A stretch of 64,000 nt of DNA, from contig NZ_SKBP01000008.1 of the NCBI RefSeq assembly GCF_004634195.1, positions 62,001 to 126,000 on the forward strand. Direction: 5' to 3'. Below the pieces are notes generated by a model that was given only the letters and a program-made list of their open reading frames with translations, was not told the origin of the DNA and searched no databases. Below are positions 1 to 64,000 of the stretch, piece after piece. Origin of the DNA: Flavobacterium salilacus subsp. salilacus (GTDB taxonomy: Bacteria; Bacteroidota; Bacteroidia; Flavobacteriales; Flavobacteriaceae). The translations under genes and the position numbers were made by a program. How positions within the stretch are numbered: position 1 is the stretch's first letter; each line of letters opens with the position of its first letter.

Positions 1-965
1 AAAAACACTTCAATGTTATAAAAAAGCAGTTCTCCCAGCTAATCATCTTTAAGGTTATTATTACCGCAACATTACTATCCGTAGGGGGGTATCTGGTACT
101 AAACCAGCAAATGAATATAGGGCAGTTTGTAGCTGCCGAAATTATCATCCTTTTGGTAATCAACTCTGTAGAAAAGATTATCATCGGGCTGGAAACATTT
201 TATGATGTACTTACATCTATAGAAAAAATAGGAGGAGTAACTGATTTGGGAATAGAAGAACCTTCAAAAGTTAAAAATACCACTCCGCAAAAAAACATCA
301 CGCTGGAAATGGATAACATAAGGTATCGCTTTCCTGATTCGGATAAAGATGCGCTTAACAACATTTCGCTTTGCATAAACCCCGGCGAAAAAATATACAT
401 TAGCGGAAATAACGGTTCAGGGAAATCTACCTTGGTGCGTATGCTGGCAGGATATTTAAAACCGGATTATGGTTCACTTTATATTAACGATGGCAGGCTT
501 AATAGAATAGATAAAGACCTTTATCGTTCGCAAACAGGGGTTATAATACAGGGCGAAAGTCCGTTTGAAGGAACAATACTGGAAAACATCACGTTTAACG
601 ACCCTACTATAACTCCCGAAACACTGCGTTGGGCCTTAGACAGTGTTCGGCTATCCTCTTTTATAAAAACATTACCGCAAGGGCTTGATACCCCCATATA
701 TCCTGACGGCAGGCAGTTATCAACATCCAATGCCCAAAAAATATTATTGGCAAGAAGCATTATTCATAAACCAAAAATATTATTTTTAGAAGACCCTACC
801 GACAAGATGGACGAGCCTACGGCAAAAGCAATAATTGATTTCCTTTTTGCCGAAGAGCATGAATGGACTGTAATTGTATCGTCTGTAAACCATTATTGGA
901 AATCGAGATGCAGCAGGCAGATAATAATGAATAACGGAGAAATTGTAGAAGACTTTAAACTATAA
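1..965 (+). CDS. ABC exporter, C-terminal part (type I secretion)
   Basis: The gene is cut by the window edge; the frame is open from base 3, so about 320 residues are visible. The first ~65 are hydrophobic and look like the last membrane helices of an exporter domain; the rest is a nucleotide-binding domain. Walker A (GNNGSGKS) is intact at 405-428 and a Q-loop glutamine follows. The signature reads LSTSNAQ instead of LSGGQ (from 717), Walker B ends LED rather than LDE (near 786), and no histidine sits at the usual H-loop position. The next two genes encode a HlyD adaptor and a TolC-like channel, so this is the inner-membrane motor of a type I system exporting a peptide or protein. Whether a C39 peptidase domain precedes it cannot be seen. 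Confidence 0.85.
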   Translation, partial: KHFNVIKKQFSQLIIFKVIITATLLSVGGYLVLNQQMNIGQFVAAEIIILLVINSVEKIIIGLETFYDVLTSIEKIGGVTDLGIEEPSKVKNTTPQKNITLEMDNIRYRFPDSDKDALNNISLCINPGEKIYISGNNGSGKSTLVRMLAGYLKPDYGSLYINDGRLNRIDKDLYRSQTGVIIQGESPFEGTILENITFNDPTITPETLRWALDSVRLSSFIKTLPQGLDTPIYPDGRQLSTSNAQKILLARSIIHKPKILFLEDPTDKMDEPTAKAIIDFLFAEEHEWTVIVSSVNHYWKSRCSRQIIMNNGEIVEDFKL

Positions 966-971
966 AATACT

Positions 972-2324
972 ATGCTGAATATATCCGATAACAATCAAAT
1001 ACATATAAGTAGCGGAAAGTATACAACCGTAAACAACCTTGTAAACCGACCTCATTACAAGGTGTTGAACAAACTTATAGTTGTCGCATCCATCATAGGG
1101 GGCATAGCACTCTTCCTGCCCTGGACACAAAACATATCAGGCACAGGATCTGTAACAACCTTAAAGCCCGACCAACGTCCGCAAACCGTGCATAGTGTTA
1201 TTGCAGGACGGATAGAAAAATGGTATGTACAGGAAGGCGATTTTGTAGAAAAAGGCGATACAATCATGTTTATATCGGAGATAAAAGACGAGTATTTCGA
1301 TCCCAACCTTGTAGAAAACACAAAGCAGCAGGTAGATGCTAAAAAACTGGCTGTAAACTCATATGGCAGCAAAGTTGGCGCGCTGGAAATGCAGATGGGC
1401 TCGTTAGAGCGAGAAAAACAATTAAAATTAGAACAGGCGCAAAACAAAATAAGGCAGTCTGAACTAAAAGTAAAGAGCGACAGTATGGATCTCGAGGCGG
1501 TAAAAACACAGCTTCGCATAGCCGAAACACAATTTAAGCGAGCGCAACAACTTAACAAAGAAGGACTGAAACCGCTTACGGATGTGGAGGAAAAACGGTT
1601 GAAACTACAAGAATCGGAAGCAAAAATAATTACACAGGAAAATAAGTTACTTACTGCAAAAAACGAGCTTATTAATGCCAAAGTAGAAATTAACCGGCTG
1701 ATAGCAGAATATGCCGAAAAAATATCCAAAGCCGATAGTGATAAATTTACCGCACTTAGTAACCAGTATGATACTGAAGCACAGGTAAACAAACTGGAAA
1801 ACCAGTATGCAAACTACAGTATTCGTAACGGAATGTATTATATAAAAGCACCGCAATCCGGCTATGTAAACCGTGCGCTACAGGCAGGACTTGGAGAAAA
1901 CCTAAAAGAAGGCACACCTATAGTGAGCATAATGCCCTCGGGCTATGATATTGCCGTAGAAAGCTATGTAGATCCTATGGATTTACCCCTCATCAGCAGA
2001 GGCGAAAAAGTAAGAGTTTGGTTTGACGGATGGCCTACTATAGTATTTTCGGGATGGCCGGGAATGTCCTATGGTACTTTTGGAGGGCGTATAGTAGCGA
2101 TAGAAAACTTTATAAGCCCTAACGGAAAGTACAGAATATTAATAGCCCCTGATGAAGAAGAGCAAAAATGGCCTGAACAACTGAGCATAGGCGCAGGAGC
2201 ACAAACCATAGCATTACTCGATACCGTACCCGTATGGTATGAAATATGGCGAACCCTAAACGGTTTCCCTCCCAACTATTATCAATCTAAAAACGGTAGC
2301 GAAAATACTAAAGACAAAAAGTAA
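972..2324 (+). CDS. HlyD-family periplasmic adaptor
   Basis: The 450-residue membrane fusion protein should link the ABC exporter to the outer-membrane channel. A short cytoplasmic N-terminus is followed by one membrane helix at about residues 34-51. A lipoyl/barrel-sandwich half follows (around VHSVIAGRIEKWYVQEGDFV), then a long charged coiled coil at about 115-270 rich in K, E, Q and A. The second half-motif (YYIKAPQSGYVNRAL) and a beta-barrel region complete the family layout. It starts 6 bases after the ABC gene and ends 4 bases before the TolC gene, so the three are co-transcribed. The substrate is unknown; no toxin or bacteriocin precursor lies next to it in the window. Confidence 0.9.
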   Translation: MLNISDNNQIHISSGKYTTVNNLVNRPHYKVLNKLIVVASIIGGIALFLPWTQNISGTGSVTTLKPDQRPQTVHSVIAGRIEKWYVQEGDFVEKGDTIMFISEIKDEYFDPNLVENTKQQVDAKKLAVNSYGSKVGALEMQMGSLEREKQLKLEQAQNKIRQSELKVKSDSMDLEAVKTQLRIAETQFKRAQQLNKEGLKPLTDVEEKRLKLQESEAKIITQENKLLTAKNELINAKVEINRLIAEYAEKISKADSDKFTALSNQYDTEAQVNKLENQYANYSIRNGMYYIKAPQSGYVNRALQAGLGENLKEGTPIVSIMPSGYDIAVESYVDPMDLPLISRGEKVRVWFDGWPTIVFSGWPGMSYGTFGGRIVAIENFISPNGKYRILIAPDEEEQKWPEQLSIGAGAQTIALLDTVPVWYEIWRTLNGFPPNYYQSKNGSENTKDKK

Positions 2325-2328
2325 AACA

Positions 2329-3729
2329 ATGACGATAAAGAGCTATATATACTGCTTTTTACTATTTTTTTCATGCCTGACTATAGGGAACGCACAGGAG
2401 TTTGAAAGCAATATACTCACATTTAATGAGTATTTGGGTTATGTAAAAAAATACCACCCCATTGTAAAACAGGCAAACTTGGAGATAGACAAAGCACAGG
2501 CAGGGCTGATGCAGGCACGCGGAGGCTTTGACCCGAAGATAGAAGTAGATTATGACGAAAAAGAGTTTACCGATAAAGAATACTACTCAGTGCTAACCAG
2601 TAGTTTTAAAATACCCACTTGGTACGGCATAGAGGTAAAAGCAGGATTTGATAACAGCGAGGGCATCTACCTGAATCCGCAAAACACTACGCCAAATCAA
2701 GGGCTTACCTCTTTAGGCATTACTGTACCGCTGGGACAAGGGCTTTTTATAAACCAGCGTATGGCAGATGTAAGAACAGCTAAAATACAGTTACAGCTTA
2801 GTGATGCCGAGCGCAAGCTAAAGGCTGTTAATGTACTGTATGATGCCGCGGCAGCCTATTTTGACTGGAAAAAAAGCCATGACGAAACCCTGTTGTATGA
2901 AAATTATTTAACCTATGCCCGCACGCGTTACAATGGTGTGTTGCAACTGATAGAACAGGGCGACAAACCTGCTATAGACAGTGTAGAGGCAGGTATAACC
3001 GTAAAAAACAGAAGGCTGAATTTAGAAAACTCAAAATTAAAACTTGCCAAGGCAAAACTGAAGCTTGCCAATTATCTTTGGATTAATGATATACCTGTTG
3101 AACTGGAGGATGCCATAATACCCGAGGAGGACCTCATGGTAACCGTAAAAGAAACCTTAAAAACCAATAACCTTATTACCGAAACTACCCCTGTAGATAA
3201 TCACCCAAAAATTACCTCGTTGCAAAATAAAGTAGCCATACTGGAGGTAGAGCGCAAGCTACAGGCAAACATGCTGCTCCCAAAAATAGATGTTGGGTAC
3301 CATTACCTCTCAGAGCCGTCAAATTTTGACAATTACCGTTTTAACGACTATAAATTTGGAGTCAACTTTGCTTTTCCTATATTTCTAAGAAAAGAAAGAG
3401 GTAAGCTGAACTTGGCAAAACTGAAAATACAGGACACGCAACTGGAATTGAACAGCGAACGCTTAAATCTTAAAAATAAAATTGAGGCACAACAAACCGA
3501 GATTACTTCGCTGCAAAAGCAAAAAAATGTAATTGATGAGCTTGTAGAAAGCTACTCAACCATGTTGACTTCGGAAGAACGACTGTTCTCTTTTGGCGAA
3601 AGCTCGCTGTTTCTTATCAATACGCGCGAGAACAGATTGGTAAGCGCACGTATTGAGCAAATAGACATTGAAAACCGTTATCTGCTATCGAATGCCGAAC
3701 TGTTTAAAATAATGGCGAACCCTGATTAA
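2329..3729 (+). CDS. TolC-family outer membrane channel
   Basis: This is a 466-residue outer-membrane efflux protein. A signal peptide (about residues 1-22, ending NAQ) precedes two related halves of long amphipathic helices with short beta segments, the TolC pattern (for example NEYLGYVKKYHPIVKQANLE near the start). It would form the trimeric exit duct for the ABC/HlyD pair just upstream. It closes the operon: the following gene, map, has its own TAnnTTTG box. No lipobox cysteine is seen. Confidence 0.9.
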   Translation: MTIKSYIYCFLLFFSCLTIGNAQEFESNILTFNEYLGYVKKYHPIVKQANLEIDKAQAGLMQARGGFDPKIEVDYDEKEFTDKEYYSVLTSSFKIPTWYGIEVKAGFDNSEGIYLNPQNTTPNQGLTSLGITVPLGQGLFINQRMADVRTAKIQLQLSDAERKLKAVNVLYDAAAAYFDWKKSHDETLLYENYLTYARTRYNGVLQLIEQGDKPAIDSVEAGITVKNRRLNLENSKLKLAKAKLKLANYLWINDIPVELEDAIIPEEDLMVTVKETLKTNNLITETTPVDNHPKITSLQNKVAILEVERKLQANMLLPKIDVGYHYLSEPSNFDNYRFNDYKFGVNFAFPIFLRKERGKLNLAKLKIQDTQLELNSERLNLKNKIEAQQTEITSLQKQKNVIDELVESYSTMLTSEERLFSFGESSLFLINTRENRLVSARIEQIDIENRYLLSNAELFKIMANPD

Positions 3730-3744
3730 ATAATTTTAAATAGT

Positions 3745-3752
3745 TACTTTTG
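3745..3752 (+). promoter_or_regulatory. -7 promoter box for map
   Basis: TACTTTTG matches the Bacteroidota -7 consensus TAnnTTTG exactly. Transcription would begin near 3759, after the in-frame TTG at 3757 and before the ATG at 3772, which decides the start codon of map. Confidence 0.6.
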
Positions 3753-3771
3753 CGGATTGAAAATTGATGCA

Positions 3772-4593
3772 ATGAGTATAATAGCCAAAACACAAGAAGA
3801 AATAGAGTTAATGCGCGAAAGTGCGCTTATAGTTTCTAAAACACTTGGTATGATAGCCTCCGAAATAAAACCCGGTGTTACTACTTTAGAACTTGACAGA
3901 AAGGCGGAAGAGTTTATTCGCGATCATGGCGCAGTTCCCGGATTTAAAGGATTATACGGCTGCCCCTCTACCCTGCTCACGAGTGTTAACGAACAGGTAG
4001 TACATGGGTTACCCACCAGCCGACCTATTGAAGAAGGCGATATCGTATCGGTAGATTGCGGGGCTTTAAAAAATGAGTTTTATGGCGACCATGCCTACAC
4101 TTTTGAAATAGGCGAAGTAGCAGAAGAAACACGTAAACTGCTACAAATAACTAAAGAATCTTTATATATAGGCATCCGCGAATTTAAAGCAGGCAACAGA
4201 GTAGAAGATGTAGGCTATGCAATTCAAAAACATACCGAAGCACATGGTTATGGCGTAGTGCGTGACCTTGTAGGACATGGTTTGGGACGCAAAATGCACG
4301 AAGAGCCTAACATGCCCAACTATGGCAAACGCGGCAGGGGCAAAAAGTTTATAGAAGGCATGGTAGTAGCTATAGAACCCATGATAAACATGGGAACCAA
4401 ATATGTGAAAACCCTTAAAGACGGCTGGACTATAGTAACCCGCGACGGCAAACCAAGCGCCCACTTTGAACATGATGTGGCATTGATAAACGGTAAGCCG
4501 GAACTGCTTTCTACTTTTGCCTATGTATATCAGGCGTTGGGTATAACGAGCGATGAAGAAAATGAATTCAGAGCTGTGCCGCTTGTAATTTAA
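3772..4593 (+). CDS. map: Methionine aminopeptidase, type I
   Basis: A cytosolic metalloenzyme that removes the initiator methionine from new proteins. The five metal ligands of the family are visible: Asp in VDCG, Asp in YGDHAYT, His in GHGLG, Glu in IEPMINMG and Glu in HFEHDVAL. At 273 residues it is slightly longer than the E. coli enzyme (264). The frame is open to a TTG at 3757, but a perfect -7 box at 3745-3752 puts the transcript start beside that TTG, so the ATG at 3772 is preferred. It is followed by the repeat-framed GxxExxY gene and then a methyltransferase. Confidence 0.95.
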   Translation: MSIIAKTQEEIELMRESALIVSKTLGMIASEIKPGVTTLELDRKAEEFIRDHGAVPGFKGLYGCPSTLLTSVNEQVVHGLPTSRPIEEGDIVSVDCGALKNEFYGDHAYTFEIGEVAEETRKLLQITKESLYIGIREFKAGNRVEDVGYAIQKHTEAHGYGVVRDLVGHGLGRKMHEEPNMPNYGKRGRGKKFIEGMVVAIEPMINMGTKYVKTLKDGWTIVTRDGKPSAHFEHDVALINGKPELLSTFAYVYQALGITSDEENEFRAVPLVI

Positions 4594-4602
4594 ATATTTC
4601 AA

Positions 4603-5030
4603 GACACGAATAGCACCAATTATCACAAATGGCATCACTATTATATAAAAATGAGTCGTATAAGTTAATTGGCATTTGTATGGAGGTGCATACAATACTA
4701 GGTAAAGGTCATAGCGAAGTGGTATATGAAGATGCGCTACAGTATGAATTTTTAAAAAACGGAGTTCCTTTTGAAAGAGAGAAAAAATTCAATATTGAGT
4801 ACAAGGACACAATACTCCCGCATTATTATTTCGCTGATTTTGTTGTCTTTGACAACATTATACTCGAAGTAAAAGCAATTGAAGTGCTTATAAATAGCCA
4901 TATTAAACAAACGCTTAATTATTTAGCCGCTTCAAAACTCAATTTGGGAATTCTTGTTAATTTTGGAGAAGACAGTTTGGCGTATAAAAGAGTAATTTTA
5001 TAATAAGTGAAAATCAGAGAAATTAGTGTC
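4603..5030. repeat. Short inverted repeats framing the GxxExxY gene
   Basis: GACACGAAT at 4603-4611 and ATTAGTGTC at 5022-5030 are inverted copies with one mismatch. They enclose the GxxExxY gene with little extra sequence. The right copy contains the GTG start of the next gene. The arrangement suggests a small inserted cassette. Confidence 0.45.
4629..5003 (+). CDS. GxxExxY protein (PD-(D/E)XK nuclease fold)
   Basis: This 124-residue protein carries the family-naming motif GHSEVVY at residues 27-33. A nuclease-like core follows: Asp70 (YFADFVVF), Glu80-x-Lys82 (LEVKA) and Gln94 in a helix. These match the PD-(D/E)XK fold, so it may cut or bind nucleic acid; the biological role of the family is not established as far as I know. 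Inverted 9-base repeats at 4603 and 5022 frame it, and its body is more AT-rich than its neighbours. It separates map from a methyltransferase and looks like an insertion. Confidence 0.8.
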   Translation: MASLLYKNESYKLIGICMEVHTILGKGHSEVVYEDALQYEFLKNGVPFEREKKFNIEYKDTILPHYYFADFVVFDNIILEVKAIEVLINSHIKQTLNYLAASKLNLGILVNFGEDSLAYKRVIL

Positions 5031-5796
5031 TAAAAAACTATTCAAATTCATACTTAATACCATACCAAGACCCCTGCTTATAAGGCTGAGCTATGTGGCG
5101 CGTCCTGTTTTGGCAGCAGCCTTAAAGGGCAGCACTTATACTGACCCTATAGACGGAAAGAGTTTTAAAAACTTTTTGCCTTATGGTTACGGGCATCAGC
5201 GTAATAATGTATTATCGCCCAGTACCCTTTCTTTAGAAAGACACAGGCTGTTGTGGTTGTATCTGCAAAATGAAACTGATTTTTTTACAGCTCCTAAAAA
5301 AGTATTGCACTTTGCTCCTGAACAGGCTTTTTACAAACGCTTTCGCAATCAGAAAAATCTGGATTATACTACTACCGACCTTAACTCACCTCTTGCCGAC
5401 GTAAAAGCGGATATATGCAACCTGCCTTTTGAAGACAACAGTTATGACATGATATTGTGCAACCACGTGCTGGAACATATCCCTGATGATACCAAAGCCA
5501 TGCAAGAGCTATACCGCGTGTTAAAACCGGGCGGCATGGGTATATTTCAAATCCCGCAAGACCTTAGTCGCGATGTTACTTTTGAAGACAACAGCATAAC
5601 CGACGCTAAAGAACGCGCCCGTATTTTTGGGCAGTATGACCACGTGCGGGTATATGGTCGTGATTATTTTAATAAACTGCGTAGTACAGGCTTTAGGGTT
5701 GTGGAGGAAGATTATACAAAAAAAATCGCCCCAGCAGATGTGGAGCGATTTTGCCTCGCACAAGGCGAGATAATTCCTGTTTGTTTTAAAGATTAA
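5026..5796 (+). CDS. Class I SAM-dependent methyltransferase
   Basis: The 256-residue protein has a Methyltransf_11-type core: a degenerate motif I (VLHFAPEQAFYKRF), an acidic strand (YTTTDLNSPLADVKADI), LPFEDNSYDMILCNHVLEH and LKPGGMGIFQIP. The N-terminal ~45 residues are hydrophobic and basic. The substrate cannot be told from sequence. The start is GTG at 5026, inside the right repeat of the GxxExxY cassette; no better start was seen, and the original start may have been rewritten by the insertion. Its end overlaps the end of the convergent M16 peptidase gene by 4 bases. Confidence 0.85.
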   Translation: MSKKLFKFILNTIPRPLLIRLSYVARPVLAAALKGSTYTDPIDGKSFKNFLPYGYGHQRNNVLSPSTLSLERHRLLWLYLQNETDFFTAPKKVLHFAPEQAFYKRFRNQKNLDYTTTDLNSPLADVKADICNLPFEDNSYDMILCNHVLEHIPDDTKAMQELYRVLKPGGMGIFQIPQDLSRDVTFEDNSITDAKERARIFGQYDHVRVYGRDYFNKLRSTGFRVVEEDYTKKIAPADVERFCLAQGEIIPVCFKD

Positions 5797-8600
5797 TTTT
5801 CTTCCGGCATCAAGATGCCGATTACTTTATCTTTTGTCAGGTATTTTTTGGCAACTGCCTGAAGGTCTTTAACCGTAAGAGCTGCAATTTTCTCCTCTTT
5901 TTTAAGGATTTCATCAGGGTTAGCACCTTTTATGTATGCATTTTGGAAACCATCTATCCAAAACTTGTTCTCTTTAAGGTCTTTCTTGTATTCCAGCATT
6001 TCTGCCTCTTTATACTTGGCAAGGTCTTTTTCCTCCGGCGCGTTGTCTATCATTTTTTGTAGCTCTCTTAGGGCTGATTCTGTAAGTTTTCCAGCATTTT
6101 CAGGTCCGCACGGGAAAGATATAGAGAAATAATAAGAACCATAAGGCACATTGCTCATGCCGCCTCTTGCCCCAACACCATATACTCCGCTTTCGTTTTC
6201 CCTTAGTTCTTCGGTTAATTTTATAGTTAACACTTCGCCAAGAGCCTCCATAGCAAGTGCTTCTTTAGCCGAGTAATTTGTATCTCCGCTAAATCTTATC
6301 ACAACATTACTTTTAGGATCAGTACCTTTATTGATAACTTTTTTGTGCGAACCGCTTATTAACCTATAGCCAAGGTCTGTAGCCTTCTCTTTGGTTCCGG
6401 AAGACGGAAGGGATGCCAGATATTTAACCGAGTAATCTTCCATAGCTTTATCATCTATATTCCCTACAAAAAAGAACTCAAAATCGCCTGCATTGGCAAA
6501 ACGTTCTTTATACTTATCATAGCAAAGCTTATAATCGGTTTCTGCCCATGATTTTTCGGTGGGAATTATACCGCTGTACCTTGGGTTATCTTGGTTAAGA
6601 AAAGCATATAGCTCCTGCGAAAAATAAAAGCTGGGGCTTGATGCCATATTTTCGTAAAACGACGATTGCTTTTTCTTATATCCCTCATAGGCTTCGGTAT
6701 CATAATTCAGGTCAGTAAAATAGGCATGCACCATCTGGAACATATATTCCATGTCTTTGGGTGTACTGCTGCCCTGCATACCCTCTGTAACGTTGCTTAT
6801 GTAAGGATATACGCTTGCTATTTTACCTGTCATGAATTTATTGATATCATTAAGGTCAAGCCCGCTAAATCCGGCTTCGGTAAGTGCACCTTCCGCCCAC
6901 TGGGTTTTTTTGGCATCTTCATTACTAAAAAGGTTGCTTCCGCCAAAACTCACGGCTTTCATAAGCACTTCATCATTTTTAAAATCGGTTTTCTTGTAAG
7001 TAACCTTTGCCCCATTTGAAAGGTATAGCGTAGTGGTGCCCAGCGTGGCATTGTTCTCTTTTTTTACAATGCTGCCCGGCTTTACTTCTTTGCGCAACAG
7101 GCTTTCTGCTACAGGCTCGTCCTCATAAGGCTTTAAATCGTCATAGTTTTTGTTAATTACAGCCAGTACTTCCTGTTCGGTTGGTTTTACAACACCGTCT
7201 TTTTCAGGTCCTGTAAATATAACTACCCTGTTATCCTCTTTAATATATTTGTCGGTAAGCCCGTTCAGGTCTTCTACTTTTATTTGCGAAAGCAGTTCCT
7301 TAAAGGCTTCATATTCCCACTCAATACCCGGTGCGGGTACCTCTTCCAGGAAGTGTGCCTGATATTCGCTTACAAATCTTTCCGATTCAGTCTTGTCCCT
7401 GTCATTATAGCTTTTTTCAAGATAGGACAGCCAGTCGTTTTTGGCGCGTTCAAGTTCGCTTTCGCTAAAGCCATATTTTTTAGCACGCTCATTTTCTTCT
7501 ACCAGTACTTTTAGGGCATCAAGCTGCTTGCCTTCTTGTGTCATGGCAAAAGACTGATAAGCTTCTTTAGTACGTGCCCATGTACCTCCATGATAGGTAT
7601 AACCATAGGTAAACGGCGGATTGGGCGTATTGGTAAGTTCCTGTAGCCTGTTATTAAGCATGCTGGTAAAAAGACCTTCTTTAAGGTTTTGCTTATAATC
7701 CTCTATTGTTTTTATTTTTTTAGGATCGCCGTGGTCTTTATAAATAAGTCGCACCTGTGCAAAAGATGCTTCTTTATCACTTTCTACTGAAACAAAGGTC
7801 TGGTCGTGGTTTGGCACATCATAAACAGCGCGAGGTCTTTCGTTTTTAGGGTTTTTATAGGACGAGAAATGGTCTTTTATCTTCTTTTCCATTGCTGCCA
7901 CATCTATATCTCCCACCACTATTACTGCCATAAGGTTTGGTCTGTACCAGTCTTTGTAAAAGCTCTTTATTTTGTCATAAGTAAAATTCTCAAGGATTTC
8001 CTTTTGCCCTATAGGCAGCCTGTCTGCATAATGCGATTTGTACATCATCTTAGGCATAAATTGTTTCATCATGCGTTTTTCAGCGCCAAGCCCAAGGCGG
8101 TACTCTTCCAGTACAACACCTCTTTCTTTATCTACTTCTTCGGGTGTTAGTACGGCATTAAATGCCCAATCTTCCAATACCTGAAAGCCTTTTTCCAGTT
8201 TTTCAGGATCATCTGACGGGATAGGAAGGAAATATACTGTTTCGTCAAAGCTGGTATAGGCATTAAGGTGCTGCCCGAACTTTACCCCTATGCTTTGCAG
8301 GTAATCTACCAGTTTGTTTTTAGGGAAACGCTTTGTACCGTTAAAGCACATATGTTCCATAAAGTGCGCCAGTCCTTGCTGGTCGTCATTTTCTAAAATA
8401 GAACCTGCATTTATTACAAGGCGTAAATCTACTTTATCTTCAGGTTTGTCATTTTTCCTGATGTAATAAGTAAGTCCGTTTTTTAATTTGCCTGTTTTTA
8501 CATTTGGGTCAAACGGAATAGGGTCGCTTCCCTTTAGTTGCTGCGCACTTACAATAAACGGTGCAGACAACAGGAAAAGCCAGAGTTTTAGATTTTTCAT
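5793..8600 (-). CDS. M16-family zinc metallopeptidase
   Basis: The 935-residue protein begins with a signal peptide (residues 1-19, ending VSAQ), so it acts in the periplasm or outside. The inverted zinc motif HFMEH lies at residues 79-83, with the third-ligand region RGVVLEEYR some 75 residues later. A second, inactive M16 half fills the C-terminal part, as in pitrilysin-like single-chain enzymes. It probably degrades peptides. It is transcribed alone, divergently from the type IX plug gene across a 164-base gap; no exact promoter box was found on its side. Confidence 0.93.
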   Translation of the reverse strand: MKNLKLWLFLLSAPFIVSAQQLKGSDPIPFDPNVKTGKLKNGLTYYIRKNDKPEDKVDLRLVINAGSILENDDQQGLAHFMEHMCFNGTKRFPKNKLVDYLQSIGVKFGQHLNAYTSFDETVYFLPIPSDDPEKLEKGFQVLEDWAFNAVLTPEEVDKERGVVLEEYRLGLGAEKRMMKQFMPKMMYKSHYADRLPIGQKEILENFTYDKIKSFYKDWYRPNLMAVIVVGDIDVAAMEKKIKDHFSSYKNPKNERPRAVYDVPNHDQTFVSVESDKEASFAQVRLIYKDHGDPKKIKTIEDYKQNLKEGLFTSMLNNRLQELTNTPNPPFTYGYTYHGGTWARTKEAYQSFAMTQEGKQLDALKVLVEENERAKKYGFSESELERAKNDWLSYLEKSYNDRDKTESERFVSEYQAHFLEEVPAPGIEWEYEAFKELLSQIKVEDLNGLTDKYIKEDNRVVIFTGPEKDGVVKPTEQEVLAVINKNYDDLKPYEDEPVAESLLRKEVKPGSIVKKENNATLGTTTLYLSNGAKVTYKKTDFKNDEVLMKAVSFGGSNLFSNEDAKKTQWAEGALTEAGFSGLDLNDINKFMTGKIASVYPYISNVTEGMQGSSTPKDMEYMFQMVHAYFTDLNYDTEAYEGYKKKQSSFYENMASSPSFYFSQELYAFLNQDNPRYSGIIPTEKSWAETDYKLCYDKYKERFANAGDFEFFFVGNIDDKAMEDYSVKYLASLPSSGTKEKATDLGYRLISGSHKKVINKGTDPKSNVVIRFSGDTNYSAKEALAMEALGEVLTIKLTEELRENESGVYGVGARGGMSNVPYGSYYFSISFPCGPENAGKLTESALRELQKMIDNAPEEKDLAKYKEAEMLEYKKDLKENKFWIDGFQNAYIKGANPDEILKKEEKIAALTVKDLQAVAKKYLTKDKVIGILMPEEN

Positions 8601-8764
8601 GTTGATATGGTTAAAAATTGGTTGAAGTTAAAACTACAAAATTTGTTGTTTATTGTAAATTTAATGTGTTAATGCTCATAATATTTGATTGTTACAATAC
8701 TTTGCAAATACAACATATAATTTATTTGCTATATTTACGTTCACGAAAATAAAATTTTGCTGTA
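8601..8764. promoter_or_regulatory. Divergent intergenic region, M16 peptidase / T9SS plug gene
   Basis: An AT-rich stretch between two divergent genes. TATATTTA (8730-8737) is a one-mismatch TAnnTTTG box 28 bases before the rightward ATG. The same string TATATTTACG also occurs before the surface adhesin gene at about 46599. No exact box was found for the leftward gene. Confidence 0.3.
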
Positions 8765-10033
8765 ATGATTAATCTTTTTTACCGGTCAGTTAAAGTAACA
8801 CTGTTACTGCTAATGCCTTTTATAGTTGATGCGCAGGTGCAGCAGGAAATACCCCCTCCATACAATATAAAAACGGTTTCATTCAGGCAAAATAATGAAA
8901 ATGTTTATCCGTACTTCAGGCTTGGAGAGGCTTTCCAGTTTACTTTTGACGATCTTTTTGGTAACGAGGCTAATTATTACTATTCGATTACCCATTGTAA
9001 TTACAATTGGACTCCTTCGTCGCAACTTACGGTTAACGACTATATAGAGGGGTTTGATAACCAAAGAATCCAGATTTACGAGAATTCGTTTAACACGCTA
9101 CAAATTTATTCACGCTATACACTTTCCATTCCTAATAAATTTACCCGACTGTTGCTTAGCGGAAATTATATGCTTAAAATACTAAACGAGGATCGCGAGG
9201 TAGTATTCAGTCGGAAATTTATAGTTTATGAAGATCAGGTGTCGGTACCCTTACAGGTAAAAAGGACAAGGAATATGGAGTATAGGGAAGAAAAGCACAA
9301 CCTGGAATTTTCTGTAAAAACAAGCTCCTTTACTTTTCAGAGCCCGCTGCAAAATGTAAAAGTTGTTCTTTTCCAGAACGGAAGGTTTGATAATGCCATA
9401 TATAACATTAAACCGCAATATACGATAGGCAACGACCTTATTTACAGGTATGATACGGAAACACAATTTTGGGCAGGCAACGAATATCTTTACTTTGATA
9501 ACAAAGACATTCGTAACGCGGTAAACAATGTACTGCGAATAACCGCAGGCGAAATTTATAATAACATACTGTACACTAATGAGGCAAGAGCCAGCAGACC
9601 TTATACTTATTTTCCTGATGTAAACGGCAATTTTATAGTAAACAATGTAAGGCTTAACGTAACGGATATAAATCTTGAGGCTGACTATGCCTGGGTGTTT
9701 TTTAATTTGAGTGCTCCCGCTTATTTTGGTAAAGAAGATATATATGTATGCGGTATGTTTAACAACTATGCCAAAACAGACGAGTATAAAATGGAGTATA
9801 ATGAGAAAACGGCAATGTATGAAAAAGCCATTATGATAAAACAGGGGTTTACTAACTATATGTATGTGGCTGCTGACAAGCGTGGCGTTATAAATGAAAA
9901 GGATGCAGTGGACGGAAACTTCTACCAAACAGAGAATGACTATAACATACTTGTTTATTACAGGATGAACGGCGAACGTTATGACAGGGTGATAGGTATG
10001 GGGTATGCAAATTCGGAAAACATTATCAACTAA
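8765..10033 (+). CDS. Type IX secretion plug protein (DUF5103)
   Basis: The 422-residue protein has a signal peptide (about residues 1-20) and is all-beta in character with many aromatics. It matches what I know of the DUF5103 family, now described as a plug of the type IX translocon: VKTVSFR-like opening, a YYYSITHCNYNW segment, LSGNYMLKI, and an Ig-like C-terminal part (YVCGMFNNYAKTDEYKMEYN). This supports a functional type IX system, consistent with the gliding-type C-terminal domain on the adhesin at 46610. A single gene with apaG downstream, which has its own promoter. Confidence 0.8.
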   Translation: MINLFYRSVKVTLLLLMPFIVDAQVQQEIPPPYNIKTVSFRQNNENVYPYFRLGEAFQFTFDDLFGNEANYYYSITHCNYNWTPSSQLTVNDYIEGFDNQRIQIYENSFNTLQIYSRYTLSIPNKFTRLLLSGNYMLKILNEDREVVFSRKFIVYEDQVSVPLQVKRTRNMEYREEKHNLEFSVKTSSFTFQSPLQNVKVVLFQNGRFDNAIYNIKPQYTIGNDLIYRYDTETQFWAGNEYLYFDNKDIRNAVNNVLRITAGEIYNNILYTNEARASRPYTYFPDVNGNFIVNNVRLNVTDINLEADYAWVFFNLSAPAYFGKEDIYVCGMFNNYAKTDEYKMEYNEKTAMYEKAIMIKQGFTNYMYVAADKRGVINEKDAVDGNFYQTENDYNILVYYRMNGERYDRVIGMGYANSENIIN

Positions 10034-10072
10034 TGCTCAAAGAGTTAAAATAGTGTTACTGTTAATTTAATA

Positions 10073-10112
10073 TTTGAAACATTACACAACACTATTTAAT
10101 TTTGTACCTTTG
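10073..10112 (+). promoter_or_regulatory. Promoter of apaG
   Basis: TTTG at 10073-10076 and TAATTTTG at 10097-10104 are 20 bases apart, matching the Bacteroidota -33/-7 layout. A second exact -7 box, TACCTTTG, follows at 10105-10112. The apaG ATG is at 10136. Confidence 0.65.
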
Positions 10113-10135
10113 GAAAAGCAAAATAAGCGTTTTTT

Positions 10136-10522
10136 ATGGTATCACAAATAACAAGAGGTATTAAAATATCTGTTTCAACCAGTTTTGAAGGCACATACTT
10201 CAAAAACTACAGGATACAATTTGCCTTTAGCTACGAGATTACTATAGAGAACCAGAGTAAAGATTCTGTACAACTTAACACCCGCCACTGGGAAATATTC
10301 GACTCGCTTAACGATATCGAAATTGTAGATGGCGAAGGTGTTATCGGAAAAAAACCGGTACTTAAACCCGGCGAAAAGCATATTTATAACTCCGGTTGTT
10401 TATTAGCATCTCCTTTCGGGGCAATGCGCGGTTATTTTAACATGATTAACTTTACCTCTACCCGCTCTTTCAAAGTTATTGTGCCTACATTCAGGCTTAG
10501 TGCACCTTTTGCACTAAATTAA
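10136..10522 (+). CDS. apaG: ApaG family protein
   Basis: The 128-residue protein has the ApaG immunoglobulin-like fold: FAFSYEITIENQS, LNTRHWEIFD and the glycine-rich GVIGKKPVLKPGEKHIYNSG, ending SPFGAMRGYFNM. Bacterial ApaG has been linked to cobalt/magnesium efflux and nucleotide phosphate binding, but the mechanism is unclear. Full length for the family. It stands alone behind its own promoter (10073-10112). Confidence 0.92.
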   Translation: MVSQITRGIKISVSTSFEGTYFKNYRIQFAFSYEITIENQSKDSVQLNTRHWEIFDSLNDIEIVDGEGVIGKKPVLKPGEKHIYNSGCLLASPFGAMRGYFNMINFTSTRSFKVIVPTFRLSAPFALN

Positions 10523-10553
10523 CAATATCTTTATATTACACTCCTTTCATTAG

Positions 10554-10594
10554 TATATTTGCAATTACAGGAACAATAATTTCTTGTATATTTG
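10554..10594 (+). promoter_or_regulatory. Two -7 boxes upstream of pruA
   Basis: TATATTTG occurs twice, at 10554-10561 and 10587-10594, both exact TAnnTTTG. The nearer one gives a leader of about 35 bases to the ATG at 10636; the farther one about 70. Two start sites would fit a gene with basal and regulated expression. Confidence 0.55.
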
Positions 10595-10635
10595 CGATAT
10601 CCTAATTTTTTTAATGTTTTAAAACACTATATACT

Positions 10636-12270
10636 ATGCCAAAAGGAATTTATAATGTGCCGGACGCGTTTAACGAACCTGTATTATCATACGCCCCGGG
10701 AACTAAAGAAAGAGAGCAGGTACTTGCCGCTTTTAAAGAAATGTATGCCACTACTGTAGATGTACCTATGTACATAGGCAGTGAAGAGATACGCACCGGA
10801 AAAACCCAAACTATAAACCCTCCTTTTGACCATAAAAAAGTAGTGGGTACCTACCACGAAGCAGAGAAAAAACATGTGGAGCAGGCTATCGCTGCTGCGC
10901 TGGAAGCCCGTAAAAAATGGGCTGGCATGGCTTGGGAGCAACGAGCTGCTATTTTCCTGAAAGCTGCTGAACTTTTGGCAGGACCATACCGTGCAAAAAT
11001 AAATGCCTCGACTATGATAGCGCAGGCTAAAACAGTGCACCAGGCAGAAATTGACGCTGCATGCGAATTTATAGACTTCCTTCGCTTTAATGTAGAGTTT
11101 ATGACTCAGATTTATGCTGAGCAGCCTGTATCATCCGAAGGTATATGGAACAGAATGGAGCACCGCCCTTTGGAAGGTTTCATTTATGCCATAACACCGT
11201 TTAACTTTACAGCCATTGCAGGTAACTTGCCGGCATCACCCGCGTTAATGGGTAATGTGGTAGTATGGAAACCAAGCGCGAGCCAAGTATATAGCGCGAA
11301 TGTGATAATGGAAGTATTTAAACTTGCCGGATTACCGGATGGTGTTATCAATATGGTACATGGCGACCCTGTTATGATAACCGATACTCTTATGGCAAGC
11401 CCCGATTTTGCAGGAGTGCATTATACAGGCTCTACAGCCGTATTTAACGGTATTTGGGCAAAGATAGGCGAAAATATGGGTAAAGGTATTTATAAAACCT
11501 ACCCAAGAATTGTAGGAGAAACCGGTGGTAAAGATTTTGTACTGGCGCACCCGTCATCAATTCCTGCACAAGTTGCTACAGCCCTTTCACGTGGTGCTTT
11601 TGAATTTCAAGGACAAAAATGTTCGGCTGCCTCAAGAGCATATATTCCTAAATCTATATGGGGTGCTGTGAAGGAGCATTTAATAAACGACGTTAAGTCG
11701 ATGAAAATGGGTTCTCCCGAAGATTTATCAAACTTCCTTTCGTCAGTTATCCATGAAGGCTCTTTTGATAAACTTGCAAAATATATTGATAATGCCAAAG
11801 GTGCTAAAGATGCCGAAATTATAGTAGGCGGTAATTATGATAAATCTGTAGGATACTTTATAGATGCTACGGTTATTGAAACGACCAACCCTCAGTATGA
11901 AACTATGTACACTGAACTTTTTGGCCCTGTACTTACCGTATATGTTTATGAAGATGATAAATGGGAAGAAACGCTTAAACTGGTTGACGAAACTTCTCCA
12001 TACGCATTAACTGGTGCTATATTCAGCCAAGACCGCTATGCTATAGAGCAGGCTACTAAAGCATTGGTAAATTGTGCGGGTAACTTCTATATCAATGATA
12101 AGCCTACAGGCGCAGTAGTAGGTCAGCAGCCATTTGGTGGTGCTAGAGCATCGGGCACTAACGACAAGGCAGGCTCTATACTTAACTTGCTACGTTGGGT
12201 ATCGCCAAGAACCATTAAAGAAACCTTTGTTCCGCCAACGGATTACAGATATCCTTTCTTAGGAGAATAA
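10636..12270 (+). CDS. pruA: L-glutamate gamma-semialdehyde dehydrogenase
   Basis: The 544-residue aldehyde dehydrogenase oxidises glutamate semialdehyde (from proline via P5C) to glutamate with NAD+. Family features are the general-base segment GETGGKDF, the nucleophile in FQGQKCSAASR, NFTAIAGNLPASPALMGN and the C-terminal GQQPFGGARASGTNDKAG. Length and N-terminus (MPKGIYNVPDAFNEPV) fit the stand-alone type 1 P5C dehydrogenases of Bacteroidota rather than PutA fusions. No proline dehydrogenase gene is in the window. A strong hairpin at 12304 ends the transcript. Confidence 0.95.
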   Translation: MPKGIYNVPDAFNEPVLSYAPGTKEREQVLAAFKEMYATTVDVPMYIGSEEIRTGKTQTINPPFDHKKVVGTYHEAEKKHVEQAIAAALEARKKWAGMAWEQRAAIFLKAAELLAGPYRAKINASTMIAQAKTVHQAEIDAACEFIDFLRFNVEFMTQIYAEQPVSSEGIWNRMEHRPLEGFIYAITPFNFTAIAGNLPASPALMGNVVVWKPSASQVYSANVIMEVFKLAGLPDGVINMVHGDPVMITDTLMASPDFAGVHYTGSTAVFNGIWAKIGENMGKGIYKTYPRIVGETGGKDFVLAHPSSIPAQVATALSRGAFEFQGQKCSAASRAYIPKSIWGAVKEHLINDVKSMKMGSPEDLSNFLSSVIHEGSFDKLAKYIDNAKGAKDAEIIVGGNYDKSVGYFIDATVIETTNPQYETMYTELFGPVLTVYVYEDDKWEETLKLVDETSPYALTGAIFSQDRYAIEQATKALVNCAGNFYINDKPTGAVVGQQPFGGARASGTNDKAGSILNLLRWVSPRTIKETFVPPTDYRYPFLGE

Positions 12271-12303
12271 TCATTGCGGGATAACAATACCATCTTAATA
12301 AAT

Positions 12304-12333
12304 AAAAAACTCCTGCTTAGGCAGGAGTTTTTT
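12304..12333. terminator. Bidirectional terminator
   Basis: A perfect 13-base stem (AAAAAACTCCTGC / GCAGGAGTTTTTT) with a TTAG loop. It has A and T runs on both sides and lies between convergent pruA and the gene ending at 12375. Confidence 0.9.
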
Positions 12334-12374
12334 TATATTCAGTTCAGGGATAAACCTGTATTATTTCAGAGTTA

Positions 12375-13127
12375 TTATTTTTTATTTTTCAACTCTTTAA
12401 GAATTCTTTTTTCTAATTTCTTATCCATATCTTTCATTAGTTCATCAAGGGCACTTTCGCACATAGGCAATATTTTACTCGCATCCATTATAGGAATACC
12501 TTTAACCTTTACTACTGTTTGCTTAGAGTTTGCTCCTTCTCGTATTATAAATACTTTTTTACCGGCTTTGTCATATACCGCTATGCGCATTGTAGCTCTT
12601 ATTTTAAGCAAACCTGTACTGCCTATACCAATGGCTGAGTTTACAAATTCAAAACTAAAGCTAACGTATATTGTTCTTTCTGCTTTATCTTTAAATATTT
12701 TAGCCATTCCTTCTTCATTTGCCTTACCAAGAGCGCCTTCATATATAGCTTTATAATTACCGTAGCTCAAAAGTCTGTCATTTTCCTGTGTCTCTACGCC
12801 TAAAGTGGTCGGAACAAAATTGATATATTCAGGATTACTTGTTACTTCATCTTCAGGAAGAAAATCATATTGAAAATCTTTTGCATACTTAGTAAAAAAC
12901 TGCTCATGAAACTTGTTAAGCATTGGCTGTAAATTAAAATCAGGATCTTCACTAAGATTTAAGACCTTTTCTAATAAAACATCTGTACCCGGACCTGATA
13001 TTTCTGAAAACCCAACAACTTTATTGGTGTAAAAACTTACTACCGCAGCTTTCTCTACTTGTGCTTGCACGTTTGTACTGATAAAATATAGTATCAATAA
13101 AAGACTAATTTGTTTTATTCTGTTCAT
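12375..13127 (-). CDS. Secreted protein of unknown function
   Basis: The 250-residue protein starts with a clear signal peptide (residues 1-22, ending VQAQ), so it is exported. The rest is soluble, with an aromatic- and charge-rich middle (FHEQFFTKYAKDFQYDFLPE), alternating beta strands (ATMRIAVYDKAGKKVFIIRE) and a lysine-rich C-terminal helix. I do not recognise the family; it is probably a periplasmic protein. It lies alone, with an exact -7 box at 13166-13173 and a shared terminator downstream. Confidence 0.75.
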   Translation of the reverse strand: MNRIKQISLLLILYFISTNVQAQVEKAAVVSFYTNKVVGFSEISGPGTDVLLEKVLNLSEDPDFNLQPMLNKFHEQFFTKYAKDFQYDFLPEDEVTSNPEYINFVPTTLGVETQENDRLLSYGNYKAIYEGALGKANEEGMAKIFKDKAERTIYVSFSFEFVNSAIGIGSTGLLKIRATMRIAVYDKAGKKVFIIREGANSKQTVVKVKGIPIMDASKILPMCESALDELMKDMDKKLEKRILKELKNKK

Positions 13128-13165
13128 GTTTTTTAGTTTTTGTTATATAACTTTTTAAACTCGCT

Positions 13166-13173
13166 CAAAGCTA
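13166..13173 (-). promoter_or_regulatory. -7 box for the secreted protein gene
   Basis: Read leftwards, TAGCTTTG is an exact TAnnTTTG. It implies a leader of about 32 bases before the ATG at 13127. Confidence 0.55.
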
Positions 13174-13334
13174 AAGAAATACAACATACAATTGCTATAT
13201 AATATGTAAACTTTTAGATAAAAAATCAAGCATCTGCCTCTGAGCGAGGTTTTAACATAGTAACAAGCATTATGCTTCCAATAATTCAGGAGGTAAAAAG
13301 CAGGTAATAGTAACATCTGAAAATTATAAAAAAG

Positions 13335-13964
13335 CTACACCTTATACTTCATCGCCAGGTGCACCACCTTTTTAGTATCAAAAAATTCATCTGAAAAATA
13401 ATCCGAGAGATTATACAAAGTTACTTTCTGAAAAACTTCCAGCTCTTCAGTAAGGTCGCCCCCTTTCAGGTACAATATACCGTTGGGCAACTCATGGTTT
13501 TGCTCTTTTTTTACTTTACCCCTCACCCACTTTACAAAATCGGGCATGTTGGTTACGGCACGGCTCACAATAAAATCAAAATCTTCCGTTACATGCTCAG
13601 CACGTTTCTGTTCCGCTTTTACATTTTGTAAGCCCAGAGCATTAGCTACTTCCTGCACTACTTTTATCTTTTTGGCAATAACGTCTATCAGGTAAAATTT
13701 AGTTTCAGGATAAAGTATTGCCAGCGGTATTCCGGGAAAACCTCCTCCTGTACCCACATCCAGTACAGAGGCACCGGGGTTAAATGGCATGATTTTGGCA
13801 ATACCCAGCGAATGCAACACATGCTTGGTGTATAAAGCATCTATATCCTTGCGTGATATTACGTTTATTTTCGCATTCCAATCTTTATATAATGCTTCAA
13901 GTTGTGCAAATTGCTGTAGTTGTGTTTCGGTAAGGTTTGGGAATTGCTTTATTATTTCGTCCAT
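13335..13964 (-). CDS. rsmG: 16S rRNA G527 N7-methyltransferase
   Basis: RsmG (GidB) methylates G527 of 16S rRNA using SAM. The 209-residue form shows LEALYKDWNAKINVISRKD, the HVLHSLGIAKI segment and the SAM loop VLDVGTGGGFPGIPLAI, then FIVSRAVTNM. The open frame extends 24 codons upstream, but a leftward -7 box (TACTTTTG, 13981-13988) lies within that extension, so the start is MDEII at 13964 (or the ATG one codon earlier). It is divergent from the desaturase gene. Confidence 0.94.
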   Translation of the reverse strand: MDEIIKQFPNLTETQLQQFAQLEALYKDWNAKINVISRKDIDALYTKHVLHSLGIAKIMPFNPGASVLDVGTGGGFPGIPLAILYPETKFYLIDVIAKKIKVVQEVANALGLQNVKAEQKRAEHVTEDFDFIVSRAVTNMPDFVKWVRGKVKKEQNHELPNGILYLKGGDLTEELEVFQKVTLYNLSDYFSDEFFDTKKVVHLAMKYKV

Positions 13965-13980
13965 CATTTTTGACTTTTGA

Positions 13981-13988
13981 CAAAAGTA
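13981..13988 (-). promoter_or_regulatory. -7 box for rsmG
   Basis: Read leftwards, TACTTTTG is an exact TAnnTTTG. Transcription would start near 13974, giving a very short leader to the ATG at 13964 or 13967. Confidence 0.55.
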
Positions 13989-14045
13989 CACATTTCGGTA
14001 AAGAAATTTCGGATCAATTTTAGTGGTTGCAAACACATTAATAAC

Positions 14046-14053
14046 TACCTTTG
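14046..14053 (+). promoter_or_regulatory. -7 box for the desaturase gene
   Basis: TACCTTTG is an exact TAnnTTTG, 27 bases before the ATG at 14081. It is back to back with the leftward rsmG box. Confidence 0.55.
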
Positions 14054-14080
14054 ATAAATTATAGAATTTTTTGATTAACT

Positions 14081-15175
14081 ATGAATATAACCCCTCCCGT
14101 TTTTTCTAAAAACGACTCCCTAAAATTTTTCAGAACACTAAATAAACGTGTAAATGAATACTTTAAAGAAAACAATATAAAAAAAACCGGTAACTGGAAA
14201 CTGCATCTTAAAACCATTATCATGTTTACGGCGTTACTTGCGCCCTACTTTATATTGCTAACACTCAGCATACCCGTATGGGGGCAATTTTTGCTTACCA
14301 TAGTAATGGGTATAGGCATGGCAGGCATAGGCATGAATGTAATGCACGATGCCAACCATGGTTCTTACTCTTCTAAATCATGGCTAAACCAAGTTATGGG
14401 CAGCAGCATGTATCTTTTGGCAGGCAATGTATATAACTGGCAGGTGCAGCACAATGTATTGCACCACACCTACACCAACATACACGGGCATGATGAGGAT
14501 TTGGATGCAGGAAGAATAATACGCTTTACGCAAAACGCCAAATGGAGAAAGTTCCATAAGTTTCAGCACTACTATTCTATCTTTTTATATGGCTTATTAA
14601 CGTTTAACTGGGCATTGACTACCGATATTAAGCAGATGAGAAATTATATTAAAAGAGGTCTTTCTTACGGAAAATTCAGTAGCCCCATAAAACACTGGAC
14701 AGTGCTTGTAATAACAAAAATACTTTATGTAATAGTATGGTTTGCAATCCCGATACTGCTAGGTATAGTATGGTGGAAAGTATTTATAGGCTTTTTTGTA
14801 ATGCACTATGTTGCAGGTTTAATATTAAGTATTGTTTTCCAGTTGGCACACGTAGTAGAGGAAACAGAAAACCCGGTACCTGATGAAAATGGCTTAATGG
14901 AGAATACCTGGGCTGTACACCAGTTATATACCACTGCAAATTTTGCCCACAAAAACAAAATTATAAACTGGTTTACAGGCGGGCTTAACCACCAGATAGA
15001 ACACCACCTTTTTCCGCATATAAGCCACGTGCATTATACTAAAATTGCAGTAATTGTAAAGCAGACGGCACGCGAGTATAACCTACCCTACAATGAGTTC
15101 ACTACCATGCGGGAAGCTGTGGCAGCTCACTTTAAACATTTGAAAGAACTGGGCATGAAACCGGCACTTAACTAA
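14081..15175 (+). CDS. Membrane fatty acid desaturase
   Basis: The 364-residue integral membrane di-iron enzyme has the three histidine boxes of the family: HDANHGS, HNVLHHTYTN and HQIEHHLFPHISH. Hydrophobic hairpins lie at about 48-90 and 200-255. It would introduce a double bond into membrane acyl chains, a common cold or fluidity response; regiospecificity cannot be read from sequence, though the HQIEHH box recalls front-end desaturases. The aminotransferase gene follows 28 bases later without an obvious promoter, so the two may share a transcript. Confidence 0.92.
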   Translation: MNITPPVFSKNDSLKFFRTLNKRVNEYFKENNIKKTGNWKLHLKTIIMFTALLAPYFILLTLSIPVWGQFLLTIVMGIGMAGIGMNVMHDANHGSYSSKSWLNQVMGSSMYLLAGNVYNWQVQHNVLHHTYTNIHGHDEDLDAGRIIRFTQNAKWRKFHKFQHYYSIFLYGLLTFNWALTTDIKQMRNYIKRGLSYGKFSSPIKHWTVLVITKILYVIVWFAIPILLGIVWWKVFIGFFVMHYVAGLILSIVFQLAHVVEETENPVPDENGLMENTWAVHQLYTTANFAHKNKIINWFTGGLNHQIEHHLFPHISHVHYTKIAVIVKQTAREYNLPYNEFTTMREAVAAHFKHLKELGMKPALN

Positions 15176-15203
15176 AATTAGAACATAAACCTCGACTACA
15201 CAA

Positions 15204-16385
15204 ATGAACGTGCTTTCTGACAGAATTAACAACCTATCTACATCACAAACCCTTGCTATGGCGGCAAAAGCCAGAGAATTAAAAGCACAGGGGAAAGATA
15301 TTATCAGTTTAAGTTTGGGCGAACCCGATTTTAATACGCCTGACTTTATTAAAGAAGCAGCCAAAAAGGCAATTGACGAAAACTACAGCAGCTATACGCC
15401 TGTAGATGGTTACATAGAACTTAAAGAAGCCATTTGCCGAAAATTTAAAAGAGATAATAATCTTGAGTATAAACCATCGCAAATTGTAGTTTCTACAGGA
15501 GCAAAGCAATCATTATACAATATAGCTCAAGTAATGCTTAATGATGGCGACGAGGTTATACTGCCTGCCCCCTATTGGGTAAGCTATTTCGAAATTATAA
15601 AACTATCAGGCGGGGTGCCTGTAGTAGTACCCACATCTGTAGAAACGGATTTTAAAATGACTGCCGAACAACTGGAAGCAGCCATTACACCCAAAACAAA
15701 AATGATGTGGTTTAGCTCGCCTTGTAACCCAAGCGGTTCTATATACAGCGAAGCAGAACTTACAGCAATAGCCGAAGTGTTAAAAAAGCACGATATCTAT
15801 GCGGTATCGGATGAAATATATGAACATATTAATTTCTCAGGTAATTTTTACAGTATAGGCTCAATACCGGGCATGATAGACCGAACTATTACCGTAAACG
15901 GAGTGGCAAAAGCATTTGCTATGACGGGATGGCGCATTGGCTACATAGGGGCACCGGAATTTATTGCCAAAGCCTGTACCAAAATACAAGGACAAGTAAC
16001 CAGCGGAGCAAACAGTATTGCACAGCGTGCCACCATTGCAGCCGTAGATGCCGACCCGAAAGTACTAAGCCACATGGTTGAGGCTTTCCACAAACGTCGT
16101 GACCTTGTTATTAACCTGATGAACGATATACCGGGCTTTAAAAACAATGTTCCCGAAGGAGCTTTTTATGTATTTCCGGATGTTTCGGCTTACTTCGGTA
16201 AAACCATAAAAGGAATTGAAATTAAAAATGCCGACGATTTCTCAATGCTCCTTTTAGAACATGCCAATGTAGCTACCGTAACAGGTGAAGCATTCGGAAA
16301 TCCGGATTGCATCCGTATATCCTATGCCACCAGCGAAGAACTGCTTACAGAGGCTTTACGCAGGATAAAAGAGGCTTTGGTTTAA
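15204..16385 (+). CDS. PLP-dependent aspartate aminotransferase
   Basis: The 393-residue fold-type I aminotransferase has LSLGEPDFNTPDFI, the PLP-phosphate region STGAKQSLYN, NPSG at SPCNPSGSIY, and the Schiff-base lysine in NGVAKAFAMTGWRIGY. The substrate-binding arginine lies in the C-terminal CIRISYATS segment. These match class I aspartate aminotransferases, which supply aspartate from oxaloacetate and glutamate. Full length. It follows the desaturase gene in the same direction. Confidence 0.92.
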   Translation: MNVLSDRINNLSTSQTLAMAAKARELKAQGKDIISLSLGEPDFNTPDFIKEAAKKAIDENYSSYTPVDGYIELKEAICRKFKRDNNLEYKPSQIVVSTGAKQSLYNIAQVMLNDGDEVILPAPYWVSYFEIIKLSGGVPVVVPTSVETDFKMTAEQLEAAITPKTKMMWFSSPCNPSGSIYSEAELTAIAEVLKKHDIYAVSDEIYEHINFSGNFYSIGSIPGMIDRTITVNGVAKAFAMTGWRIGYIGAPEFIAKACTKIQGQVTSGANSIAQRATIAAVDADPKVLSHMVEAFHKRRDLVINLMNDIPGFKNNVPEGAFYVFPDVSAYFGKTIKGIEIKNADDFSMLLLEHANVATVTGEAFGNPDCIRISYATSEELLTEALRRIKEALV

Positions 16386-16390
16386 AAACT

Positions 16391-16497
16391 ACTAATTCCC
16401 CTCCTTTGGAGGGGTGCCCGTAGGGTGGGGTGGTAAAAAAAACATTCCTTAAAATAATACCCGGACTTTCAGCCACCCCTCTGATAAAGGAGAGTCA
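16391..16497. repeat. Left repeat flanking the DUF559 gene
   Basis: Palindrome CCCCTCCTTTGGAGGGG followed by TGCCCGTAGGGTGGGGTGG, then, after an AT spacer, CCGGACTTTCAGCCACCCC. A near copy lies at 16943-17030. The outer parts can pair (GGGTGGGGTGG with CCACCCC), so each unit is a long imperfect hairpin. Confidence 0.7.
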
Positions 16498-16513
16498 TAA
16501 CGAAGTATAGTTT

Positions 16514-16930
16514 ATGGATAAAGAAATTTTAGCCCATATCAACAATAAACCTATATACAGGAACTTCCCTAAAAATCTTCCTTATAATCCTGATTTAAAA
16601 ATAAGAGCTAAAAACTTACGCAAGGCAGGCAACTATCCCGAAGTTGTTTTTTGGCAACAGGTACACAAGAAAAAATTTCATAGTATTGATTTCGACAGGC
16701 AGCGTATCATCGGCAACTATATCGTTGACTTCTATGTAAAGACATTAGGGTTAATTATTGAAATAGATGGTTCAAGTCATAATGATAAAGTAGACTATGA
16801 TGAAAAACGGGAACTATATCTTTTATCATTAGGTTTAAAAATCTATCGAGTATCAAGCCTACGAATACTACATGACTTAGAAAATGTAATGACTGAATTG
16901 GAAAATTTTATTACTGCAAATTTCGGATAA
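16514..16930 (+). CDS. DUF559 endonuclease-fold protein
   Basis: The 138-residue protein is a DUF559 member, related to very-short-patch-repair endonucleases. Visible core residues are Glu43 (YPEVVFWQQV), FDRQRIIGNYIVDFY with Asp72, Glu83-x-Asp85 (IIEIDGSSH) and the LGLKIYRVSS strand. It may nick or cut DNA; its target is unknown. Near-identical GC-rich hairpin repeats lie immediately before and after, while the coding region itself is AT-rich. The unit of gene plus repeats resembles a mobile or repeat-associated nuclease cassette. Confidence 0.85.
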   Translation: MDKEILAHINNKPIYRNFPKNLPYNPDLKIRAKNLRKAGNYPEVVFWQQVHKKKFHSIDFDRQRIIGNYIVDFYVKTLGLIIEIDGSSHNDKVDYDEKRELYLLSLGLKIYRVSSLRILHDLENVMTELENFITANFG

Positions 16931-16942
16931 TTAATGCTATTA

Positions 16943-17030
16943 CCCTCCTTTGGAGGGGTACCCGTTAGGGTGGGGTGGTAAAGAAATTTTATTTATTACC
17001 CTTAAAATACCACCCCGACTTTCAGCCACC
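16943..17030. repeat. Right repeat flanking the DUF559 gene
   Basis: CCCTCCTTTGGAGGGGTACC, then GTTAGGGTGGGGTGG, and after an AT spacer CCACCCCGACTTTCAGCCACCC. It is in the same orientation as the copy at 16391-16497 and nearly the same sequence. Confidence 0.7.
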
Positions 17031-17052
17031 CAAATAACCGCCAAAAACTTTG

Positions 17053-17060
17053 TATTTTTG
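17053..17060 (+). promoter_or_regulatory. -7 box for purT
   Basis: TATTTTTG is an exact TAnnTTTG. The in-frame TTG at 17050 lies upstream of it, so the ATG at 17080 is the start. Confidence 0.6.
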
Positions 17061-17079
17061 CCGTTCAAACAACAACACA

Positions 17080-18246
17080 ATGAACAAAAAGATACTTTTA
17101 TTAGGCTCCGGCGAGCTGGGTAAAGAATTTGTAATTGCTGCGCAACGCATAGGGCAAACCGTTATAGCAGTAGATAGTTATGAAAATGCTCCTGCCATGC
17201 AGGTAGCAAATGGGTATGAAGTAATTAATATGCTGGACGGTGATGCGCTGGATGCCATTGTTGCAAAACACCAACCCGATTTTATTGTTCCTGAAATAGA
17301 AGCGATACGTACTGAACGTTTTTACGATTATGAAAAGCAGGGTATAACCGTAGTACCATCGGCAAAGGCGGCTAACTTTACTATGAACCGTAAAGCCATT
17401 CGCGACCTTGCCGCTAAAGATTTAGGACTTCGCACTGCTAATTACCGCTATGCTACCTCGGCAGAGGAACTGCAAAAAGCCGTTGAGGAAGTGGGAATGC
17501 CCTGCGTGGTAAAACCCTTAATGTCGTCATCAGGCAAAGGGCAATCTACCATAAAAACTGAAAGTGATATTGAAAAAGCCTGGAACTACGCCGTACAGGG
17601 TTCGCGCGGTGATGTAGTAGAGGTAATAGTTGAAGCATTTGTAAATTTCCATTCAGAAATTACATTACTTACTGTTACACAAAATAACAACCCCACACTA
17701 TTCTGTTCGCCTATAGGGCACAGGCAGGAACGTGGCGATTATCAGGAAAGCTGGCAGCCTGCAAAAGTATCGGATGCCGATATTGCCGAAGCTCAGGATA
17801 TGGCGCGCAGAGTAACCGAAGCATTGGGCGGGGCAGGAATTTTTGGTGTAGAATTTTTCTTAACCGATGAAGGGGTATATTTCTCCGAACTATCGCCAAG
17901 ACCGCATGATACAGGAATGGTAACCCTGGCGGGGACACAAAATTTTAATGAGTTTGAGCTGCACCTGCGTGCTATATTAAGCCTGCCTATAGCCGAGATT
18001 ACTTTAGAAAAAGCCGGGGCAAGTGCTGTTATATTAGCTTCTGAAAACAGTAACAGTCCAAGCTACACAGGTTTTGATAAAATAGCAGCATTACCCAAAA
18101 CAGACTTTAGGATATTTGGAAAGCCAACATCGCGCCCCTACCGCCGTATGGGGGTAGCTTTAACCTATGACACTTTAGACACTTCTATTGAAAGTGTAGT
18201 ACAAAAAGCCAAGGAAGCCGCAGCTTTAGTTACAGTTTTAAGCTAA
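17080..18246 (+). CDS. purT: Formate-dependent GAR transformylase
   Basis: PurT is an ATP-grasp enzyme making formyl-GAR from GAR, formate and ATP in purine synthesis, independent of folate. The 388-residue product (E. coli about 392) has the N-terminal [12 protein letters not shown] loop, the ATP-grasp segment [16 protein letters not shown], the [15 protein letters not shown] region and the metal-binding [12 protein letters not shown]. The ATG at 17080 is chosen because the longer frame begins upstream of the -7 box at 17053-17060. It is a single gene. Confidence 0.95.
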
Positions 18247-18323
18247 ATTATTTTATAACAGGTATTTGTTTGTTGTTTCATAAAAAATATTATTTTTACC
18301 CGAAACACTAACAATCGATTATT

Positions 18324-18848
18324 ATGAAAAAATCTTTTAACAAAAGAAATCCGTTAATGCTGTTTGTAGCATTATTATCTATGAGTATGTTCGTTTCTTG
18401 TTCCGAAAACGGCCCTGAAAAAGTTGCCAAAAATTTCCTTGAACTTACCAGTAAAGGTGAGTTTGAAAAAGCAAAAGAATATTGTGATGAAGATACTGCC
18501 GCTCTTTTGACTATGGCTGAATCATTGGGCGGAAAAATGAAAGAAGAAATGAAAGATAAAAATGTAGAAATTAAAATTCTTTCATCTGAAATTAATGAAG
18601 AAGGTAATAAGGCAACTGTAAAATATACTGAATCAACAGAGGGTGAAGAAAGTGCATCCGGTGAAAAATCTATCGATCTTGTAAAAATAGATGACGACTG
18701 GAAAGTGAGCATGGATAAAGAAGGTATGAAAAAAGAAGACGGCGGTATGATGCCGCCACCACCACCTGCTGATATGGAGACCATGGACAGTATAGAGAAT
18801 GGTGATGTTATGGAAGAGGAAATGATACAGGAAGAAAGCGCAGAATAG
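18324..18848 (+). CDS. Lipoprotein with DUF4878-like domain
   Basis: The 174-residue protein has a lipoprotein signal: basic start, hydrophobic stretch, and MFVSC with Cys27 as the lipidated residue. The mature part (GPEKVAKNFLELTSKGEFEKAKEY ... VDDDWKV-like end) has the helix-plus-sheet layout of DUF4878/NTF2-like lipoproteins. A low-complexity tail follows: five prolines, then an acidic, methionine-rich stretch. Function unknown. The next gene follows after 27 bases in the same direction, possibly in the same transcript. Confidence 0.75.
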   Translation: MKKSFNKRNPLMLFVALLSMSMFVSCSENGPEKVAKNFLELTSKGEFEKAKEYCDEDTAALLTMAESLGGKMKEEMKDKNVEIKILSSEINEEGNKATVKYTESTEGEESASGEKSIDLVKIDDDWKVSMDKEGMKKEDGGMMPPPPPADMETMDSIENGDVMEEEMIQEESAE

Positions 18849-18875
18849 TGCTGTAAATAAACTACTGTGATGTAT

Positions 18876-19562
18876 ATGAAAAAGCACTATCAAACGAAAA
18901 GAATATTCTTTTTTTTGATAATGCTTTTCTTTTTTTTATTTGGCGGGTATAAGCTGTTTTTCTATTTTGACCATCAATCTGAAATTAGTGAGCAATTAAA
19001 AAACAGAGAAGTAACCCGACTTACTAAGGATGAATTGTCCCTTATTAAAGAAGGCGATTTTATACTGCGCAGAGGTTTTGGTTTTTTTAGCGATTATGTT
19101 TCTAAAAACCTTAACGATGGTCCTGTAATAGATGTTACCCACGCAGGTATCATAACAAAACAAAATGATACGCTGTTTGTTATTCATTCGCTTTCATCTG
19201 ACGTTAGCGCTATTGACGGTGTACAAAAACAGACATTAAGCGACTTTCTCCTATACTCTGCTCCACATAAAATTATTGTTACCCGGTTAAAAAATGCCGA
19301 CAGTATATGCTGTAAAAATATTGCTGAAAGGGCTAATTATTATTTGGAGCGCAAAATTCCTTTCGACCATCATGGAAATTATGATGATGATAAAGAGTTG
19401 TATTGTACTGAAATGATATGGCAAATATTAGAAACAGATTTAAAAGTTGTACATCTGCCTACTGATACTGATGCCCGTAAAAAGCTTTTCTACTCTATGA
19501 TGCCAATGTATAATACTAAATATTTTGATATTATCATCAATCAATATCAAGATACGCAATAG
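18876..19562 (+). CDS. YiiX-like permuted NlpC/P60 cysteine hydrolase
   Basis: The ~228-residue protein has an N-terminal membrane anchor (FFFLIMLFFFLFGGY) and a YiiX/YebB-type domain. The parts seen are LIKEGDFILRRG, DVTHAGI with the catalytic His, and ELYCTEMIW with the catalytic Cys near the C-terminus. That His-before-Cys order marks circularly permuted papain-like folds, which act on peptide or lipid amide/ester bonds. The domain faces the periplasm. Alternative starts are GTG 18867 and ATG 18870. The stretch after it (19563-19743) holds only AT-rich sequence and the promoter of the next gene. Confidence 0.8.
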   Translation: MKKHYQTKRIFFFLIMLFFFLFGGYKLFFYFDHQSEISEQLKNREVTRLTKDELSLIKEGDFILRRGFGFFSDYVSKNLNDGPVIDVTHAGIITKQNDTLFVIHSLSSDVSAIDGVQKQTLSDFLLYSAPHKIIVTRLKNADSICCKNIAERANYYLERKIPFDHHGNYDDDKELYCTEMIWQILETDLKVVHLPTDTDARKKLFYSMMPMYNTKYFDIIINQYQDTQ

Positions 19563-19714
19563 AAATAGTATTCTCTTCACCTTTTTTTCAAATTAAAATA
19601 TCACTACCTCAAAAAAAGGGGCTTTTCTTTGTGAATTTGCAAAAAATGCAGCTTTACAACCTGTTGCAGGCGTATTTTGTAATTTTATAAAGATTTTTTT
19701 CTTCAATTAATATC

Positions 19715-19722
19715 TATTTTTG
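19715..19722 (+). promoter_or_regulatory. -7 box for the two-component operon
   Basis: TATTTTTG is an exact TAnnTTTG, with the response regulator ATG 22 bases further on at 19744. Confidence 0.6.
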
Positions 19723-19743
19723 TAGTTATTACCTAAATAAAGC

Positions 19744-20418
19744 ATGAATATTTTAGTTGTTGAAGATGAGCCAAACCTATTGTCGATAATCCGAAAAGGA
19801 CTATCGGAAAAAAACTATGAGGTAAGTGCCGCACTTGATGGCACAACTGCAATGGACATGATAGGCAATAATAGTTTTGATGTTATTGTGCTCGATATAA
19901 TGTTACCTGATATTAACGGTATCGAAATATGCAGAAAACTACGAAGCAGTCACAATTATACCCCCATACTTTTACTTACCGCATTGAGCACAACAGAAAA
20001 CGTGGTGGCAGGGCTAAATGCGGGAGCTGATGACTATATGGCTAAACCTTTTAAGTTTACGGAACTTGAAGCCCGGATAAAGGCATTGGCTCGCAGAGCA
20101 GGACAAGTACAAAAACCCGCCGAAATAATTGAAATAGATGATCTTGTAATAGACAGACGGGCTAAAAAAGTGCAACGGAACGATCAAGAAATTCCTCTTA
20201 CAGCAAAAGAGTTTAAATTGTTATATTATTTATCCAAAAACACAGGGATAACGCTTTCGCGCCAAAAAATACTTGACAATGTATGGAATATAAATTTTGA
20301 TATGAATACAAATGTTGTGGATGTGTATATTAACTACCTGCGAAAAAAAATAGATAAACCTTATAATAAAAAACTGATACACACCATAAAAGGGCTGGGA
20401 TATGTTATAAAACCATGA
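19744..20418 (+). CDS. OmpR/PhoB-family response regulator
   Basis: The 224-residue protein has a receiver domain (about 1-118) with acidic pocket E7/D8, phospho-acceptor Asp51 (VLDIMLPD), Thr79 and Lys101. A winged-helix DNA-binding domain fills about 125-224 (LTAKEFKLLYYLSKN, VVDVYINYLRKKID, HTIKGLGYVIKP). It overlaps the sensor kinase gene by 4 bases (ATGA), so the pair is translationally coupled. OmpR-type regulators usually bind direct repeats about 11 bp apart; such repeats lie just downstream at 21785-21837, before the stress-like gene. Confidence 0.95.
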   Translation: MNILVVEDEPNLLSIIRKGLSEKNYEVSAALDGTTAMDMIGNNSFDVIVLDIMLPDINGIEICRKLRSSHNYTPILLLTALSTTENVVAGLNAGADDYMAKPFKFTELEARIKALARRAGQVQKPAEIIEIDDLVIDRRAKKVQRNDQEIPLTAKEFKLLYYLSKNTGITLSRQKILDNVWNINFDMNTNVVDVYINYLRKKIDKPYNKKLIHTIKGLGYVIKP

Positions 20419-21782
20419 AGATAAAAACCAAAATAGCCATTACCTATGTTACCCTCTCGGTATTCAGCACCCTGTTATTATGCATAATAGTTTTTTATCT
20501 GTTCAAACAAAACAATCAATACTACTTTTTAAAAAGATTACAGGACAGGGCTAAAATAGTTGCCTCCATTCACTATCAGAATGACACTATTAAGGCAGAA
20601 TATTATCGGGAGCTTAAAGCAAACGGGCTTGAGGAGCTTATTGATGAACACGAGTATGTATTAAAGGTAAATGGTAATCATAATTTCGAATATAATACCA
20701 AGTTGCAACTGCCTCCTGAATTTTATTCGGAAGTAATGAAAAATGGTAAAGGATGGCTGGAAGAAGATAACGAACATTTTTACGGGCAAATATTTGATGA
20801 GAACGGACAAAAGTATATGGTTATCATCAGTGCTTATGACAGGCGGGGCAATACCAGCAGTATTTATATTACGCGTATTATGCTCATCGGTACTGCATGC
20901 TTTGTAATTCTGGCTTACTTTTTAGGAAGGTTTTTTGCCAGAAGGGTTATCAATCCTGTATCGCAAATTACAGATGAGGTAAATCGCATCAGTGCTTCCA
21001 ATCTTCACAACCGATTGTCATACAACAACAATACTGATGAGATTGCCAACCTTACGCGAACTTTTAATGATATGCTCGACCGATTGGAAACCTCTTTTGA
21101 GTTGCAGGCAAATTTTATAAACAACGCATCGCATGAACTAAAAACTCCTATTACCACCATTATAGCAGAGACTGAAATAGCATTGCTTAAAGAACGAAAT
21201 CCTGTGGAATACATAGCTTCTCTCGAAAATATAAACAAACAGGCTAACCGATTGGGTAACCTTACCGAAAGTCTTTTAAAGCTTACCCAAACCGGGTATG
21301 ATGGTAAAAAACAGGTACAGGATATTGTAAGGATAGATGAATTGCTTTTGGATGTAAAATGCGATCTTGACAGGTTGTACCCTAACAACAGGGTTACTAT
21401 AAAACTTAATGATATACCCGAAGATGAGCACTTACTAATGCTGCCTTGTAACAGACCTCTTTTGGAGCTGGCAATAGGCAACATTATATCTAACGGGGTT
21501 AAATATTCTGATAACGAAGAGGTTTTTGTATCACTTTCCGCTAATCGGACAAAAATTAAAATTACCATAACTGATATCGGCATCGGGATACCTCCGGAAG
21601 ATATTCCTTACCTTTACGAACCCTTCTTTCGGGGTAAAAAAGCATCGCAATATATCGGGTATGGCTTAGGTCTTCCGCTCGCAATGAAAATTATCCGTAT
21701 GCACAATGGTGACCTTACCATTAAGTCTGAACCTGAAAAAGGTACTGTTGTTAATATTACTTTCAATAAAGAGCAATATTAA
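20415..21782 (+). CDS. Sensor histidine kinase
   Basis: The 455-residue kinase has membrane helices at about 8-30 and 152-173 around a periplasmic sensor of about 120 residues. A HAMP region (RRVINPVSQITDEVNRI) and the phospho-accepting His240 in NNASHELKTPI follow. The ATP-binding domain has an N-box (GNIISNGVKYS), DIGIGIP and GYGLGLPLAM. It would phosphorylate the response regulator encoded immediately upstream. The signal is unknown; the neighbouring stress-like and bestrophin genes suggest an ionic or envelope cue. Confidence 0.95.
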   Translation: MKIKTKIAITYVTLSVFSTLLLCIIVFYLFKQNNQYYFLKRLQDRAKIVASIHYQNDTIKAEYYRELKANGLEELIDEHEYVLKVNGNHNFEYNTKLQLPPEFYSEVMKNGKGWLEEDNEHFYGQIFDENGQKYMVIISAYDRRGNTSSIYITRIMLIGTACFVILAYFLGRFFARRVINPVSQITDEVNRISASNLHNRLSYNNNTDEIANLTRTFNDMLDRLETSFELQANFINNASHELKTPITTIIAETEIALLKERNPVEYIASLENINKQANRLGNLTESLLKLTQTGYDGKKQVQDIVRIDELLLDVKCDLDRLYPNNRVTIKLNDIPEDEHLLMLPCNRPLLELAIGNIISNGVKYSDNEEVFVSLSANRTKIKITITDIGIGIPPEDIPYLYEPFFRGKKASQYIGYGLGLPLAMKIIRMHNGDLTIKSEPEKGTVVNITFNKEQY

Positions 21783-21784
21783 AA

Positions 21785-21837
21785 ATTCTAATCCGAATTC
21801 TAATAAAATTCTAATTTTAAATTAAGCCCTCTCTAAT
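21785..21837 (+). promoter_or_regulatory. Phased TCTAAT repeats, probable response-regulator site
   Basis: ATTCTAAT occurs at 21785-21792, 21797-21804 and 21808-21815, and the core TCTAAT again at 21832-21837. Core-to-core steps are 12, 11 and 22 bases, about one or two helical turns. The block lies between the two-component genes and the next gene; a near-consensus TACTTTG at 21849-21855 follows, so the repeats sit where an activator would bind. Confidence 0.55.
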
Positions 21838-21884
21838 GTGGAGGCAATTACTTTGTGGTACTAATTTTTTAAAAAGTATGTACC

Positions 21885-22610
21885 ATGAAAAATATTTTAA
21901 TACCTACTATACTGGAAGCTGATACTGTTTGCGCAGTTAAAACAGCCATAAGGCATACTGACAACAATAGTTGTTCCATAACCTTAATGCTGCTTCATGA
22001 AGTAACAGAGTGCTATTCCTCACTATATGTATTAAGCCATACCAAATCTACCATTACAAAAGCCCAAAACGAAGTGCTAAAAGAGTGCAGGGAACTGGTA
22101 AACGCTACCGAAAACTGCACATTAGCCCTGCATAACCAATACGGACTGTCGCGCCCGATATTAAAAAACCTTATCGAACACCTGTCGATAGATATAATAC
22201 TACTTTGTGAATCGTATAAAACCGATCAAAACAAAATACATTGTTTTTGCAATAAACTACTGTTAAACAGTAAATATACCATATTACATCTTGGTACTCA
22301 GGTAAAAGAATCCCGTTTTAGTAAAGCCTTATACCTGCAAAATTCTTACAGCCCTTTGGGCGTACAGGAACTACAGGAAAAAATAAAAGGACGCTTTAAA
22401 TTTCAAATCGTTAGCCAGGCAGAGATAGAAGAGCAGGAAAACGATAAAATTGCCGAAATGATTTTGAATGTAATCAATAAAAATGGCATTGATCTGGTAG
22501 TGCATACCAGAAAATCCAAACAAAAAATATCAGGAAAAAAGAATGATAAAAAACAGATAACCGATGTTATAGGGTTACCCGTATTATCATTTTGCGAAGA
22601 ATCCGTATAA
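21885..22610 (+). CDS. Universal-stress-protein-like protein
   Basis: The 241-residue protein begins KNILIPTILEAD, the opening beta strand typical of UspA domains, followed by alternating helices and strands (CSITLMLLHEV, IDIILLCES, YTILHLG), with a second shorter half (GIDLVVHTRKSK ... DVIGLPVLSFCEES). The usual ATP-binding GxxGxxx(S/T) loop is not apparent, so it may be a degenerate tandem Usp. The phased repeats upstream and the two-component system before them suggest it is a regulated target. The bestrophin gene starts 11 bases after it. Confidence 0.6.
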   Translation: MKNILIPTILEADTVCAVKTAIRHTDNNSCSITLMLLHEVTECYSSLYVLSHTKSTITKAQNEVLKECRELVNATENCTLALHNQYGLSRPILKNLIEHLSIDIILLCESYKTDQNKIHCFCNKLLLNSKYTILHLGTQVKESRFSKALYLQNSYSPLGVQELQEKIKGRFKFQIVSQAEIEEQENDKIAEMILNVINKNGIDLVVHTRKSKQKISGKKNDKKQITDVIGLPVLSFCEESV

Positions 22611-22621
22611 AAAATAAAAGT

Positions 22622-23572
22622 ATGTTACTAAAGAAAAAAATACCCATGAAGTATGTATTGGGGAAAATTAAATACGAGTTAATACTCGTATTCCTCTATA
22701 CTATTGCTTTCGAAATCACACACCACTATCAGAATGGGTTTGATATCGATATACCTATTGCCATTCCCACCATAATAGGTACTATTATATCGTTACTGCT
22801 TGCATTTAAAAGTAATCAGGCTTATGACAGATGGTGGGAAGCCCGGATAGTGTGGGGCGCTATTGTAAATGACTCCCGAACGCTGATAAGGCAGATAATT
22901 GCATTTTATGAAGACCCTGATTTTTCAGTTAAGGCAAGTGAGTTTAAAGAACGGTTTGCAAAAAGACAGGCAGCATGGTGTTACAGCCTTAGCCAATCTC
23001 TGCGTGAAAAAGATCCTTTAAAACCTATCAAAGGCTTAGTATCCGAAGAAGATTTTCGCTTTGTAAAAAACCATAAGCATGTACCCAATGCCCTGCTTAT
23101 GCTACATGCCAAAGACCTGAAGGAAGGCAATAATGAAGGAAAGCTAAATCCTTACCAACAAGTAGAAATCGATAAAACCCTTACCCGCCTTTGTGATTCT
23201 ATGGGTAAATGTGAGCGTATTAAAAACACGGTTTTCCCTACTACTTACAGTATGTACATCCGTTTTACTTTATGCCTGTTTATTATGCTTTTACCTTTTG
23301 GGCTGGCAGATTTTTTGGGCTGGTTGCAAATACCACTGGTAACTACTATAGCTGCGGCATTTTTTTTAATCGAAAAAATGGCTATACACCTTCAGGATCC
23401 GTTTGAAAACAGACCTACGGACACCCCGATGATAACAATATCATCTACGATAGAAAAAAACCTGTTACAAATGGTTAATGAGTATCGCGATGAATTTATT
23501 TCTGATGCTACAGCAGTAAGCGACAATGTTAAAAGTATAGAACCTGTAAATCATTCTTATTTCGTTTTGTAA
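22622..23572 (+). CDS. Bestrophin-like anion channel
   Basis: The 316-residue membrane protein belongs to the bacterial bestrophin (UPF0187) family. Its markers are IPTIIGTIISLLLAFKSNQAYDRWWEAR, the central helix YIRFTLCLFIMLLPFGLADFLG, and AIHLQDPFENRPTDTPM. The family forms pentameric anion-permeable or ion-gated channels. The ATG at 22622 is chosen over an upstream in-frame codon that would overlap the preceding gene. It probably shares a transcript with the stress-like gene. Confidence 0.88.
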   Translation: MLLKKKIPMKYVLGKIKYELILVFLYTIAFEITHHYQNGFDIDIPIAIPTIIGTIISLLLAFKSNQAYDRWWEARIVWGAIVNDSRTLIRQIIAFYEDPDFSVKASEFKERFAKRQAAWCYSLSQSLREKDPLKPIKGLVSEEDFRFVKNHKHVPNALLMLHAKDLKEGNNEGKLNPYQQVEIDKTLTRLCDSMGKCERIKNTVFPTTYSMYIRFTLCLFIMLLPFGLADFLGWLQIPLVTTIAAAFFLIEKMAIHLQDPFENRPTDTPMITISSTIEKNLLQMVNEYRDEFISDATAVSDNVKSIEPVNHSYFVL

Positions 23573-23630
23573 TTGTTTACTAATGTTTTAAACCGCCTTC
23601 ATCCCCTTCTGTGAGCGTGTTTATAACTGA

Positions 23631-23656
23631 AAAAAGCTGCCTTAGGGCAGCTTTTT
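23631..23656. terminator. Bidirectional terminator
   Basis: Stem AAAAAGCTGCC / GGCAGCTTTTT with a short TTAG loop, between convergent genes. Confidence 0.88.
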
Positions 23657-23675
23657 GTACTATTAAACCATTTGT

Positions 23676-25307
23676 TTATTTCTTATCTCCCAAGTTAAGA
23701 TTATCAAACGTAGAAACGTTAATTACCTGCTCTGCATCAACATCAAAAGAAATACTTATGCTGTCGCCTGCTGCCGTTACCGGCAACTCATTGGAAAGTT
23801 GCGACGAACCTACAAATATTTTTGGTGAACCTTCAACGGTAAAGTAGTAAAAACTGTTACCGTTTTTAATATCACTCTGTATTCTCTGTACCACTGTGGC
23901 AAGTGTTTTCCTGTCACTAACGGCGTTCGGGTCAATACGGTTATCTGCCATATTATATACATTTTTAAAAGCCATCATGGTTTCATTCATCGTGTTACCC
24001 ACACCCACTATGGTATAATCGCTAATAGCCACCATAGCATACATTTTTACAAGTCCGCCACCATCTTTTAAAGTCATAACATAGGTAGGAATATTGTTGA
24101 TGGTATAAGGCACAGGCATTGAAGCAGTATAGCCTTTTTCCTGTACTTTACCCTCTGCCGATCGTTGCGCGGCATACTCGGTTGCACCGCTTTGGTGGTA
24201 GTAGGTTGTTTGTTTAGTACGGGTATCTACCAGTACAAACCCTACTGCGCTCTCATCCTTACCTACAGAGGTAAGCCCTGTGTACCAATAGGGTTTACCA
24301 TCTTCGCCATATACCAGTGTAAGCCCTTCGGTAATTTGCAGTTTGTTTTCGTTGGCAAAATTCCAGTAACCGTGTACATATTCACCCCAGTCATTTAGCT
24401 GGTTTTCTATAAATTCCTGCGGTTGTATTCTATCCACCCAGTCAGGGGTTTCAGTTATGCTATACTCCTGTATTACTCCCGTTTGTGCATCCAAAACTAC
24501 TGTACCGGTGGCATTGTTACCGCCAAAACCTACTTCTTTTTTGTATTTGGTTACTACCCAGTACGGGTTGCCTTCATCATCAATTTCAAAAGTATAATCT
24601 TCAAGTCCAGTAGTTGCATAACCGTTGAAATAAAGGTAACGCTCCATCTGGCTCATAAAAAAAGCCTCGCTTTGGTATTTAATTTTTAATGGTTTCCCGT
24701 TAAGGGATTGTACCAGCTTCACATCGCGCTCATTGGTAGCCGAAACCAGCACATAGCCATCTGTCCCCTCGCTGTTATTAAGCCATTTGAAAAAGCCCGT
24801 GTGCAACAGCGGAGCTACCCAGTATAGCTCATTGTTCACTTTTTGAATGGTAAAATGTCCTAACTCTGCTTTACTGCCCAAAGCAGGGTCTGACCCTAAT
24901 ATTTTCTCACCCAACAGGTAGGCAAGGTTTTCATCTACCACACGCACTTTATTTATTGCCAGTGGCGCAATGTGATTGGATATTTCTTTGCCGTCTTTTA
25001 CCTCGCCAATAAGTCCTCTGTAAGCCTGACTGTGAAACATGGGAGAACTGGTAACCAATGGTACTAATGTAACATAGGCTATGAGTAAAAATACAACAAG
25101 CCATAAAAAACGATGTACCCGAGTAAATTTGAAGTTTGCTTTATTACTTTTAGCCTCTATACGCGTGGTAAGTAAAATTCCTGTAATGATGAGTAATAAC
25201 AGGGCAAAAGGAAGCCCTATAAAACCATAGTTGAGAACAGGATGGGCAAAATAAAATATTATAAAAGCTAAAAAAGCAAGAATTATTACAGCTACAGATT
25301 TTTTCAT
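23676..25307 (-). CDS. Large membrane-anchored protein of unknown function
   Basis: The 543-residue protein has three hydrophobic segments at the N-terminus (about 5-21, 27-47 and 68-88). A long extracytoplasmic part follows with internally similar units around tryptophan and tyrosine (ELYWVAPL, GNPYWVVTKY, GKPYWYTGL), each preceding a valine-rich strand (GYVLVSA, GTVVLDA, GFVLVDT). This looks like a repeated beta domain. I do not recognise the family. It stands alone between two terminated units. Confidence 0.75.
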   Translation of the reverse strand: MKKSVAVIILAFLAFIIFYFAHPVLNYGFIGLPFALLLLIITGILLTTRIEAKSNKANFKFTRVHRFLWLVVFLLIAYVTLVPLVTSSPMFHSQAYRGLIGEVKDGKEISNHIAPLAINKVRVVDENLAYLLGEKILGSDPALGSKAELGHFTIQKVNNELYWVAPLLHTGFFKWLNNSEGTDGYVLVSATNERDVKLVQSLNGKPLKIKYQSEAFFMSQMERYLYFNGYATTGLEDYTFEIDDEGNPYWVVTKYKKEVGFGGNNATGTVVLDAQTGVIQEYSITETPDWVDRIQPQEFIENQLNDWGEYVHGYWNFANENKLQITEGLTLVYGEDGKPYWYTGLTSVGKDESAVGFVLVDTRTKQTTYYHQSGATEYAAQRSAEGKVQEKGYTASMPVPYTINNIPTYVMTLKDGGGLVKMYAMVAISDYTIVGVGNTMNETMMAFKNVYNMADNRIDPNAVSDRKTLATVVQRIQSDIKNGNSFYYFTVEGSPKIFVGSSQLSNELPVTAAGDSISISFDVDAEQVINVSTFDNLNLGDKK

Positions 25308-25392
25308 AAATATTATTGTTTGCCTTATAGGTATATAAAGGTACGATAATGTTACATAAAAGCCTAAAAGTTGGTACTGCTGTAAAATTAGT

Positions 25393-25400
25393 TATTTTTG
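25393..25400 (+). promoter_or_regulatory. -7 box for fabD
   Basis: TATTTTTG is an exact TAnnTTTG. Its last three bases are an in-frame TTG that can be mistaken for the fabD start. Confidence 0.6.
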
Positions 25401-25427
25401 CTGTTGCAAACTAAACTGAAACAAATT

Positions 25428-26306
25428 ATGAAAGCATATGTATTTCCCGGACAGGGAGCGCAGTTTACCGGAATGGGTAAAGATTTATATGAAAACTCTG
25501 CCGAAGCAAAAGAACTATTCGAGAAAGCTAACGAAATACTTGGCTTCCGTATTACCGATAGTATGTTTGAAGGTACTGCCGACGAACTGAAACAAACTAA
25601 AGTAACCCAGCCTGCTATATTTTTACACTCGGTTATCCTGGCAAAAACATTGGGCAACAATTTTAAGCCCGATATGGTAGCAGGGCACTCGTTAGGAGAA
25701 TTTTCTGCGTTAGTAGCTGCCGGGGCACTTACTTTTGAAGATGGGTTAAAACTGGTTTCGCAACGTGCCATGGCAATGCAAAAAGCCTGCGAACTGGCGC
25801 CATCTACTATGGCTGCCGTTTTAGGTCTTGAAGATAATATTGTAGAAGAAATTTGCGAAAAAACACAAGGTATAGTCGTGGCTGCCAATTACAACTGCCC
25901 CGGGCAGTTAGTAATTTCGGGAGAAACCCCTGCGGTAGAGCGCGCCTGCGAAGCCCTGAAAATAGCAGGAGCAAAAAGAGCGTTACTTTTACCCGTTGGC
26001 GGTGCATTCCACTCACCCATGATGGAGCCTGCACGCGAGGAGCTGGCTGCTGCCATAGCGGCAACTACTTTCTCAGCGCCAATATGCCCTGTATATCAAA
26101 ATGTACCGGCAACTGCGATAACCAACCCTGAGGAGATTAAGGAAAACCTGATTGTACAGCTTACCGCTCCCGTACGCTGGACACAAAGCGTGCAAAACAT
26201 GATAGCCGACGGTGCTACCCTGTTTACCGAAGTAGGACCGGGTAATGTACTGCAAGGCTTAGTGAAAAAGATAAATAAAGACGCTGAGACGGCTTCGGCA
26301 TCTTAA
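25428..26306 (+). CDS. fabD: Malonyl-CoA:ACP transacylase
   Basis: FabD moves the malonyl group from CoA to acyl carrier protein for type II fatty acid synthesis. The 292-residue product has AYVFPGQGAQFTGMG at the start, the nucleophile in GHSLGEFSAL, the substrate arginine in SQRAMAMQ, and the catalytic histidine in GGAFHSPMM. The ATG at 25428 is used because the longer frame starts at a TTG inside the -7 box. A weak acetyltransferase gene follows 12 bases later. Confidence 0.95.
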   Translation: MKAYVFPGQGAQFTGMGKDLYENSAEAKELFEKANEILGFRITDSMFEGTADELKQTKVTQPAIFLHSVILAKTLGNNFKPDMVAGHSLGEFSALVAAGALTFEDGLKLVSQRAMAMQKACELAPSTMAAVLGLEDNIVEEICEKTQGIVVAANYNCPGQLVISGETPAVERACEALKIAGAKRALLLPVGGAFHSPMMEPAREELAAAIAATTFSAPICPVYQNVPATAITNPEEIKENLIVQLTAPVRWTQSVQNMIADGATLFTEVGPGNVLQGLVKKINKDAETASAS

Positions 26307-26318
26307 ATTAAGTATAGA

Positions 26319-26786
26319 GTGGAAGTACTGATAACCGAAACGAAGGATTACGAATTATTAGCTACACTTAATAAAGAGGTGCAAGAGCTTCATTATACTC
26401 TATATCCTGATGTGTTTAAACCTTACAGCCAGGAAGATGTAACTTCGTTTTTTAAAGAAGTCCTAAATCAAAACAGTACAAAAGCATTTGTTGCCTATTC
26501 AGATAAAGAAATAGCCGGCTATATATTATTGTTTTTGAAAGAGCTGCCTGAAAATCCTTTTCAGTACTCCCAAAGGTTTATATTGATAGATCAGATGCTG
26601 GTTTGCGATAGTTACAGAAAAAAAGGGATTGGAAAACTCCTTTTGGAGAAAGCGGATGAAGTAGCCCAAGAAGCAGGTTTAAAAATTATCCGACTCAACC
26701 ATTGGACTCTGAATAACGATGCCCGTAATTTTTTCGGCAAAAACGGATTTAGTTATTTTAATGAGCATATGTACAAAAACATCTAA
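26319..26786 (+). CDS. GNAT-family N-acetyltransferase
   Basis: The 155-residue protein has the GNAT fold: KAFVAYSDKEIAGYILLF strands, the acetyl-CoA loop CDSYRKKGIGKLLLEKA, and the C-terminal NHWTLNNDARNFFGKNGF. Substrate unknown. The start is GTG at 26319, 12 bases after fabD, so it may be translated from the same mRNA. Its stop lies at the edge of the terminator at 26786-26826. Confidence 0.85.
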   Translation: MEVLITETKDYELLATLNKEVQELHYTLYPDVFKPYSQEDVTSFFKEVLNQNSTKAFVAYSDKEIAGYILLFLKELPENPFQYSQRFILIDQMLVCDSYRKKGIGKLLLEKADEVAQEAGLKIIRLNHWTLNNDARNFFGKNGFSYFNEHMYKNI

Positions 26787-26826
26787 AAACAGCAAACCCT
26801 GCATTAATGCAGGGTTTGCTGTTTTT
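26786..26826. terminator. Long perfect palindrome, bidirectional terminator
   Basis: A continuous palindrome of about 41 bases (AAAACAGCAAACCCTGC / GCAGGGTTTGCTGTTTT around CATTAATG) with A and T runs at its ends. It lies between the convergent acetyltransferase and galE genes. Confidence 0.9.
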
Positions 26827-26842
26827 ATAAAGTAGGTATATT

Positions 26843-27859
26843 TTATTTTCCTCTCACTTTTTGTTCCCATTTCCATGCCGAAACCAGAGCATCTTCGAGT
26901 GTTAATGCTGCTTTCCAGCCCAATACATCATTAGCTTTGGTGGTATCGGCATAGGCCTCAGTTATGTCGCCCTCTCTCCTGTCAACAATTTTATAGTTTA
27001 GTTTTAAACCGCTTACTTTTTCAAAAGCATTAATAACTTCCAGTACCGAGTTACCTGTACCCGTTCCTAAATTAAACACCTCTACATTTTCAACATTCCT
27101 GTTATCAATCAGTCGTTTTAATGCAGTAACGTGGGCTTTGGCAAGATCTACTACATGAATGTAATCGCGGATGCAAGTTCCGTCAGGAGTTGGGTAATCA
27201 TTACCGAAAACGGATAATTGTTCTCTCAATCCTATTGCGGTTTGTGTAATGAAAGGGATTAAGTTTTGTGGCGTACCTTTTGGGAGTTCTCCTATTTCAG
27301 TCGATTCATGTGCTCCTACGGGATTAAAATAGCGTAATAGTATAGCGTTGATACCGCTCACTTTTGCTACATCATTAATTATCTCCTCGCCTATTTGTTT
27401 GGTATTGCCATAAGGTGACATTGCGGTTTGTACCGGAGCATCTTCTGTTATCGGCATTTTTTCTGCCTGACCGTACACGGTACAAGAAGAACTGAATATG
27501 AAATGGGCTTTATCTTTCTTTTGTAATTCCTGTAAAAGATAAACCAGTGTTCCTAAATTATTTTCGTAATACAAAAGTGGGTTTTGTACACTCTCTCCTA
27601 CTGCTTTTGAAGCGGCAAAATGTATTACTCCTGATATATCAGCATATTTTTTAAAGAATTCCTGAACTGATGCTTTGTCGCGAAGATCCATCTGTTCAAA
27701 GTCAGGCTTTTTGCCTGTAATTGCCATTATACCGTCAAGTACGTCAATAAATGAATTCGAAAGATCGTCTATCACTACTACTTCAAAACCTTCATTTTGT
27801 AGTTCGACTACAGTGTGTGAGCCTATAAATCCAAGCCCGCCGGTAACAAGTACTTTCAT
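26843..27859 (-). CDS. galE: UDP-glucose 4-epimerase
   Basis: The 338-residue extended SDR enzyme interconverts UDP-glucose and UDP-galactose. NAD-binding GGLGFIGSHTVVEL opens it; FSSSCTVYG carries the catalytic serine and SPYGNTK the Tyr-x3-Lys pair; RYFNPVGAH and GTCIRDYIHVVDLA are galE signatures. It lies 40 bases downstream of the DegT aminotransferase gene on the same strand without its own visible promoter, suggesting joint supply of sugar nucleotides for surface glycans. Confidence 0.95.
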   Translation of the reverse strand: MKVLVTGGLGFIGSHTVVELQNEGFEVVVIDDLSNSFIDVLDGIMAITGKKPDFEQMDLRDKASVQEFFKKYADISGVIHFAASKAVGESVQNPLLYYENNLGTLVYLLQELQKKDKAHFIFSSSCTVYGQAEKMPITEDAPVQTAMSPYGNTKQIGEEIINDVAKVSGINAILLRYFNPVGAHESTEIGELPKGTPQNLIPFITQTAIGLREQLSVFGNDYPTPDGTCIRDYIHVVDLAKAHVTALKRLIDNRNVENVEVFNLGTGTGNSVLEVINAFEKVSGLKLNYKIVDRREGDITEAYADTTKANDVLGWKAALTLEDALVSAWKWEQKVRGK

Positions 27860-27899
27860 TAATTGGTAGTTTATTGGTTGGGGTTAAGTATAATTTGTT

Positions 27900-29033
27900 T
27901 TAAACGCTTAAAAACTCAAGAATAGTATCAGTTATAAACTTTATTTGCTCGTCATCCAACTCGGTATGCATTGGTAATGAAATTACTTCTTTTACCACTT
28001 GATTTGTCACTACAAAGTCTTCTTCATTATATTTAGCATCAGCATAGGCTTTTTGGCTGTGTAGTGGTATAGGGTAGTATATAGCGCACGGAATACCCTT
28101 TTCCTGTAAGTGCTTCAGTAATGCATTCCTGTCGGCGTTAAGCACACGTAATGTGTATTGATGAAACACATGGCTGTCGTCAGCTCCTTTTGTTAAAGGG
28201 GTTATTATATCGGCATGCCCCGCAAAGGCGGCATTATATTTATCTGCTGCTGCACGGCGGGCTTGGTTATATTCATCAAGCAAAGGCAGTTTTGCATTCA
28301 ATACCGCAGCTTGTACGCTATCCAGTCTTGAGTTTACCCCCACCACATCATGATGGTAACGCTCGTACATACCATGGTTTACTATACCTCGCAATTTGTA
28401 GGCAAGTTCATCATCGTTGGTAAATATTGCTCCGCCATCGCCATAACATCCTAAATTTTTAGACGGAAAAAACGAAGTAGAAGCTACATGCCCCATAGTA
28501 CCTGCTTTTTTCTTTGTGCCATCGGCATAAGTATAATTTGCACCTATAGCCTGTGCATTATCTTCTATTACATACAGGTTATGTTCTTCGGCAAGTGCCA
28601 TAATATCTTCCATATCGGCTACCTGACCGAAAAGGTGTACCGGTACAATAGCTTTGGTTTTTGGTGTTATGGCATTACGAACAGCCTCTACCGAGATGTT
28701 GAACGTATCAGGCTCTACATCTACCAATACGGGGGTAAGTTGCAGTAGCGCAATAACCTCTACCGTGGCAGCAAAGGTAAAATCGGCGGTAATAATCTCA
28801 TCACCCGGTTGTAAATCCAGTCCCATCATGGCTATTTGCAAAGCATCCGTGCCGTTGGCGCAGGGTATTACATGCTTTACATCAAGGTATTCTTCAAGAT
28901 TTTTCTGAAATTTATGAACTTCGGGACCGTTAATATAGGCTGTGTTATCTAATACTTCCTGAATGGAAGCATTTACAGTATCTTTTATTTTATCATACTG
29001 ACCTTTAAGGTCAACCATCTGTAGTTTTTTCAT
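27900..29033 (-). CDS. DegT/DnrJ/EryC1/StrS sugar aminotransferase
   Basis: The 377-residue PLP enzyme family makes amino-deoxy sugars on nucleotide carriers. Visible are CANGTDALQIAM, DEIITADFTFAATVEVI, VIEDNAQAIGA with the PLP-contacting Asp, and SFFPSKNLGCYGDGGA with the Schiff-base lysine; HQYTLRV and PCAIYYPIPLHSQKAY finish the family pattern. WlbE/WbpE-like enzymes are the closest I can name; the exact sugar is unknown. It leads a two-gene unit with galE. Confidence 0.92.
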   Translation of the reverse strand: MKKLQMVDLKGQYDKIKDTVNASIQEVLDNTAYINGPEVHKFQKNLEEYLDVKHVIPCANGTDALQIAMMGLDLQPGDEIITADFTFAATVEVIALLQLTPVLVDVEPDTFNISVEAVRNAITPKTKAIVPVHLFGQVADMEDIMALAEEHNLYVIEDNAQAIGANYTYADGTKKKAGTMGHVASTSFFPSKNLGCYGDGGAIFTNDDELAYKLRGIVNHGMYERYHHDVVGVNSRLDSVQAAVLNAKLPLLDEYNQARRAAADKYNAAFAGHADIITPLTKGADDSHVFHQYTLRVLNADRNALLKHLQEKGIPCAIYYPIPLHSQKAYADAKYNEEDFVVTNQVVKEVISLPMHTELDDEQIKFITDTILEFLSV

Positions 29034-29073
29034 GTGCCTGAAACAATTATTGTGTAGTATAAAATTGTTAGTG

Positions 29074-29081
29074 CAAAAATA
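29074..29081 (-). promoter_or_regulatory. -7 box for the DegT aminotransferase gene
   Basis: Read leftwards, TATTTTTG is an exact TAnnTTTG, giving a leader of about 35 bases to the ATG at 29033. Confidence 0.55.
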
Positions 29082-29123
29082 GGCAACTAAAGTGGTTGAT
29101 ACCTCATAAAAAACAAATGTTTT

Positions 29124-30566
29124 TTATAGTTTAAAGTTTCTGGAAACAGGTATTTGTTCCTTATTGGTTAGAATAATACCCTTTGAACTACTGGTTTCTA
29201 TATAATTTGTATTCACAATATATGATCTGTGGCATTTTACAAAATTAGGCGGAAGCTCTTCGACTATTTCCGAAATTTTACCTCTTATAAATTGTTTTTT
29301 ACCCTCAAACGGTATAAAATTGAGGTAATGGTCTTCCGATTTAATGTACATGAGGTTACCCAAATGTATTTTTACTTTATTCTTTAAAACAATATGTTCT
29401 TCTATAACAAGTTGTTTTACTTTTTCCAGTTGTTCAATGGTCTTTATATGTTCTGCCTCCATTCCTTCCTTCTCCATTTCTAATTTTTTGCGTTTATAAT
29501 CTACTTTTTTCCATCTGATGAATGAGTATAGCGCCAGAAGAAATACAAAAAATAAAGCGATACTGTATATGAGTTTATGCCTATTGAAACTATCCACTAT
29601 TTTTTGCAGCGTGGATATTTTCTTTTCTTTCTTTTCTACATCATACTTTACATAGCTCTCATACATTTTTACATTTTGCTCTCTGTCGTTTATACGTTCA
29701 TCAATTTGTTTATACAGTTTTTCATACTTTCTCCGCCCTGCATCATTATTAAGCGAATCGTAGCTTGCTGCCAGTTGTTCGTATAATTTTCTGGAAGCTT
29801 TATCCTTGTAATAAGGCACTTCATCATTAGCTTTTATAAAATAGGGTATTGCTTTGCGGTAATTACCTTCAAAAAAATACGAATTTGCATAGTTGTGGTA
29901 GTACCCGTATTTCTCGTAGGCATCGTTTATCGTATAGATATAAATTTTTGATTTATCGAGATAATAACGTGCAGAATCATGCTCCTGCATAGTGTTTTTT
30001 AATGACCCGATGTTGGAATATAATTTTGCTTTTATTAAATCATTATCCGTTTTACCGGCATACTGCAATGCTTCTCTGAATAATAAATAAGCACTATTCA
30101 GAAATTTACCATCACCTGTTTCATCATATTTAAAATAGTCGTTCTTAGCTAATTCAGCAATGGCATAGGCTTTATGCAATGGCGAGTTAATACTGTCGGC
30201 ATACTGCTGATATTCCTCAAAAAGGCTATTTCCATAATAATCATAATGCTCTTGAGAAGCTATTGTTTTATGCGCCTCAAGCGCGATTTGTTTTGCCAAA
30301 TGGACTTCGCCCAGCTTTTCAAACGCTTTTTTTGAGGTTATAAAGTAGTTAAACGCGACTTCTTCCTGGTTTAGGTATGCATGGCATTTACCCAGTATAT
30401 AATAATTTTTTGCTGCTTCATGAGGTGAAACAGAAGTAACCCGGGCAAGACTATCAATTGCCTTGCCGGGATTATCAACTATAGCTTTAGTAATAAAACT
30501 GTCTATTTGCTGCCCATAGCTAATGGTGCAGAGAAAGAATACTACTATTACTTGTTTTTTAAACAC
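29124..30566 (-). CDS. TPR-transmembrane-LytTR regulator
   Basis: The 480-residue protein has a signal peptide (1-18), a helical tetratricopeptide-like sensor outside the membrane (about 45-290), one membrane helix at about 332-350, a cytoplasmic coiled coil (355-390) and a C-terminal LytTR DNA-binding domain (about 390-480: GNLMYIKSEDHYLNF, RGKISEIVEELP, FVKCHRSYIVNTNYIE). It is a one-component membrane regulator. The start is GTG, directly after the TAA of the upstream gene. It is the last gene of an AT-rich cluster whose upstream region carries LytTR-like direct repeats at 32631-32660, so it may regulate its own operon. Confidence 0.88.
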   Translation of the reverse strand: MFKKQVIVVFFLCTISYGQQIDSFITKAIVDNPGKAIDSLARVTSVSPHEAAKNYYILGKCHAYLNQEEVAFNYFITSKKAFEKLGEVHLAKQIALEAHKTIASQEHYDYYGNSLFEEYQQYADSINSPLHKAYAIAELAKNDYFKYDETGDGKFLNSAYLLFREALQYAGKTDNDLIKAKLYSNIGSLKNTMQEHDSARYYLDKSKIYIYTINDAYEKYGYYHNYANSYFFEGNYRKAIPYFIKANDEVPYYKDKASRKLYEQLAASYDSLNNDAGRRKYEKLYKQIDERINDREQNVKMYESYVKYDVEKKEKKISTLQKIVDSFNRHKLIYSIALFFVFLLALYSFIRWKKVDYKRKKLEMEKEGMEAEHIKTIEQLEKVKQLVIEEHIVLKNKVKIHLGNLMYIKSEDHYLNFIPFEGKKQFIRGKISEIVEELPPNFVKCHRSYIVNTNYIETSSSKGIILTNKEQIPVSRNFKL

Positions 30567-31211
30567 TTATTGCTTTAGTTTTAGAGTTAATACACCGCCG
30601 TCTTTGGTATAGCGGGGCATTTCATAAAGATAACCATTTGATGAAGCTTTACTTTCTACCTTTTTCTTCTTTGATTTCGATTTGTTTATTAACTCATCAA
30701 CAATACAACTTGAATTTACTTGACGATTTGAATTCTCATTATTCCAGATGGAGTTAAAATTATTAAATTCTTCTGTAGTAACATCCGGTTTATATTTGAA
30801 TGTATCTAAATATCTTATAAAATAATCTTCCATTTCTGTAAACCTGTTTACATCTTCTTCATTTAATATCATTATTCTTATTTTATCATTATCATTCCAA
30901 TTCAAAAAATTTAGATGGTTAAGTGTCTCTTTTATCGAAATTTGAGGAGAATTACCATTAACAGGGGTATCATCACATATTCGAGAATCCCCAGTATGAT
31001 AATAACTAAAAGCAAGCCCCCTAAAACCGCTAATTTCTACAACATAACTATTGCCCGTATATGTAAATTGGGAATCGGAAACTCTTAATTTTAAGTCAAC
31101 CTCGATATGCTTTTTATTCTGACTTAATATTAAATCTCCATCAGCAGCAGGAATTATTACTTCAGCCTTTTCTTTTGTCTTGACATTTTTTGTTTCTTTA
31201 TCTGTTTTCAT
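30567..31211 (-). CDS. Hypothetical protein of the LytTR cluster
   Basis: The 214-residue protein has no signal peptide or membrane helix and is highly charged at both ends (KTDKETKNVKTKEKAE; KSKSKKKKVESK). The middle suggests a beta-sandwich (VDLKLRVSDSQFTYTGNSYVVEI) and then helices. I do not recognise the family. Its stop codon abuts the GTG of the LytTR gene, so the two are translationally coupled. It is AT-rich: 30721-30780 contains 16 G+C in 60 bases. Confidence 0.7.
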   Translation of the reverse strand: MKTDKETKNVKTKEKAEVIIPAADGDLILSQNKKHIEVDLKLRVSDSQFTYTGNSYVVEISGFRGLAFSYYHTGDSRICDDTPVNGNSPQISIKETLNHLNFLNWNDNDKIRIMILNEEDVNRFTEMEDYFIRYLDTFKYKPDVTTEEFNNFNSIWNNENSNRQVNSSCIVDELINKSKSKKKKVESKASSNGYLYEMPRYTKDGGVLTLKLKQ

Positions 31212-31277
31212 AATTGTTTGATTTTAAAATTAGTAAATATTTGTTTTTAGTTTTATTTAAGGTTCAGAAAGTTATTA

Positions 31278-32048
31278 TTAATTACTCAAGAATTGAAACC
31301 CCACCATTATTTTATCATTAACCAGTTGGTTGTAATTCGAAAATGCTTTTGTTATAACTGTAAATCGGAGTGTACTACTGATGGTAACACCAAACATAGC
31401 CCTGCCTAATAGAATAGGTTTCTTAAAACCGGAATCAATCCCAAAACGGTCTTTAAAATCATCCGATACTATCATCAAACCGTATTCAGCATTAACAAAA
31501 AAGTTAAATTTTTTGTTATCCGAAGCCTTACTGCCGTAAAAGGAAGCATACAGCATACCCCTCGCATCTGAAGCATTAACATTACTACCTACGCCATCAA
31601 TATCAGCAGATATTTTGGCATTGAATGCAGGAAACATGAACCATGTATCTCTCTTACGAGCATATACCGGAAGTTGCCCCATCAAATAAAAATTGCCTCC
31701 ACCGTTTGCAACCCGTAACAACTCCTGTTTATTAGTATCTGTTTCCTGTTGATCGCTCGTTGTTTCTTCATTATCTGAAGTTGCGGTCACCACAGACCCA
31801 AATGACAAACGTACACGTCCCATATAATCACTAATCAATTCTGATTGTACAATGGTGCTTTTATCTGTATAAAGTAAACTGATACTGTTGGCAAAACTTG
31901 TTTCATCATCTTCGCCTATGATATTAGCTTTGTTATCGCCGCTTACAAAGCCTGATATGTCGGATTCATAATTTTCTTTTATACTCGGTATTTGTGCATA
32001 CATAATACCGATACAAAACAACATAAAAAGGGTAATTTTTGTTCTCAT
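31278..32048 (-). CDS. Exported beta-rich protein, possibly outer-membrane
   Basis: From the ATG at 32048 the product has 256 residues with a signal peptide of about 18 (MRTKITLFMLFCIGIMYAQ). Alternating strands with glycine and aromatic residues (GGGNFYLMGQLPVYAR, FNFFVNAEYGLMIVSD, MFGVTISSTLRFTVITKAF) and a final IMVGFQFLSN suggest a small outer-membrane barrel. A longer frame begins at 32105 but would overlap the upstream gene and bury the signal peptide. I do not recognise the family. It is the second gene of the LytTR cluster. Confidence 0.72.
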   Translation of the reverse strand: MRTKITLFMLFCIGIMYAQIPSIKENYESDISGFVSGDNKANIIGEDDETSFANSISLLYTDKSTIVQSELISDYMGRVRLSFGSVVTATSDNEETTSDQQETDTNKQELLRVANGGGNFYLMGQLPVYARKRDTWFMFPAFNAKISADIDGVGSNVNASDARGMLYASFYGSKASDNKKFNFFVNAEYGLMIVSDDFKDRFGIDSGFKKPILLGRAMFGVTISSTLRFTVITKAFSNYNQLVNDKIMVGFQFLSN

Positions 32049-32089
32049 AATTTTTAGGTTTATAGCCCGGCATAGCCGGGCATTATTTT

Positions 32090-32512
32090 TTAGTTTACCG
32101 GACACAGTTTACCATAACCCCACTTAAGGAAAAACCTCAAGATTGCTTTTGCTACTTTTTCAAGCACAATACCTCCCGGTAGAAAACGACTTAAAAATTC
32201 TATAATTTTTTCTAAGATTTCTTCAGCAGAAGAAGCTGCGTTTAATACCTTACATAAAAAAGCAAGCACCCTGCGCCAAATATTACCCCCAGCCAAAGAA
32301 GCTGAAAAATTATTGGCTCTGTCTGCTATCATGGTAGCCGATTTTTTATAATACAGCGGAGATACCGCATCAGCAGCCATAAGATAGTTATCAGCAAGAA
32401 GTTTCTCTATTTCATCTTCTTTTAAAACCTCTTCCTTTTCGTATGTTTCTAAAATGTTTTTTTTAAAGGCATTGTAATCAATTTCCTCTAAATTTAAATT
32501 CTGTAAGTACAT
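32090..32512 (-). CDS. Small protein with cationic hydrophobic C-terminus
   Basis: The 140-residue protein has an acidic helical N-terminal half (1-60, many E and K) and, after ASLAGG at residues 71-76, a 64-residue tail rich in hydrophobic and basic residues with about ten K/R against five E, and two cysteines (87 and 137). The double glycine before a cationic amphipathic segment resembles the leader/core junction of exported peptides, although 76 residues would be a long leader. I do not recognise a family. It is the first gene of the cluster, directly below the LytTR-like repeats. Confidence 0.7.
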   Translation of the reverse strand: MYLQNLNLEEIDYNAFKKNILETYEKEEVLKEDEIEKLLADNYLMAADAVSPLYYKKSATMIADRANNFSASLAGGNIWRRVLAFLCKVLNAASSAEEILEKIIEFLSRFLPGGIVLEKVAKAILRFFLKWGYGKLCPVN

Positions 32513-32591
32513 AATTGGTATATTTTTTCGCCTACTCTTTGTTACCGTTTTCGGCTTCCCGGCATAGTATAATTTCGTTGGAATTCCGATT

Positions 32592-32599
32592 CAAAGTTG
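32592..32599 (-). promoter_or_regulatory. Probable -7 box of the LytTR cluster
   Basis: Read leftwards, CAACTTTG matches TAnnTTTG in seven of eight positions. It lies between the LytTR-like repeats (32631-32660) and the first gene (start 32512). Confidence 0.35.
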
Positions 32600-32630
32600 C
32601 TGTATATCAAACCCATAAAAAAATAAATGT

Positions 32631-32660
32631 CGTGAATTGCATGAAAAATACCGTGAATTG
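32631..32660 (-). promoter_or_regulatory. LytTR-like operator: two 9-base direct repeats
   Basis: CGTGAATTG at 32631-32639 and again at 32652-32660 are identical, separated by exactly 12 bases. Two 9-base direct repeats 12-13 bases apart is the known layout of LytTR sites (AgrA, ComE). On the leftward strand the unit reads CAATTCACG, resembling the AgrA core ACAGTTNAG. A LytTR protein is the last gene of the cluster below. Confidence 0.55.
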
Positions 32661-32765
32661 TAAATACAACAAGTATTTATAACCCAGCAAAAGTCTGTCA
32701 GGTAATTTGTATTAAAAAGAAAGGCAAAAAAATTTGCTGTATTTTAGCACCTCAATACTATCATT

Positions 32766-33995
32766 ATGTTTTTTCTGTATAATTTACTTATTCACATAGT
32801 AGCTCCTATCCTAAAGATAACCGCGCTTTTCAACCCGAAAATGAGGCTGTTTGTTTCGGGCAGGAAAACCGTTTTCAGTACGCTTGCCGAAAAAATTCAA
32901 CCTGCTGATAAAGTAATATGGTTTCACGCGGCATCACTGGGCGAATATGAGCAGGGATTGCCCATAATGGAGAAAATAAAAGAAAAGTACCCCCACCATA
33001 AAATACTGGTTACGTTCTTTTCCCCATCAGGGTATGAGGTGCGAAAAAACACCAAAGATGCCGATGCAGTAGTGTATTTACCGCTCGACACCAAAGCCAA
33101 CGCCAAAAAGTTTATGGATTTGGCACACCCCGAACTGGTTTTCTTTATCAAGTATGAATTTTGGGCAAATTATCTTAATGAAATAAAAAAGAGGAACATT
33201 GAAGCCTACCTTATATCAGGACTTTTCAGGGAAAACCAACTATTTTTTAAGTGGTACGGCGGGTTTTACCGCAATGCCCTAAAAGCGTTCAACCACCTGT
33301 TTGTGCAGTATGAAAGCTCTAAAAAACTATTGCAGGGCATTGGTTTCAGTAATGTAACCGTGAGTGGCGATACCCGTTACGACCGCGTGAGCCGGATATT
33401 GGAAAGGGATAATACCCTGCCGTTTATTGAAGAGTTTATAAACGGAAAAACCACCATAGTGTTTGGCAGTTCATGGCAAAAAGACGAAGCGATGTTTACT
33501 GATTTTATTAATAAGTCGGGAGAGGTAAAATTCATTATCGCCCCGCATACCATTGGCGAAAGCCATATTAATGATTTGCAAAATGCCATTACCAAAAAAA
33601 CGGTTCTGTTTACCGAAATGGAAGGTAAAAACCTTGCCGACTATGATGTATTTATTGTAAACACCATAGGTATATTGGGCAAAATATACAGCTATGCCGA
33701 TGCCGCCTACGTGGGTGGCGGTTTTGGCACGGCAGGGCTGCACAACATACTCGAACCTGCTGCTTTTGGCATACCCATAGTTATAGGGCCTAACCACCAA
33801 AGGTTTCCCGAAGCGGTGGCATTGGTGCAAATGGGTGGCTGTATTGTAGTAAACAACAAGCCGGAAATGGAAGAAACCCTGAGCCTTTTAGCCTATGATG
33901 AAGTGTACCGTACTGAGAAAGGGCACATAGCCGGAACATTCGTTAGCATGAACCGAGGGGCGGTTAACACCATAATGAACAAAATAGAAAGCTAA
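32766..33995 (+). CDS. kdtA: Kdo transferase (lipid A Kdo addition)
   Basis: KdtA/WaaA transfers Kdo from CMP-Kdo to the lipid A precursor at the inner membrane. The 409-residue product has an N-terminal hydrophobic anchor, WFHAASLGEYEQGLPI with the catalytic glutamate, ILVTFFSPSGYE, FVQYESSKKLL, and the C-terminal donor site GGGFGTAGLHNILEPAAFG. It is a GT30 glycosyltransferase. The acetyltransferase gene overlaps its stop by one base (TAATG). Confidence 0.94.
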   Translation: MFFLYNLLIHIVAPILKITALFNPKMRLFVSGRKTVFSTLAEKIQPADKVIWFHAASLGEYEQGLPIMEKIKEKYPHHKILVTFFSPSGYEVRKNTKDADAVVYLPLDTKANAKKFMDLAHPELVFFIKYEFWANYLNEIKKRNIEAYLISGLFRENQLFFKWYGGFYRNALKAFNHLFVQYESSKKLLQGIGFSNVTVSGDTRYDRVSRILERDNTLPFIEEFINGKTTIVFGSSWQKDEAMFTDFINKSGEVKFIIAPHTIGESHINDLQNAITKKTVLFTEMEGKNLADYDVFIVNTIGILGKIYSYADAAYVGGGFGTAGLHNILEPAAFGIPIVIGPNHQRFPEAVALVQMGGCIVVNNKPEMEETLSLLAYDEVYRTEKGHIAGTFVSMNRGAVNTIMNKIES

Positions 33996-34441
33996 TGGAA
34001 AACTTTAAACCCATAGCACAACAGGATATTGAGGTGGTAGTAACCATGATGGAGGAATTTTACGGTATTGACAATTATCCTATCAATATTGAAAAATCGA
34101 AAAACTTACTGAAAGAATTTATCCTGAACGATATGCTGGGCAGTGGCTGGCTGATATTACATGAAGGACAAACGGTGGGCTACGTTATCCTTACATTTGT
34201 TTTCAGTTTTGAATATGGCGGGCGCATTGTAATACTCGACGAGCTTTACATCCGCAAAAATGAGCGGGGGCTGGGCTTAGGCAGTAAAACACTTGATTTT
34301 ATTCATGCGCAGGCTAAACTGCTGGGAATAAAAATAATTTACCTTGAAATTGAAGACCACAATGAGGCTGCACGCCAACTATACCTTTCTAAAAACTATA
34401 CGCTTCATCATCGCGGTTCAATGAAACTGGTGGTAAAATAG
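33995..34441 (+). CDS. GNAT-family N-acetyltransferase
   Basis: The 148-residue GNAT protein has GWLILHEGQTVGYVILTF, the conserved strand VILDELYIRKNERGLGLGSKTL with the acetyl-CoA loop, and AARQLYLSKNYTLHHR. Substrate unknown. Its ATG overlaps the kdtA stop, so the two are co-translated; a role in modifying a small amine or protein is likely, with no sequence clue linking it to lipopolysaccharide. A MITE-like hairpin follows at 34449. Confidence 0.88.
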   Translation: MENFKPIAQQDIEVVVTMMEEFYGIDNYPINIEKSKNLLKEFILNDMLGSGWLILHEGQTVGYVILTFVFSFEYGGRIVILDELYIRKNERGLGLGSKTLDFIHAQAKLLGIKIIYLEIEDHNEAARQLYLSKNYTLHHRGSMKLVVK

Positions 34442-34448
34442 TCGTGAC

Positions 34449-34589
34449 GTTTTTAAAGTCGAAAGTTAGAAAGTGAAAAAGATTGCTTCGCTCTGCTCGC
34501 AATGACAAAATCGTAATATCATTCTGAACGTAATGAAGGAATCTCCTTTAAAGACTTTATAAACTTTCGACTTTATGACTTTAAAAACT
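34449..34589. repeat. MITE-like inverted-repeat element
   Basis: The left end GTTTTTAAAGTCGAAAGTT (34449-34467) is repeated inverted at the right end (34562-34589) with an 8-base insertion. The interior holds GATTGCTTCGCTCTGCTCGC and the core TCATTCTGAACG..GAAGGAATCT shared with elements at 35105, 56702 and 59523. It lies between convergent genes. Confidence 0.65.
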
Positions 34590-34590
34590 G

Positions 34591-35028
34591 TTATTGAGGC
34601 ATCAAACCCGTAGTAATCGCAATTCTGTTCCAGCCGTTAATGGCTATAATACCCATAAGCACCTGAGCCGTGTATTTTTCGCCCAACAGGTTTACAGCAT
34701 TATTATATACCGCATCCGATACGTGGTTTTGCGAAATATTGGTTACCGCTTCGGTTAAGGCTAAAATAGCTCTTTCTTCTTCCGTAAAAAGAGTGGTATC
34801 GCGCCATGCGTTTAAAACATAAATACGCTGTTCGGTTTCGCCGTTTTTACGGGCATCTTTAGTGTGCATGTCAAGGCAAAAAGCACAACCGTTTATTTGC
34901 GAAGCCCTAATCTTGATAAGCTCTTTGTGTGTTTTGGTAATTTCGCTTCCTGCAAAATAATTTTCGAATGCCATCATGGCTTTATAAGCCTGTGGTTCTG
35001 CTTCGTTAAGTTTAAATCGTGATTCCAT
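34591..35028 (-). CDS. AhpD-like carboxymuconolactone decarboxylase-family protein
   Basis: The 145-residue protein has the AhpD-type redox motif NGCAFCLDMH (CxxC plus His) with KIRASQ before it, typical of alkylhydroperoxidase-like family members that reduce peroxides or act in thiol redox. It is bounded on both sides by related repeat elements. The Crp/Fnr-like regulator gene lies upstream on the same strand. Confidence 0.9.
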   Translation of the reverse strand: MESRFKLNEAEPQAYKAMMAFENYFAGSEITKTHKELIKIRASQINGCAFCLDMHTKDARKNGETEQRIYVLNAWRDTTLFTEEERAILALTEAVTNISQNHVSDAVYNNAVNLLGEKYTAQVLMGIIAINGWNRIAITTGLMPQ

Positions 35029-35104
35029 TTTTATTATGTTTTTTGTTATTATTTACATGACAAATTTCCGCCATGCACCTCACAAAAAACTTAAAGTAGT
35101 TTAA

Positions 35105-35233
35105 GAAAGACTGCTCCGCTCGCAGCGACAGTATATTTTGTCATTCCGAGCATAGCGAAGGAATCTTTTTCTCTTTATGACTTTATAAACTTTCAACTTT
35201 ATGACTTTCAAACTTTCGACTTTAAGACTACTA
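35105..35233. repeat. MITE-like element, second copy
   Basis: A degenerate relative of the 34449 element: GACTGCTCCGCTCGCAGCGACAG, the core TCATTCCGAGC..GAAGGAATCT, then repeated tracts of the form GACTTTATAAACTTTC. It ends at the Crp/Fnr stop codon. Confidence 0.6.
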
Positions 35234-35806
35234 TCAGTCTTTTTTCGCCCGAAGCATACTCAAAAACTCAGGGGTAATGCCCAAAAAGGAAGCCAGCATA
35301 TATTGGGGTACGCGCTGTACAAAATCGGGATATTTATCGCGCATCATTTTGTATTGCTCCTCGCCTGTCAAATTAAAAACATAATGAATACGGGTAAGCT
35401 GTGCCGAATAGGCACGTTCCAGCACCTGCCTGAAATACCGTTCCAACTGCGGTATTTTTTCAAAAAGCACTTCTTCGGCTTCTTTGTTTAGTACTACTAC
35501 GGTAGAGGGTTCAACAGCCTGTACGTAAAACCCCGAAGGCTTACCGCTTTTCAGTCCGGCATAGTCGGTTATCCACCAGTCCTCAATACCAAACTGAATT
35601 ACCTGCTCTGCGCCTTTAGTGGTTATCAAATACAGCCGGAAACAGCCTTTTGCTACAAAATAGTTTGCCTTGCATATTTCGCCAGCCTGTAGCAAATGCT
35701 CTTTCTTTTTTACTTCCCGTACTTCGAGCAACGAAGCAAGCAAGGCTTCTTCCTCCGGGTCTAGAGGAACAAATCGGCGAATATGGGAAAGGATTTCGGA
35801 AAACAT
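35234..35806 (-). CDS. Crp/Fnr-family transcriptional regulator
   Basis: The 190-residue protein has a cyclic-nucleotide-binding-like beta-roll (about 20-110: EHLLQAGEICKANYFVAKGCFRLY, VIQFGIEDWW) and a C-terminal helix-turn-helix (PQYMLASFLGITPEFLSMLR). The phosphate-binding RxA motif is not obvious, so it may not bind cAMP. Such regulators are often next to the redox gene they control, here the AhpD-like gene downstream. Confidence 0.9.
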   Translation of the reverse strand: MFSEILSHIRRFVPLDPEEEALLASLLEVREVKKKEHLLQAGEICKANYFVAKGCFRLYLITTKGAEQVIQFGIEDWWITDYAGLKSGKPSGFYVQAVEPSTVVVLNKEAEEVLFEKIPQLERYFRQVLERAYSAQLTRIHYVFNLTGEEQYKMMRDKYPDFVQRVPQYMLASFLGITPEFLSMLRAKKD

Positions 35807-35826
35807 AAAATACGTATTTAATACTA

Positions 35827-36837
35827 CTATAGTGCCGAAATCCTTACTCGGTTGACTTTTACCTTCTCGACTGCTTCACAATTCATAACTTTTTCATCGA
35901 AAATCACAATATTATTTCCTATAGTATGAAGTGAACTTCTAAATTTTATACCACTAGCCCCTGTATATATTTTTATAAACTCACAAATAAATTGTGTTGG
36001 TATATAATCTAATTCAGTATCATACCTTCTCATAGGTCTTGACAAATCTGTACTAATTTTCTGTTTTAGCAATGTCGCTTTTATCCTTTCAGTCACTCGA
36101 GAAGGATGAAAAATAGTAGAATTTTCTGTAAAGTCAGCAATAATAAGTTTTTCCTTATTAGTTGTAAAAATACCAATTGACACTTCATCTAAATATGAAG
36201 CCCTTATTTCATATAGAACTGTTTCTTTTGTGTCACTTAAATATAAAAAAGGTATTCCTAAAGGATTTGCTCTTCCTGCTGACGATATGTGCTTAGGAGG
36301 GCAAAACATATCTTTTACTTCAAATGGATTTTGAGAACTTGAATGATGCAATCTAGCTCTATATAACTTAGTATCCTTATTTATAATTATTTGACTATTG
36401 AAAAAACCGTCCCACCCTAATTCATCAGTTATATAATTAATATCTGTAAAATATCTCCTCTCCCATTTTAGCTGTTCTTTAAGACTATCCCAATAAGATA
36501 TATTTTCTATAATATCTTCCCTAAAATCCACTAATTCATCCGCATTGCTAATTTCTACATCAATATTATCTATTAAATAATTCAATACTTTATCGGCAGA
36601 CTCGAGAGAAGAGAAAAGACCCCAATTTCCTTGAAGTGTTGACTTTAAAGAGTTTCCATTCTCTTTAATCTGAAAATTTTCAAATAATTCTCGGAAAAAT
36701 TCAAAAAGTTCTGATATAGGGATAACTTCATTTGATGTAGAACCACAGAAATCACATTTATCTGTGATTGCTTGGGAAATTATAAACCCTACGAGTTCTC
36801 TATCAGAAAAACAATTCTTGCAAACATTAAGGGGCAT
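35827..36837 (-). CDS. HEPN/RES protein (toxin-like ADP-ribosyl/NADase fold)
   Basis: The 336-residue protein has a Cys4 zinc-ribbon-like start (CKNC at 6-9, KCDFC at 28-31), a helical HEPN-like segment (about 40-130) and a C-terminal RES domain. RES hallmarks are LYRAR with Arg160, GRANPLGIPFLYLS at 188-201, Glu210 in VLYEIR and serines 301-302 in GIKFRSSL. RES toxins of known systems degrade NAD+. No Xre antitoxin is next to it; instead it is the last of three packed genes, 4 bases after the beta-like gene. The region is strikingly AT-rich, suggesting transfer. Confidence 0.82.
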   Translation of the reverse strand: MPLNVCKNCFSDRELVGFIISQAITDKCDFCGSTSNEVIPISELFEFFRELFENFQIKENGNSLKSTLQGNWGLFSSLESADKVLNYLIDNIDVEISNADELVDFREDIIENISYWDSLKEQLKWERRYFTDINYITDELGWDGFFNSQIIINKDTKLYRARLHHSSSQNPFEVKDMFCPPKHISSAGRANPLGIPFLYLSDTKETVLYEIRASYLDEVSIGIFTTNKEKLIIADFTENSTIFHPSRVTERIKATLLKQKISTDLSRPMRRYDTELDYIPTQFICEFIKIYTGASGIKFRSSLHTIGNNIVIFDEKVMNCEAVEKVKVNRVRISAL

Positions 36838-36841
36838 ACTC

Positions 36842-37774
36842 CTATAATAAATAGTTATTTACAACGTTCAAATGATTCTTTATAGATATTTTCTTTACAG
36901 TACCCAAACCTGGATATCTCCCTTCATCTAAATAATTTCTCAATTCTGTAACCGCAGTATTAGATATACCCTCAATATCACAAAAGGCTATTGCTTTTTC
37001 TGCTGCTTCTCTAAACTTTCCTTGTACGTTTGCTATCGAATCATTTGTATCCGATGTAAAATGTCGAATCCAAATTTGATTATCTTTATTTTCATTTAGA
37101 TAAGTAAAATGTATTACAACCGCTCTTGGAGTACTACCTCCATCTATATACTCGCTAGGTAATGTTGTAAAGTCAGAGAAACCTTGATAACCCTCCTCTT
37201 TATAATAAAGATGCTCTTCAGTAAACTTATGGGCTGGAATATCTAAAAAATCAGAATTTTTTACTTGTTTTTCAAATACATCATCCAAACGGATGTAATT
37301 CTTATTTAGTGTTCTTAAATATCTATCCAGAGACCTAAATCTAGAAGGGTCGAACAACATTATATGAGTAACAAATTCTTCACCACATAAATCTCTAAAC
37401 CTATCATCTTCAACAAAATTATCATAACATATAACCATACAGTTATTTAAATTATACTCTTCTACCATATCCTTTATATATTGTGAATTCTGTTTGTAAT
37501 GAAAGGCAGGGAGAAATCTAGACTCTTCTAAACCATCTAGATAATCTAAATAATGTTCTGTGTCTCCTAAATGTTCTCCCACTATTGGATTTATAATTAA
37601 AAAAGTATCTAATCCTTTCTCTACAAATATCTTATTTGCAATATCAAGATTGTTAAATGTCTCTTTAACTGGTTCTATAACTGGAGTTATATACCCCTGC
37701 AGAATATTTTCTATAGCTAATTCTCTAAGTGAAATTAATTCGAATTGGCGGGCTCTTAAATAAGGATAATACAT
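36842..37774 (-). CDS. Beta-family / sce7725-like protein
   Basis: The 310-residue protein opens YYPYLRARQFELISLRE, the start typical of the sce7725 and phage T4 beta protein-like families. The rest has TIM-barrel-like alternation (YITPVIEPVKE, TFLIINPIVGEHLG, RFLPAFHYK, CMVICYDNF, HIMLFDPSRFR, AVVIHFTYL). No enzymatic motif is certain. In other genomes sce7725 and sce7726 genes are neighbours, as here. Its ATG directly follows the TAA of the sce7726-like gene, and its stop is 4 bases from the RES gene. Confidence 0.75.
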   Translation of the reverse strand: MYYPYLRARQFELISLRELAIENILQGYITPVIEPVKETFNNLDIANKIFVEKGLDTFLIINPIVGEHLGDTEHYLDYLDGLEESRFLPAFHYKQNSQYIKDMVEEYNLNNCMVICYDNFVEDDRFRDLCGEEFVTHIMLFDPSRFRSLDRYLRTLNKNYIRLDDVFEKQVKNSDFLDIPAHKFTEEHLYYKEEGYQGFSDFTTLPSEYIDGGSTPRAVVIHFTYLNENKDNQIWIRHFTSDTNDSIANVQGKFREAAEKAIAFCDIEGISNTAVTELRNYLDEGRYPGLGTVKKISIKNHLNVVNNYLL

Positions 37775-38641
37775 TTAGTAATTAATTTGTTGTTTTAGAT
37801 TGGTAAATAATTCTTGCTTTTGTACTTTATTAAGATTTAATGACAGACATATCTGATTAAATTGCCTTGTTTCTTTACGGGAAAAATTATTTTGTTTTTT
37901 TCTTGATTTCATCAAATCAATAAACAATCTATTCAACTCAAAACCAGGTATTTCAGATATTAATTTTTTACAAATATCAAACTTATTAAAATCATTAACT
38001 TTAGGTAAATAACCATAATAATTTTCTACCAAATTCAAATATTCTGAAGTATGAAGAATCTCCATTATAGCACTATGATTTAAGAAATGATTTTTATAAG
38101 AATTACGAATTAATTCAAACTCTTTTTTGTCCTCATCATAAACTATAATTCCTACTTCATCATCAATGTTCAAATACTTAAACAATTTCAATTTTGGCAC
38201 TATTAAATAGACTTCGTTGAATACTTTTTTATACTCAATCAATTGCTTGCTCAATCTATACTCTTTATCAAGAATTGTTTTAATTTCGAAAACCTTAGAT
38301 GTCCCATTAAACATAACTAAATCTGCAATAGCTTTCCCCAAACGAAATTCATTATAAATTGCAGATTGCTGACAATTACCAACCTCTTTTATTAACCATT
38401 GATTTAAGAATTCATTCTTATAAACATATTCATTTGGATAATGAGTTTCAAGAACTTTATAAGCATATTTTAAGTAATCTAAGTAATTTAGTTTCTTTAT
38501 AGACTCTCTATTATCATATCTTTTAATTTTTAGATTTAAAGAATTAAAATCATTATCAAATAAGCGACTAACTTCACTTCTAGAAAAAAGCATCGAATAA
38601 TCTCTCAATTGATTTAAAGGATATGATTTCTTTATATACAT
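37775..38641 (-). CDS. sce7726-family protein (PD-(D/E)XK nuclease-like)
   Basis: The 288-residue protein has a nuclease-like core: Glu98 (YNEFRLGKAIADLVM), Asp107, Glu119-x-Lys121 (VFEIKT) and Gln133 in the helix SKQLIEYKK. These match the PD-(D/E)XK fold and the sce7726 family as I know it. It leads the three-gene island. The section 37801-37860 has only 14 G+C in 60 bases, against 27 in 40021-40080 of the S46 gene. Confidence 0.75.
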   Translation of the reverse strand: MYIKKSYPLNQLRDYSMLFSRSEVSRLFDNDFNSLNLKIKRYDNRESIKKLNYLDYLKYAYKVLETHYPNEYVYKNEFLNQWLIKEVGNCQQSAIYNEFRLGKAIADLVMFNGTSKVFEIKTILDKEYRLSKQLIEYKKVFNEVYLIVPKLKLFKYLNIDDEVGIIVYDEDKKEFELIRNSYKNHFLNHSAIMEILHTSEYLNLVENYYGYLPKVNDFNKFDICKKLISEIPGFELNRLFIDLMKSRKKQNNFSRKETRQFNQICLSLNLNKVQKQELFTNLKQQINY

Positions 38642-38653
38642 TTTGTTTTTTTA

Positions 38654-38661
38654 CAAAATTA
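38654..38661 (-). promoter_or_regulatory. -7 box of the three-gene island
   Basis: Read leftwards, TAATTTTG is an exact TAnnTTTG. The transcript would start only a few bases before the ATG at 38641, an almost leaderless arrangement. Confidence 0.45.
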
Positions 38662-38788
38662 CAAAATAAAAACCTTCCTGTTCTTATACATCAAATCAAC
38701 AAAATTTTATTCTAATTAAACCCCGTAAAATTACCTGTTTTCTCCCCGTTCCAAAATTTCCTATCTTGCACCCACTAACTCAAGTATC

Positions 38789-40942
38789 ATGAACAAACTA
38801 TTACGCGTACTCGTATTACTGCTTTTTATACCTGCCTTTGCACAACAGGGTGGTATGTGGATTCCTTCGCTGCTGAAAGGAATGAACGAAAAAGAAATGA
38901 AAAGCCTCGGCATGAAAATGTCAGCTTCCGACATTTATGATGTCAACCATTCCAGCCTGAAAGATGCTGTTCCGCACTTTAACGGTGGTTGTACTTCGGA
39001 GGTTATCTCGTCAAAAGGACTCTTGCTTACCAACCACCACTGTGGTTATGGCGAAATTCAGGCACACTCTACTATAGACCACGACTACCTTACGGATGGT
39101 TTTTGGGCTATGACTATGGAAGAAGAACTGCCCAACCCCGATATGGAAGTCACTTTTATAGTGCGAATAGAGGATGTTACCAACAAAATACTGGAAGGCG
39201 TAAGCACCCTGAAAAGCGAAGAGGACAAACAGAAAAAAATTCAGGATAACATTGCCCAAGTCACAAAATCGTCGCCTAAAGAGTCGTATCAGGAAAACAA
39301 AATCCGTACGTTTTATGAAGGCAACCAATACATGCTTTTTGTAACCGAAACCTATAAAGATGTCCGTTTGGTGGGTGCACCGCCATCATCCATCGGTAAG
39401 TTCGGTTCCGATACCGACAACTGGGTTTGGCCACGCCACACAGGCGATTTTTCGCTGTTCCGTATCTATGCCGATAAAAACAACCGCCCCGCCGAATATG
39501 CTAAAGACAACGTGCCTTATACGCCAAAGCACTTTTTCCCCATTTCGCTGGGCGGTGTAAAAGAAGATGATTTTACATTGGTATTCGGCTATCCGGGACG
39601 TACACAGGAGTACCTGCCTGCCGTTGCCGTACAACAGATAGTAGCTGTACTGAACCCTGCTAAAATAGAGGTGCGTGATGCTGCACTAAAGGTAACCGAT
39701 GGCTTTATGCGTAAAGACAAGCAAATAAAAATACAGTATGCCTCTAAATATGCAGGTATTGCCAACTACTGGAAAAAATGGATAGGCGAAACGCAGGGGC
39801 TTACCAAAACCAACGCCGTAGCCGTTAAAAAGGCTTTTGAGAAAGATTTTGTTGCCAAAGCTAAAAAAGCAGGCAAAATGGATGAGTACGGCAACCTGTT
39901 TAAAGATTTCGACACGTATTATGCCGAGATAGAGCCGTATCAGTTAAGCAGGGATTATTTTATAGAAGTTGCCCTGCGTAATACCGAGCTTTTAACTATT
40001 GGTTACAGGCTGTACCAACTGGAGCAGGTATATAACGCTCGTGGCGAGCAATCGTTTACCGACAGGAAAAATAACACTATACAGTCGCTGGAAGGTGTTT
40101 ATAAAGACTACAGCAAGCAGGTAGATGAAAAAGTTTTTGAACAGCTTATTGCGTTGTATTCGCAAAAATCGCCAAGGCAGTTTCTGCCCGATATGCTGAA
40201 AGACATTAACCCGCAGGAGCTTACCCAAAAGGTTTACGGTAACTCCAAACTGACATCCTACAACGGAGTAAAGGAATTGCTGACTGCCGGCAACGACCCG
40301 CAGGAAATAATCAAAGCCCTGAATGCCGACCCGGGTTACCAGGTAATAAAAGCAATGGCAAACGCCTATATTGAAAACGTGAGCCCAAAATATGAAGAGC
40401 TAACCCTGAAACTGGATGCCCTGCAACGCAGCTACATGAAAGGCATACTGGAACTAAGCCCGAAAGAAGCCCGTATTTTTCCGGATGCTAACAGTACCAT
40501 GCGCGTAACATATGGTAAAGTAAAAGGCTACGAGCCGAGAGATGCGGTTTACTACGAACCTGTAACCTACCTTGACGGTGTTATGGAAAAATATGTACCC
40601 GGCGATTATGAGTTTGACGTTCCGCAGAAGCTGATTGAGCTGTACAACAAAAAAGATTTTGGTGCGTATGGCGAAAACGGCAAAATGCCCGTATGCTTTA
40701 TAGGAACTAACCACACCACGGGCGGTAATTCAGGCAGCCCTGCCATAGATGCCAAAGGAAACCTTATCGGGCTAAACTTTGACCGCGTTTGGGAAGGGAC
40801 TATGAGCGATATTTATTATGACCCTGCCATTTGCCGTAATATTATGGTAGATATTCGTTATGTGCTGTTTATCATTGATAAATATGCCGGAGATAAGCGT
40901 CTTATCGATGAAATGGAACTGGTAAATGTGAGAAAAAAATAA
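38789..40942 (+). CDS. S46-family dipeptidyl-peptidase (DPP11-type)
   Basis: The 717-residue periplasmic peptidase has a signal peptide (1-18, ending FAQ), the His of TNHHCGYG, and the Ser of GGNSGSP (Ser648). It removes dipeptides from peptide N-termini. After the serine the sequence reads GLNFDRVWEG: an arginine at residue 666 occupies the position that, in the family, distinguishes acid-specific DPP11 (Arg) from DPP7 (Gly). It would therefore prefer Asp or Glu at P1. It is full length and stands alone. Confidence 0.92.
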   Translation: MNKLLRVLVLLLFIPAFAQQGGMWIPSLLKGMNEKEMKSLGMKMSASDIYDVNHSSLKDAVPHFNGGCTSEVISSKGLLLTNHHCGYGEIQAHSTIDHDYLTDGFWAMTMEEELPNPDMEVTFIVRIEDVTNKILEGVSTLKSEEDKQKKIQDNIAQVTKSSPKESYQENKIRTFYEGNQYMLFVTETYKDVRLVGAPPSSIGKFGSDTDNWVWPRHTGDFSLFRIYADKNNRPAEYAKDNVPYTPKHFFPISLGGVKEDDFTLVFGYPGRTQEYLPAVAVQQIVAVLNPAKIEVRDAALKVTDGFMRKDKQIKIQYASKYAGIANYWKKWIGETQGLTKTNAVAVKKAFEKDFVAKAKKAGKMDEYGNLFKDFDTYYAEIEPYQLSRDYFIEVALRNTELLTIGYRLYQLEQVYNARGEQSFTDRKNNTIQSLEGVYKDYSKQVDEKVFEQLIALYSQKSPRQFLPDMLKDINPQELTQKVYGNSKLTSYNGVKELLTAGNDPQEIIKALNADPGYQVIKAMANAYIENVSPKYEELTLKLDALQRSYMKGILELSPKEARIFPDANSTMRVTYGKVKGYEPRDAVYYEPVTYLDGVMEKYVPGDYEFDVPQKLIELYNKKDFGAYGENGKMPVCFIGTNHTTGGNSGSPAIDAKGNLIGLNFDRVWEGTMSDIYYDPAICRNIMVDIRYVLFIIDKYAGDKRLIDEMELVNVRKK

Positions 40943-41117
40943 CCCGGTAAATAAGTGGATAAACAGGCTGTAAAGTACAATTTACGACTTGCAAAGAAGA
41001 TTTATGAACAGGCAAACTGTCGGTTACAAAAAAATAGTGCGAAAAACAGTCAATTTTACATAGTAATGTGCTGTTTTTCAGCAGTAGAAGATTTTTAAAA
41101 AATTTATCAATAAATAT

Positions 41118-41146
41118 TTTGGGATATTAAAAAATTTATATCTTTG
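41118..41146 (+). promoter_or_regulatory. Promoter of the small acidic lipoprotein gene
   Basis: TTTG at 41118-41121 and an exact TATCTTTG at 41139-41146, 17 bases apart. The ATG follows at 41183. The rest of the 240-base gap before it (40943-41117) is AT-rich with no feature I can name. Confidence 0.6.
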
Positions 41147-41182
41147 CTCCGAATTAATAATTAACCTTTATAATTTAGTAAG

Positions 41183-41392
41183 ATGAAAAAAGTTGTTTTA
41201 AGCATGGCTCTAGTTGCTATGATGAGTGTTTCTTTCGTATCATGTAAAGAGAAAGCTGCTGAAGCTGAAACTGAAGAAGTAGTAACTGAAGAAGTTGCTC
41301 CTGTAGAAGAAGAAGTTGCTCCTGTTGAGGCTGATACTATGCAAGCTGACACTATGCACGCTGAAACTCCAGAAGTTGAGCACGCTCACTAA
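41183..41392 (+). CDS. Small acidic lipoprotein
   Basis: The 69-residue protein has a lipoprotein signal (KKVVLSMALVAMMSVSFVSC, Cys21 lipidated) and a mature part made of only a few residue types: E, V, A, T, P. It contains a near-repeat of EEVAPVE, then two copies of ADTMxA, ending in HAH. It is highly acidic and probably disordered. The codon use and strong promoter plus clean terminator suggest an abundant protein. Function unknown. Confidence 0.8.
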   Translation: MKKVVLSMALVAMMSVSFVSCKEKAAEAETEEVVTEEVAPVEEEVAPVEADTMQADTMHAETPEVEHAH

Positions 41393-41414
41393 TAACTAGC
41401 CAGTTAAAGTATTT

Positions 41415-41441
41415 AAAAGCTCCGCAATGCGGGGCTTTTTT
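41415..41441 (+). terminator. Rho-independent terminator
   Basis: AAAAGCTCCGC / GCGGGGCTTTTTT with an AATG loop and a T run, 22 bases after the small lipoprotein gene. Confidence 0.9.
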
Positions 41442-41444
41442 GTT

Positions 41445-41452
41445 TATATTTG
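41445..41452 (+). promoter_or_regulatory. -7 box for the methyltransferase gene
   Basis: TATATTTG is an exact TAnnTTTG, directly after the terminator and 48 bases before the ATG at 41500. Confidence 0.5.
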
Positions 41453-41499
41453 ATTATCTGATTTTATGCTTCCCCGAATAATACTCAATAATTACTTTA

Positions 41500-42105
41500 A
41501 TGAATAACAAACAACATTGGGAAACGGTTTATAAAACTAAACAACCTAACGAGGTTAGCTGGACACAGGATGTACCCCATACCTCTTTACGATTTATAGA
41601 AAACTTTACTGTATCTAAGGATGCCAACATTATAGATATTGGCGGAGGCGATAGTAATTTAGTTGATCATTTACTCGATTTGGGCTACAGTAATATTACC
41701 GTACTCGATATTTCGGAAAAAGCACTGGAAAGAGCTAAAGAGCGACTTGGCGACAAAGCCAAAAACGTAACATGGATTGCATGCGATATTACCAAATATA
41801 AACCTGAGGTAAACTATGCTGTTTGGCACGACAGGGCAACGTTTCATTTCCTCACTTCACAAGAACAGACAGATGCTTATCGGGATATTGTAAATAATTG
41901 CGTTAAGGGGTATATGATTATCGGGACATTCTCAGATAAAGGACCTAAAAAGTGCAGCGGACTGGACATTACCCAATATACCGAAGTAAGTTTAGAAACG
42001 CTTTTTACAGATAATTTTGAAAAATTAAGCTGTTTAGAACAAGAGCATATAACGCCTTTCGGCACTACACAGAATTTTTTATTTTGTAGTTTTAGGAAGA
42101 AATAG
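41500..42105 (+). CDS. Class I SAM-dependent methyltransferase
   Basis: The 201-residue protein opens HWETVYKTKQPNEVSW, then has motif I NIIDIGGGDSNLVDHLL, acidic strand ITVLDISEKALERAK and WIACDITKY, ending in a HDRATFHFL segment. It resembles thiopurine/tellurite-type or general small-molecule methyltransferases (Methyltransf_25). Substrate unknown. It ends beside a hairpin shared with the convergent gene. Confidence 0.85.
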   Translation: MNNKQHWETVYKTKQPNEVSWTQDVPHTSLRFIENFTVSKDANIIDIGGGDSNLVDHLLDLGYSNITVLDISEKALERAKERLGDKAKNVTWIACDITKYKPEVNYAVWHDRATFHFLTSQEQTDAYRDIVNNCVKGYMIIGTFSDKGPKKCSGLDITQYTEVSLETLFTDNFEKLSCLEQEHITPFGTTQNFLFCSFRKK

Positions 42106-42107
42106 AA

Positions 42108-42133
42108 AAGGCGATACCAATGCATCGCCCTTT
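42108..42133. terminator. Hairpin between convergent genes
   Basis: AAAGGCGAT / ATCGCCCTTT stem with a short loop and A/T flanks, between the genes ending at 42105 and 42157. Confidence 0.6.
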
Positions 42134-42156
42134 GTTTGTGAAGTAAAGCATATAAT

Positions 42157-42774
42157 TTATTCGCCCATATAGGTTAGTGTTTTCCACATGGTATCAATAA
42201 GCTCTTTACTGGTTTTAGAATATTCTTCGGTAGCTATCATGGTTAAAATAAGAATGCCCTCATCCCTGCTCCCTATGGAGGCAACCTCATAAATACTGGT
42301 ATCGCCTTTATACGTCAATACAGCTTTGCCAACCTTGATTTCCCTTCCGGACTTTAGTTTGGTTACATAGTCTTCCCGGCGCATTTCATAGCCATAATCA
42401 ACACTCTCTTTAACAACCTCGTTCAACATAAGTTCGTTAAGCATTTCAGGGTTAATACCATCATATTTCTGAATAATAAAACCCGATCCTTCGGCAGTCA
42501 TTACCATAACTTGCGAAATTCCGTCTTCAAGGTCAACTTTTGAGGTTTTAAAATCTTTACTGTATTTAAAACTGAAAAGATCATCATTATAAGTCAGCGT
42601 ATCTTTAGAAAAAACTTTAAAAGTAACCGCTTTACCGCCTACAGAAGTTTCATAATTACGATCAAGAGCTATAGGCATTACTTTACCGTTAATCTCAATT
42701 AAATAATCTTCTTGGGCACTAACAGTAAAAGAAATGAAAAGCAAGAAGCAGAAAAATGGTAGTTTTAATTTCAT
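42157..42774 (-). CDS. Secreted protein of unknown function
   Basis: From the ATG at 42774 the product has 205 residues with a signal peptide (KLKLPFFCFLLFISFTVSAQ). The mature part looks like a two-layer alpha/beta domain (DGISQVMVMTAEGSGFIIQK, RDEGILILTMIATEE) ending in a short helix. I do not recognise the family. The frame is open to 42816, but the -7 box at 42803-42810 lies inside that extension and supports the shorter form. Confidence 0.72.
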   Translation of the reverse strand: MKLKLPFFCFLLFISFTVSAQEDYLIEINGKVMPIALDRNYETSVGGKAVTFKVFSKDTLTYNDDLFSFKYSKDFKTSKVDLEDGISQVMVMTAEGSGFIIQKYDGINPEMLNELMLNEVVKESVDYGYEMRREDYVTKLKSGREIKVGKAVLTYKGDTSIYEVASIGSRDEGILILTMIATEEYSKTSKELIDTMWKTLTYMGE

Positions 42775-42802
42775 AACAAGCGTTGTGTAAATTGTTAAAG
42801 CC

Positions 42803-42810
42803 CAAATATA
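42803..42810 (-). promoter_or_regulatory. -7 box for the secreted protein gene
   Basis: Read leftwards, TATATTTG is an exact TAnnTTTG, giving a leader of about 22 bases. Confidence 0.55.
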
Positions 42811-42872
42811 AAGCAAAAGATATTAACACTACTTTAACTAAACATCAAAAAGTTAAAATCTAAAGGCATAAA

Positions 42873-42898
42873 AAAAGCCCCGATAAATATCGGGGCTT
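42873..42898 (-). terminator. Terminator of the tRNA operon
   Basis: AAGCCCCGATA / TATCGGGGCTT stem; read leftwards it ends in a run of T. It follows the tRNA-Leu gene. Confidence 0.88.
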
Positions 42899-42907
42899 AT
42901 AACTCTG

Positions 42908-42993
42908 TACTCAAGGCGGGACTTGAACCCGCACGGGCATTACTGCCCACTGGATTTTAAGTCCAGCGTGTCTACCAATTCCACCACTCGAGC
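42908..42993 (-). tRNA. tRNA-Leu (anticodon TAA)
   Basis: The leftward strand folds as an 86-base class II tRNA: acceptor GCTCGAG / CTTGAGT, D-arm GGTGGAATTGGTAGACAC, anticodon arm CTGGACTTAAAATCCAG with anticodon TAA, a long variable arm (GGGCAGTAATGCCC) and T-arm GCGGGTTCAAGTCCCGC. The CCA end is not encoded. It follows tRNA-Gly in one transcript. Confidence 0.95.
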
Positions 42994-43010
42994 ATAACAG
43001 GTAGTGTTAG

Positions 43011-43083
43011 AGCGAAAAACGGGATTCGAACCCGCGACCTCAACCTTGGCAAGGTTGCGCTCTACCAACTGAGCTATTTTCGC
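43011..43083 (-). tRNA. tRNA-Gly (anticodon GCC)
   Basis: The leftward strand folds as a 73-base tRNA: acceptor GCGAAAA / TTTTCGC, D-arm AGCTCAGTTGGTAGAGC, anticodon arm CAACCTTGCCAAGGTTG with anticodon GCC, T-arm with GGTTCGAATCC, discriminator T. CCA is not encoded. Confidence 0.95.
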
Positions 43084-43123
43084 ATTATATCAAGTACCGC
43101 TGTTTATTTCAGTATTGCGAGTG

Positions 43124-43154
43124 CAAATGTAGCACATTTATTTATTTTTGCAAG
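43124..43154 (-). promoter_or_regulatory. Promoter of the tRNA operon
   Basis: Read leftwards: TTG (43152-43154), a spacer of about 19-20 bases, then an exact TACATTTG (43124-43131). Transcription would start near 43117, about 34 bases before tRNA-Gly. The rest of the gap to mutS (43155-43284) shows nothing else. Confidence 0.65.
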
Positions 43155-43284
43155 GCTTTTTATAAAAATTTTCAACCAAATAAGATAACTTTCTGATAAC
43201 GTTAACCTTAAATAATAAACATCTTTCACACCATTACTACTGCTGTAATCACAATTGTAATTTACGAAGCATAGCAGGGTGAAA

Positions 43285-45891
43285 CTACTTTGTAAGCATA
43301 CGTTTTATCTCGTTCAGTTTCATCAAAGCCTCTACAGGGGTAAGGGTATTAATATCGAGGTTTACTATCTCCTCTTTTATTTCTTCCAGTAACGGGTCGT
43401 CAAGATTAAAAAAGCTCAATTGCAATTCGTCTTTGGCAGCTTCTTTTATAGTACCCAGTGCTTCGCCGGAATGGTCTTTTTCCAGCTTTTTGAGCATTTT
43501 TTGTGCTTTCTGTATTACCGTTTGTGGCATTCCCGCCATTTTAGCCACATGAATACCAAAACTGTGCGCCGAACCGCCTTTTACCAGCTTACGGATGAAC
43601 AACACCGTATCTTTCAGTTCTTTTACTGATACATTGTAGTTTTGGATGCGTTCAAAAATATCCTGCATCTCGTTTAACTCATGGTAATGCGTTGCAAAAA
43701 GCGTTTTGGGCTGTGCAGGATGTTCATGTAAAAACTCGGCTATTGCCCAAGCAATCGATATACCGTCATACGTACTGGTACCCCGCCCTATCTCATCGAG
43801 CAGTATCAGGCTGCGGTCAGATATATTATTCAGAATGCTTGCCGTTTCGTTCATTTCGACCATAAATGTCGATTCACCCATCGAGATATTATCAGAAGCT
43901 CCTACCCTTGTAAAAATTTTATCTACCGTACCCATACGCACGCTCTCGGCAGGCACAAAGCTCCCCATCTGCGCCAACAGCACTATAAGAGCCGTTTGCC
44001 GTAATATTGCCGACTTACCCGACATATTGGGTCCGGTAATCATTATTATCTGCTGCGAAGCCCTATCCAAATAAACATTGTTGGTAATGTAAGGCGTACC
44101 CACAGGCAATTGCTTTTCTATTACAGGGTGACGCCCCTCTTTAATATCCAGCTCAAAACTATCATCTATTTCGGGGCATACATACTTGTTTTCTATTGCC
44201 AGTTGTGCAAATGACATGAGGCAATCTACCTGTGCTATTAAACTCGCATTGAGCTGTACGGGCTTTATATACGTAGCTATCCACACCACCAGTTGGTCAA
44301 ACAATTGCGTTTCCAGTTGGTGTATCTTTTCCTCTGCACCTAATATCTTGGTTTCATACTCCTTTAGTTCTTCGGTAATGTAACGTTCGGCATTTACCAA
44401 CGTTTGTTTACGTATCCACTCCGCAGGCACTTTGTCTTTATGCGTGTTGCGCACTTCTATATAATACCCGAAAACATTATTAAAAGCTATTTTAAGCGAA
44501 GTAATGCCCGTCCGTTCGGCTTCCCTCTTTTCGATACCTTCCAAAAATTCTTTGCCTGAATAGGCTATACTGCGCAGTTCGTCCAGTTCGGGATGTATCC
44601 CTTTTGCAATAGCATTACCCTTATTTATCGATACGGGAGCATCAGCGTTAAGCGTTTCTTTTATCTTTTCGCGAAGCAAGTCGCAACTGTGCAGGCTGTC
44701 GCCAATGGCTTTCAGCGCATCGTTCTTACTTTCCAGAGCCAGTTGTTTTATTGGGATAATCGCATCCAGCGAATCTTTCAGGTTCACCACCTCGCGGGGC
44801 GATACCTTGCCCGTAGCAATTTTGGAGATAAGCCTTTCCAAATCGCTTATCTGTTTTACCTGCTGCTGTATTTTTTGTAATACGGTGTTGTTTTCTTTCA
44901 AGTAAGCCACTACCTCATGGCGCGCCCTTACTTTATTGGCATCCTTTAACGGAAGTGCCAGCCAGCGTTTCAGCAGCCTGCCACCCATAGGCGAGAGCGT
45001 CCTGTCGATAACATCCAGCAAAGTAACCGCATTATGGTTATTGCTATGGTATAATTCAAGATTACGAATGGTAAAACGATCCATCCACACATAAGCATCT
45101 TCAGCTATACGCTGAATTGTTGTTATATGTTGTACTTTGTTATGTTGTGTTTCGGACAGGTAGTATAACACCGCCCCAGAGGCGATTACTCCCTCCTGTA
45201 AATCTTCTATACCAAAACCTTTCAGTGAGTTTGTCCCAAAATGAGTTGTCAGGCTCTCAAAAGCATAATCTTCTTTATATACCCAGTCTTCCAGATAGAA
45301 TGCATGATAATCTTCGCCAAAGGTTTCGCGGAAATTGGTTTTTTCATTTTTAGCAACTAATACTTCGCTGGGGCTGAAGTTTTGCAGCAATTTGTCGATA
45401 TACTCTTCGTTACCCTGCGCGGTAAGGAACTCACCTGTTGATACATCCAGAAAAGAAATACCCAGATTTTTTCGCCCGAAATATACCGATGCCAAAAAGT
45501 TATTTGATTTGGATTGCAGTACCTCATCGTTCATAGACACCCCGGGCGTAACCAGTTCGGTAACACCGCGCTTCACAATAGTTTTGGTCATCTTGGGGTC
45601 TTCAAGCTGGTCGCATATTGCCACACGCAATCCTGCTTTTACCAGTTTGGGCAAATAGGTATTTAACGAATGGTGCGGAAACCCTGCCAATGCGGTTTCT
45701 GTTTCGCTGCCTGCACCGCGCTTGGTAAGTACTATGCCCAGTATTCCGGCTGCCCTTACGGCATCTTCGCCAAAGGTTTCATAAAAATCGCCCACTCGAA
45801 ACAACAGGCAGGCATCAGGATACTTTGCCTTTATGGTGTTGTACTGTTTCATCAACGGGGTTTCTTTTCCTTTTTTTTCTTTAGCTGCCAA
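43285..45891 (-). CDS. mutS: DNA mismatch repair protein MutS
   Basis: MutS recognises mispairs and small loops and recruits MutL. The 868-residue product has the mismatch-reading FYE in [13 protein letters not shown], the connector and lever regions, Walker [15 protein letters not shown], Walker [18 protein letters not shown] and the HYHELNEM segment. The C-terminal tail ends with the tetramer/dimer-type helix ([17 protein letters not shown]). The start appears to be TTG at 45891 ([16 protein letters not shown]); the next in-frame ATG is 13 codons on, just before KQYNTIK. Confidence 0.96.
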
Positions 45892-45993
45892 GAGAATACT
45901 TTTATGAGTTACTAAGAAGCGAATTTAATCAAAATACCAAAAACTAAACACCGATGTTTGTAATTGGTGGATAAGTAAACCGGATAGATTGTT

Positions 45994-46001
45994 TATTTTT
46001 G
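45994..46001 (+). promoter_or_regulatory. -7 box for the TrmH-family gene
   Basis: TATTTTTG is an exact TAnnTTTG; the ATG is at 46022. An upstream in-frame TTG at 45989 lies before this box and cannot be the start. Confidence 0.6.
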
Positions 46002-46021
46002 CTTTTTACCGATTTTATACC

Positions 46022-46564
46022 ATGAGAAAACTCGAAAACAGCGAACTGGACAGGAAAAGTGTTGAAGATTTTAAAAAGGCAGAGAAAACGCCGCTTATTA
46101 TACTATTAGACAACATCAGGAGCCTGCATAATATAGGCTCAGTATTCCGTACGGCAGATGCTTTCCTTGTAGAGAAAATATACCTGTGCGGTATTACGGC
46201 AGTACCGCCCAATAAAGAAATTCATAAAACAGCCCTGGGCGCAACCGAAACCGTTGCTTGGGAATACAACAACGATGTTCTGGAAGTTATCACATCACTC
46301 CAAAAAGAGGGCGTGGATGTATGGGCGGTGGAGCAGGTAGAAGATGCTGTTTTCTTAAACGACTTTATACCCGAAGAAGGTAAAAAGTATGCCATTATTT
46401 TTGGGAACGAGGTAAAAGGAGTGTCGCAAAAAGCCATTGAGTTATGCAGTGGCAGTATCGAAATACCGCAATTAGGGACTAAACATTCCCTCAACATATC
46501 CGTAAGTACAGGTATAGTTGTATGGGATATCTTCCAAAAAAACTATACAAAACACAAGGTATAG
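46022..46564 (+). CDS. TrmH-family (SpoU) RNA 2'-O-methyltransferase
   Basis: The 180-residue protein is a minimal SPOUT methyltransferase: motif 1 LLDNIRSLHNIGSVFRTADAF, motif 2 AIIFGNEVKGVS and motif 3 IEIPQLGTKHSLNISVSTGIV. The trefoil knot binds SAM and the enzyme methylates a ribose of tRNA or rRNA; the exact site is not clear from sequence. The start is set by the -7 box at 45994. Confidence 0.92.
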   Translation: MRKLENSELDRKSVEDFKKAEKTPLIILLDNIRSLHNIGSVFRTADAFLVEKIYLCGITAVPPNKEIHKTALGATETVAWEYNNDVLEVITSLQKEGVDVWAVEQVEDAVFLNDFIPEEGKKYAIIFGNEVKGVSQKAIELCSGSIEIPQLGTKHSLNISVSTGIVVWDIFQKNYTKHKV

Positions 46565-46609
46565 GCATAATTGGCTATATTTATGCATTGCGTTTTTTAT
46601 ATTTACGAA

Positions 46610-49600
46610 ATGAATAATTTTAATCAGCCTTTTTTAAGAATAAATAATTTAAAGCAATGCTTTTTTACAGTATTGTTTTTTATATCGTTATCGCCCGGTA
46701 TTAAGGCGCAAAATAATGATGCCCCTGTATTAACGGCAACAGGAAACCAGATATATTGCCCCGGCGGAAGCCTTAACATTACAACTGCTTTTACTATTAC
46801 TGATACCGATGATACCGCTACCGAGGCTATTTATATACAAATATCGTCAGGATATCAAAACGGGCAGGATGTACTTACCCTTACAGGAACACACCCCGGT
46901 ATTACAAGTTCATGGAATGCAACTTCGGCTAAATTGAGTATAACAGGAACTACAGGGCAGGATGTGTCTTATACTAATCTTATTGCTGCTGTAGAAGATG
47001 TAGTTTATGCTAATACTGCTCTTAACCCGATACCCGGCACAAGAACCTTTTCTATAACCGTTGGGCAAGCCAACTATCTCGAATCTACCAATCATTATTA
47101 CCTCTATATCCCTCAGCAGGGCATACACTGGAATGCTGCCAGAGTTGCTGCGGAGGCATCAACCTATTACGGATTGCAAGGTTATCTTGCCACCATATTA
47201 TCTGAAGATGAAGCGCAGCTTATAGGCGAACAGGCATTAGGCACAGGCTGGATAGGCGGTACCGATGAAGCTACTGAAGGCGTATGGAAATGGGTTACAG
47301 GTCCTGAGGCAGGTACTACTTTTTGGAACGGAGGACCTAACGGCAGCACCCCAAATTATGAATTTTGGAATAATGGCGAGCCTAATAATCAGAATAATGA
47401 AGATTATGCTCATATTACTGCACCCGGCGTAGGAATACAAGGCTCATGGAATGACCTGCCTATGGCAGGCGGTCCGAATGAATATGCTCCTCAGGGTTAT
47501 ATAGTAGAATATGGCGGTATGCCCGGCGACCCTATATTACAGATATCGGCTGCCACAACTATAACCATTCTGGAAATTACCAGCACAGGATCGAGCGCAG
47601 CATGCGGGAGTGGTCCTGTAACACTGTTAGCCGGCGCGGGAGTTAATGATGTGTACTGGTACACCGCAGCAACAGGAGGCACACCCGTACATACAGGCAC
47701 CAGCTATACTACTCCTGCCATTACCGCTACTACTACATACTATGTATCTGCTTATGATGAAACGTGTACCACCGCCACACGAACACCCGTTGTTGCTACC
47801 ATATACCCGTTACCCACCGTTACTTCAGGAGCAACACCGCCTGCTATTTGCGGTTCGGGGACAGCAACGTTGCAGGCAACAGCATCTAACGGAACAATAA
47901 ACTGGTATAATGCCGCAACAGGCGGTAACCTTGTAGGAACGGGCAACACTATTACCAGTCCGGTTATAAACAATACCACAACTTTCTATGCCGAAGCGGT
48001 AAACAGTAACAACTGCCCGTCGGCAACACGAACAGCAATAACCATAACAGTAACACCACTGCCCACTATAACCACCATAACTACCCCGCCCGCATTGTGC
48101 GGTTCGGGTACGGCACCGCTTAGCGCAACGCCATCAGCAGGCTCAATAAACTGGTACAATGCTGCAACAGGCGGTACTCTTATAGGATCGGGCAATACTA
48201 TTACAAGCCCCTCTGTAACGGGTACGACAACTTTTTATGCCGAAGCTATTAATAATGGCTGCATATCTGCAAACCGTACCCCTATTACGGTAACGGTAAA
48301 CCCATTGCCCACCATTACAGCTACATCACCTGTTAACCTGTGTGTGGAAGGCACAGTAACACTTACCGCTACGCCCTCAACAGGTACTGTTAACTGGTAC
48401 AACCAGGCTATAGGAGGCACAGCCCTGGCAACAGGAAGCAACACTTTTACAACTCCGTTTATCAATACGAATACTACCTATTATGCCGAAGCAGTTAGCA
48501 ATAATGGTTGTATATCGGCAACGCGCGCTGCTGTTGTTGTAAATGTTGTACCCTTGCCCACTGTTACGGCAACATCGCCTATAGCTTTGTGTGCAGGAGA
48601 TACGGCAACACTCGAAGCACAAACCACTGCCGGAACGGTTAATTGGTACACACAGCCCAGTGGCGGTACTCCGGCAGGGACAGGAACGCCTTTTACTACT
48701 CCTGTACTTACCACATCTGTAACTTATTATGCCGAAGCGGTTAGCAGCGAAGGCTGCGCATCAGCCGGTCGGGCTGCGGTAACTATCAACGTTAGCCCCT
48801 ATCCTACCATAAGCGCTACAATACCCGATACTATTTGCGGTGGAGGCAGTGTTACACTACAGGCAACTCCATCGGTAGGTATCATCAACTGGTATGATGC
48901 CGCAACGGGCGGAAACCTTATAGGGACAGGAAACAGTATAGCAAGCCCTGTTATAAATGCTACCACAACTTTTTATGCGGAAGCCGTAAATAACGATTGC
49001 CTTTCGGAAAATCGCGTAGCGGTTACCGTAACCGTAAACCCATTACCTACCATTACGGTAACAGCTCCCGAAGTACAACTTTGTCAAGAAGGCGTTGCCA
49101 TACTGGAAGCAACAGCATCTGACGGGGTAATCAACTGGTATGCTGATGAAACGGGAGGCTCGCTACTATTTAGCGGTAATGAATTTGAAACACCTTTTTT
49201 AACCGAAAGCACTACCTATTATGCGGAAGCGGTTAGCATTGCTAACTGTGTTTCGGCAGAACGCACTGCGGTAACGGTAGTAATAACACCCTTACCTACC
49301 TTAACTGCTGATGTTGATGTAACAACCTGCTTTGACAACCCAACACTATTAGAAGCCACACCATCGGCAGGAACAATAAACTGGTACACCGATGCAACAG
49401 GGGGTACGCCTATAGCCACAGGTACAGCATTTACCACACCGGCACTAACGGAAGATGCTGTATATTATGCCGAAGCAGTGCATAACGGTTGCCCATCGGC
49501 AGTACGAACGGCAATAAATATAACTGTAGTACCGCTACCCGAGGCGGGTGCTGATGAGGCTGTCCTGTTTTGTGAGAATGACACGGAACTGTTGGATGCC

Positions 49601-50215
49601 GAAATTGATGATGATGTAACTTACTTATGGGATACCGGTGAAACCACACCCCGAATTACCATTGACGAGGCAGGAACTTATACAGTAACAATTACCAACG
49701 CTTCGGGATGTACTGATTCGCAAACTTTTACCGCCGGTATTATTCTTGCTCCCGATATTACTGTTGTACAAGTGAACAATACAGACGAGGCTACCATTAT
49801 TATGGAAGATAATACACAAGATTATGAATATTCGCATGACGGTGTAAATTATCAATCGTCGCCTGTATTTCGAGATTTGAAAGATGGTACATATATGGCT
49901 TTTGCCCGTTCACTTAACGGATGTGGTATCGATACAAAAACATTCAGGGTATTACTGGTACAAAAATATTTTACTCCTAATAACGATGGTATTAACGACG
50001 CCTTTACCATAGCCGGTATGGCAACCGCCTATCCGCAGGCGACGGTAACGGTGTTTGACCGTTACGGCAAAATAATTATAGGACTAAACCGATATAATCG
50101 TGAATGGGACGGTACTTATAACGGCAATAAGCTCCCTGCAACGGACTATTGGTATATTATAAAACTAAACAGTACAAGCCCTGAAATTAAAGGGCACGTC
50201 AGCCTTGTACGCTAA
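46610..50215 (+). CDS. Giant type IX-secreted surface protein: lectin plus Ig repeats
   Basis: From the ATG at 46610 the product is 1201 residues with a signal peptide of about 34 (ending IKAQ). A beta domain is followed by a C-type lectin domain (WIGGTDEATEGVWKW, GEPNN, WNDLP) and then eight tandem Ig-like modules (Ig_7/CHU_C-associated) of about 78-83 residues, each with (I/V)NWYxxATGG and TFYAEAV-type motifs. A final beta unit precedes the gliding/type IX type B C-terminal domain (YFTPNNDGINDAFTIAG, DRYGKIII, WDGTYNGNKLPATDYWY). It would be exported by the type IX system and anchored or released at the surface, probably as an adhesin. Its end overlaps the convergent HAD gene by 17 bases. 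Confidence 0.9.
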   Translation: MNNFNQPFLRINNLKQCFFTVLFFISLSPGIKAQNNDAPVLTATGNQIYCPGGSLNITTAFTITDTDDTATEAIYIQISSGYQNGQDVLTLTGTHPGITSSWNATSAKLSITGTTGQDVSYTNLIAAVEDVVYANTALNPIPGTRTFSITVGQANYLESTNHYYLYIPQQGIHWNAARVAAEASTYYGLQGYLATILSEDEAQLIGEQALGTGWIGGTDEATEGVWKWVTGPEAGTTFWNGGPNGSTPNYEFWNNGEPNNQNNEDYAHITAPGVGIQGSWNDLPMAGGPNEYAPQGYIVEYGGMPGDPILQISAATTITILEITSTGSSAACGSGPVTLLAGAGVNDVYWYTAATGGTPVHTGTSYTTPAITATTTYYVSAYDETCTTATRTPVVATIYPLPTVTSGATPPAICGSGTATLQATASNGTINWYNAATGGNLVGTGNTITSPVINNTTTFYAEAVNSNNCPSATRTAITITVTPLPTITTITTPPALCGSGTAPLSATPSAGSINWYNAATGGTLIGSGNTITSPSVTGTTTFYAEAINNGCISANRTPITVTVNPLPTITATSPVNLCVEGTVTLTATPSTGTVNWYNQAIGGTALATGSNTFTTPFINTNTTYYAEAVSNNGCISATRAAVVVNVVPLPTVTATSPIALCAGDTATLEAQTTAGTVNWYTQPSGGTPAGTGTPFTTPVLTTSVTYYAEAVSSEGCASAGRAAVTINVSPYPTISATIPDTICGGGSVTLQATPSVGIINWYDAATGGNLIGTGNSIASPVINATTTFYAEAVNNDCLSENRVAVTVTVNPLPTITVTAPEVQLCQEGVAILEATASDGVINWYADETGGSLLFSGNEFETPFLTESTTYYAEAVSIANCVSAERTAVTVVITPLPTLTADVDVTTCFDNPTLLEATPSAGTINWYTDATGGTPIATGTAFTTPALTEDAVYYAEAVHNGCPSAVRTAINITVVPLPEAGADEAVLFCENDTELLDAEIDDDVTYLWDTGETTPRITIDEAGTYTVTITNASGCTDSQTFTAGIILAPDITVVQVNNTDEATIIMEDNTQDYEYSHDGVNYQSSPVFRDLKDGTYMAFARSLNGCGIDTKTFRVLLVQKYFTPNNDGINDAFTIAGMATAYPQATVTVFDRYGKIIIGLNRYNREWDGTYNGNKLPATDYWYIIKLNSTSPEIKGHVSLVR
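47580..49540 (+). repeat. Tandem Ig-module coding repeats
   Basis: Eight units of roughly 235-250 bases inside the adhesin gene, recognised by repeated AACTGGTA strings (47900, 48149 and later) and TATGCCGAAGC strings. Similarity at the DNA level is imperfect, so the units are not recent exact duplications. Confidence 0.75.
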
Positions 50216-50843
50216 CTAATTGCTTTATCAATTCTTGCAATTCGGCAGGAGTATTTGCGGTATAATCAGGTGGTGTTTGGGTTATTGCTTCGGCTGAATC
50301 ATAGCCCCAGCTTACCCAAACTACAGGTATATTACATTTGCGGCACGCTACAATATCGCGGGCTTCATCGCCTATATAGATTACTTCTTCCCATTGCAGG
50401 TTTTTATCCTTTAATAACTTTCGAAGTAATACATCTTTACCAAAAACTTTACTCGAAGTATATATTTCGGGAATGGCAACACCCTGCATTTCGAAAAAAG
50501 ACTTAATGTTTTTCTTTGCATTGGTAGAAACGATACAATAAGCATAACCCTCAGTATCAAGGGTGTTTAACAATGGCTTCATCCCTTCATTACACTGCAA
50601 TCGCCCTACCGAAGCATGAAACTTTTTTATTAACGTATTGGCAATAAAAGGAATTTTGTATAATGGTATGCCTAAATAGTGACAACGTTCTTTTATGCTC
50701 AAGCTGCGCAGGTAGTGTATGTTTTCAGAATCAAGAAGTTTATAACCTTTTTGGGTTGCCAACTCGTTATACAACTCAAAAAATATAGCTTTCGAGTCAA
50801 CCAGTGTACCGTCAAAATCGAACAGTATCAATTTTGCTTTCAT
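50199..50843 (-). CDS. HAD-family phosphatase
   Basis: The 214-residue protein has the HAD motifs: LILFDFDGTLVDS (nucleophile Asp and partner), a helical cap, CIVSTNAKKNI (motif II), KLLKDKNLQ with Lys, and YIGDEARDIVACRK (motif IV). It resembles phosphoglycolate phosphatase-like HAD hydrolases. Substrate unknown. It is one base below the folK/dNK gene and probably in the same transcript. Confidence 0.88.
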   Translation of the reverse strand: MKAKLILFDFDGTLVDSKAIFFELYNELATQKGYKLLDSENIHYLRSLSIKERCHYLGIPLYKIPFIANTLIKKFHASVGRLQCNEGMKPLLNTLDTEGYAYCIVSTNAKKNIKSFFEMQGVAIPEIYTSSKVFGKDVLLRKLLKDKNLQWEEVIYIGDEARDIVACRKCNIPVVWVSWGYDSAEAITQTPPDYTANTPAELQELIKQLVSVQG

Positions 50844-50844
50844 G

Positions 50845-51984
50845 TTATACTTGCTTTAACCTTGCCTGTATCCGGTCGAGAATCCAGATGTAATCTTCCT
50901 GATTCTTTACAAAATCTTTGTCAGACACATCTATTACCAAAACATTCAATGCAGGTTGGGCATTGATATAATCAAGATACCCCCTGTTTATCTTTTCAAG
51001 ATATTCGGGTTTAATATCCTGCTCATAATCGCGCCCGCGTTCTTGTATTTGTTGCAGTAGCCGTTCGGTATTTTGGTACAAATACACATACAAGTCGGGC
51101 TTAGGCATCTCTTTATAAATGATATCAAACAACTTGCGGTACAGTCTGTACTCATCTTCGTTAAGGGTAACCTTAGAGAAGATAAGTGATTTGAAGATAT
51201 GATAATCAGCAACTACAAAGTCGCGGAACAGGTCGAACTGTGCCAAATCATCGGAAAGCTGATGGTAACGATCGGCAAGGAAAGCCATCTCCAACGAAAA
51301 AGCATAGCGATTCTGGTCTTTATAAAACTTGGGCAGGAACGGGTTATCGGCAAAACGCTCCAGTACCAGCTTGGCATTAAAATCTTCGGCAATTTTACCC
51401 GAAAGGGTTGTTTTTCCTGCACCTATATTCCCTTCTATGGCAATGTAATTAAGGCTTTCAGGATTGTATTCCTGTAATGGCGAGGGTATTGTTGCCACTT
51501 TTACGCAAGGGCTGCCGTCCGGTGAGGCAGCTATAAGCTCTGCAATAGTTTTATGCATCCAGGGGTGTTCCCAGCGCGGGTTTATATCACGTAGCGGGTA
51601 TAGTACAAAATTTCTTTCGTGCATGCGGGGGTGTGGTACCGCAAGGTTTTCTGTAGCCACAACCTCATCATTAAATGCTACAATATCTATATCGATAACG
51701 CGGGCAAGATATCCTGCGCTTTTCTGCCTTACACGTCCTGCGCCTTCCTCTGCCGCCAGTAATGCTTCGAGTAATACCTGCGGTGTTTTGCAGGTATGTA
51801 CCAAAACGGCACAGTTGTAAAAATCATCGCTTTCAAAACCCCAGGCAGGGGTTTCATATACCGCCGAAACTTTTACTACAGTGGCAATATGATTATGGAT
51901 GTATTGCACACACGAGGCAAGATGCTGCTGCCTGTCGCCCTGATTACTGCCTATGGATAAAATTGCCTGATTTTGAAACTTCAT
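50845..51984 (-). CDS. FolK-deoxynucleoside kinase fusion
   Basis: The 379-residue protein joins two enzymes. Residues about 1-155 are FolK (HPPK): LSIGSNQGDRQQHLA, GFESDDFYNCAVLV, RVIDIDIVAFND and VPHPRMHERNFVLYPL; it pyrophosphorylates hydroxymethyl-dihydropterin in folate synthesis. Residues about 170-379 are a deoxynucleoside kinase: P-loop IEGNIGAGKTTLS, FSLEMAFLADRYHQL, DLYVYLYQNTERLLQQIQERGRDYEQ. One protein thus links folate synthesis and deoxynucleotide salvage; the fusion occurs elsewhere in Bacteroidota. Confidence 0.92.
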   Translation of the reverse strand: MKFQNQAILSIGSNQGDRQQHLASCVQYIHNHIATVVKVSAVYETPAWGFESDDFYNCAVLVHTCKTPQVLLEALLAAEEGAGRVRQKSAGYLARVIDIDIVAFNDEVVATENLAVPHPRMHERNFVLYPLRDINPRWEHPWMHKTIAELIAASPDGSPCVKVATIPSPLQEYNPESLNYIAIEGNIGAGKTTLSGKIAEDFNAKLVLERFADNPFLPKFYKDQNRYAFSLEMAFLADRYHQLSDDLAQFDLFRDFVVADYHIFKSLIFSKVTLNEDEYRLYRKLFDIIYKEMPKPDLYVYLYQNTERLLQQIQERGRDYEQDIKPEYLEKINRGYLDYINAQPALNVLVIDVSDKDFVKNQEDYIWILDRIQARLKQV

Positions 51985-52094
51985 AAGAGATGCAAAGTAA
52001 ATAAAACAATTTTAAATGCAGTACAGATATGTGGGCTGGTGTTAATAAATTTTAGCGATATAGGTAATTACAACAATGGCTGTAACATAATATG

Positions 52095-52102
52095 TATTTT
52101 TG
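52095..52102 (+). promoter_or_regulatory. -7 box for sppA
   Basis: TATTTTTG is an exact TAnnTTTG, 32 bases before the ATG at 52135. Confidence 0.55.
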
Positions 52103-52134
52103 CTACATATACTTAAAATTTAAATCGTATTTAT

Positions 52135-53907
52135 ATGCAGTTTTTAAAAAATGTACTGTCAACAGTAGTAGGGCTTTTCCTGTTTTGTCTTTTGTTTTTA
52201 TTAGTCATTATTGTTATTGGTGTTGCCGCAGGCAGCGGTAGTGATGATGTGGTTAAGGTAAAAGAAAACTCAGTTATAGAGCTTGATATCAGCGAAGTAA
52301 CCAATGATTATGCAGGTACTTTTTACAGTGATGAGTTCAGCTTCCTGAATTCTGAACCTACAGACGGTCTTTCGGATGTACTAAAGGCTATTGATGCCGC
52401 ACAAGAGGATAATAAAATAAAAGGCATCACATTAACCAACAGCACCACTGCACTGGGTATGGCACAAAATAAAGCCCTGAGAGATAAACTGGAAGATTTT
52501 AAAAAATCAGGGAAATTTGTAGTTGCCTATTCTGACACGTATAGCCAAGCAGATTATTACCTGAACTCGGTAGCCGATACTATTTATTTAAACCCCGTGG
52601 GCGAGATGGAGTTTAAAGGATTATCATCCGAAGTAATGTTCTTTAAAGACTTACAGGAAAAAACAGGCATCAAGATGGAGGTTATCCGTCATGGTAAGTT
52701 TAAAGCTGCCGTAGAGCCTTTCCTGAGTAATGAAATGAGCCCTGAAAACAGAGAACAGATAAGCACACTGCTAAACTCTGTGTGGAACACCATAGCCTCA
52801 GAGATTGCCGAAAGCCGTAACATACCTCTGGACAGCATTAACAGTATTGCCGAAAACCTTTCGGCACGTACGCCCGATATGGCAAAAGCAAGCAAACTTA
52901 TCGATAAAATAGGTTATATAGATGAGTTTCACAACGGCATACGTCATGCACTTAAAATAAAAAAAGACGACGAAATTAATACTGTGGATATACTGGACTA
53001 TGTAGAGGCTAATAAATTTAAAGATTTGCTATCGGACGCGAAAGATAAAATTGCTGTTGTATATGCACAGGGCGAAATAGGCAGCGGTAAAGGCAACCTT
53101 ACCACCATTGGCGAAATAAGCATGCGCAAAGCCCTGAAAGCAGCAGCCGATGATGAGAATGTAAAAGCTATAGTACTGCGTGTGGACTCTCCCGGTGGCA
53201 GCGCACTTACGTCTGACCTGATATGGAGGGATATAGAGCTTGCCAAAAAGAAAAAGCCGGTCGTAGTATCTATGGGTAACCTTGCCGCATCGGGAGGTTA
53301 TTATATATCCTGCAATGCAAACAGAATTTTTACCGAACCTACTACCATAACAGGTTCTATAGGGGTATTTGGCGTATTGCCGAATTTTACCGAACTGTCT
53401 AAAAATATAGGTGTACATACCGAGCAGGTAAACACGCATAAAAACGCAGCAGGTTACAGTGTGTTTACTCCGTTGGATGACGATACAAGAACAATAATAC
53501 AGCAAAGCGTGGAAAGTGTTTATGACACTTTTATTACCCGTGTGGCAAACGGCAGAAAAATGACTAAAGAGCAGGTAGATGCCATTGGTCAGGGAAGAGT
53601 ATGGTCTGGTACGGATGCAGTTAATATCGGGCTGGCTGATGAACTCGGCGGACTTGATGATGCCATAGCCTATGCTGCCAAACTGGGTAAAACCGACAGT
53701 TACAGCACGGTAAATTATCCTGAATATGAACGTAACCTGGAAGATTTTTTTGCCGATGCTTCCGGTTTACCTTTTGCGCAAAGCAAAGAAGAGTTTATTA
53801 AAGAAGAAGTGGGCGAGGAAAATTATCAGGTTATCGAACGCCTGAGACGTGCCAGCCAACTACGCGGAACACAGGTTATAATGCCTTATGAAATAACTAT
53901 TCGATAA
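52135..53907 (+). CDS. sppA: Signal peptide peptidase SppA (long form)
   Basis: The 590-residue protein is the 67K-type SppA: an N-terminal membrane helix (about 8-32) and two S49 domains. The catalytic lysine lies in the first half (VIRHGKFKAAVEPF) and the serine in the second (GNLAASGGYYIS), as in E. coli SppA. It degrades cleaved signal peptides in the membrane from the periplasmic side. Full length, single gene with its own promoter. Confidence 0.93.
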   Translation: MQFLKNVLSTVVGLFLFCLLFLLVIIVIGVAAGSGSDDVVKVKENSVIELDISEVTNDYAGTFYSDEFSFLNSEPTDGLSDVLKAIDAAQEDNKIKGITLTNSTTALGMAQNKALRDKLEDFKKSGKFVVAYSDTYSQADYYLNSVADTIYLNPVGEMEFKGLSSEVMFFKDLQEKTGIKMEVIRHGKFKAAVEPFLSNEMSPENREQISTLLNSVWNTIASEIAESRNIPLDSINSIAENLSARTPDMAKASKLIDKIGYIDEFHNGIRHALKIKKDDEINTVDILDYVEANKFKDLLSDAKDKIAVVYAQGEIGSGKGNLTTIGEISMRKALKAAADDENVKAIVLRVDSPGGSALTSDLIWRDIELAKKKKPVVVSMGNLAASGGYYISCNANRIFTEPTTITGSIGVFGVLPNFTELSKNIGVHTEQVNTHKNAAGYSVFTPLDDDTRTIIQQSVESVYDTFITRVANGRKMTKEQVDAIGQGRVWSGTDAVNIGLADELGGLDDAIAYAAKLGKTDSYSTVNYPEYERNLEDFFADASGLPFAQSKEEFIKEEVGEENYQVIERLRRASQLRGTQVIMPYEITIR

Positions 53908-53979
53908 GCTGCGTTATACTATTTTTAACTTTCTTTGTATCGCTTTCTTTGTATCTTTATGGCAAAACGTAATTAAACT

Positions 53980-56679
53980 ATGGTTAAAAAAATTTTAAAG
54001 TGGACCGGTATTGTATTGCTGGTACTTATCATTGCGCTCATAGCAGCCCCGTTTATTTTTAAAGGAAAAATAAAATCGATGGTCGCAAAAGCCATTAATG
54101 AGCAGGTAGATGCTACGGTAGCTTTTGAAGACGTAAGTTTAAGCCTTTTTACCGATTTCCCAATGGCAAGCGTAAGGGTAGATAAGCTGAGTATTATCAA
54201 TAAAGCCCCGTTTGAAGGCGATACATTGATATATATGGAGCAAATTGACTTGAGCATGTCAATAAAAGAACTCTTTAAAGGCGAAGGTGAACCCATGAGT
54301 TTAAAATATTTGCACACAAAAAACGGTATTGTAAACATACTTATCAATAAAGATGGTATCGGTAATTTTGATATTGCCTTAAAGAAAGATGAAACGGAAG
54401 ATGATACTGCCGAAGCATCGGAAGGCAAGCCTTTTGCCCTGAATATGCAGGATTATAATGTAGAAAATTTACGTTTCCGCTATTTTGACGAAGGCTCTAA
54501 AATGAATATGGTTATCGATAGCCTGTATCATGAAGGACACGGTAATTTTGAGCAAAGCAAACTGGATCTTGATACTAAAACCACAGCCAAGCTGACTATG
54601 GATATGGACAAGACCAACTATATGCGCAATGTATCGCTGAAACTGGATGCAGTACTGGGGCTTGATCTTGAAAACAGTATTTATACCTTTAAAGAAAATA
54701 AGGCGCTGATTAACCAATTGCCATTAGAGTTTAACGGTAGCCTTGCCATGGTGGAAGAAGGGCAAAAATTTGACCTTACGTTTAAAACGCCAACCTCTTC
54801 CTTCAAAAACTTCTTAGGGTTAATACCCGAAGCCTATTCGGGCAGCTTGGAATCGGTTAAAACCGAAGGCGATTTTACTATAGACGGGAAAGTAAACGGA
54901 CTGTACAGCGAAACTACTGTGCCCAAGTTTAACATTGCTATAGCTTCAAACAATGCTTCGTTCCAATATCCTGACCTGCCAAAATCAGTACAAAACATTG
55001 TAATCGATACTAAAATTGTAAACGAAACCGGTTTGCTTAACGATACCTATGTTAACCTTGATAAACTTTCGTTCAGGATAGATCAGGATGTGTTTGATGC
55101 TAAAGCCACCATTCGCAATGTAGTCGAAAATGCTTTGGTAGATGCCGAACTGAAAGGGACTATTAACTTAGGGAACTTGGGCAAAGCCTATCCGATACAA
55201 ATGGAGGTACCGTTATCAGGAATACTGAAAGCGGATGTTGCTACCAAATTTGACATGAAAGCGGTAGAGAACAGCCAATATGAAAAAATTGACAATCGCG
55301 GTAGCTTGAGCCTTTCCGGTTTTACCTATTCGGGTGACGGGTTACCGAAACCGATAAAGATAAACCAAGCCAGTGTACAGTTTAACCCAAGTCGTGTAAC
55401 ATTAAGCGAGTTTAATGCCAAAACGGGCGGTTCGGATATTGCTATTACGGGTACATTAGATAACTTCTACGGTTTTATGTTTAAAGACCAAACATTGCAG
55501 GGTAACTTTAACATGAACTCTAATCAGTTGTTGGTTTCTGACTTTATGGCTCCTGAGACTGTTGCTTCGGCAAAAAAAGAAGATACCAAAGCAGAAGGTG
55601 GTAAAGACGAAACAGCAGAAAAACCTGCACCTGCGGCAACATCGGAAGCGGTTAAAATACCCGCTTTCTTAGATTGTACCATAACCGCTAAAGCAAACAC
55701 GGTAGTATATGACAACCTGAACATGAAAAATGTATCGGGTAAAATGATTATAAAAGATGAAGCGGTAACATTGGAAAACCTGAAAACATCATTATTTGAA
55801 GGGATAATAACCGCTAACGGAAATGTATCTACCAAAGGCGCAGTACCTACCTTTAAAATGGGACTTAACCTGAATAAAGTGGATATACCGCAAACATTTA
55901 CTCAGCTTGAAATGCTGAAATCTATCGCACCGATAGCTAATGTAATTACAGGAAAATTAAATACTACCATTAATGTGGCAGGTAACCTGGACAGTAAAGA
56001 AATGACGCCTGACTTAAACTCACTAACAGGTAATCTGGATGGTCAGTTGCTTAATACGGCTGTTAAAGCTGAAAATTCCAAGATACTGAGTGCACTTAGC
56101 CAGAATGTAAAATTCCTGGATATGAGCAAACTAAAACTTGATAACGTAAAGGCTAACCTTACTTTTGAGAACGGAAAAGTAAACATCAAGCCGATAAACC
56201 TTAACTATCAGGATATTCCTATTCAGGTAAGCGGTCAGCATGGTTTTGACCAAACCATGAAGTATGATGTGTCTTTAAATGTTCCTGCAAAATACCTGGG
56301 CAGCGAGGTAACTAAGCTAATAAGCTCGCTTAATAATACGGATGCAAGTAAAATCAGCGTTCCTGTTAATGCGGTTATTACAGGCAACTTTACCAACCCA
56401 AAAGTGAGTACCGACCTCTCTAAATCGGTAACCGACCTTACCAAGCAGTTAATTGCACAACAAAAAGATAAACTGGTAAAACAGGGAACAGATAAGTTAA
56501 AAGATATAATAGGTATAGGCGGTAAAAACTCTGACAGTACTAAAACACCAATACCTACCACAAAAGAGGAAGTAAAAGAACAAGCTAAAGAAAAAGCGGA
56601 AGAAGCCAAAGAAAAGGCGAAGGATAAAGCAAAAGATGTTATAGGCGGATTCCTCAATAAGAACAAAAAGAAAGAATAG
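53980..56679 (+). CDS. AsmA-family envelope protein
   Basis: The 899-residue protein has an N-terminal membrane helix (KWTGIVLLVLIIALIAAPFIF), then the AsmA start (MVAKAINEQVDATVAFEDVSLSLF), and a long beta-rich periplasmic part. The C-terminal AsmA domain is visible near ITANGNVSTKGAVPTFKMGL and LNSLTGNLDGQL. The last ~45 residues are a low-complexity K/E/A helix. AsmA-like proteins are thought to bridge the two membranes for lipid transport; the substrate here is unknown. A hairpin element follows. Confidence 0.9.
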   Translation: MVKKILKWTGIVLLVLIIALIAAPFIFKGKIKSMVAKAINEQVDATVAFEDVSLSLFTDFPMASVRVDKLSIINKAPFEGDTLIYMEQIDLSMSIKELFKGEGEPMSLKYLHTKNGIVNILINKDGIGNFDIALKKDETEDDTAEASEGKPFALNMQDYNVENLRFRYFDEGSKMNMVIDSLYHEGHGNFEQSKLDLDTKTTAKLTMDMDKTNYMRNVSLKLDAVLGLDLENSIYTFKENKALINQLPLEFNGSLAMVEEGQKFDLTFKTPTSSFKNFLGLIPEAYSGSLESVKTEGDFTIDGKVNGLYSETTVPKFNIAIASNNASFQYPDLPKSVQNIVIDTKIVNETGLLNDTYVNLDKLSFRIDQDVFDAKATIRNVVENALVDAELKGTINLGNLGKAYPIQMEVPLSGILKADVATKFDMKAVENSQYEKIDNRGSLSLSGFTYSGDGLPKPIKINQASVQFNPSRVTLSEFNAKTGGSDIAITGTLDNFYGFMFKDQTLQGNFNMNSNQLLVSDFMAPETVASAKKEDTKAEGGKDETAEKPAPAATSEAVKIPAFLDCTITAKANTVVYDNLNMKNVSGKMIIKDEAVTLENLKTSLFEGIITANGNVSTKGAVPTFKMGLNLNKVDIPQTFTQLEMLKSIAPIANVITGKLNTTINVAGNLDSKEMTPDLNSLTGNLDGQLLNTAVKAENSKILSALSQNVKFLDMSKLKLDNVKANLTFENGKVNIKPINLNYQDIPIQVSGQHGFDQTMKYDVSLNVPAKYLGSEVTKLISSLNNTDASKISVPVNAVITGNFTNPKVSTDLSKSVTDLTKQLIAQQKDKLVKQGTDKLKDIIGIGGKNSDSTKTPIPTTKEEVKEQAKEKAEEAKEKAKDKAKDVIGGFLNKNKKKE

Positions 56680-56701
56680 ATTAAAAACTATTGTTTAGAA
56701 T

Positions 56702-56845
56702 AAAAAAGGGGTTGTCTCAAAAGTGTCATTCTGAACGCAATGTAATGGAGTGAAGAATCTCAATCATTTGATAAATAAGAGATTCTTCCTTCGTCAGAAT
56801 GACAAAAATGCTTACATAAGCATTTTTGAGACAACCCCTTTTTTT
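56702..56845. repeat. MITE-like element between convergent genes
   Basis: Ends AAAAAAGGGGTTGTCTCAA and its inverse TTGAGACAACCCCTTTTTT pair perfectly. Inside are the nested inverted segments TCATTCTGAACG..GAAGAATCTC and GAGATTCTTCCTTCGTCAGA. Its inverted twin lies at 59523-59667. It can act as a bidirectional terminator. Confidence 0.8.
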
Positions 56846-56854
56846 ATTTTACAG

Positions 56855-57649
56855 CTAAACATTAATCTGCACAACAAAACCTTCATAAGTACGTACATTA
56901 AACACCGTACCGTCTTCAAAAATAAGGTACTGCCCTTTTACCCCTACTAACTTTCCGCTATACGTGGGCGTTTTAGTAAGGTTCAGGCTTGCTATTTTTT
57001 TGGGGTATTCCAAGACAGGGTATTGTAAAGTATATAATTGTTCTTTAGTAGTTTCAAAATAAGGCATTACTTCATTGGGCAGCCATTGTTGCGTCTCAGT
57101 CCGTTTTGTTGCCAAATCAATCGGAGCTACATTATTCAACAGCATTTTTTTCCAGTTAATCTTGTCACCCAAATGCCCTTTTAAGGCAACCTCTGTAATA
57201 CCGGCAAGATACCGGTTAGGCACTTCTATAAGTGGCATTGCCTGGCTCGCCCCTTGGTCTATCCAGCGGGTAGGCACTTGCGATTTTCGGGTTACTCCCA
57301 CTTTTATATCGCTTGATGAGGCTAAATACACAATATGCGGTTGTAGCTGCACTCTCTGTTCATACGCCAGGTCTCTGTCGGCTATCCCCAAATGTGCCGT
57401 ACTCAATTCGGGGTTCATTATCCAGTCGCCCGCAGCAGGAGTACTGTAAAAACAATCGTAGCAAAAACCCATCCTGAAAATTTTCTTGTTCTTACCACAA
57501 TTCAAACATTTAAATCCCATGAAATTCAATTCCATATCGCGACCCAATAACTGGTTCATATTCAAAAAACTGGTATCAAATATCAGATAGTACTGAATTG
57601 GGCTGCCAAACTCGGTTTGCATTTTTGTGAGTACACCTTCGTATTGCAT
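56855..57649 (-). CDS. DUF2797 zinc protein
   Basis: The 264-residue protein has a zinc-binding pair (KCLNCGK and FCYDCF) followed by HIVYLASSSDIKVGVTR and RWIDQGAS, a pattern reminiscent of the GIY-YIG nuclease core. This matches the DUF2797 family as I know it; function unknown. It starts 41 bases from the GH3 gene and is divergent from it. An oddly placed, AT-rich 3' end abuts the hairpin element. Confidence 0.82.
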   Translation of the reverse strand: MQYEGVLTKMQTEFGSPIQYYLIFDTSFLNMNQLLGRDMELNFMGFKCLNCGKNKKIFRMGFCYDCFYSTPAAGDWIMNPELSTAHLGIADRDLAYEQRVQLQPHIVYLASSSDIKVGVTRKSQVPTRWIDQGASQAMPLIEVPNRYLAGITEVALKGHLGDKINWKKMLLNNVAPIDLATKRTETQQWLPNEVMPYFETTKEQLYTLQYPVLEYPKKIASLNLTKTPTYSGKLVGVKGQYLIFEDGTVFNVRTYEGFVVQINV

Positions 57650-57690
57650 AGAAAATTTAGTATTTTTATAGGCACTAAGATACTACAAAT

Positions 57691-59232
57691 ATGCCGTTGC
57701 CCATAATCAATTCAATAGCATCGTGGATACTAAAAAAACGTATCCACGATATGGAGTTATTTCTCAAATACCCTAATGAGGTACAGGAAGAGCTGCTGAT
57801 GAACCTTATCCGTACGGCAGAAAACACCGCTATAGGCAGAAAATATGACTTTGCATCGGCAAGAAATTATACTGCATTTTCGGAAAGAGTACCTGTTTCT
57901 ACGTATGAAGATTTAGAGCCTATTATAGAACAAACACGACGTGGCGAACAAAATGTGTTTTGGTCAAGCCCAATAAAATGGTTTGCCAAATCCAGCGGTA
58001 CTACCAATGCCAAAAGTAAGTTTATACCCGTAAGCCCCGAAGCACTGGAAGATTGTCACTATAAAGCTGCAAAAGACTTGCTTTGCCTTTACCTGAATAA
58101 CAATGAAGAATCGCAACTTTTTACAGGAAAAAGCCTGAGGCTGGGTGGCAGCAAACAGCTTTATGAGGATAATAATACTTTTTTCGGCGACCTCTCGGCA
58201 ATACTGATAGATAATATGCCCCTGTGGGCAGAGTTCAGCAGCACGCCCAGCAACAAGGTATCGCTGATGAGCGAATGGGAAACCAAACTTGCAGCCATAG
58301 TAAATGAAACAGTAAACGAAAATGTAACCAGTTTTGCAGGCGTACCCTCGTGGATGATGGTACTTATCAATAAAATACTGGAAGAAACAGGCAAGAGCAA
58401 CCTGCACGAAGTTTGGCCTAATGTAGAGGTTTATTTTCATGGCGGGGTAAGCTTTGAACCCTACCGAGAACAGTATAAAAAAATACTGCCCAAAGCAGGG
58501 TTTCAGTATTATGAAATTTATAACGCTTCCGAAGGTTTTTTTGCCATACAGGACTCCAACGACAGCAGCGAACTATTATTAATGCTAGATTACGGTATTT
58601 TTTATGAGTTTATCCCTATGGATACTTTTGGCACACTAAACCAAAAAGTCATTCGCCTTGCCGATGTGGAACTGAATAAAAATTATGCTATAGTAATTAC
58701 TACCAACTCCGGGTTGTGGCGCTACCTTATAGGCGACACCGTTCGGTTTACCTCCATCAATCCGCACCGTATAAAGGTTACCGGAAGAACCAAACATCAT
58801 ATTAATGTTTTTGGTGAAGAGCTGATGGTAGAAAATACGGACAATGCTATTGCCAAAGCCTGTAAACTGACTGATACGGAAGTAATTGATTATACTGTTG
58901 CCCCTATATTTATGGAAGGAAGGCAAAAAGGAGCGCATGAGTGGGTTATTGAGTTTAAAGATGCTCCGAAAGACCCTGAGAAATTCAGGCAATTGCTGGA
59001 TGAAGCCCTGCAAAGTGTAAATTCTGACTACGAAGCCAAGCGCTACAATAATATGACACTCAATCCGCTGGTGCTTAATGTAGCCCGTCCTAAGCTGTTT
59101 TATGACTGGCTAAAGGCTAAGGACAAACTGGGCGGACAACACAAAATACCCCGACTCTCTAACGAGCGGCATTATGTAGAGGAGTTAAAGGTGTTGCAAA
59201 AAAACAGTGTACTGCCTGCCGGTATGGTATAA
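57691..59232 (+). CDS. GH3-family acyl-acid amido synthetase
   Basis: The 513-residue enzyme is of the adenylate-forming GH3 family named from plant auxin-conjugating proteins. Visible are KSSGTTNAKSKFIPVS (phosphate loop), EIYNASEGFFAIQD, LWRYLIGDTVRFT and KVTGRTKHHINVFGEELMVEN. It would activate a carboxylic acid with ATP and couple it to an amino group; the bacterial substrate is unknown. It is divergent from the DUF2797 gene. Confidence 0.92.
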   Translation: MPLPIINSIASWILKKRIHDMELFLKYPNEVQEELLMNLIRTAENTAIGRKYDFASARNYTAFSERVPVSTYEDLEPIIEQTRRGEQNVFWSSPIKWFAKSSGTTNAKSKFIPVSPEALEDCHYKAAKDLLCLYLNNNEESQLFTGKSLRLGGSKQLYEDNNTFFGDLSAILIDNMPLWAEFSSTPSNKVSLMSEWETKLAAIVNETVNENVTSFAGVPSWMMVLINKILEETGKSNLHEVWPNVEVYFHGGVSFEPYREQYKKILPKAGFQYYEIYNASEGFFAIQDSNDSSELLLMLDYGIFYEFIPMDTFGTLNQKVIRLADVELNKNYAIVITTNSGLWRYLIGDTVRFTSINPHRIKVTGRTKHHINVFGEELMVENTDNAIAKACKLTDTEVIDYTVAPIFMEGRQKGAHEWVIEFKDAPKDPEKFRQLLDEALQSVNSDYEAKRYNNMTLNPLVLNVARPKLFYDWLKAKDKLGGQHKIPRLSNERHYVEELKVLQKNSVLPAGMV

Positions 59233-59289
59233 TGTTTGTCAAAAATAATTTTAACAGCAAGAATATCAATGAATTAAAATTTATTACTT

Positions 59290-59297
59290 TATTTTTG
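59290..59297 (+). promoter_or_regulatory. -7 box for the small lipoprotein gene
   Basis: TATTTTTG is an exact TAnnTTTG; the start codon follows at 59317 or 59326. Confidence 0.5.
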
Positions 59298-59316
59298 CCA
59301 CCGAAAACAAATTTAA

Positions 59317-59520
59317 ATGAGCTATATGAAAAGGAATTATGTACTACTGGCAGGAGCCGCACTGATGTTTTTAACAACTGCCTGCGGGCCCAAACTACAC
59401 CGCTATAGTTGTGGGGGAAGAAAACGCTGTATCAGTCAAAATGAAAAAATTGACAAGGCACAGCAAGCGGAAAAGCATGTAACAATTACTCAAAAGCAAA
59501 ATACTGCTGTTAGCAGATAA
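59317..59520 (+). CDS. Small basic lipoprotein
   Basis: The 67-residue protein has a lipoprotein signal (KRNYVLLAGAALMFLTTAC; Cys23 lipidated from this start). The mature part is short and basic, with CGGRKRC, and ends in a polar tail. I recognise no family. An ATG at 59326 is equally possible. The MITE-like element begins 3 bases after its stop. Confidence 0.7.
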   Translation: MSYMKRNYVLLAGAALMFLTTACGPKLHRYSCGGRKRCISQNEKIDKAQQAEKHVTITQKQNTAVSR

Positions 59521-59522
59521 AT

Positions 59523-59667
59523 AAAAAAGGGGCTGTCTCAAAAGTGCTTAAACAAGCATTTTTGTCATTCTGACGAAGGAAGAATCTCTTATTTATAAAA
59601 TAATTGAGATTCTTCACTCCATTACATTGCGTTCAGAATGACACTTTTGAGACAGCCCTTTTTTTTT
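59523..59667. repeat. MITE-like element, inverted twin of 56702-56845
   Basis: Ends AAAAAAGGGGCTGTCTCAAA and TTTGAGACAGCCCTTTTTTT pair. The interior is close to the reverse complement of the 56702 element. It separates the small lipoprotein gene from the end of clpX. Confidence 0.8.
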
Positions 59668-59685
59668 ATTTCGATTAATTCTTAT

Positions 59686-60918
59686 TTACGAAGCAGCTTT
59701 AAGCCTTTTCAACAAGTTTTTATTCAAATGATGTTCTACATAGTCTTTATCTACATACAGCTCCTTATCATCCGAGCTTGGTAATTCGTACATAGCCTCG
59801 TTTAATATTGCCTCGCATAACGAGCGTAAACCTCTCGCGCCAAGTTTATATTCTAACGCCTTATCAACAATATGGTTCAATGCATCTTCGGATATGGTAA
59901 ACTCTACCTCATCCATTGCAAATAGCTTTTTATATTGTTTAATCAGTGCATTTTTTGGCTCTGTAAGTATTGCTCTCAGCGTATCCTTATCAAGCGGATC
60001 CATGTGGGTAAGCACAGGCAACCTGCCTATTATTTCGGGTATCAGCCCAAAATCTTTTACATCTTTAGGGATAATGTATTGCAAAAGGTTTTCTTTATCT
60101 ACATTATCATTACTTTTTGATGCGCTGTATCCTACTGCCTGATGGTTGAGCCTTTTTGATATAACACGTTCGATACCGTCAAATGCGCCTCCGGCTATAA
60201 ACAGTATGTTTTGTGTATCTACCTCTATAAACTTCTGGTCGGGGTGCTTGCGCCCGCCTTTGGGCGGTACATTTACTATAGTGCCTTCCAGCAATTTCAG
60301 TAATGCCTGCTGCACACCCTCACCCGATACATCTCGGGTAATAGACGGGTTATCACTTTTACGGGCTATTTTGTCTATCTCATCAATAAACACTATACCG
60401 CGTTCAGCTTTTTTTACATCATAGTCAGCAGCCTGCAACAGCCTTGTCAATATGCTTTCTACATCTTCACCCACATAACCTGCTTCGGTTAAAACCGTAG
60501 CATCAACTATGGTAAGCGGTACATTAAGCATACGGGCTATAGATTTTGCCACAAGGGTTTTACCGGTACCGGTTTGCCCCACCATAAGTATATTGCTTTT
60601 TTCTATCTCAATATCCTCATCATCATGTTGCTGCATTAATCGTTTGTAGTGATTATATACGGCAACCGAAAGCACTTTCTTGGTTTGATCCTGCCCTATT
60701 ACATATTGATCGAGAAATTTGCGTATATCCTTTGGTTTTTTAAGCTCAAGGTCGGCAGCACCTGCCGATGCTCCGCTCTGCTTTAGTTCTTCCAGCACTA
60801 TGCCGTGTGCCTGCTCTATGCAACGATCGCATATGTGAGCGCTGATCCCTGCAATAAGCAGATTGGTTTCCGGCTTTTTTCTGCCGCAAAAAGAACATTC
60901 TAATACTTCTTTCGCCAT
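59686..60918 (-). CDS. clpX: ClpX ATPase subunit
   Basis: ClpX unfolds proteins and feeds them to ClpP. The 410-residue product has the N-terminal zinc domain (CSFCGRKK ... CDRC), Walker [14 protein letters not shown], Walker [10 protein letters not shown], the GYVGEDVE pore loop and an IGF-like loop needed for ClpP docking is not clearly visible here. The ATG at 60918 ([11 protein letters not shown]) is preferred to the upstream one. It lies 79 bases after clpP on the same strand, with tig further upstream. Confidence 0.96.
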
Positions 60919-60997
60919 ATTTAAAATTTCATTATCCAGCAACAGTGCATTTTACTGCCTGTAAGCTGAATAACGTAAAAAGTTTGTCTGTTATTTT

Positions 60998-61672
60998 CTA
61001 CTCTCTTATAAGCACTTCATCAACCATTCCGTATTCTTTCGCTTCCTCAGCTTTCATCCAGTAGTCGCGCTCGCTGTCTTTATATACCTGATCGTAGCTT
61101 TTTCCTGAGTGTTTAGAGATAATTTGATATAGCTCTTCTTTTAGTTTCAGCATTTCACGAAGGTTTATTTCCATATCGGTTGCTACTCCTTGTGCACCGC
61201 CTGAGGGCTGGTGTATCATTACTCTTGAATGTGGTAAAGCCGAACGTTTCCCTTCAGTTCCCGCACAAAGTAATACAGCACCCATAGAGGCTGCCATACC
61301 GGTACATATTGTTGCTACATCGGGTCTTATATACTGCATAGTATCATACATACCCAAACCGGCATATACGCTGCCTCCCGGTGAGTTGATATATATTTGA
61401 ATGTCTTTAGAGGCATCTGTACTTTCTAAAAACAAAAGTTGTGCCTGCACAATGTTTGCCACTTGGTCGTCTATACCGGTACCCAAAAAAATAATCCTGT
61501 CCATCATCAAACGCGAAAAAACGTCGAGCTGGGCAACATTCATCTGGCGTTCTTCCATAATATACGGAGTCATACCGGTTGGGGTTACGCGGTTTACCAG
61601 TTTGTCATAATATAAATTATTTATGCCGTGATGTTTAGTGGCATATTTTTTAAATTCTTTACCGTAGTTCAT
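60998..61672 (-). CDS. clpP: ClpP protease subunit
   Basis: ClpP forms the two-ring serine protease chamber that works with ClpX. The 224-residue product has the catalytic serine in GMAASMGAVLLC, histidine in HSRVMIHQPSGG, and the aspartate in the ERDYWMKAEEAK segment. Length is usual; the N-terminal ~25 residues are probably a propeptide. It lies between tig and clpX. Confidence 0.96.
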   Translation of the reverse strand: MNYGKEFKKYATKHHGINNLYYDKLVNRVTPTGMTPYIMEERQMNVAQLDVFSRLMMDRIIFLGTGIDDQVANIVQAQLLFLESTDASKDIQIYINSPGGSVYAGLGMYDTMQYIRPDVATICTGMAASMGAVLLCAGTEGKRSALPHSRVMIHQPSGGAQGVATDMEINLREMLKLKEELYQIISKHSGKSYDQVYKDSERDYWMKAEEAKEYGMVDEVLIRE

Positions 61673-61707
61673 ATTCAGATTTTTTAGCTATTGTTAATCA
61701 AAGAAAC

Positions 61708-61738
61708 AAAAAGCGTCAAACCTTTTAAGGATGACGCT
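61708..61738 (-). terminator. Hairpin with T run after tig
   Basis: AGCGTC / GACGCT and CCTT / AAGG stems with a TTTTT run when read leftwards. It sits between tig and clpP. Confidence 0.7.
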
Positions 61739-61746
61739 CAAATATA
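61739..61746 (-). promoter_or_regulatory. -7 box for clpP
   Basis: Read leftwards, TATATTTG is an exact TAnnTTTG; it overlaps the edge of the tig terminator hairpin. A transcript from it would start inside the hairpin, so clpP and clpX can be made apart from tig. Confidence 0.5.
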
Positions 61747-61763
61747 CTCAATTTTTGCGAAAA

Positions 61764-63089
61764 TTATTCACCATACATCTCTTTAACGAAATCTTGGTAA
61801 GTAACCTCTTTTGTTTTGTATTTCACGTTTTCTTTAAACAGGTTAAGCATTTTTTCGCTCATTACCTGTTCTGATAGTTTTTTAACTTCGTCTTGGTTAG
61901 AAAGCACTCGTGCCACTATGTTCTCGACATCTTCATCGGTAGGGTTCATTTGCCCAAACTGTGCCATTTGCTTTTTAATAATTTCAGAGGCATAGGCTTT
62001 AAGTTCTTCAAAGTTTACCTGAAGGTTGTTTTCGTTTATGATTTTACCTTCGATAAGCTGATATCGCAACCCTTTTTCTGATTTAGCATATTCTTCCTCT
62101 GCCTGTTCTGCAGTTATTGGGTTTTCGCCTACCGTTTGTATCCATTTTTTAAGAAACTCGGCAGGAAGATCAAAATTAGTGTTTTCTATAATCGATTCCG
62201 TAACATCGTTAAGGAACTTTTGGTCTGCCTGCTGTGCAAATTGCTGCTCGGCATCTTGCTTAATTTTTTCTTTAACTTCTTCTACAGAGGTTACATTACC
62301 TTCACCAAACAGTTTGTCAAACAACTCCTGATTAAGTTCTGCAGGCTCTATACTGTTTATTTCCTCTATTGTGAAGGTTACCTCTATATCAAGCCCGTGT
62401 ACATCGTCATGATCTACTTTAAGGTAATCCATTAATTTATGATCATCATCAAAAAGCCCTTTGGTAGAAACTGTAACTACATCGCCCACTTTTTTACCGA
62501 TGAATTTTTTAGCAACGGTTTTAGTTTTGAATGCAGATGTATTGATGGTTACCTCATTGTTAATGCCTTTCTCTTCGTTAGCGAAAACACCATGCATATC
62601 GTAACCTTCCTCAACTTTATCTTTAGGAACAAGTTTGCCATACTGTTTCTGTATGCGCTCTACCTGCTCGTCAAGCATTTTGTCGTCTGCAATTATGGTA
62701 TATTTTACAACTTTATTTTTTGCACTAAGATCTACGGTAAATTCAGGAGCAAGACCCAATTCAAATTCAAAAGATAAATCATCAGCCTCCCAGTCAAAAT
62801 CCTCAGTAATTTTAGGTAGCGGGTTGCCCAGTACATCCAGTTTTTCTTCTGTAAGATAGTTGTTTAATGATGTTTGAAGCACTTTATTCACCTCATCCAG
62901 CAATACGGCTTTGCCATACTGTTTTTGTATAAGGCTCATCGGTACAGCACCTTTCCTGAAACCCGGAATATTGGCGTTTTTTCTGTAATTCTGTAAAACT
63001 TTATCTACTTGTGGCTTATAATCTTCTTTTGTTATTGCTACTGTAACAACAGCATTTAGTGCATCTACCTGCTCTCTCGTAATGTTCAT
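61764..63089 (-). CDS. tig: Trigger factor
   Basis: This ribosome-bound chaperone has 441 residues. The ribosome-binding N-terminal domain contains the near-signature IPGFRKGAVPMSLIQ; a degenerate FKBP-like domain and a helical C-terminal chaperone domain follow. The PPIase core FKTKTVAKKFIGKKVGDVV lacks some usual catalytic residues. It leads the tig-clpP-clpX arrangement typical of bacteria. Confidence 0.94.
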   Translation of the reverse strand: MNITREQVDALNAVVTVAITKEDYKPQVDKVLQNYRKNANIPGFRKGAVPMSLIQKQYGKAVLLDEVNKVLQTSLNNYLTEEKLDVLGNPLPKITEDFDWEADDLSFEFELGLAPEFTVDLSAKNKVVKYTIIADDKMLDEQVERIQKQYGKLVPKDKVEEGYDMHGVFANEEKGINNEVTINTSAFKTKTVAKKFIGKKVGDVVTVSTKGLFDDDHKLMDYLKVDHDDVHGLDIEVTFTIEEINSIEPAELNQELFDKLFGEGNVTSVEEVKEKIKQDAEQQFAQQADQKFLNDVTESIIENTNFDLPAEFLKKWIQTVGENPITAEQAEEEYAKSEKGLRYQLIEGKIINENNLQVNFEELKAYASEIIKKQMAQFGQMNPTDEDVENIVARVLSNQDEVKKLSEQVMSEKMLNLFKENVKYKTKEVTYQDFVKEMYGE

Positions 63090-63127
63090 TATCTAAAAAT
63101 GTTTAAATACCATAAAATTATGGCTTG

Positions 63128-63159
63128 CAAAATTATAATATTTTTACAAGCCATACAAA
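63128..63159 (-). promoter_or_regulatory. Promoter of tig
   Basis: Read leftwards: TTTG (63156-63159), 20 bases, then an exact TAATTTTG (63128-63135). Both elements and the spacing fit the Bacteroidota consensus. Confidence 0.7.
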
Positions 63160-63205
63160 TTTTTAAACTTTTGTATTTTCTACTACCCCGTTAGCCTTTC
63201 GCGTT

Positions 63206-63553
63206 TTAGGTTTCTTCTCTGTCTGACATACCGGATACTAATGACTGGCATATGGAAAGAACTATGCTAAACAACAATGCATGCCAAAAGGTTGGCACAT
63301 CAAAACCAGGCACAAGTGCACTGCACAGCATTATAATAACAGCATTTATTATCAGCAAAAACAGCCCCAATGTGAGTATTGTGGCGGGCAATGTAAAAAT
63401 TATCAGTATCGGTTTCACAAAAATATTGAGTAACCCCAAAACAAGTGCAACCAACAAAGCCGACATCCATCCTGTAACGGTTATACCAGGTAACAAGTAC
63501 GACAGAAGCAGCACAAAAATAGTAGTAAAGAATATTTTTATTAACGTCTTCAT
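63206..63553 (-). CDS. Small four-helix membrane protein (phage-holin-IV/YvlD-like)
   Basis: The 115-residue protein has three to four hydrophobic helices (at about 6-25, 30-48, 50-80 and 90-108) with VLGLLNIFVKPILIIFTLPATILTLGLF in the middle, the pattern of the so-called phage holin family IV or YvlD. Members are chromosomal membrane proteins of unclear role; no phage genes are nearby. Confidence 0.8.
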   Translation of the reverse strand: MKTLIKIFFTTIFVLLLSYLLPGITVTGWMSALLVALVLGLLNIFVKPILIIFTLPATILTLGLFLLIINAVIIMLCSALVPGFDVPTFWHALLFSIVLSICQSLVSGMSDREET

Positions 63554-63583
63554 TTTTTAGGATAAAAGTGTGTTTTGTAAAAT

Positions 63584-63612
63584 TAAAAAAACACCCTAAA
63601 ATAAGGGTGCTT
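63584..63612 (-). terminator. Terminator of the SGNH hydrolase gene
   Basis: GCACCCTTATTTTAGGGTGT with a T run when read leftwards, 28 bases beyond the stop of the hydrolase gene. Confidence 0.85.
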
Positions 63613-63640
63613 TCAGATAATTTATTTTAAACTTTTATTT

Positions 63641-64000
63641 TTAATTGGTAGGTAAAACCGTTGCTCCGGGAAAATTACCTGCGTTTATTTGCGGTAATTT
63701 AGCATTATAATAGTCGTTTATAATCTTTATAATTTCATTGGCAACCACAGCATACCCTCTTGCATTAGGGTGTACCCCGTCAAGCGAAAATAATACTGTG
63801 CTAATATTGCTCAGGCTAAAATAGTCCGCATTATAAAGTTGTCCATCCTCCGTTCTTAAACCGGTAACAAGTTTTGCCAATATAGCATTCATATCGGCAA
63901 CAGCAAGGTTGTTTACTTCGGCTATACCTCTTATGCTTTGGTTAAAGCTTACAGTAGCCTCGGCAACCATATCAGCCTCGTCAGCCGTAAGCACATGCTG
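63641..64000 (-). CDS. SGNH/GDSL-type hydrolase, C-terminal part
   Basis: The gene runs off the right edge of the window; about 120 residues are visible. Near the end is DGVHPNARGYAVVANEI, the Asp-x2-His block V of SGNH/GDSL esterases. The preceding helix (SFNQSIRGIAEVNNLAVADM) fits the fold. The nucleophile block lies outside the window. It would be an esterase or lipase; substrate and location cannot be judged. Confidence 0.8.
   Translation of the reverse strand, partial: QHVLTADEADMVAEATVSFNQSIRGIAEVNNLAVADMNAILAKLVTGLRTEDGQLYNADYFSLSNISTVLFSLDGVHPNARGYAVVANEIIKIINDYYNAKLPQINAGNFPGATVLPTN

Follow-up and report, generated by a model that had tools for sequence, protein, structure and literature searches.

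The window examined here is the whole 64,000-nucleotide stretch of the Flavobacterium salilacus subsp. salilacus contig, and it contains a minus-strand cluster of four genes preceded by a pair of short direct repeats (Table 1). The last gene begins with GTG and follows the gene of what is termed here the partner protein with zero gap. As a sequence-only reading of this DNA had proposed, this last gene encodes a LytTR protein, with a Pfam LytTR match (PF04397) at residues 398-478 (57 bits vs a cut-off of 22.6), and the membrane tether attributed to it is upheld by a hydrophobic segment, the single one detected by a hydrophobicity scan in which the N-terminus stayed below threshold. The best of the Pfam TPR matches falls just under its cut-off, and neither a receiver domain nor an MHYT domain was found among the Pfam matches of the regulator. 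In the AlphaFold model (17 sequences, pLDDT 82.9), helices at residues 21-271 are followed by long helices through 388 and by the LytTR part from 391. Foldseek matched the LytTR part to AgrA-DNA structures (4xqj, TMt 0.74, rmsd 1.8 A, 27% identity) and the TPR part best to animal LGN proteins, with RapI (4i1a) and Rap-Phr* (6t46) also among the matches. The TPR part is predicted to be outside the cytoplasm, since the N-terminus was taken by eye for a signal peptide.

Table 1. Features of the operon and of its upstream region (window coordinates).
Feature	Position	Strand	Remarks
Distal half-site CAATTCACG	32652..32660	-	predicted -73 to -65; 21-bp offset kept in relatives
Proximal half-site CAATTCACG	32631..32639	-	predicted -52 to -44
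ACATTT block	32625..32630	-	directly 3' of the proximal half-site; nearly invariant among relatives
-7 box CAACTTTG (consensus TANNTTTG)	32592..32599	-	predicted transcription start ~32587
First operon gene, 140 aa, family unassigned	32090..32512	-	relative in G153
256-aa protein	31278..32048	-	start set at ATG 32048 (MRTKITLFMLF..); signal-peptide-like by eye
214-aa partner protein	30567..31211	-	modelled mostly as beta-strand; C-terminal strand similar in nearest relatives
480-aa regulator	29124..30566	-	short hydrophobic N-terminus, TPR helices ~21-271, hydrophobic segment 330-353, LytTR ~391-478

The gene of the 140-aa protein is missing from the MedPE-SWcel operon, which is otherwise syntenic with that of the window, and it is present in two of 199 genomes of the genus, including its own; a search for related loci with this protein found nothing. 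The MedPE-SWcel operon begins with a relative of the 256-aa protein, and the start of this relative agrees with the ATG chosen here. Between the 140-aa and 256-aa genes, at 32065-32081, there is a perfect GC-rich hairpin (GCCCGGCATAGCCGGGC); its T-run belongs to the plus strand and the operon to the minus strand. A role of the operon in defence was also considered and was dropped, as PADLOC gave no match for the three of its four genes that were submitted (the 256-aa gene was not among them). Elsewhere in the window, three minus-strand genes at 35827-38641 encode a RES-domain protein, whose match to a HEPN/RES N-terminal model stays below the cut-off, a 310-aa protein to which Pfam assigns no domain, and a 288-aa protein hit by the PADLOC model cll (1.3e-9).

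The 9-mer CGTGAATTG occurs exactly twice in the 64-kb window, so that on the minus strand, which is the strand of the cluster, the repeat reads CAATTCACG-N12-CAATTCACG (32631-32660); the exact 9-base direct repeats with a 12-base gap described previously are thus borne out. Excerpts of PMC11347149 define LytTR operators as 9-bp direct repeats 10-13 bp apart, and the exact 9-12-9 arrangement falls within this range. The genome scan for additional 9-12-9 copies that had been suggested was run, and the 9-mer pair at a gap of 11-13 bases has one occurrence in the whole 3.0-Mb genome. The looser pattern CAWTTCRCG-N12-CAWTTCRCG, with up to two mismatches, was found in two places (the window site and one place with two mismatches), and the reversed control also gave two. 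Runs of at least nine identical bases at offset 21 number four in the window (16349, 18906, 32631, and 41288), vs a mean of 0.32 per shuffled window (100 shuffles). For the 253-bp intergenic stretch alone, the shuffled probability was 0.0036 at offset 21 and 0.0106 for offsets 20-22 (5,000 shuffles each). The repeat by itself is therefore weak evidence and mildly unusual, since the window holds three other such runs. On sequence grounds, the case for the element is one of conservation and not of the window repeat alone.

Within the genus, the regulator was found at E <= 1e-40 in five of the 199 genomes, its own included (at most eight candidates were scored per genome), and all five operons carry the element in the identical orientation. 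The half-sites of the MedPE-SWcel operon are CATTTCACG and CATTTCGCG; one change relative to the window pair is common to both, and the second has one extra change. The exact string GCATTTCACGACATTT is present once in each of three genus genomes, every time at the regulator operon, in a count that excludes the window and MedPE sites, whose strings differ; the reversed control gave none. As a control, a site matrix was run over about 3.3 kb at each of the genome's six other LytTR genes; the best score was -8.5 vs 69.3 at the window site, which is itself in the matrix.

Beyond these five sites, 15 loci were fetched by a profile of the regulator, and in 12 of them the element is the clear best score (29.8 to 53.7 bits) of a matrix built from the five genus sites, with the runner-up in each locus at or below 18.4. 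Ten of the 12 are new to the five-site matrix, one of these (L035) being close to the training locus G170; L031 and L033 are the same contigs as the training loci G085 and G118. The remaining three loci are without the element, one at a contig edge (L038) and two fetched as distant LytTR-domain-only matches (L044 and L045), and they were left out of the site counts. Fifteen sites could be aligned without gaps over 71 columns, of which the last four are an invariant TTTG ending 39 bp past the proximal repeat. A sequence-only profile, R1, was then built from these aligned sites. Across the genus it marks eight places in seven of 199 genomes, namely the five operons and three others. One of the three (G118:C27, around position 2001 of locus L112; E 5.8e-10) has the element between kdtA and an aminotransferase gene, ahead of an 88-aa frame; this is the syntenic position of the window operon, which is absent there, and the regulator operon of G118 is elsewhere. 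This site may be either a second target or a relic. The second (G001, E 4.3e-8) is near a contig end with no regulator downstream, and precedes a frame that looks exported by eye. The third (G119, E 6.3e-4), inside a gene and with no regulator in the fetched stretch, was taken as a chance match.

In 397 genomes of the family, R1 marks 16 places in 15 genomes, which are the window, two training sites (G390 and G234), and 13 new places. All seven new places with E <= 1.5e-6 are upstream of a TPR-LytTR gene on the same strand, a count to which no reversed control for R1 belongs. Among the six weaker places, one has a LytTR gene, and five (E 1.7e-5 to 9.4e-4) have no regulator within the fetched stretch and were taken as chance matches. 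Since the one with a LytTR gene, a short one, has an E of 1.6e-4 (G275:C2), E alone cannot divide true from chance matches; the multi-genome R1 searches also ran with stricter filters, by which weak matches are lost. In the reverse direction, 12 strong regulator places (at least 199 bits, with at most four candidates scored per genome) were found in 11 genomes, and 11 of these places have an R1 site. The lone one without (G432) has a degenerate upstream site at 10.2 bits, the next score being -16.6. At six weaker regulator places (141-179 bits) there was no R1 match; degenerate candidates are present at three of them, upstream in G353 (11.4) and just after the regulator gene in G430 (5.6) and G499 (5.1), while none was found in G345 and G294 and the contig of G281 ends just past the gene. 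The layout of G430 and G499 is also that of Halpernia, one of the 12 matrix-scored loci with the element, in which it is just downstream of the regulator gene and ahead of a gene for an exported protein. The element is likewise found at regulator operons in other neighbourhoods (neighbours, by eye: kdtA, murB, and dxs). The repeat had also been considered as an operator of kdtA, the divergent gene at 32766, and this reading was rejected in view of the loci with other neighbours than kdtA, in which the element still points toward the LytTR operon.

The two half-sites of a site resemble each other more than they resemble those of other sites. In 27 sites with 25 distinct half-site pairs (a set without G118:C27 and G001), 174 of 225 positions are identical within pairs vs a mean of 142.4 after re-pairing, and none of 20,000 permutations, which are uncorrected for relatedness, reached 174. 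The four lowest of the 27 sites (L095, L096, L102, and L103) come from loci selected through the regulator, in which each was the top-scoring candidate; R1 does not match them. Four different 9-mers are exactly duplicated, CAATTCACG, CATTTCACG, CATTTCGTG (the Lacinutrix form of the half-site), and TTATTCACG (p 0.0075, from permutations that ignore relatedness), and the loci with these four are on separate branches of the regulator tree. In 14 distinct sites, half-site identity peaks only at offset 21, at 7.36 of nine positions; all other offsets from 12 to 33 give at most 3.64. Poorly matched pairs also exist, with four of nine positions in L073 and five of nine in SW22112, L067, L102, and L103. 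The proximal half together with ACATTT is more conserved than the distal half, and therefore the recognition may not be that of a plain 9-12-9 pair. As judged from the aligned sequences, the conserved element exceeds the two 9-mers and includes a TG before the proximal repeat, the ACATTT after it, and a near-constant spacing to the -7 box. The ACATTT block probably belongs to the recognised element or to the promoter.

Bacteroidota promoters are described, in excerpts of PMC6847099 and PMC9723704, as TTTG/TANNTTTG, the -7 box spanning -12 to -5. A near-consensus -7 box had been claimed downstream of the repeat, and CAACTTTG at 32592-32599 agrees with this. The predicted start would give a 75-nt leader and would place the centre of the repeats at about -58.5. 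The -33 position is TTTT in the window, and TTTG is visible there in some relatives. The TTTG at the end of the alignment occupies identical columns in all 15 aligned sites; among 12 further sites, it does so in five, is one base later in four (L065, L068, L073, and L096), and absent in three (L067, L069, and L095). A full TANNTTTG is found in none of the 15 aligned sites (none has TA at -12/-11) vs six of the 12 further ones (L065, L068, L073, L096, L102, and L103), and for this reason a weak -7 box is no general argument for activation. It is the site being upstream of -33 that favours activation. According to excerpts of PMC11347149, a placement upstream of the promoter is that of most LytTR activators, and the predicted centre and the constant distance to TTTG in the 15 aligned sites correspond to it.

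Overall, the repeat is very probably the operator of the operon 32512-29124, to which the operon's own membrane-anchored LytTR regulator would bind as an activator. What the analysis shows in silico is a conserved element tied to this lineage of regulators, half-sites that match each other, their distance to the -7 box, and a modelled LytTR fold; that the regulator binds, that it activates instead of repressing, that it controls its own operon, and that its signal is perceived on the outer side of the membrane are inferences. A proposed mechanism can be described as follows. The regulator would be a membrane-anchored one-component protein that has its TPR domain outside the cytoplasm, crosses the membrane once, and continues through a helical linker into a LytTR domain on the cytoplasmic side. 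A pair of LytTR domains may occupy the half-sites, both on one side of the helix and two turns (21 bp) apart. Bound just upstream of the -33/-7 promoter, they could help RNA polymerase to start the operon. The output would be the exported protein, the partner protein, the 140-aa protein, and more regulator, and therefore the loop would feed back on itself. Of the earlier claims, that of a LytTR-type operator for the cluster gains support from the comparative tests (the 15-site alignment, R1 with 7/7, the reverse test with 11/12, and the half-site pairing). The claim of a self-regulated operon appears to fit the layout in the window, but not that in Halpernia, G430, and G499, in which the element follows the regulator gene; as far as gene order indicates, self-regulation is not universal among the relatives.

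Four alternatives can be weighed against activation by the operon's own regulator. In the first, the operator is the same and the LytTR protein would act as a repressor, released from the DNA once its TPR domain meets a ligand, as CoxC is by CO. CoxC, as described in excerpts of PMC11347149, is a membrane-bound MHYT-LytTR one-component regulator that represses, with three 8-bp repeats overlapping -35; a characterised membrane-bound LytTR regulator is thus a repressor, and the full -7 boxes of the six further sites would need no activator. However, the proximal repeat here ends at about -44, upstream of -33, and TA at -12/-11 is missing from all aligned sites, so that repression is considered unlikely. 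In the second, the element would be bound by another regulator, for example by one of six further LytTR proteins that the genome encodes, and its presence at this operon would reflect co-inheritance. These six genes do exist and the binding of the operon's own regulator is a prediction, yet strong sites and strong relatives of the regulator co-occur in both directions in the 397 family genomes, also in differing neighbourhoods, and this alternative appears very unlikely. A still less probable one is that no protein operator is involved and the conserved block serves as an extended promoter or some other feature of the DNA or RNA, with the repeat incidental. ACATTT and the TTTG of the -7 box are indeed among the most invariant parts, but a promoter offers no evident reason for half-sites that match at exactly 21 bp, and an RNA feature would not contain the repeat, since it is upstream of the predicted start. 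Lastly, a chance repeat, which the three other runs in the window could suggest, has a negligible likelihood and is rejected because the element is kept at the same place in relatives.

The predicted system shares some properties with known ones. Like AgrA-type operators, it has 9-bp direct repeats that lie upstream of the promoter at a distance of about two turns from each other, centred near -60 in AgrA (excerpts of PMC4227749) vs -58.5 here, and the fold modelled for the LytTR part is close to that of AgrA. AgrA, ComE, and LytR are response regulators with a receiver domain, whereas the regulator here has none; it also differs from the AgrA type in its predicted membrane anchor, its TPR domain, and the Bacteroidota -33/-7 promoter. 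CoxC, as far as the excerpts describe it, is similar in that it is a single-component LytTR regulator anchored in the membrane, its gene accompanies those of its targets, and its direct repeats are two turns apart. It differs in its seven-segment MHYT domain; the regulator here has, apart from the N-terminus, a single hydrophobic segment, as well as a TPR domain and two repeats upstream of -33. Excerpts of three other papers (PMC10197871, PMC8895600, and PMC5395568) mention LytTR proteins or Bacteroidetes two-component systems, and this architecture is not part of those excerpts. In the open-licence literature, a scope outside which most subscription papers fall, neither a TPR-LytTR regulator of this type nor its operator was seen described.

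Rap proteins are cytoplasmic and have peptide ligands. The TPR fold used in sensing is common to Rap/Phr-type sensors and, as the two Rap structures among the Foldseek matches suggest, to the regulator here; unlike theirs, the TPR part here is predicted outside the cytoplasm, and its best matches are the animal LGN proteins. It is conceivable, although quite unlikely, that the extracytoplasmic TPR domain reads the partner protein of its own operon, which would be a Rap/Phr-like sensing turned outward and wired to DNA without a kinase. That the partner acts as ligand or co-sensor is speculative. Of 24 loci, 19 were found to have a gene immediately ahead of the regulator, and its product is 84-225 aa long in 18 of them and 567 aa in one (L063). 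The bodies of these partners diverge, and their C-terminal ends are alike within groups of loci (for example DGGVLTLK, GGVVGV, and GGYPCN); the partner of L066 is without such an end. In the AlphaFold model of the window partner (6 sequences, pLDDT 77.1), the tail is a beta-strand at residues 200-212 after a low-confidence linker, with block means of 87 and 92 from residue 201. No solved fold was found for the window partner at E <= 0.001, and no NCBIfam model was above cut-off for it or for six other partners. A double-glycine peptide precursor, which was considered for the tail, is not supported, given the modelled beta-strand and the lack of an NCBIfam match above cut-off.

The genes between the site and the regulator vary, and many have signal-peptide-like starts by eye. 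They encode, for example, proteins with a T9SS tail in Lacinutrix (L040 and L042), a DUF4403 protein in L023, and subtilases in L063 and L070. In the first genes of the two Lacinutrix loci (L040 4009-5037 and L042 3401-4777), the N-terminus and the T9SS tail are common and the middles differ by eye, as if a passenger had been exchanged. The 567-aa product in L063 (5969-7672), directly before the regulator, is itself a subtilase (Pfam), and its C-terminal part, which ends in GGYPCNQSAFF, resembles by eye the small partners of L067 and L070. In G153 (L024 2957-10830), three genes, for a small protein, for a histidine kinase that matches TPR weakly, and for a response regulator of the LuxR type, are followed by those of a 182-aa protein without Pfam match, a patatin, the relative of the 140-aa protein of the window, a 587-aa protein of unassigned family, and a GH25 protein; similar parts are thus present there with a two-component output.

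For a class of LytTR regulators that Flavobacteriaceae appear to anchor in the membrane, the analysis provides a precise candidate operator and a predicted promoter. Since most genomes with an R1 site have only one, regulator and target gene appear to be linked, and one reporter would suffice to approach the question of TPR sensing. That the switch is constant and the cargo behind it varies suggests how exported proteins may be swapped while their control is kept.
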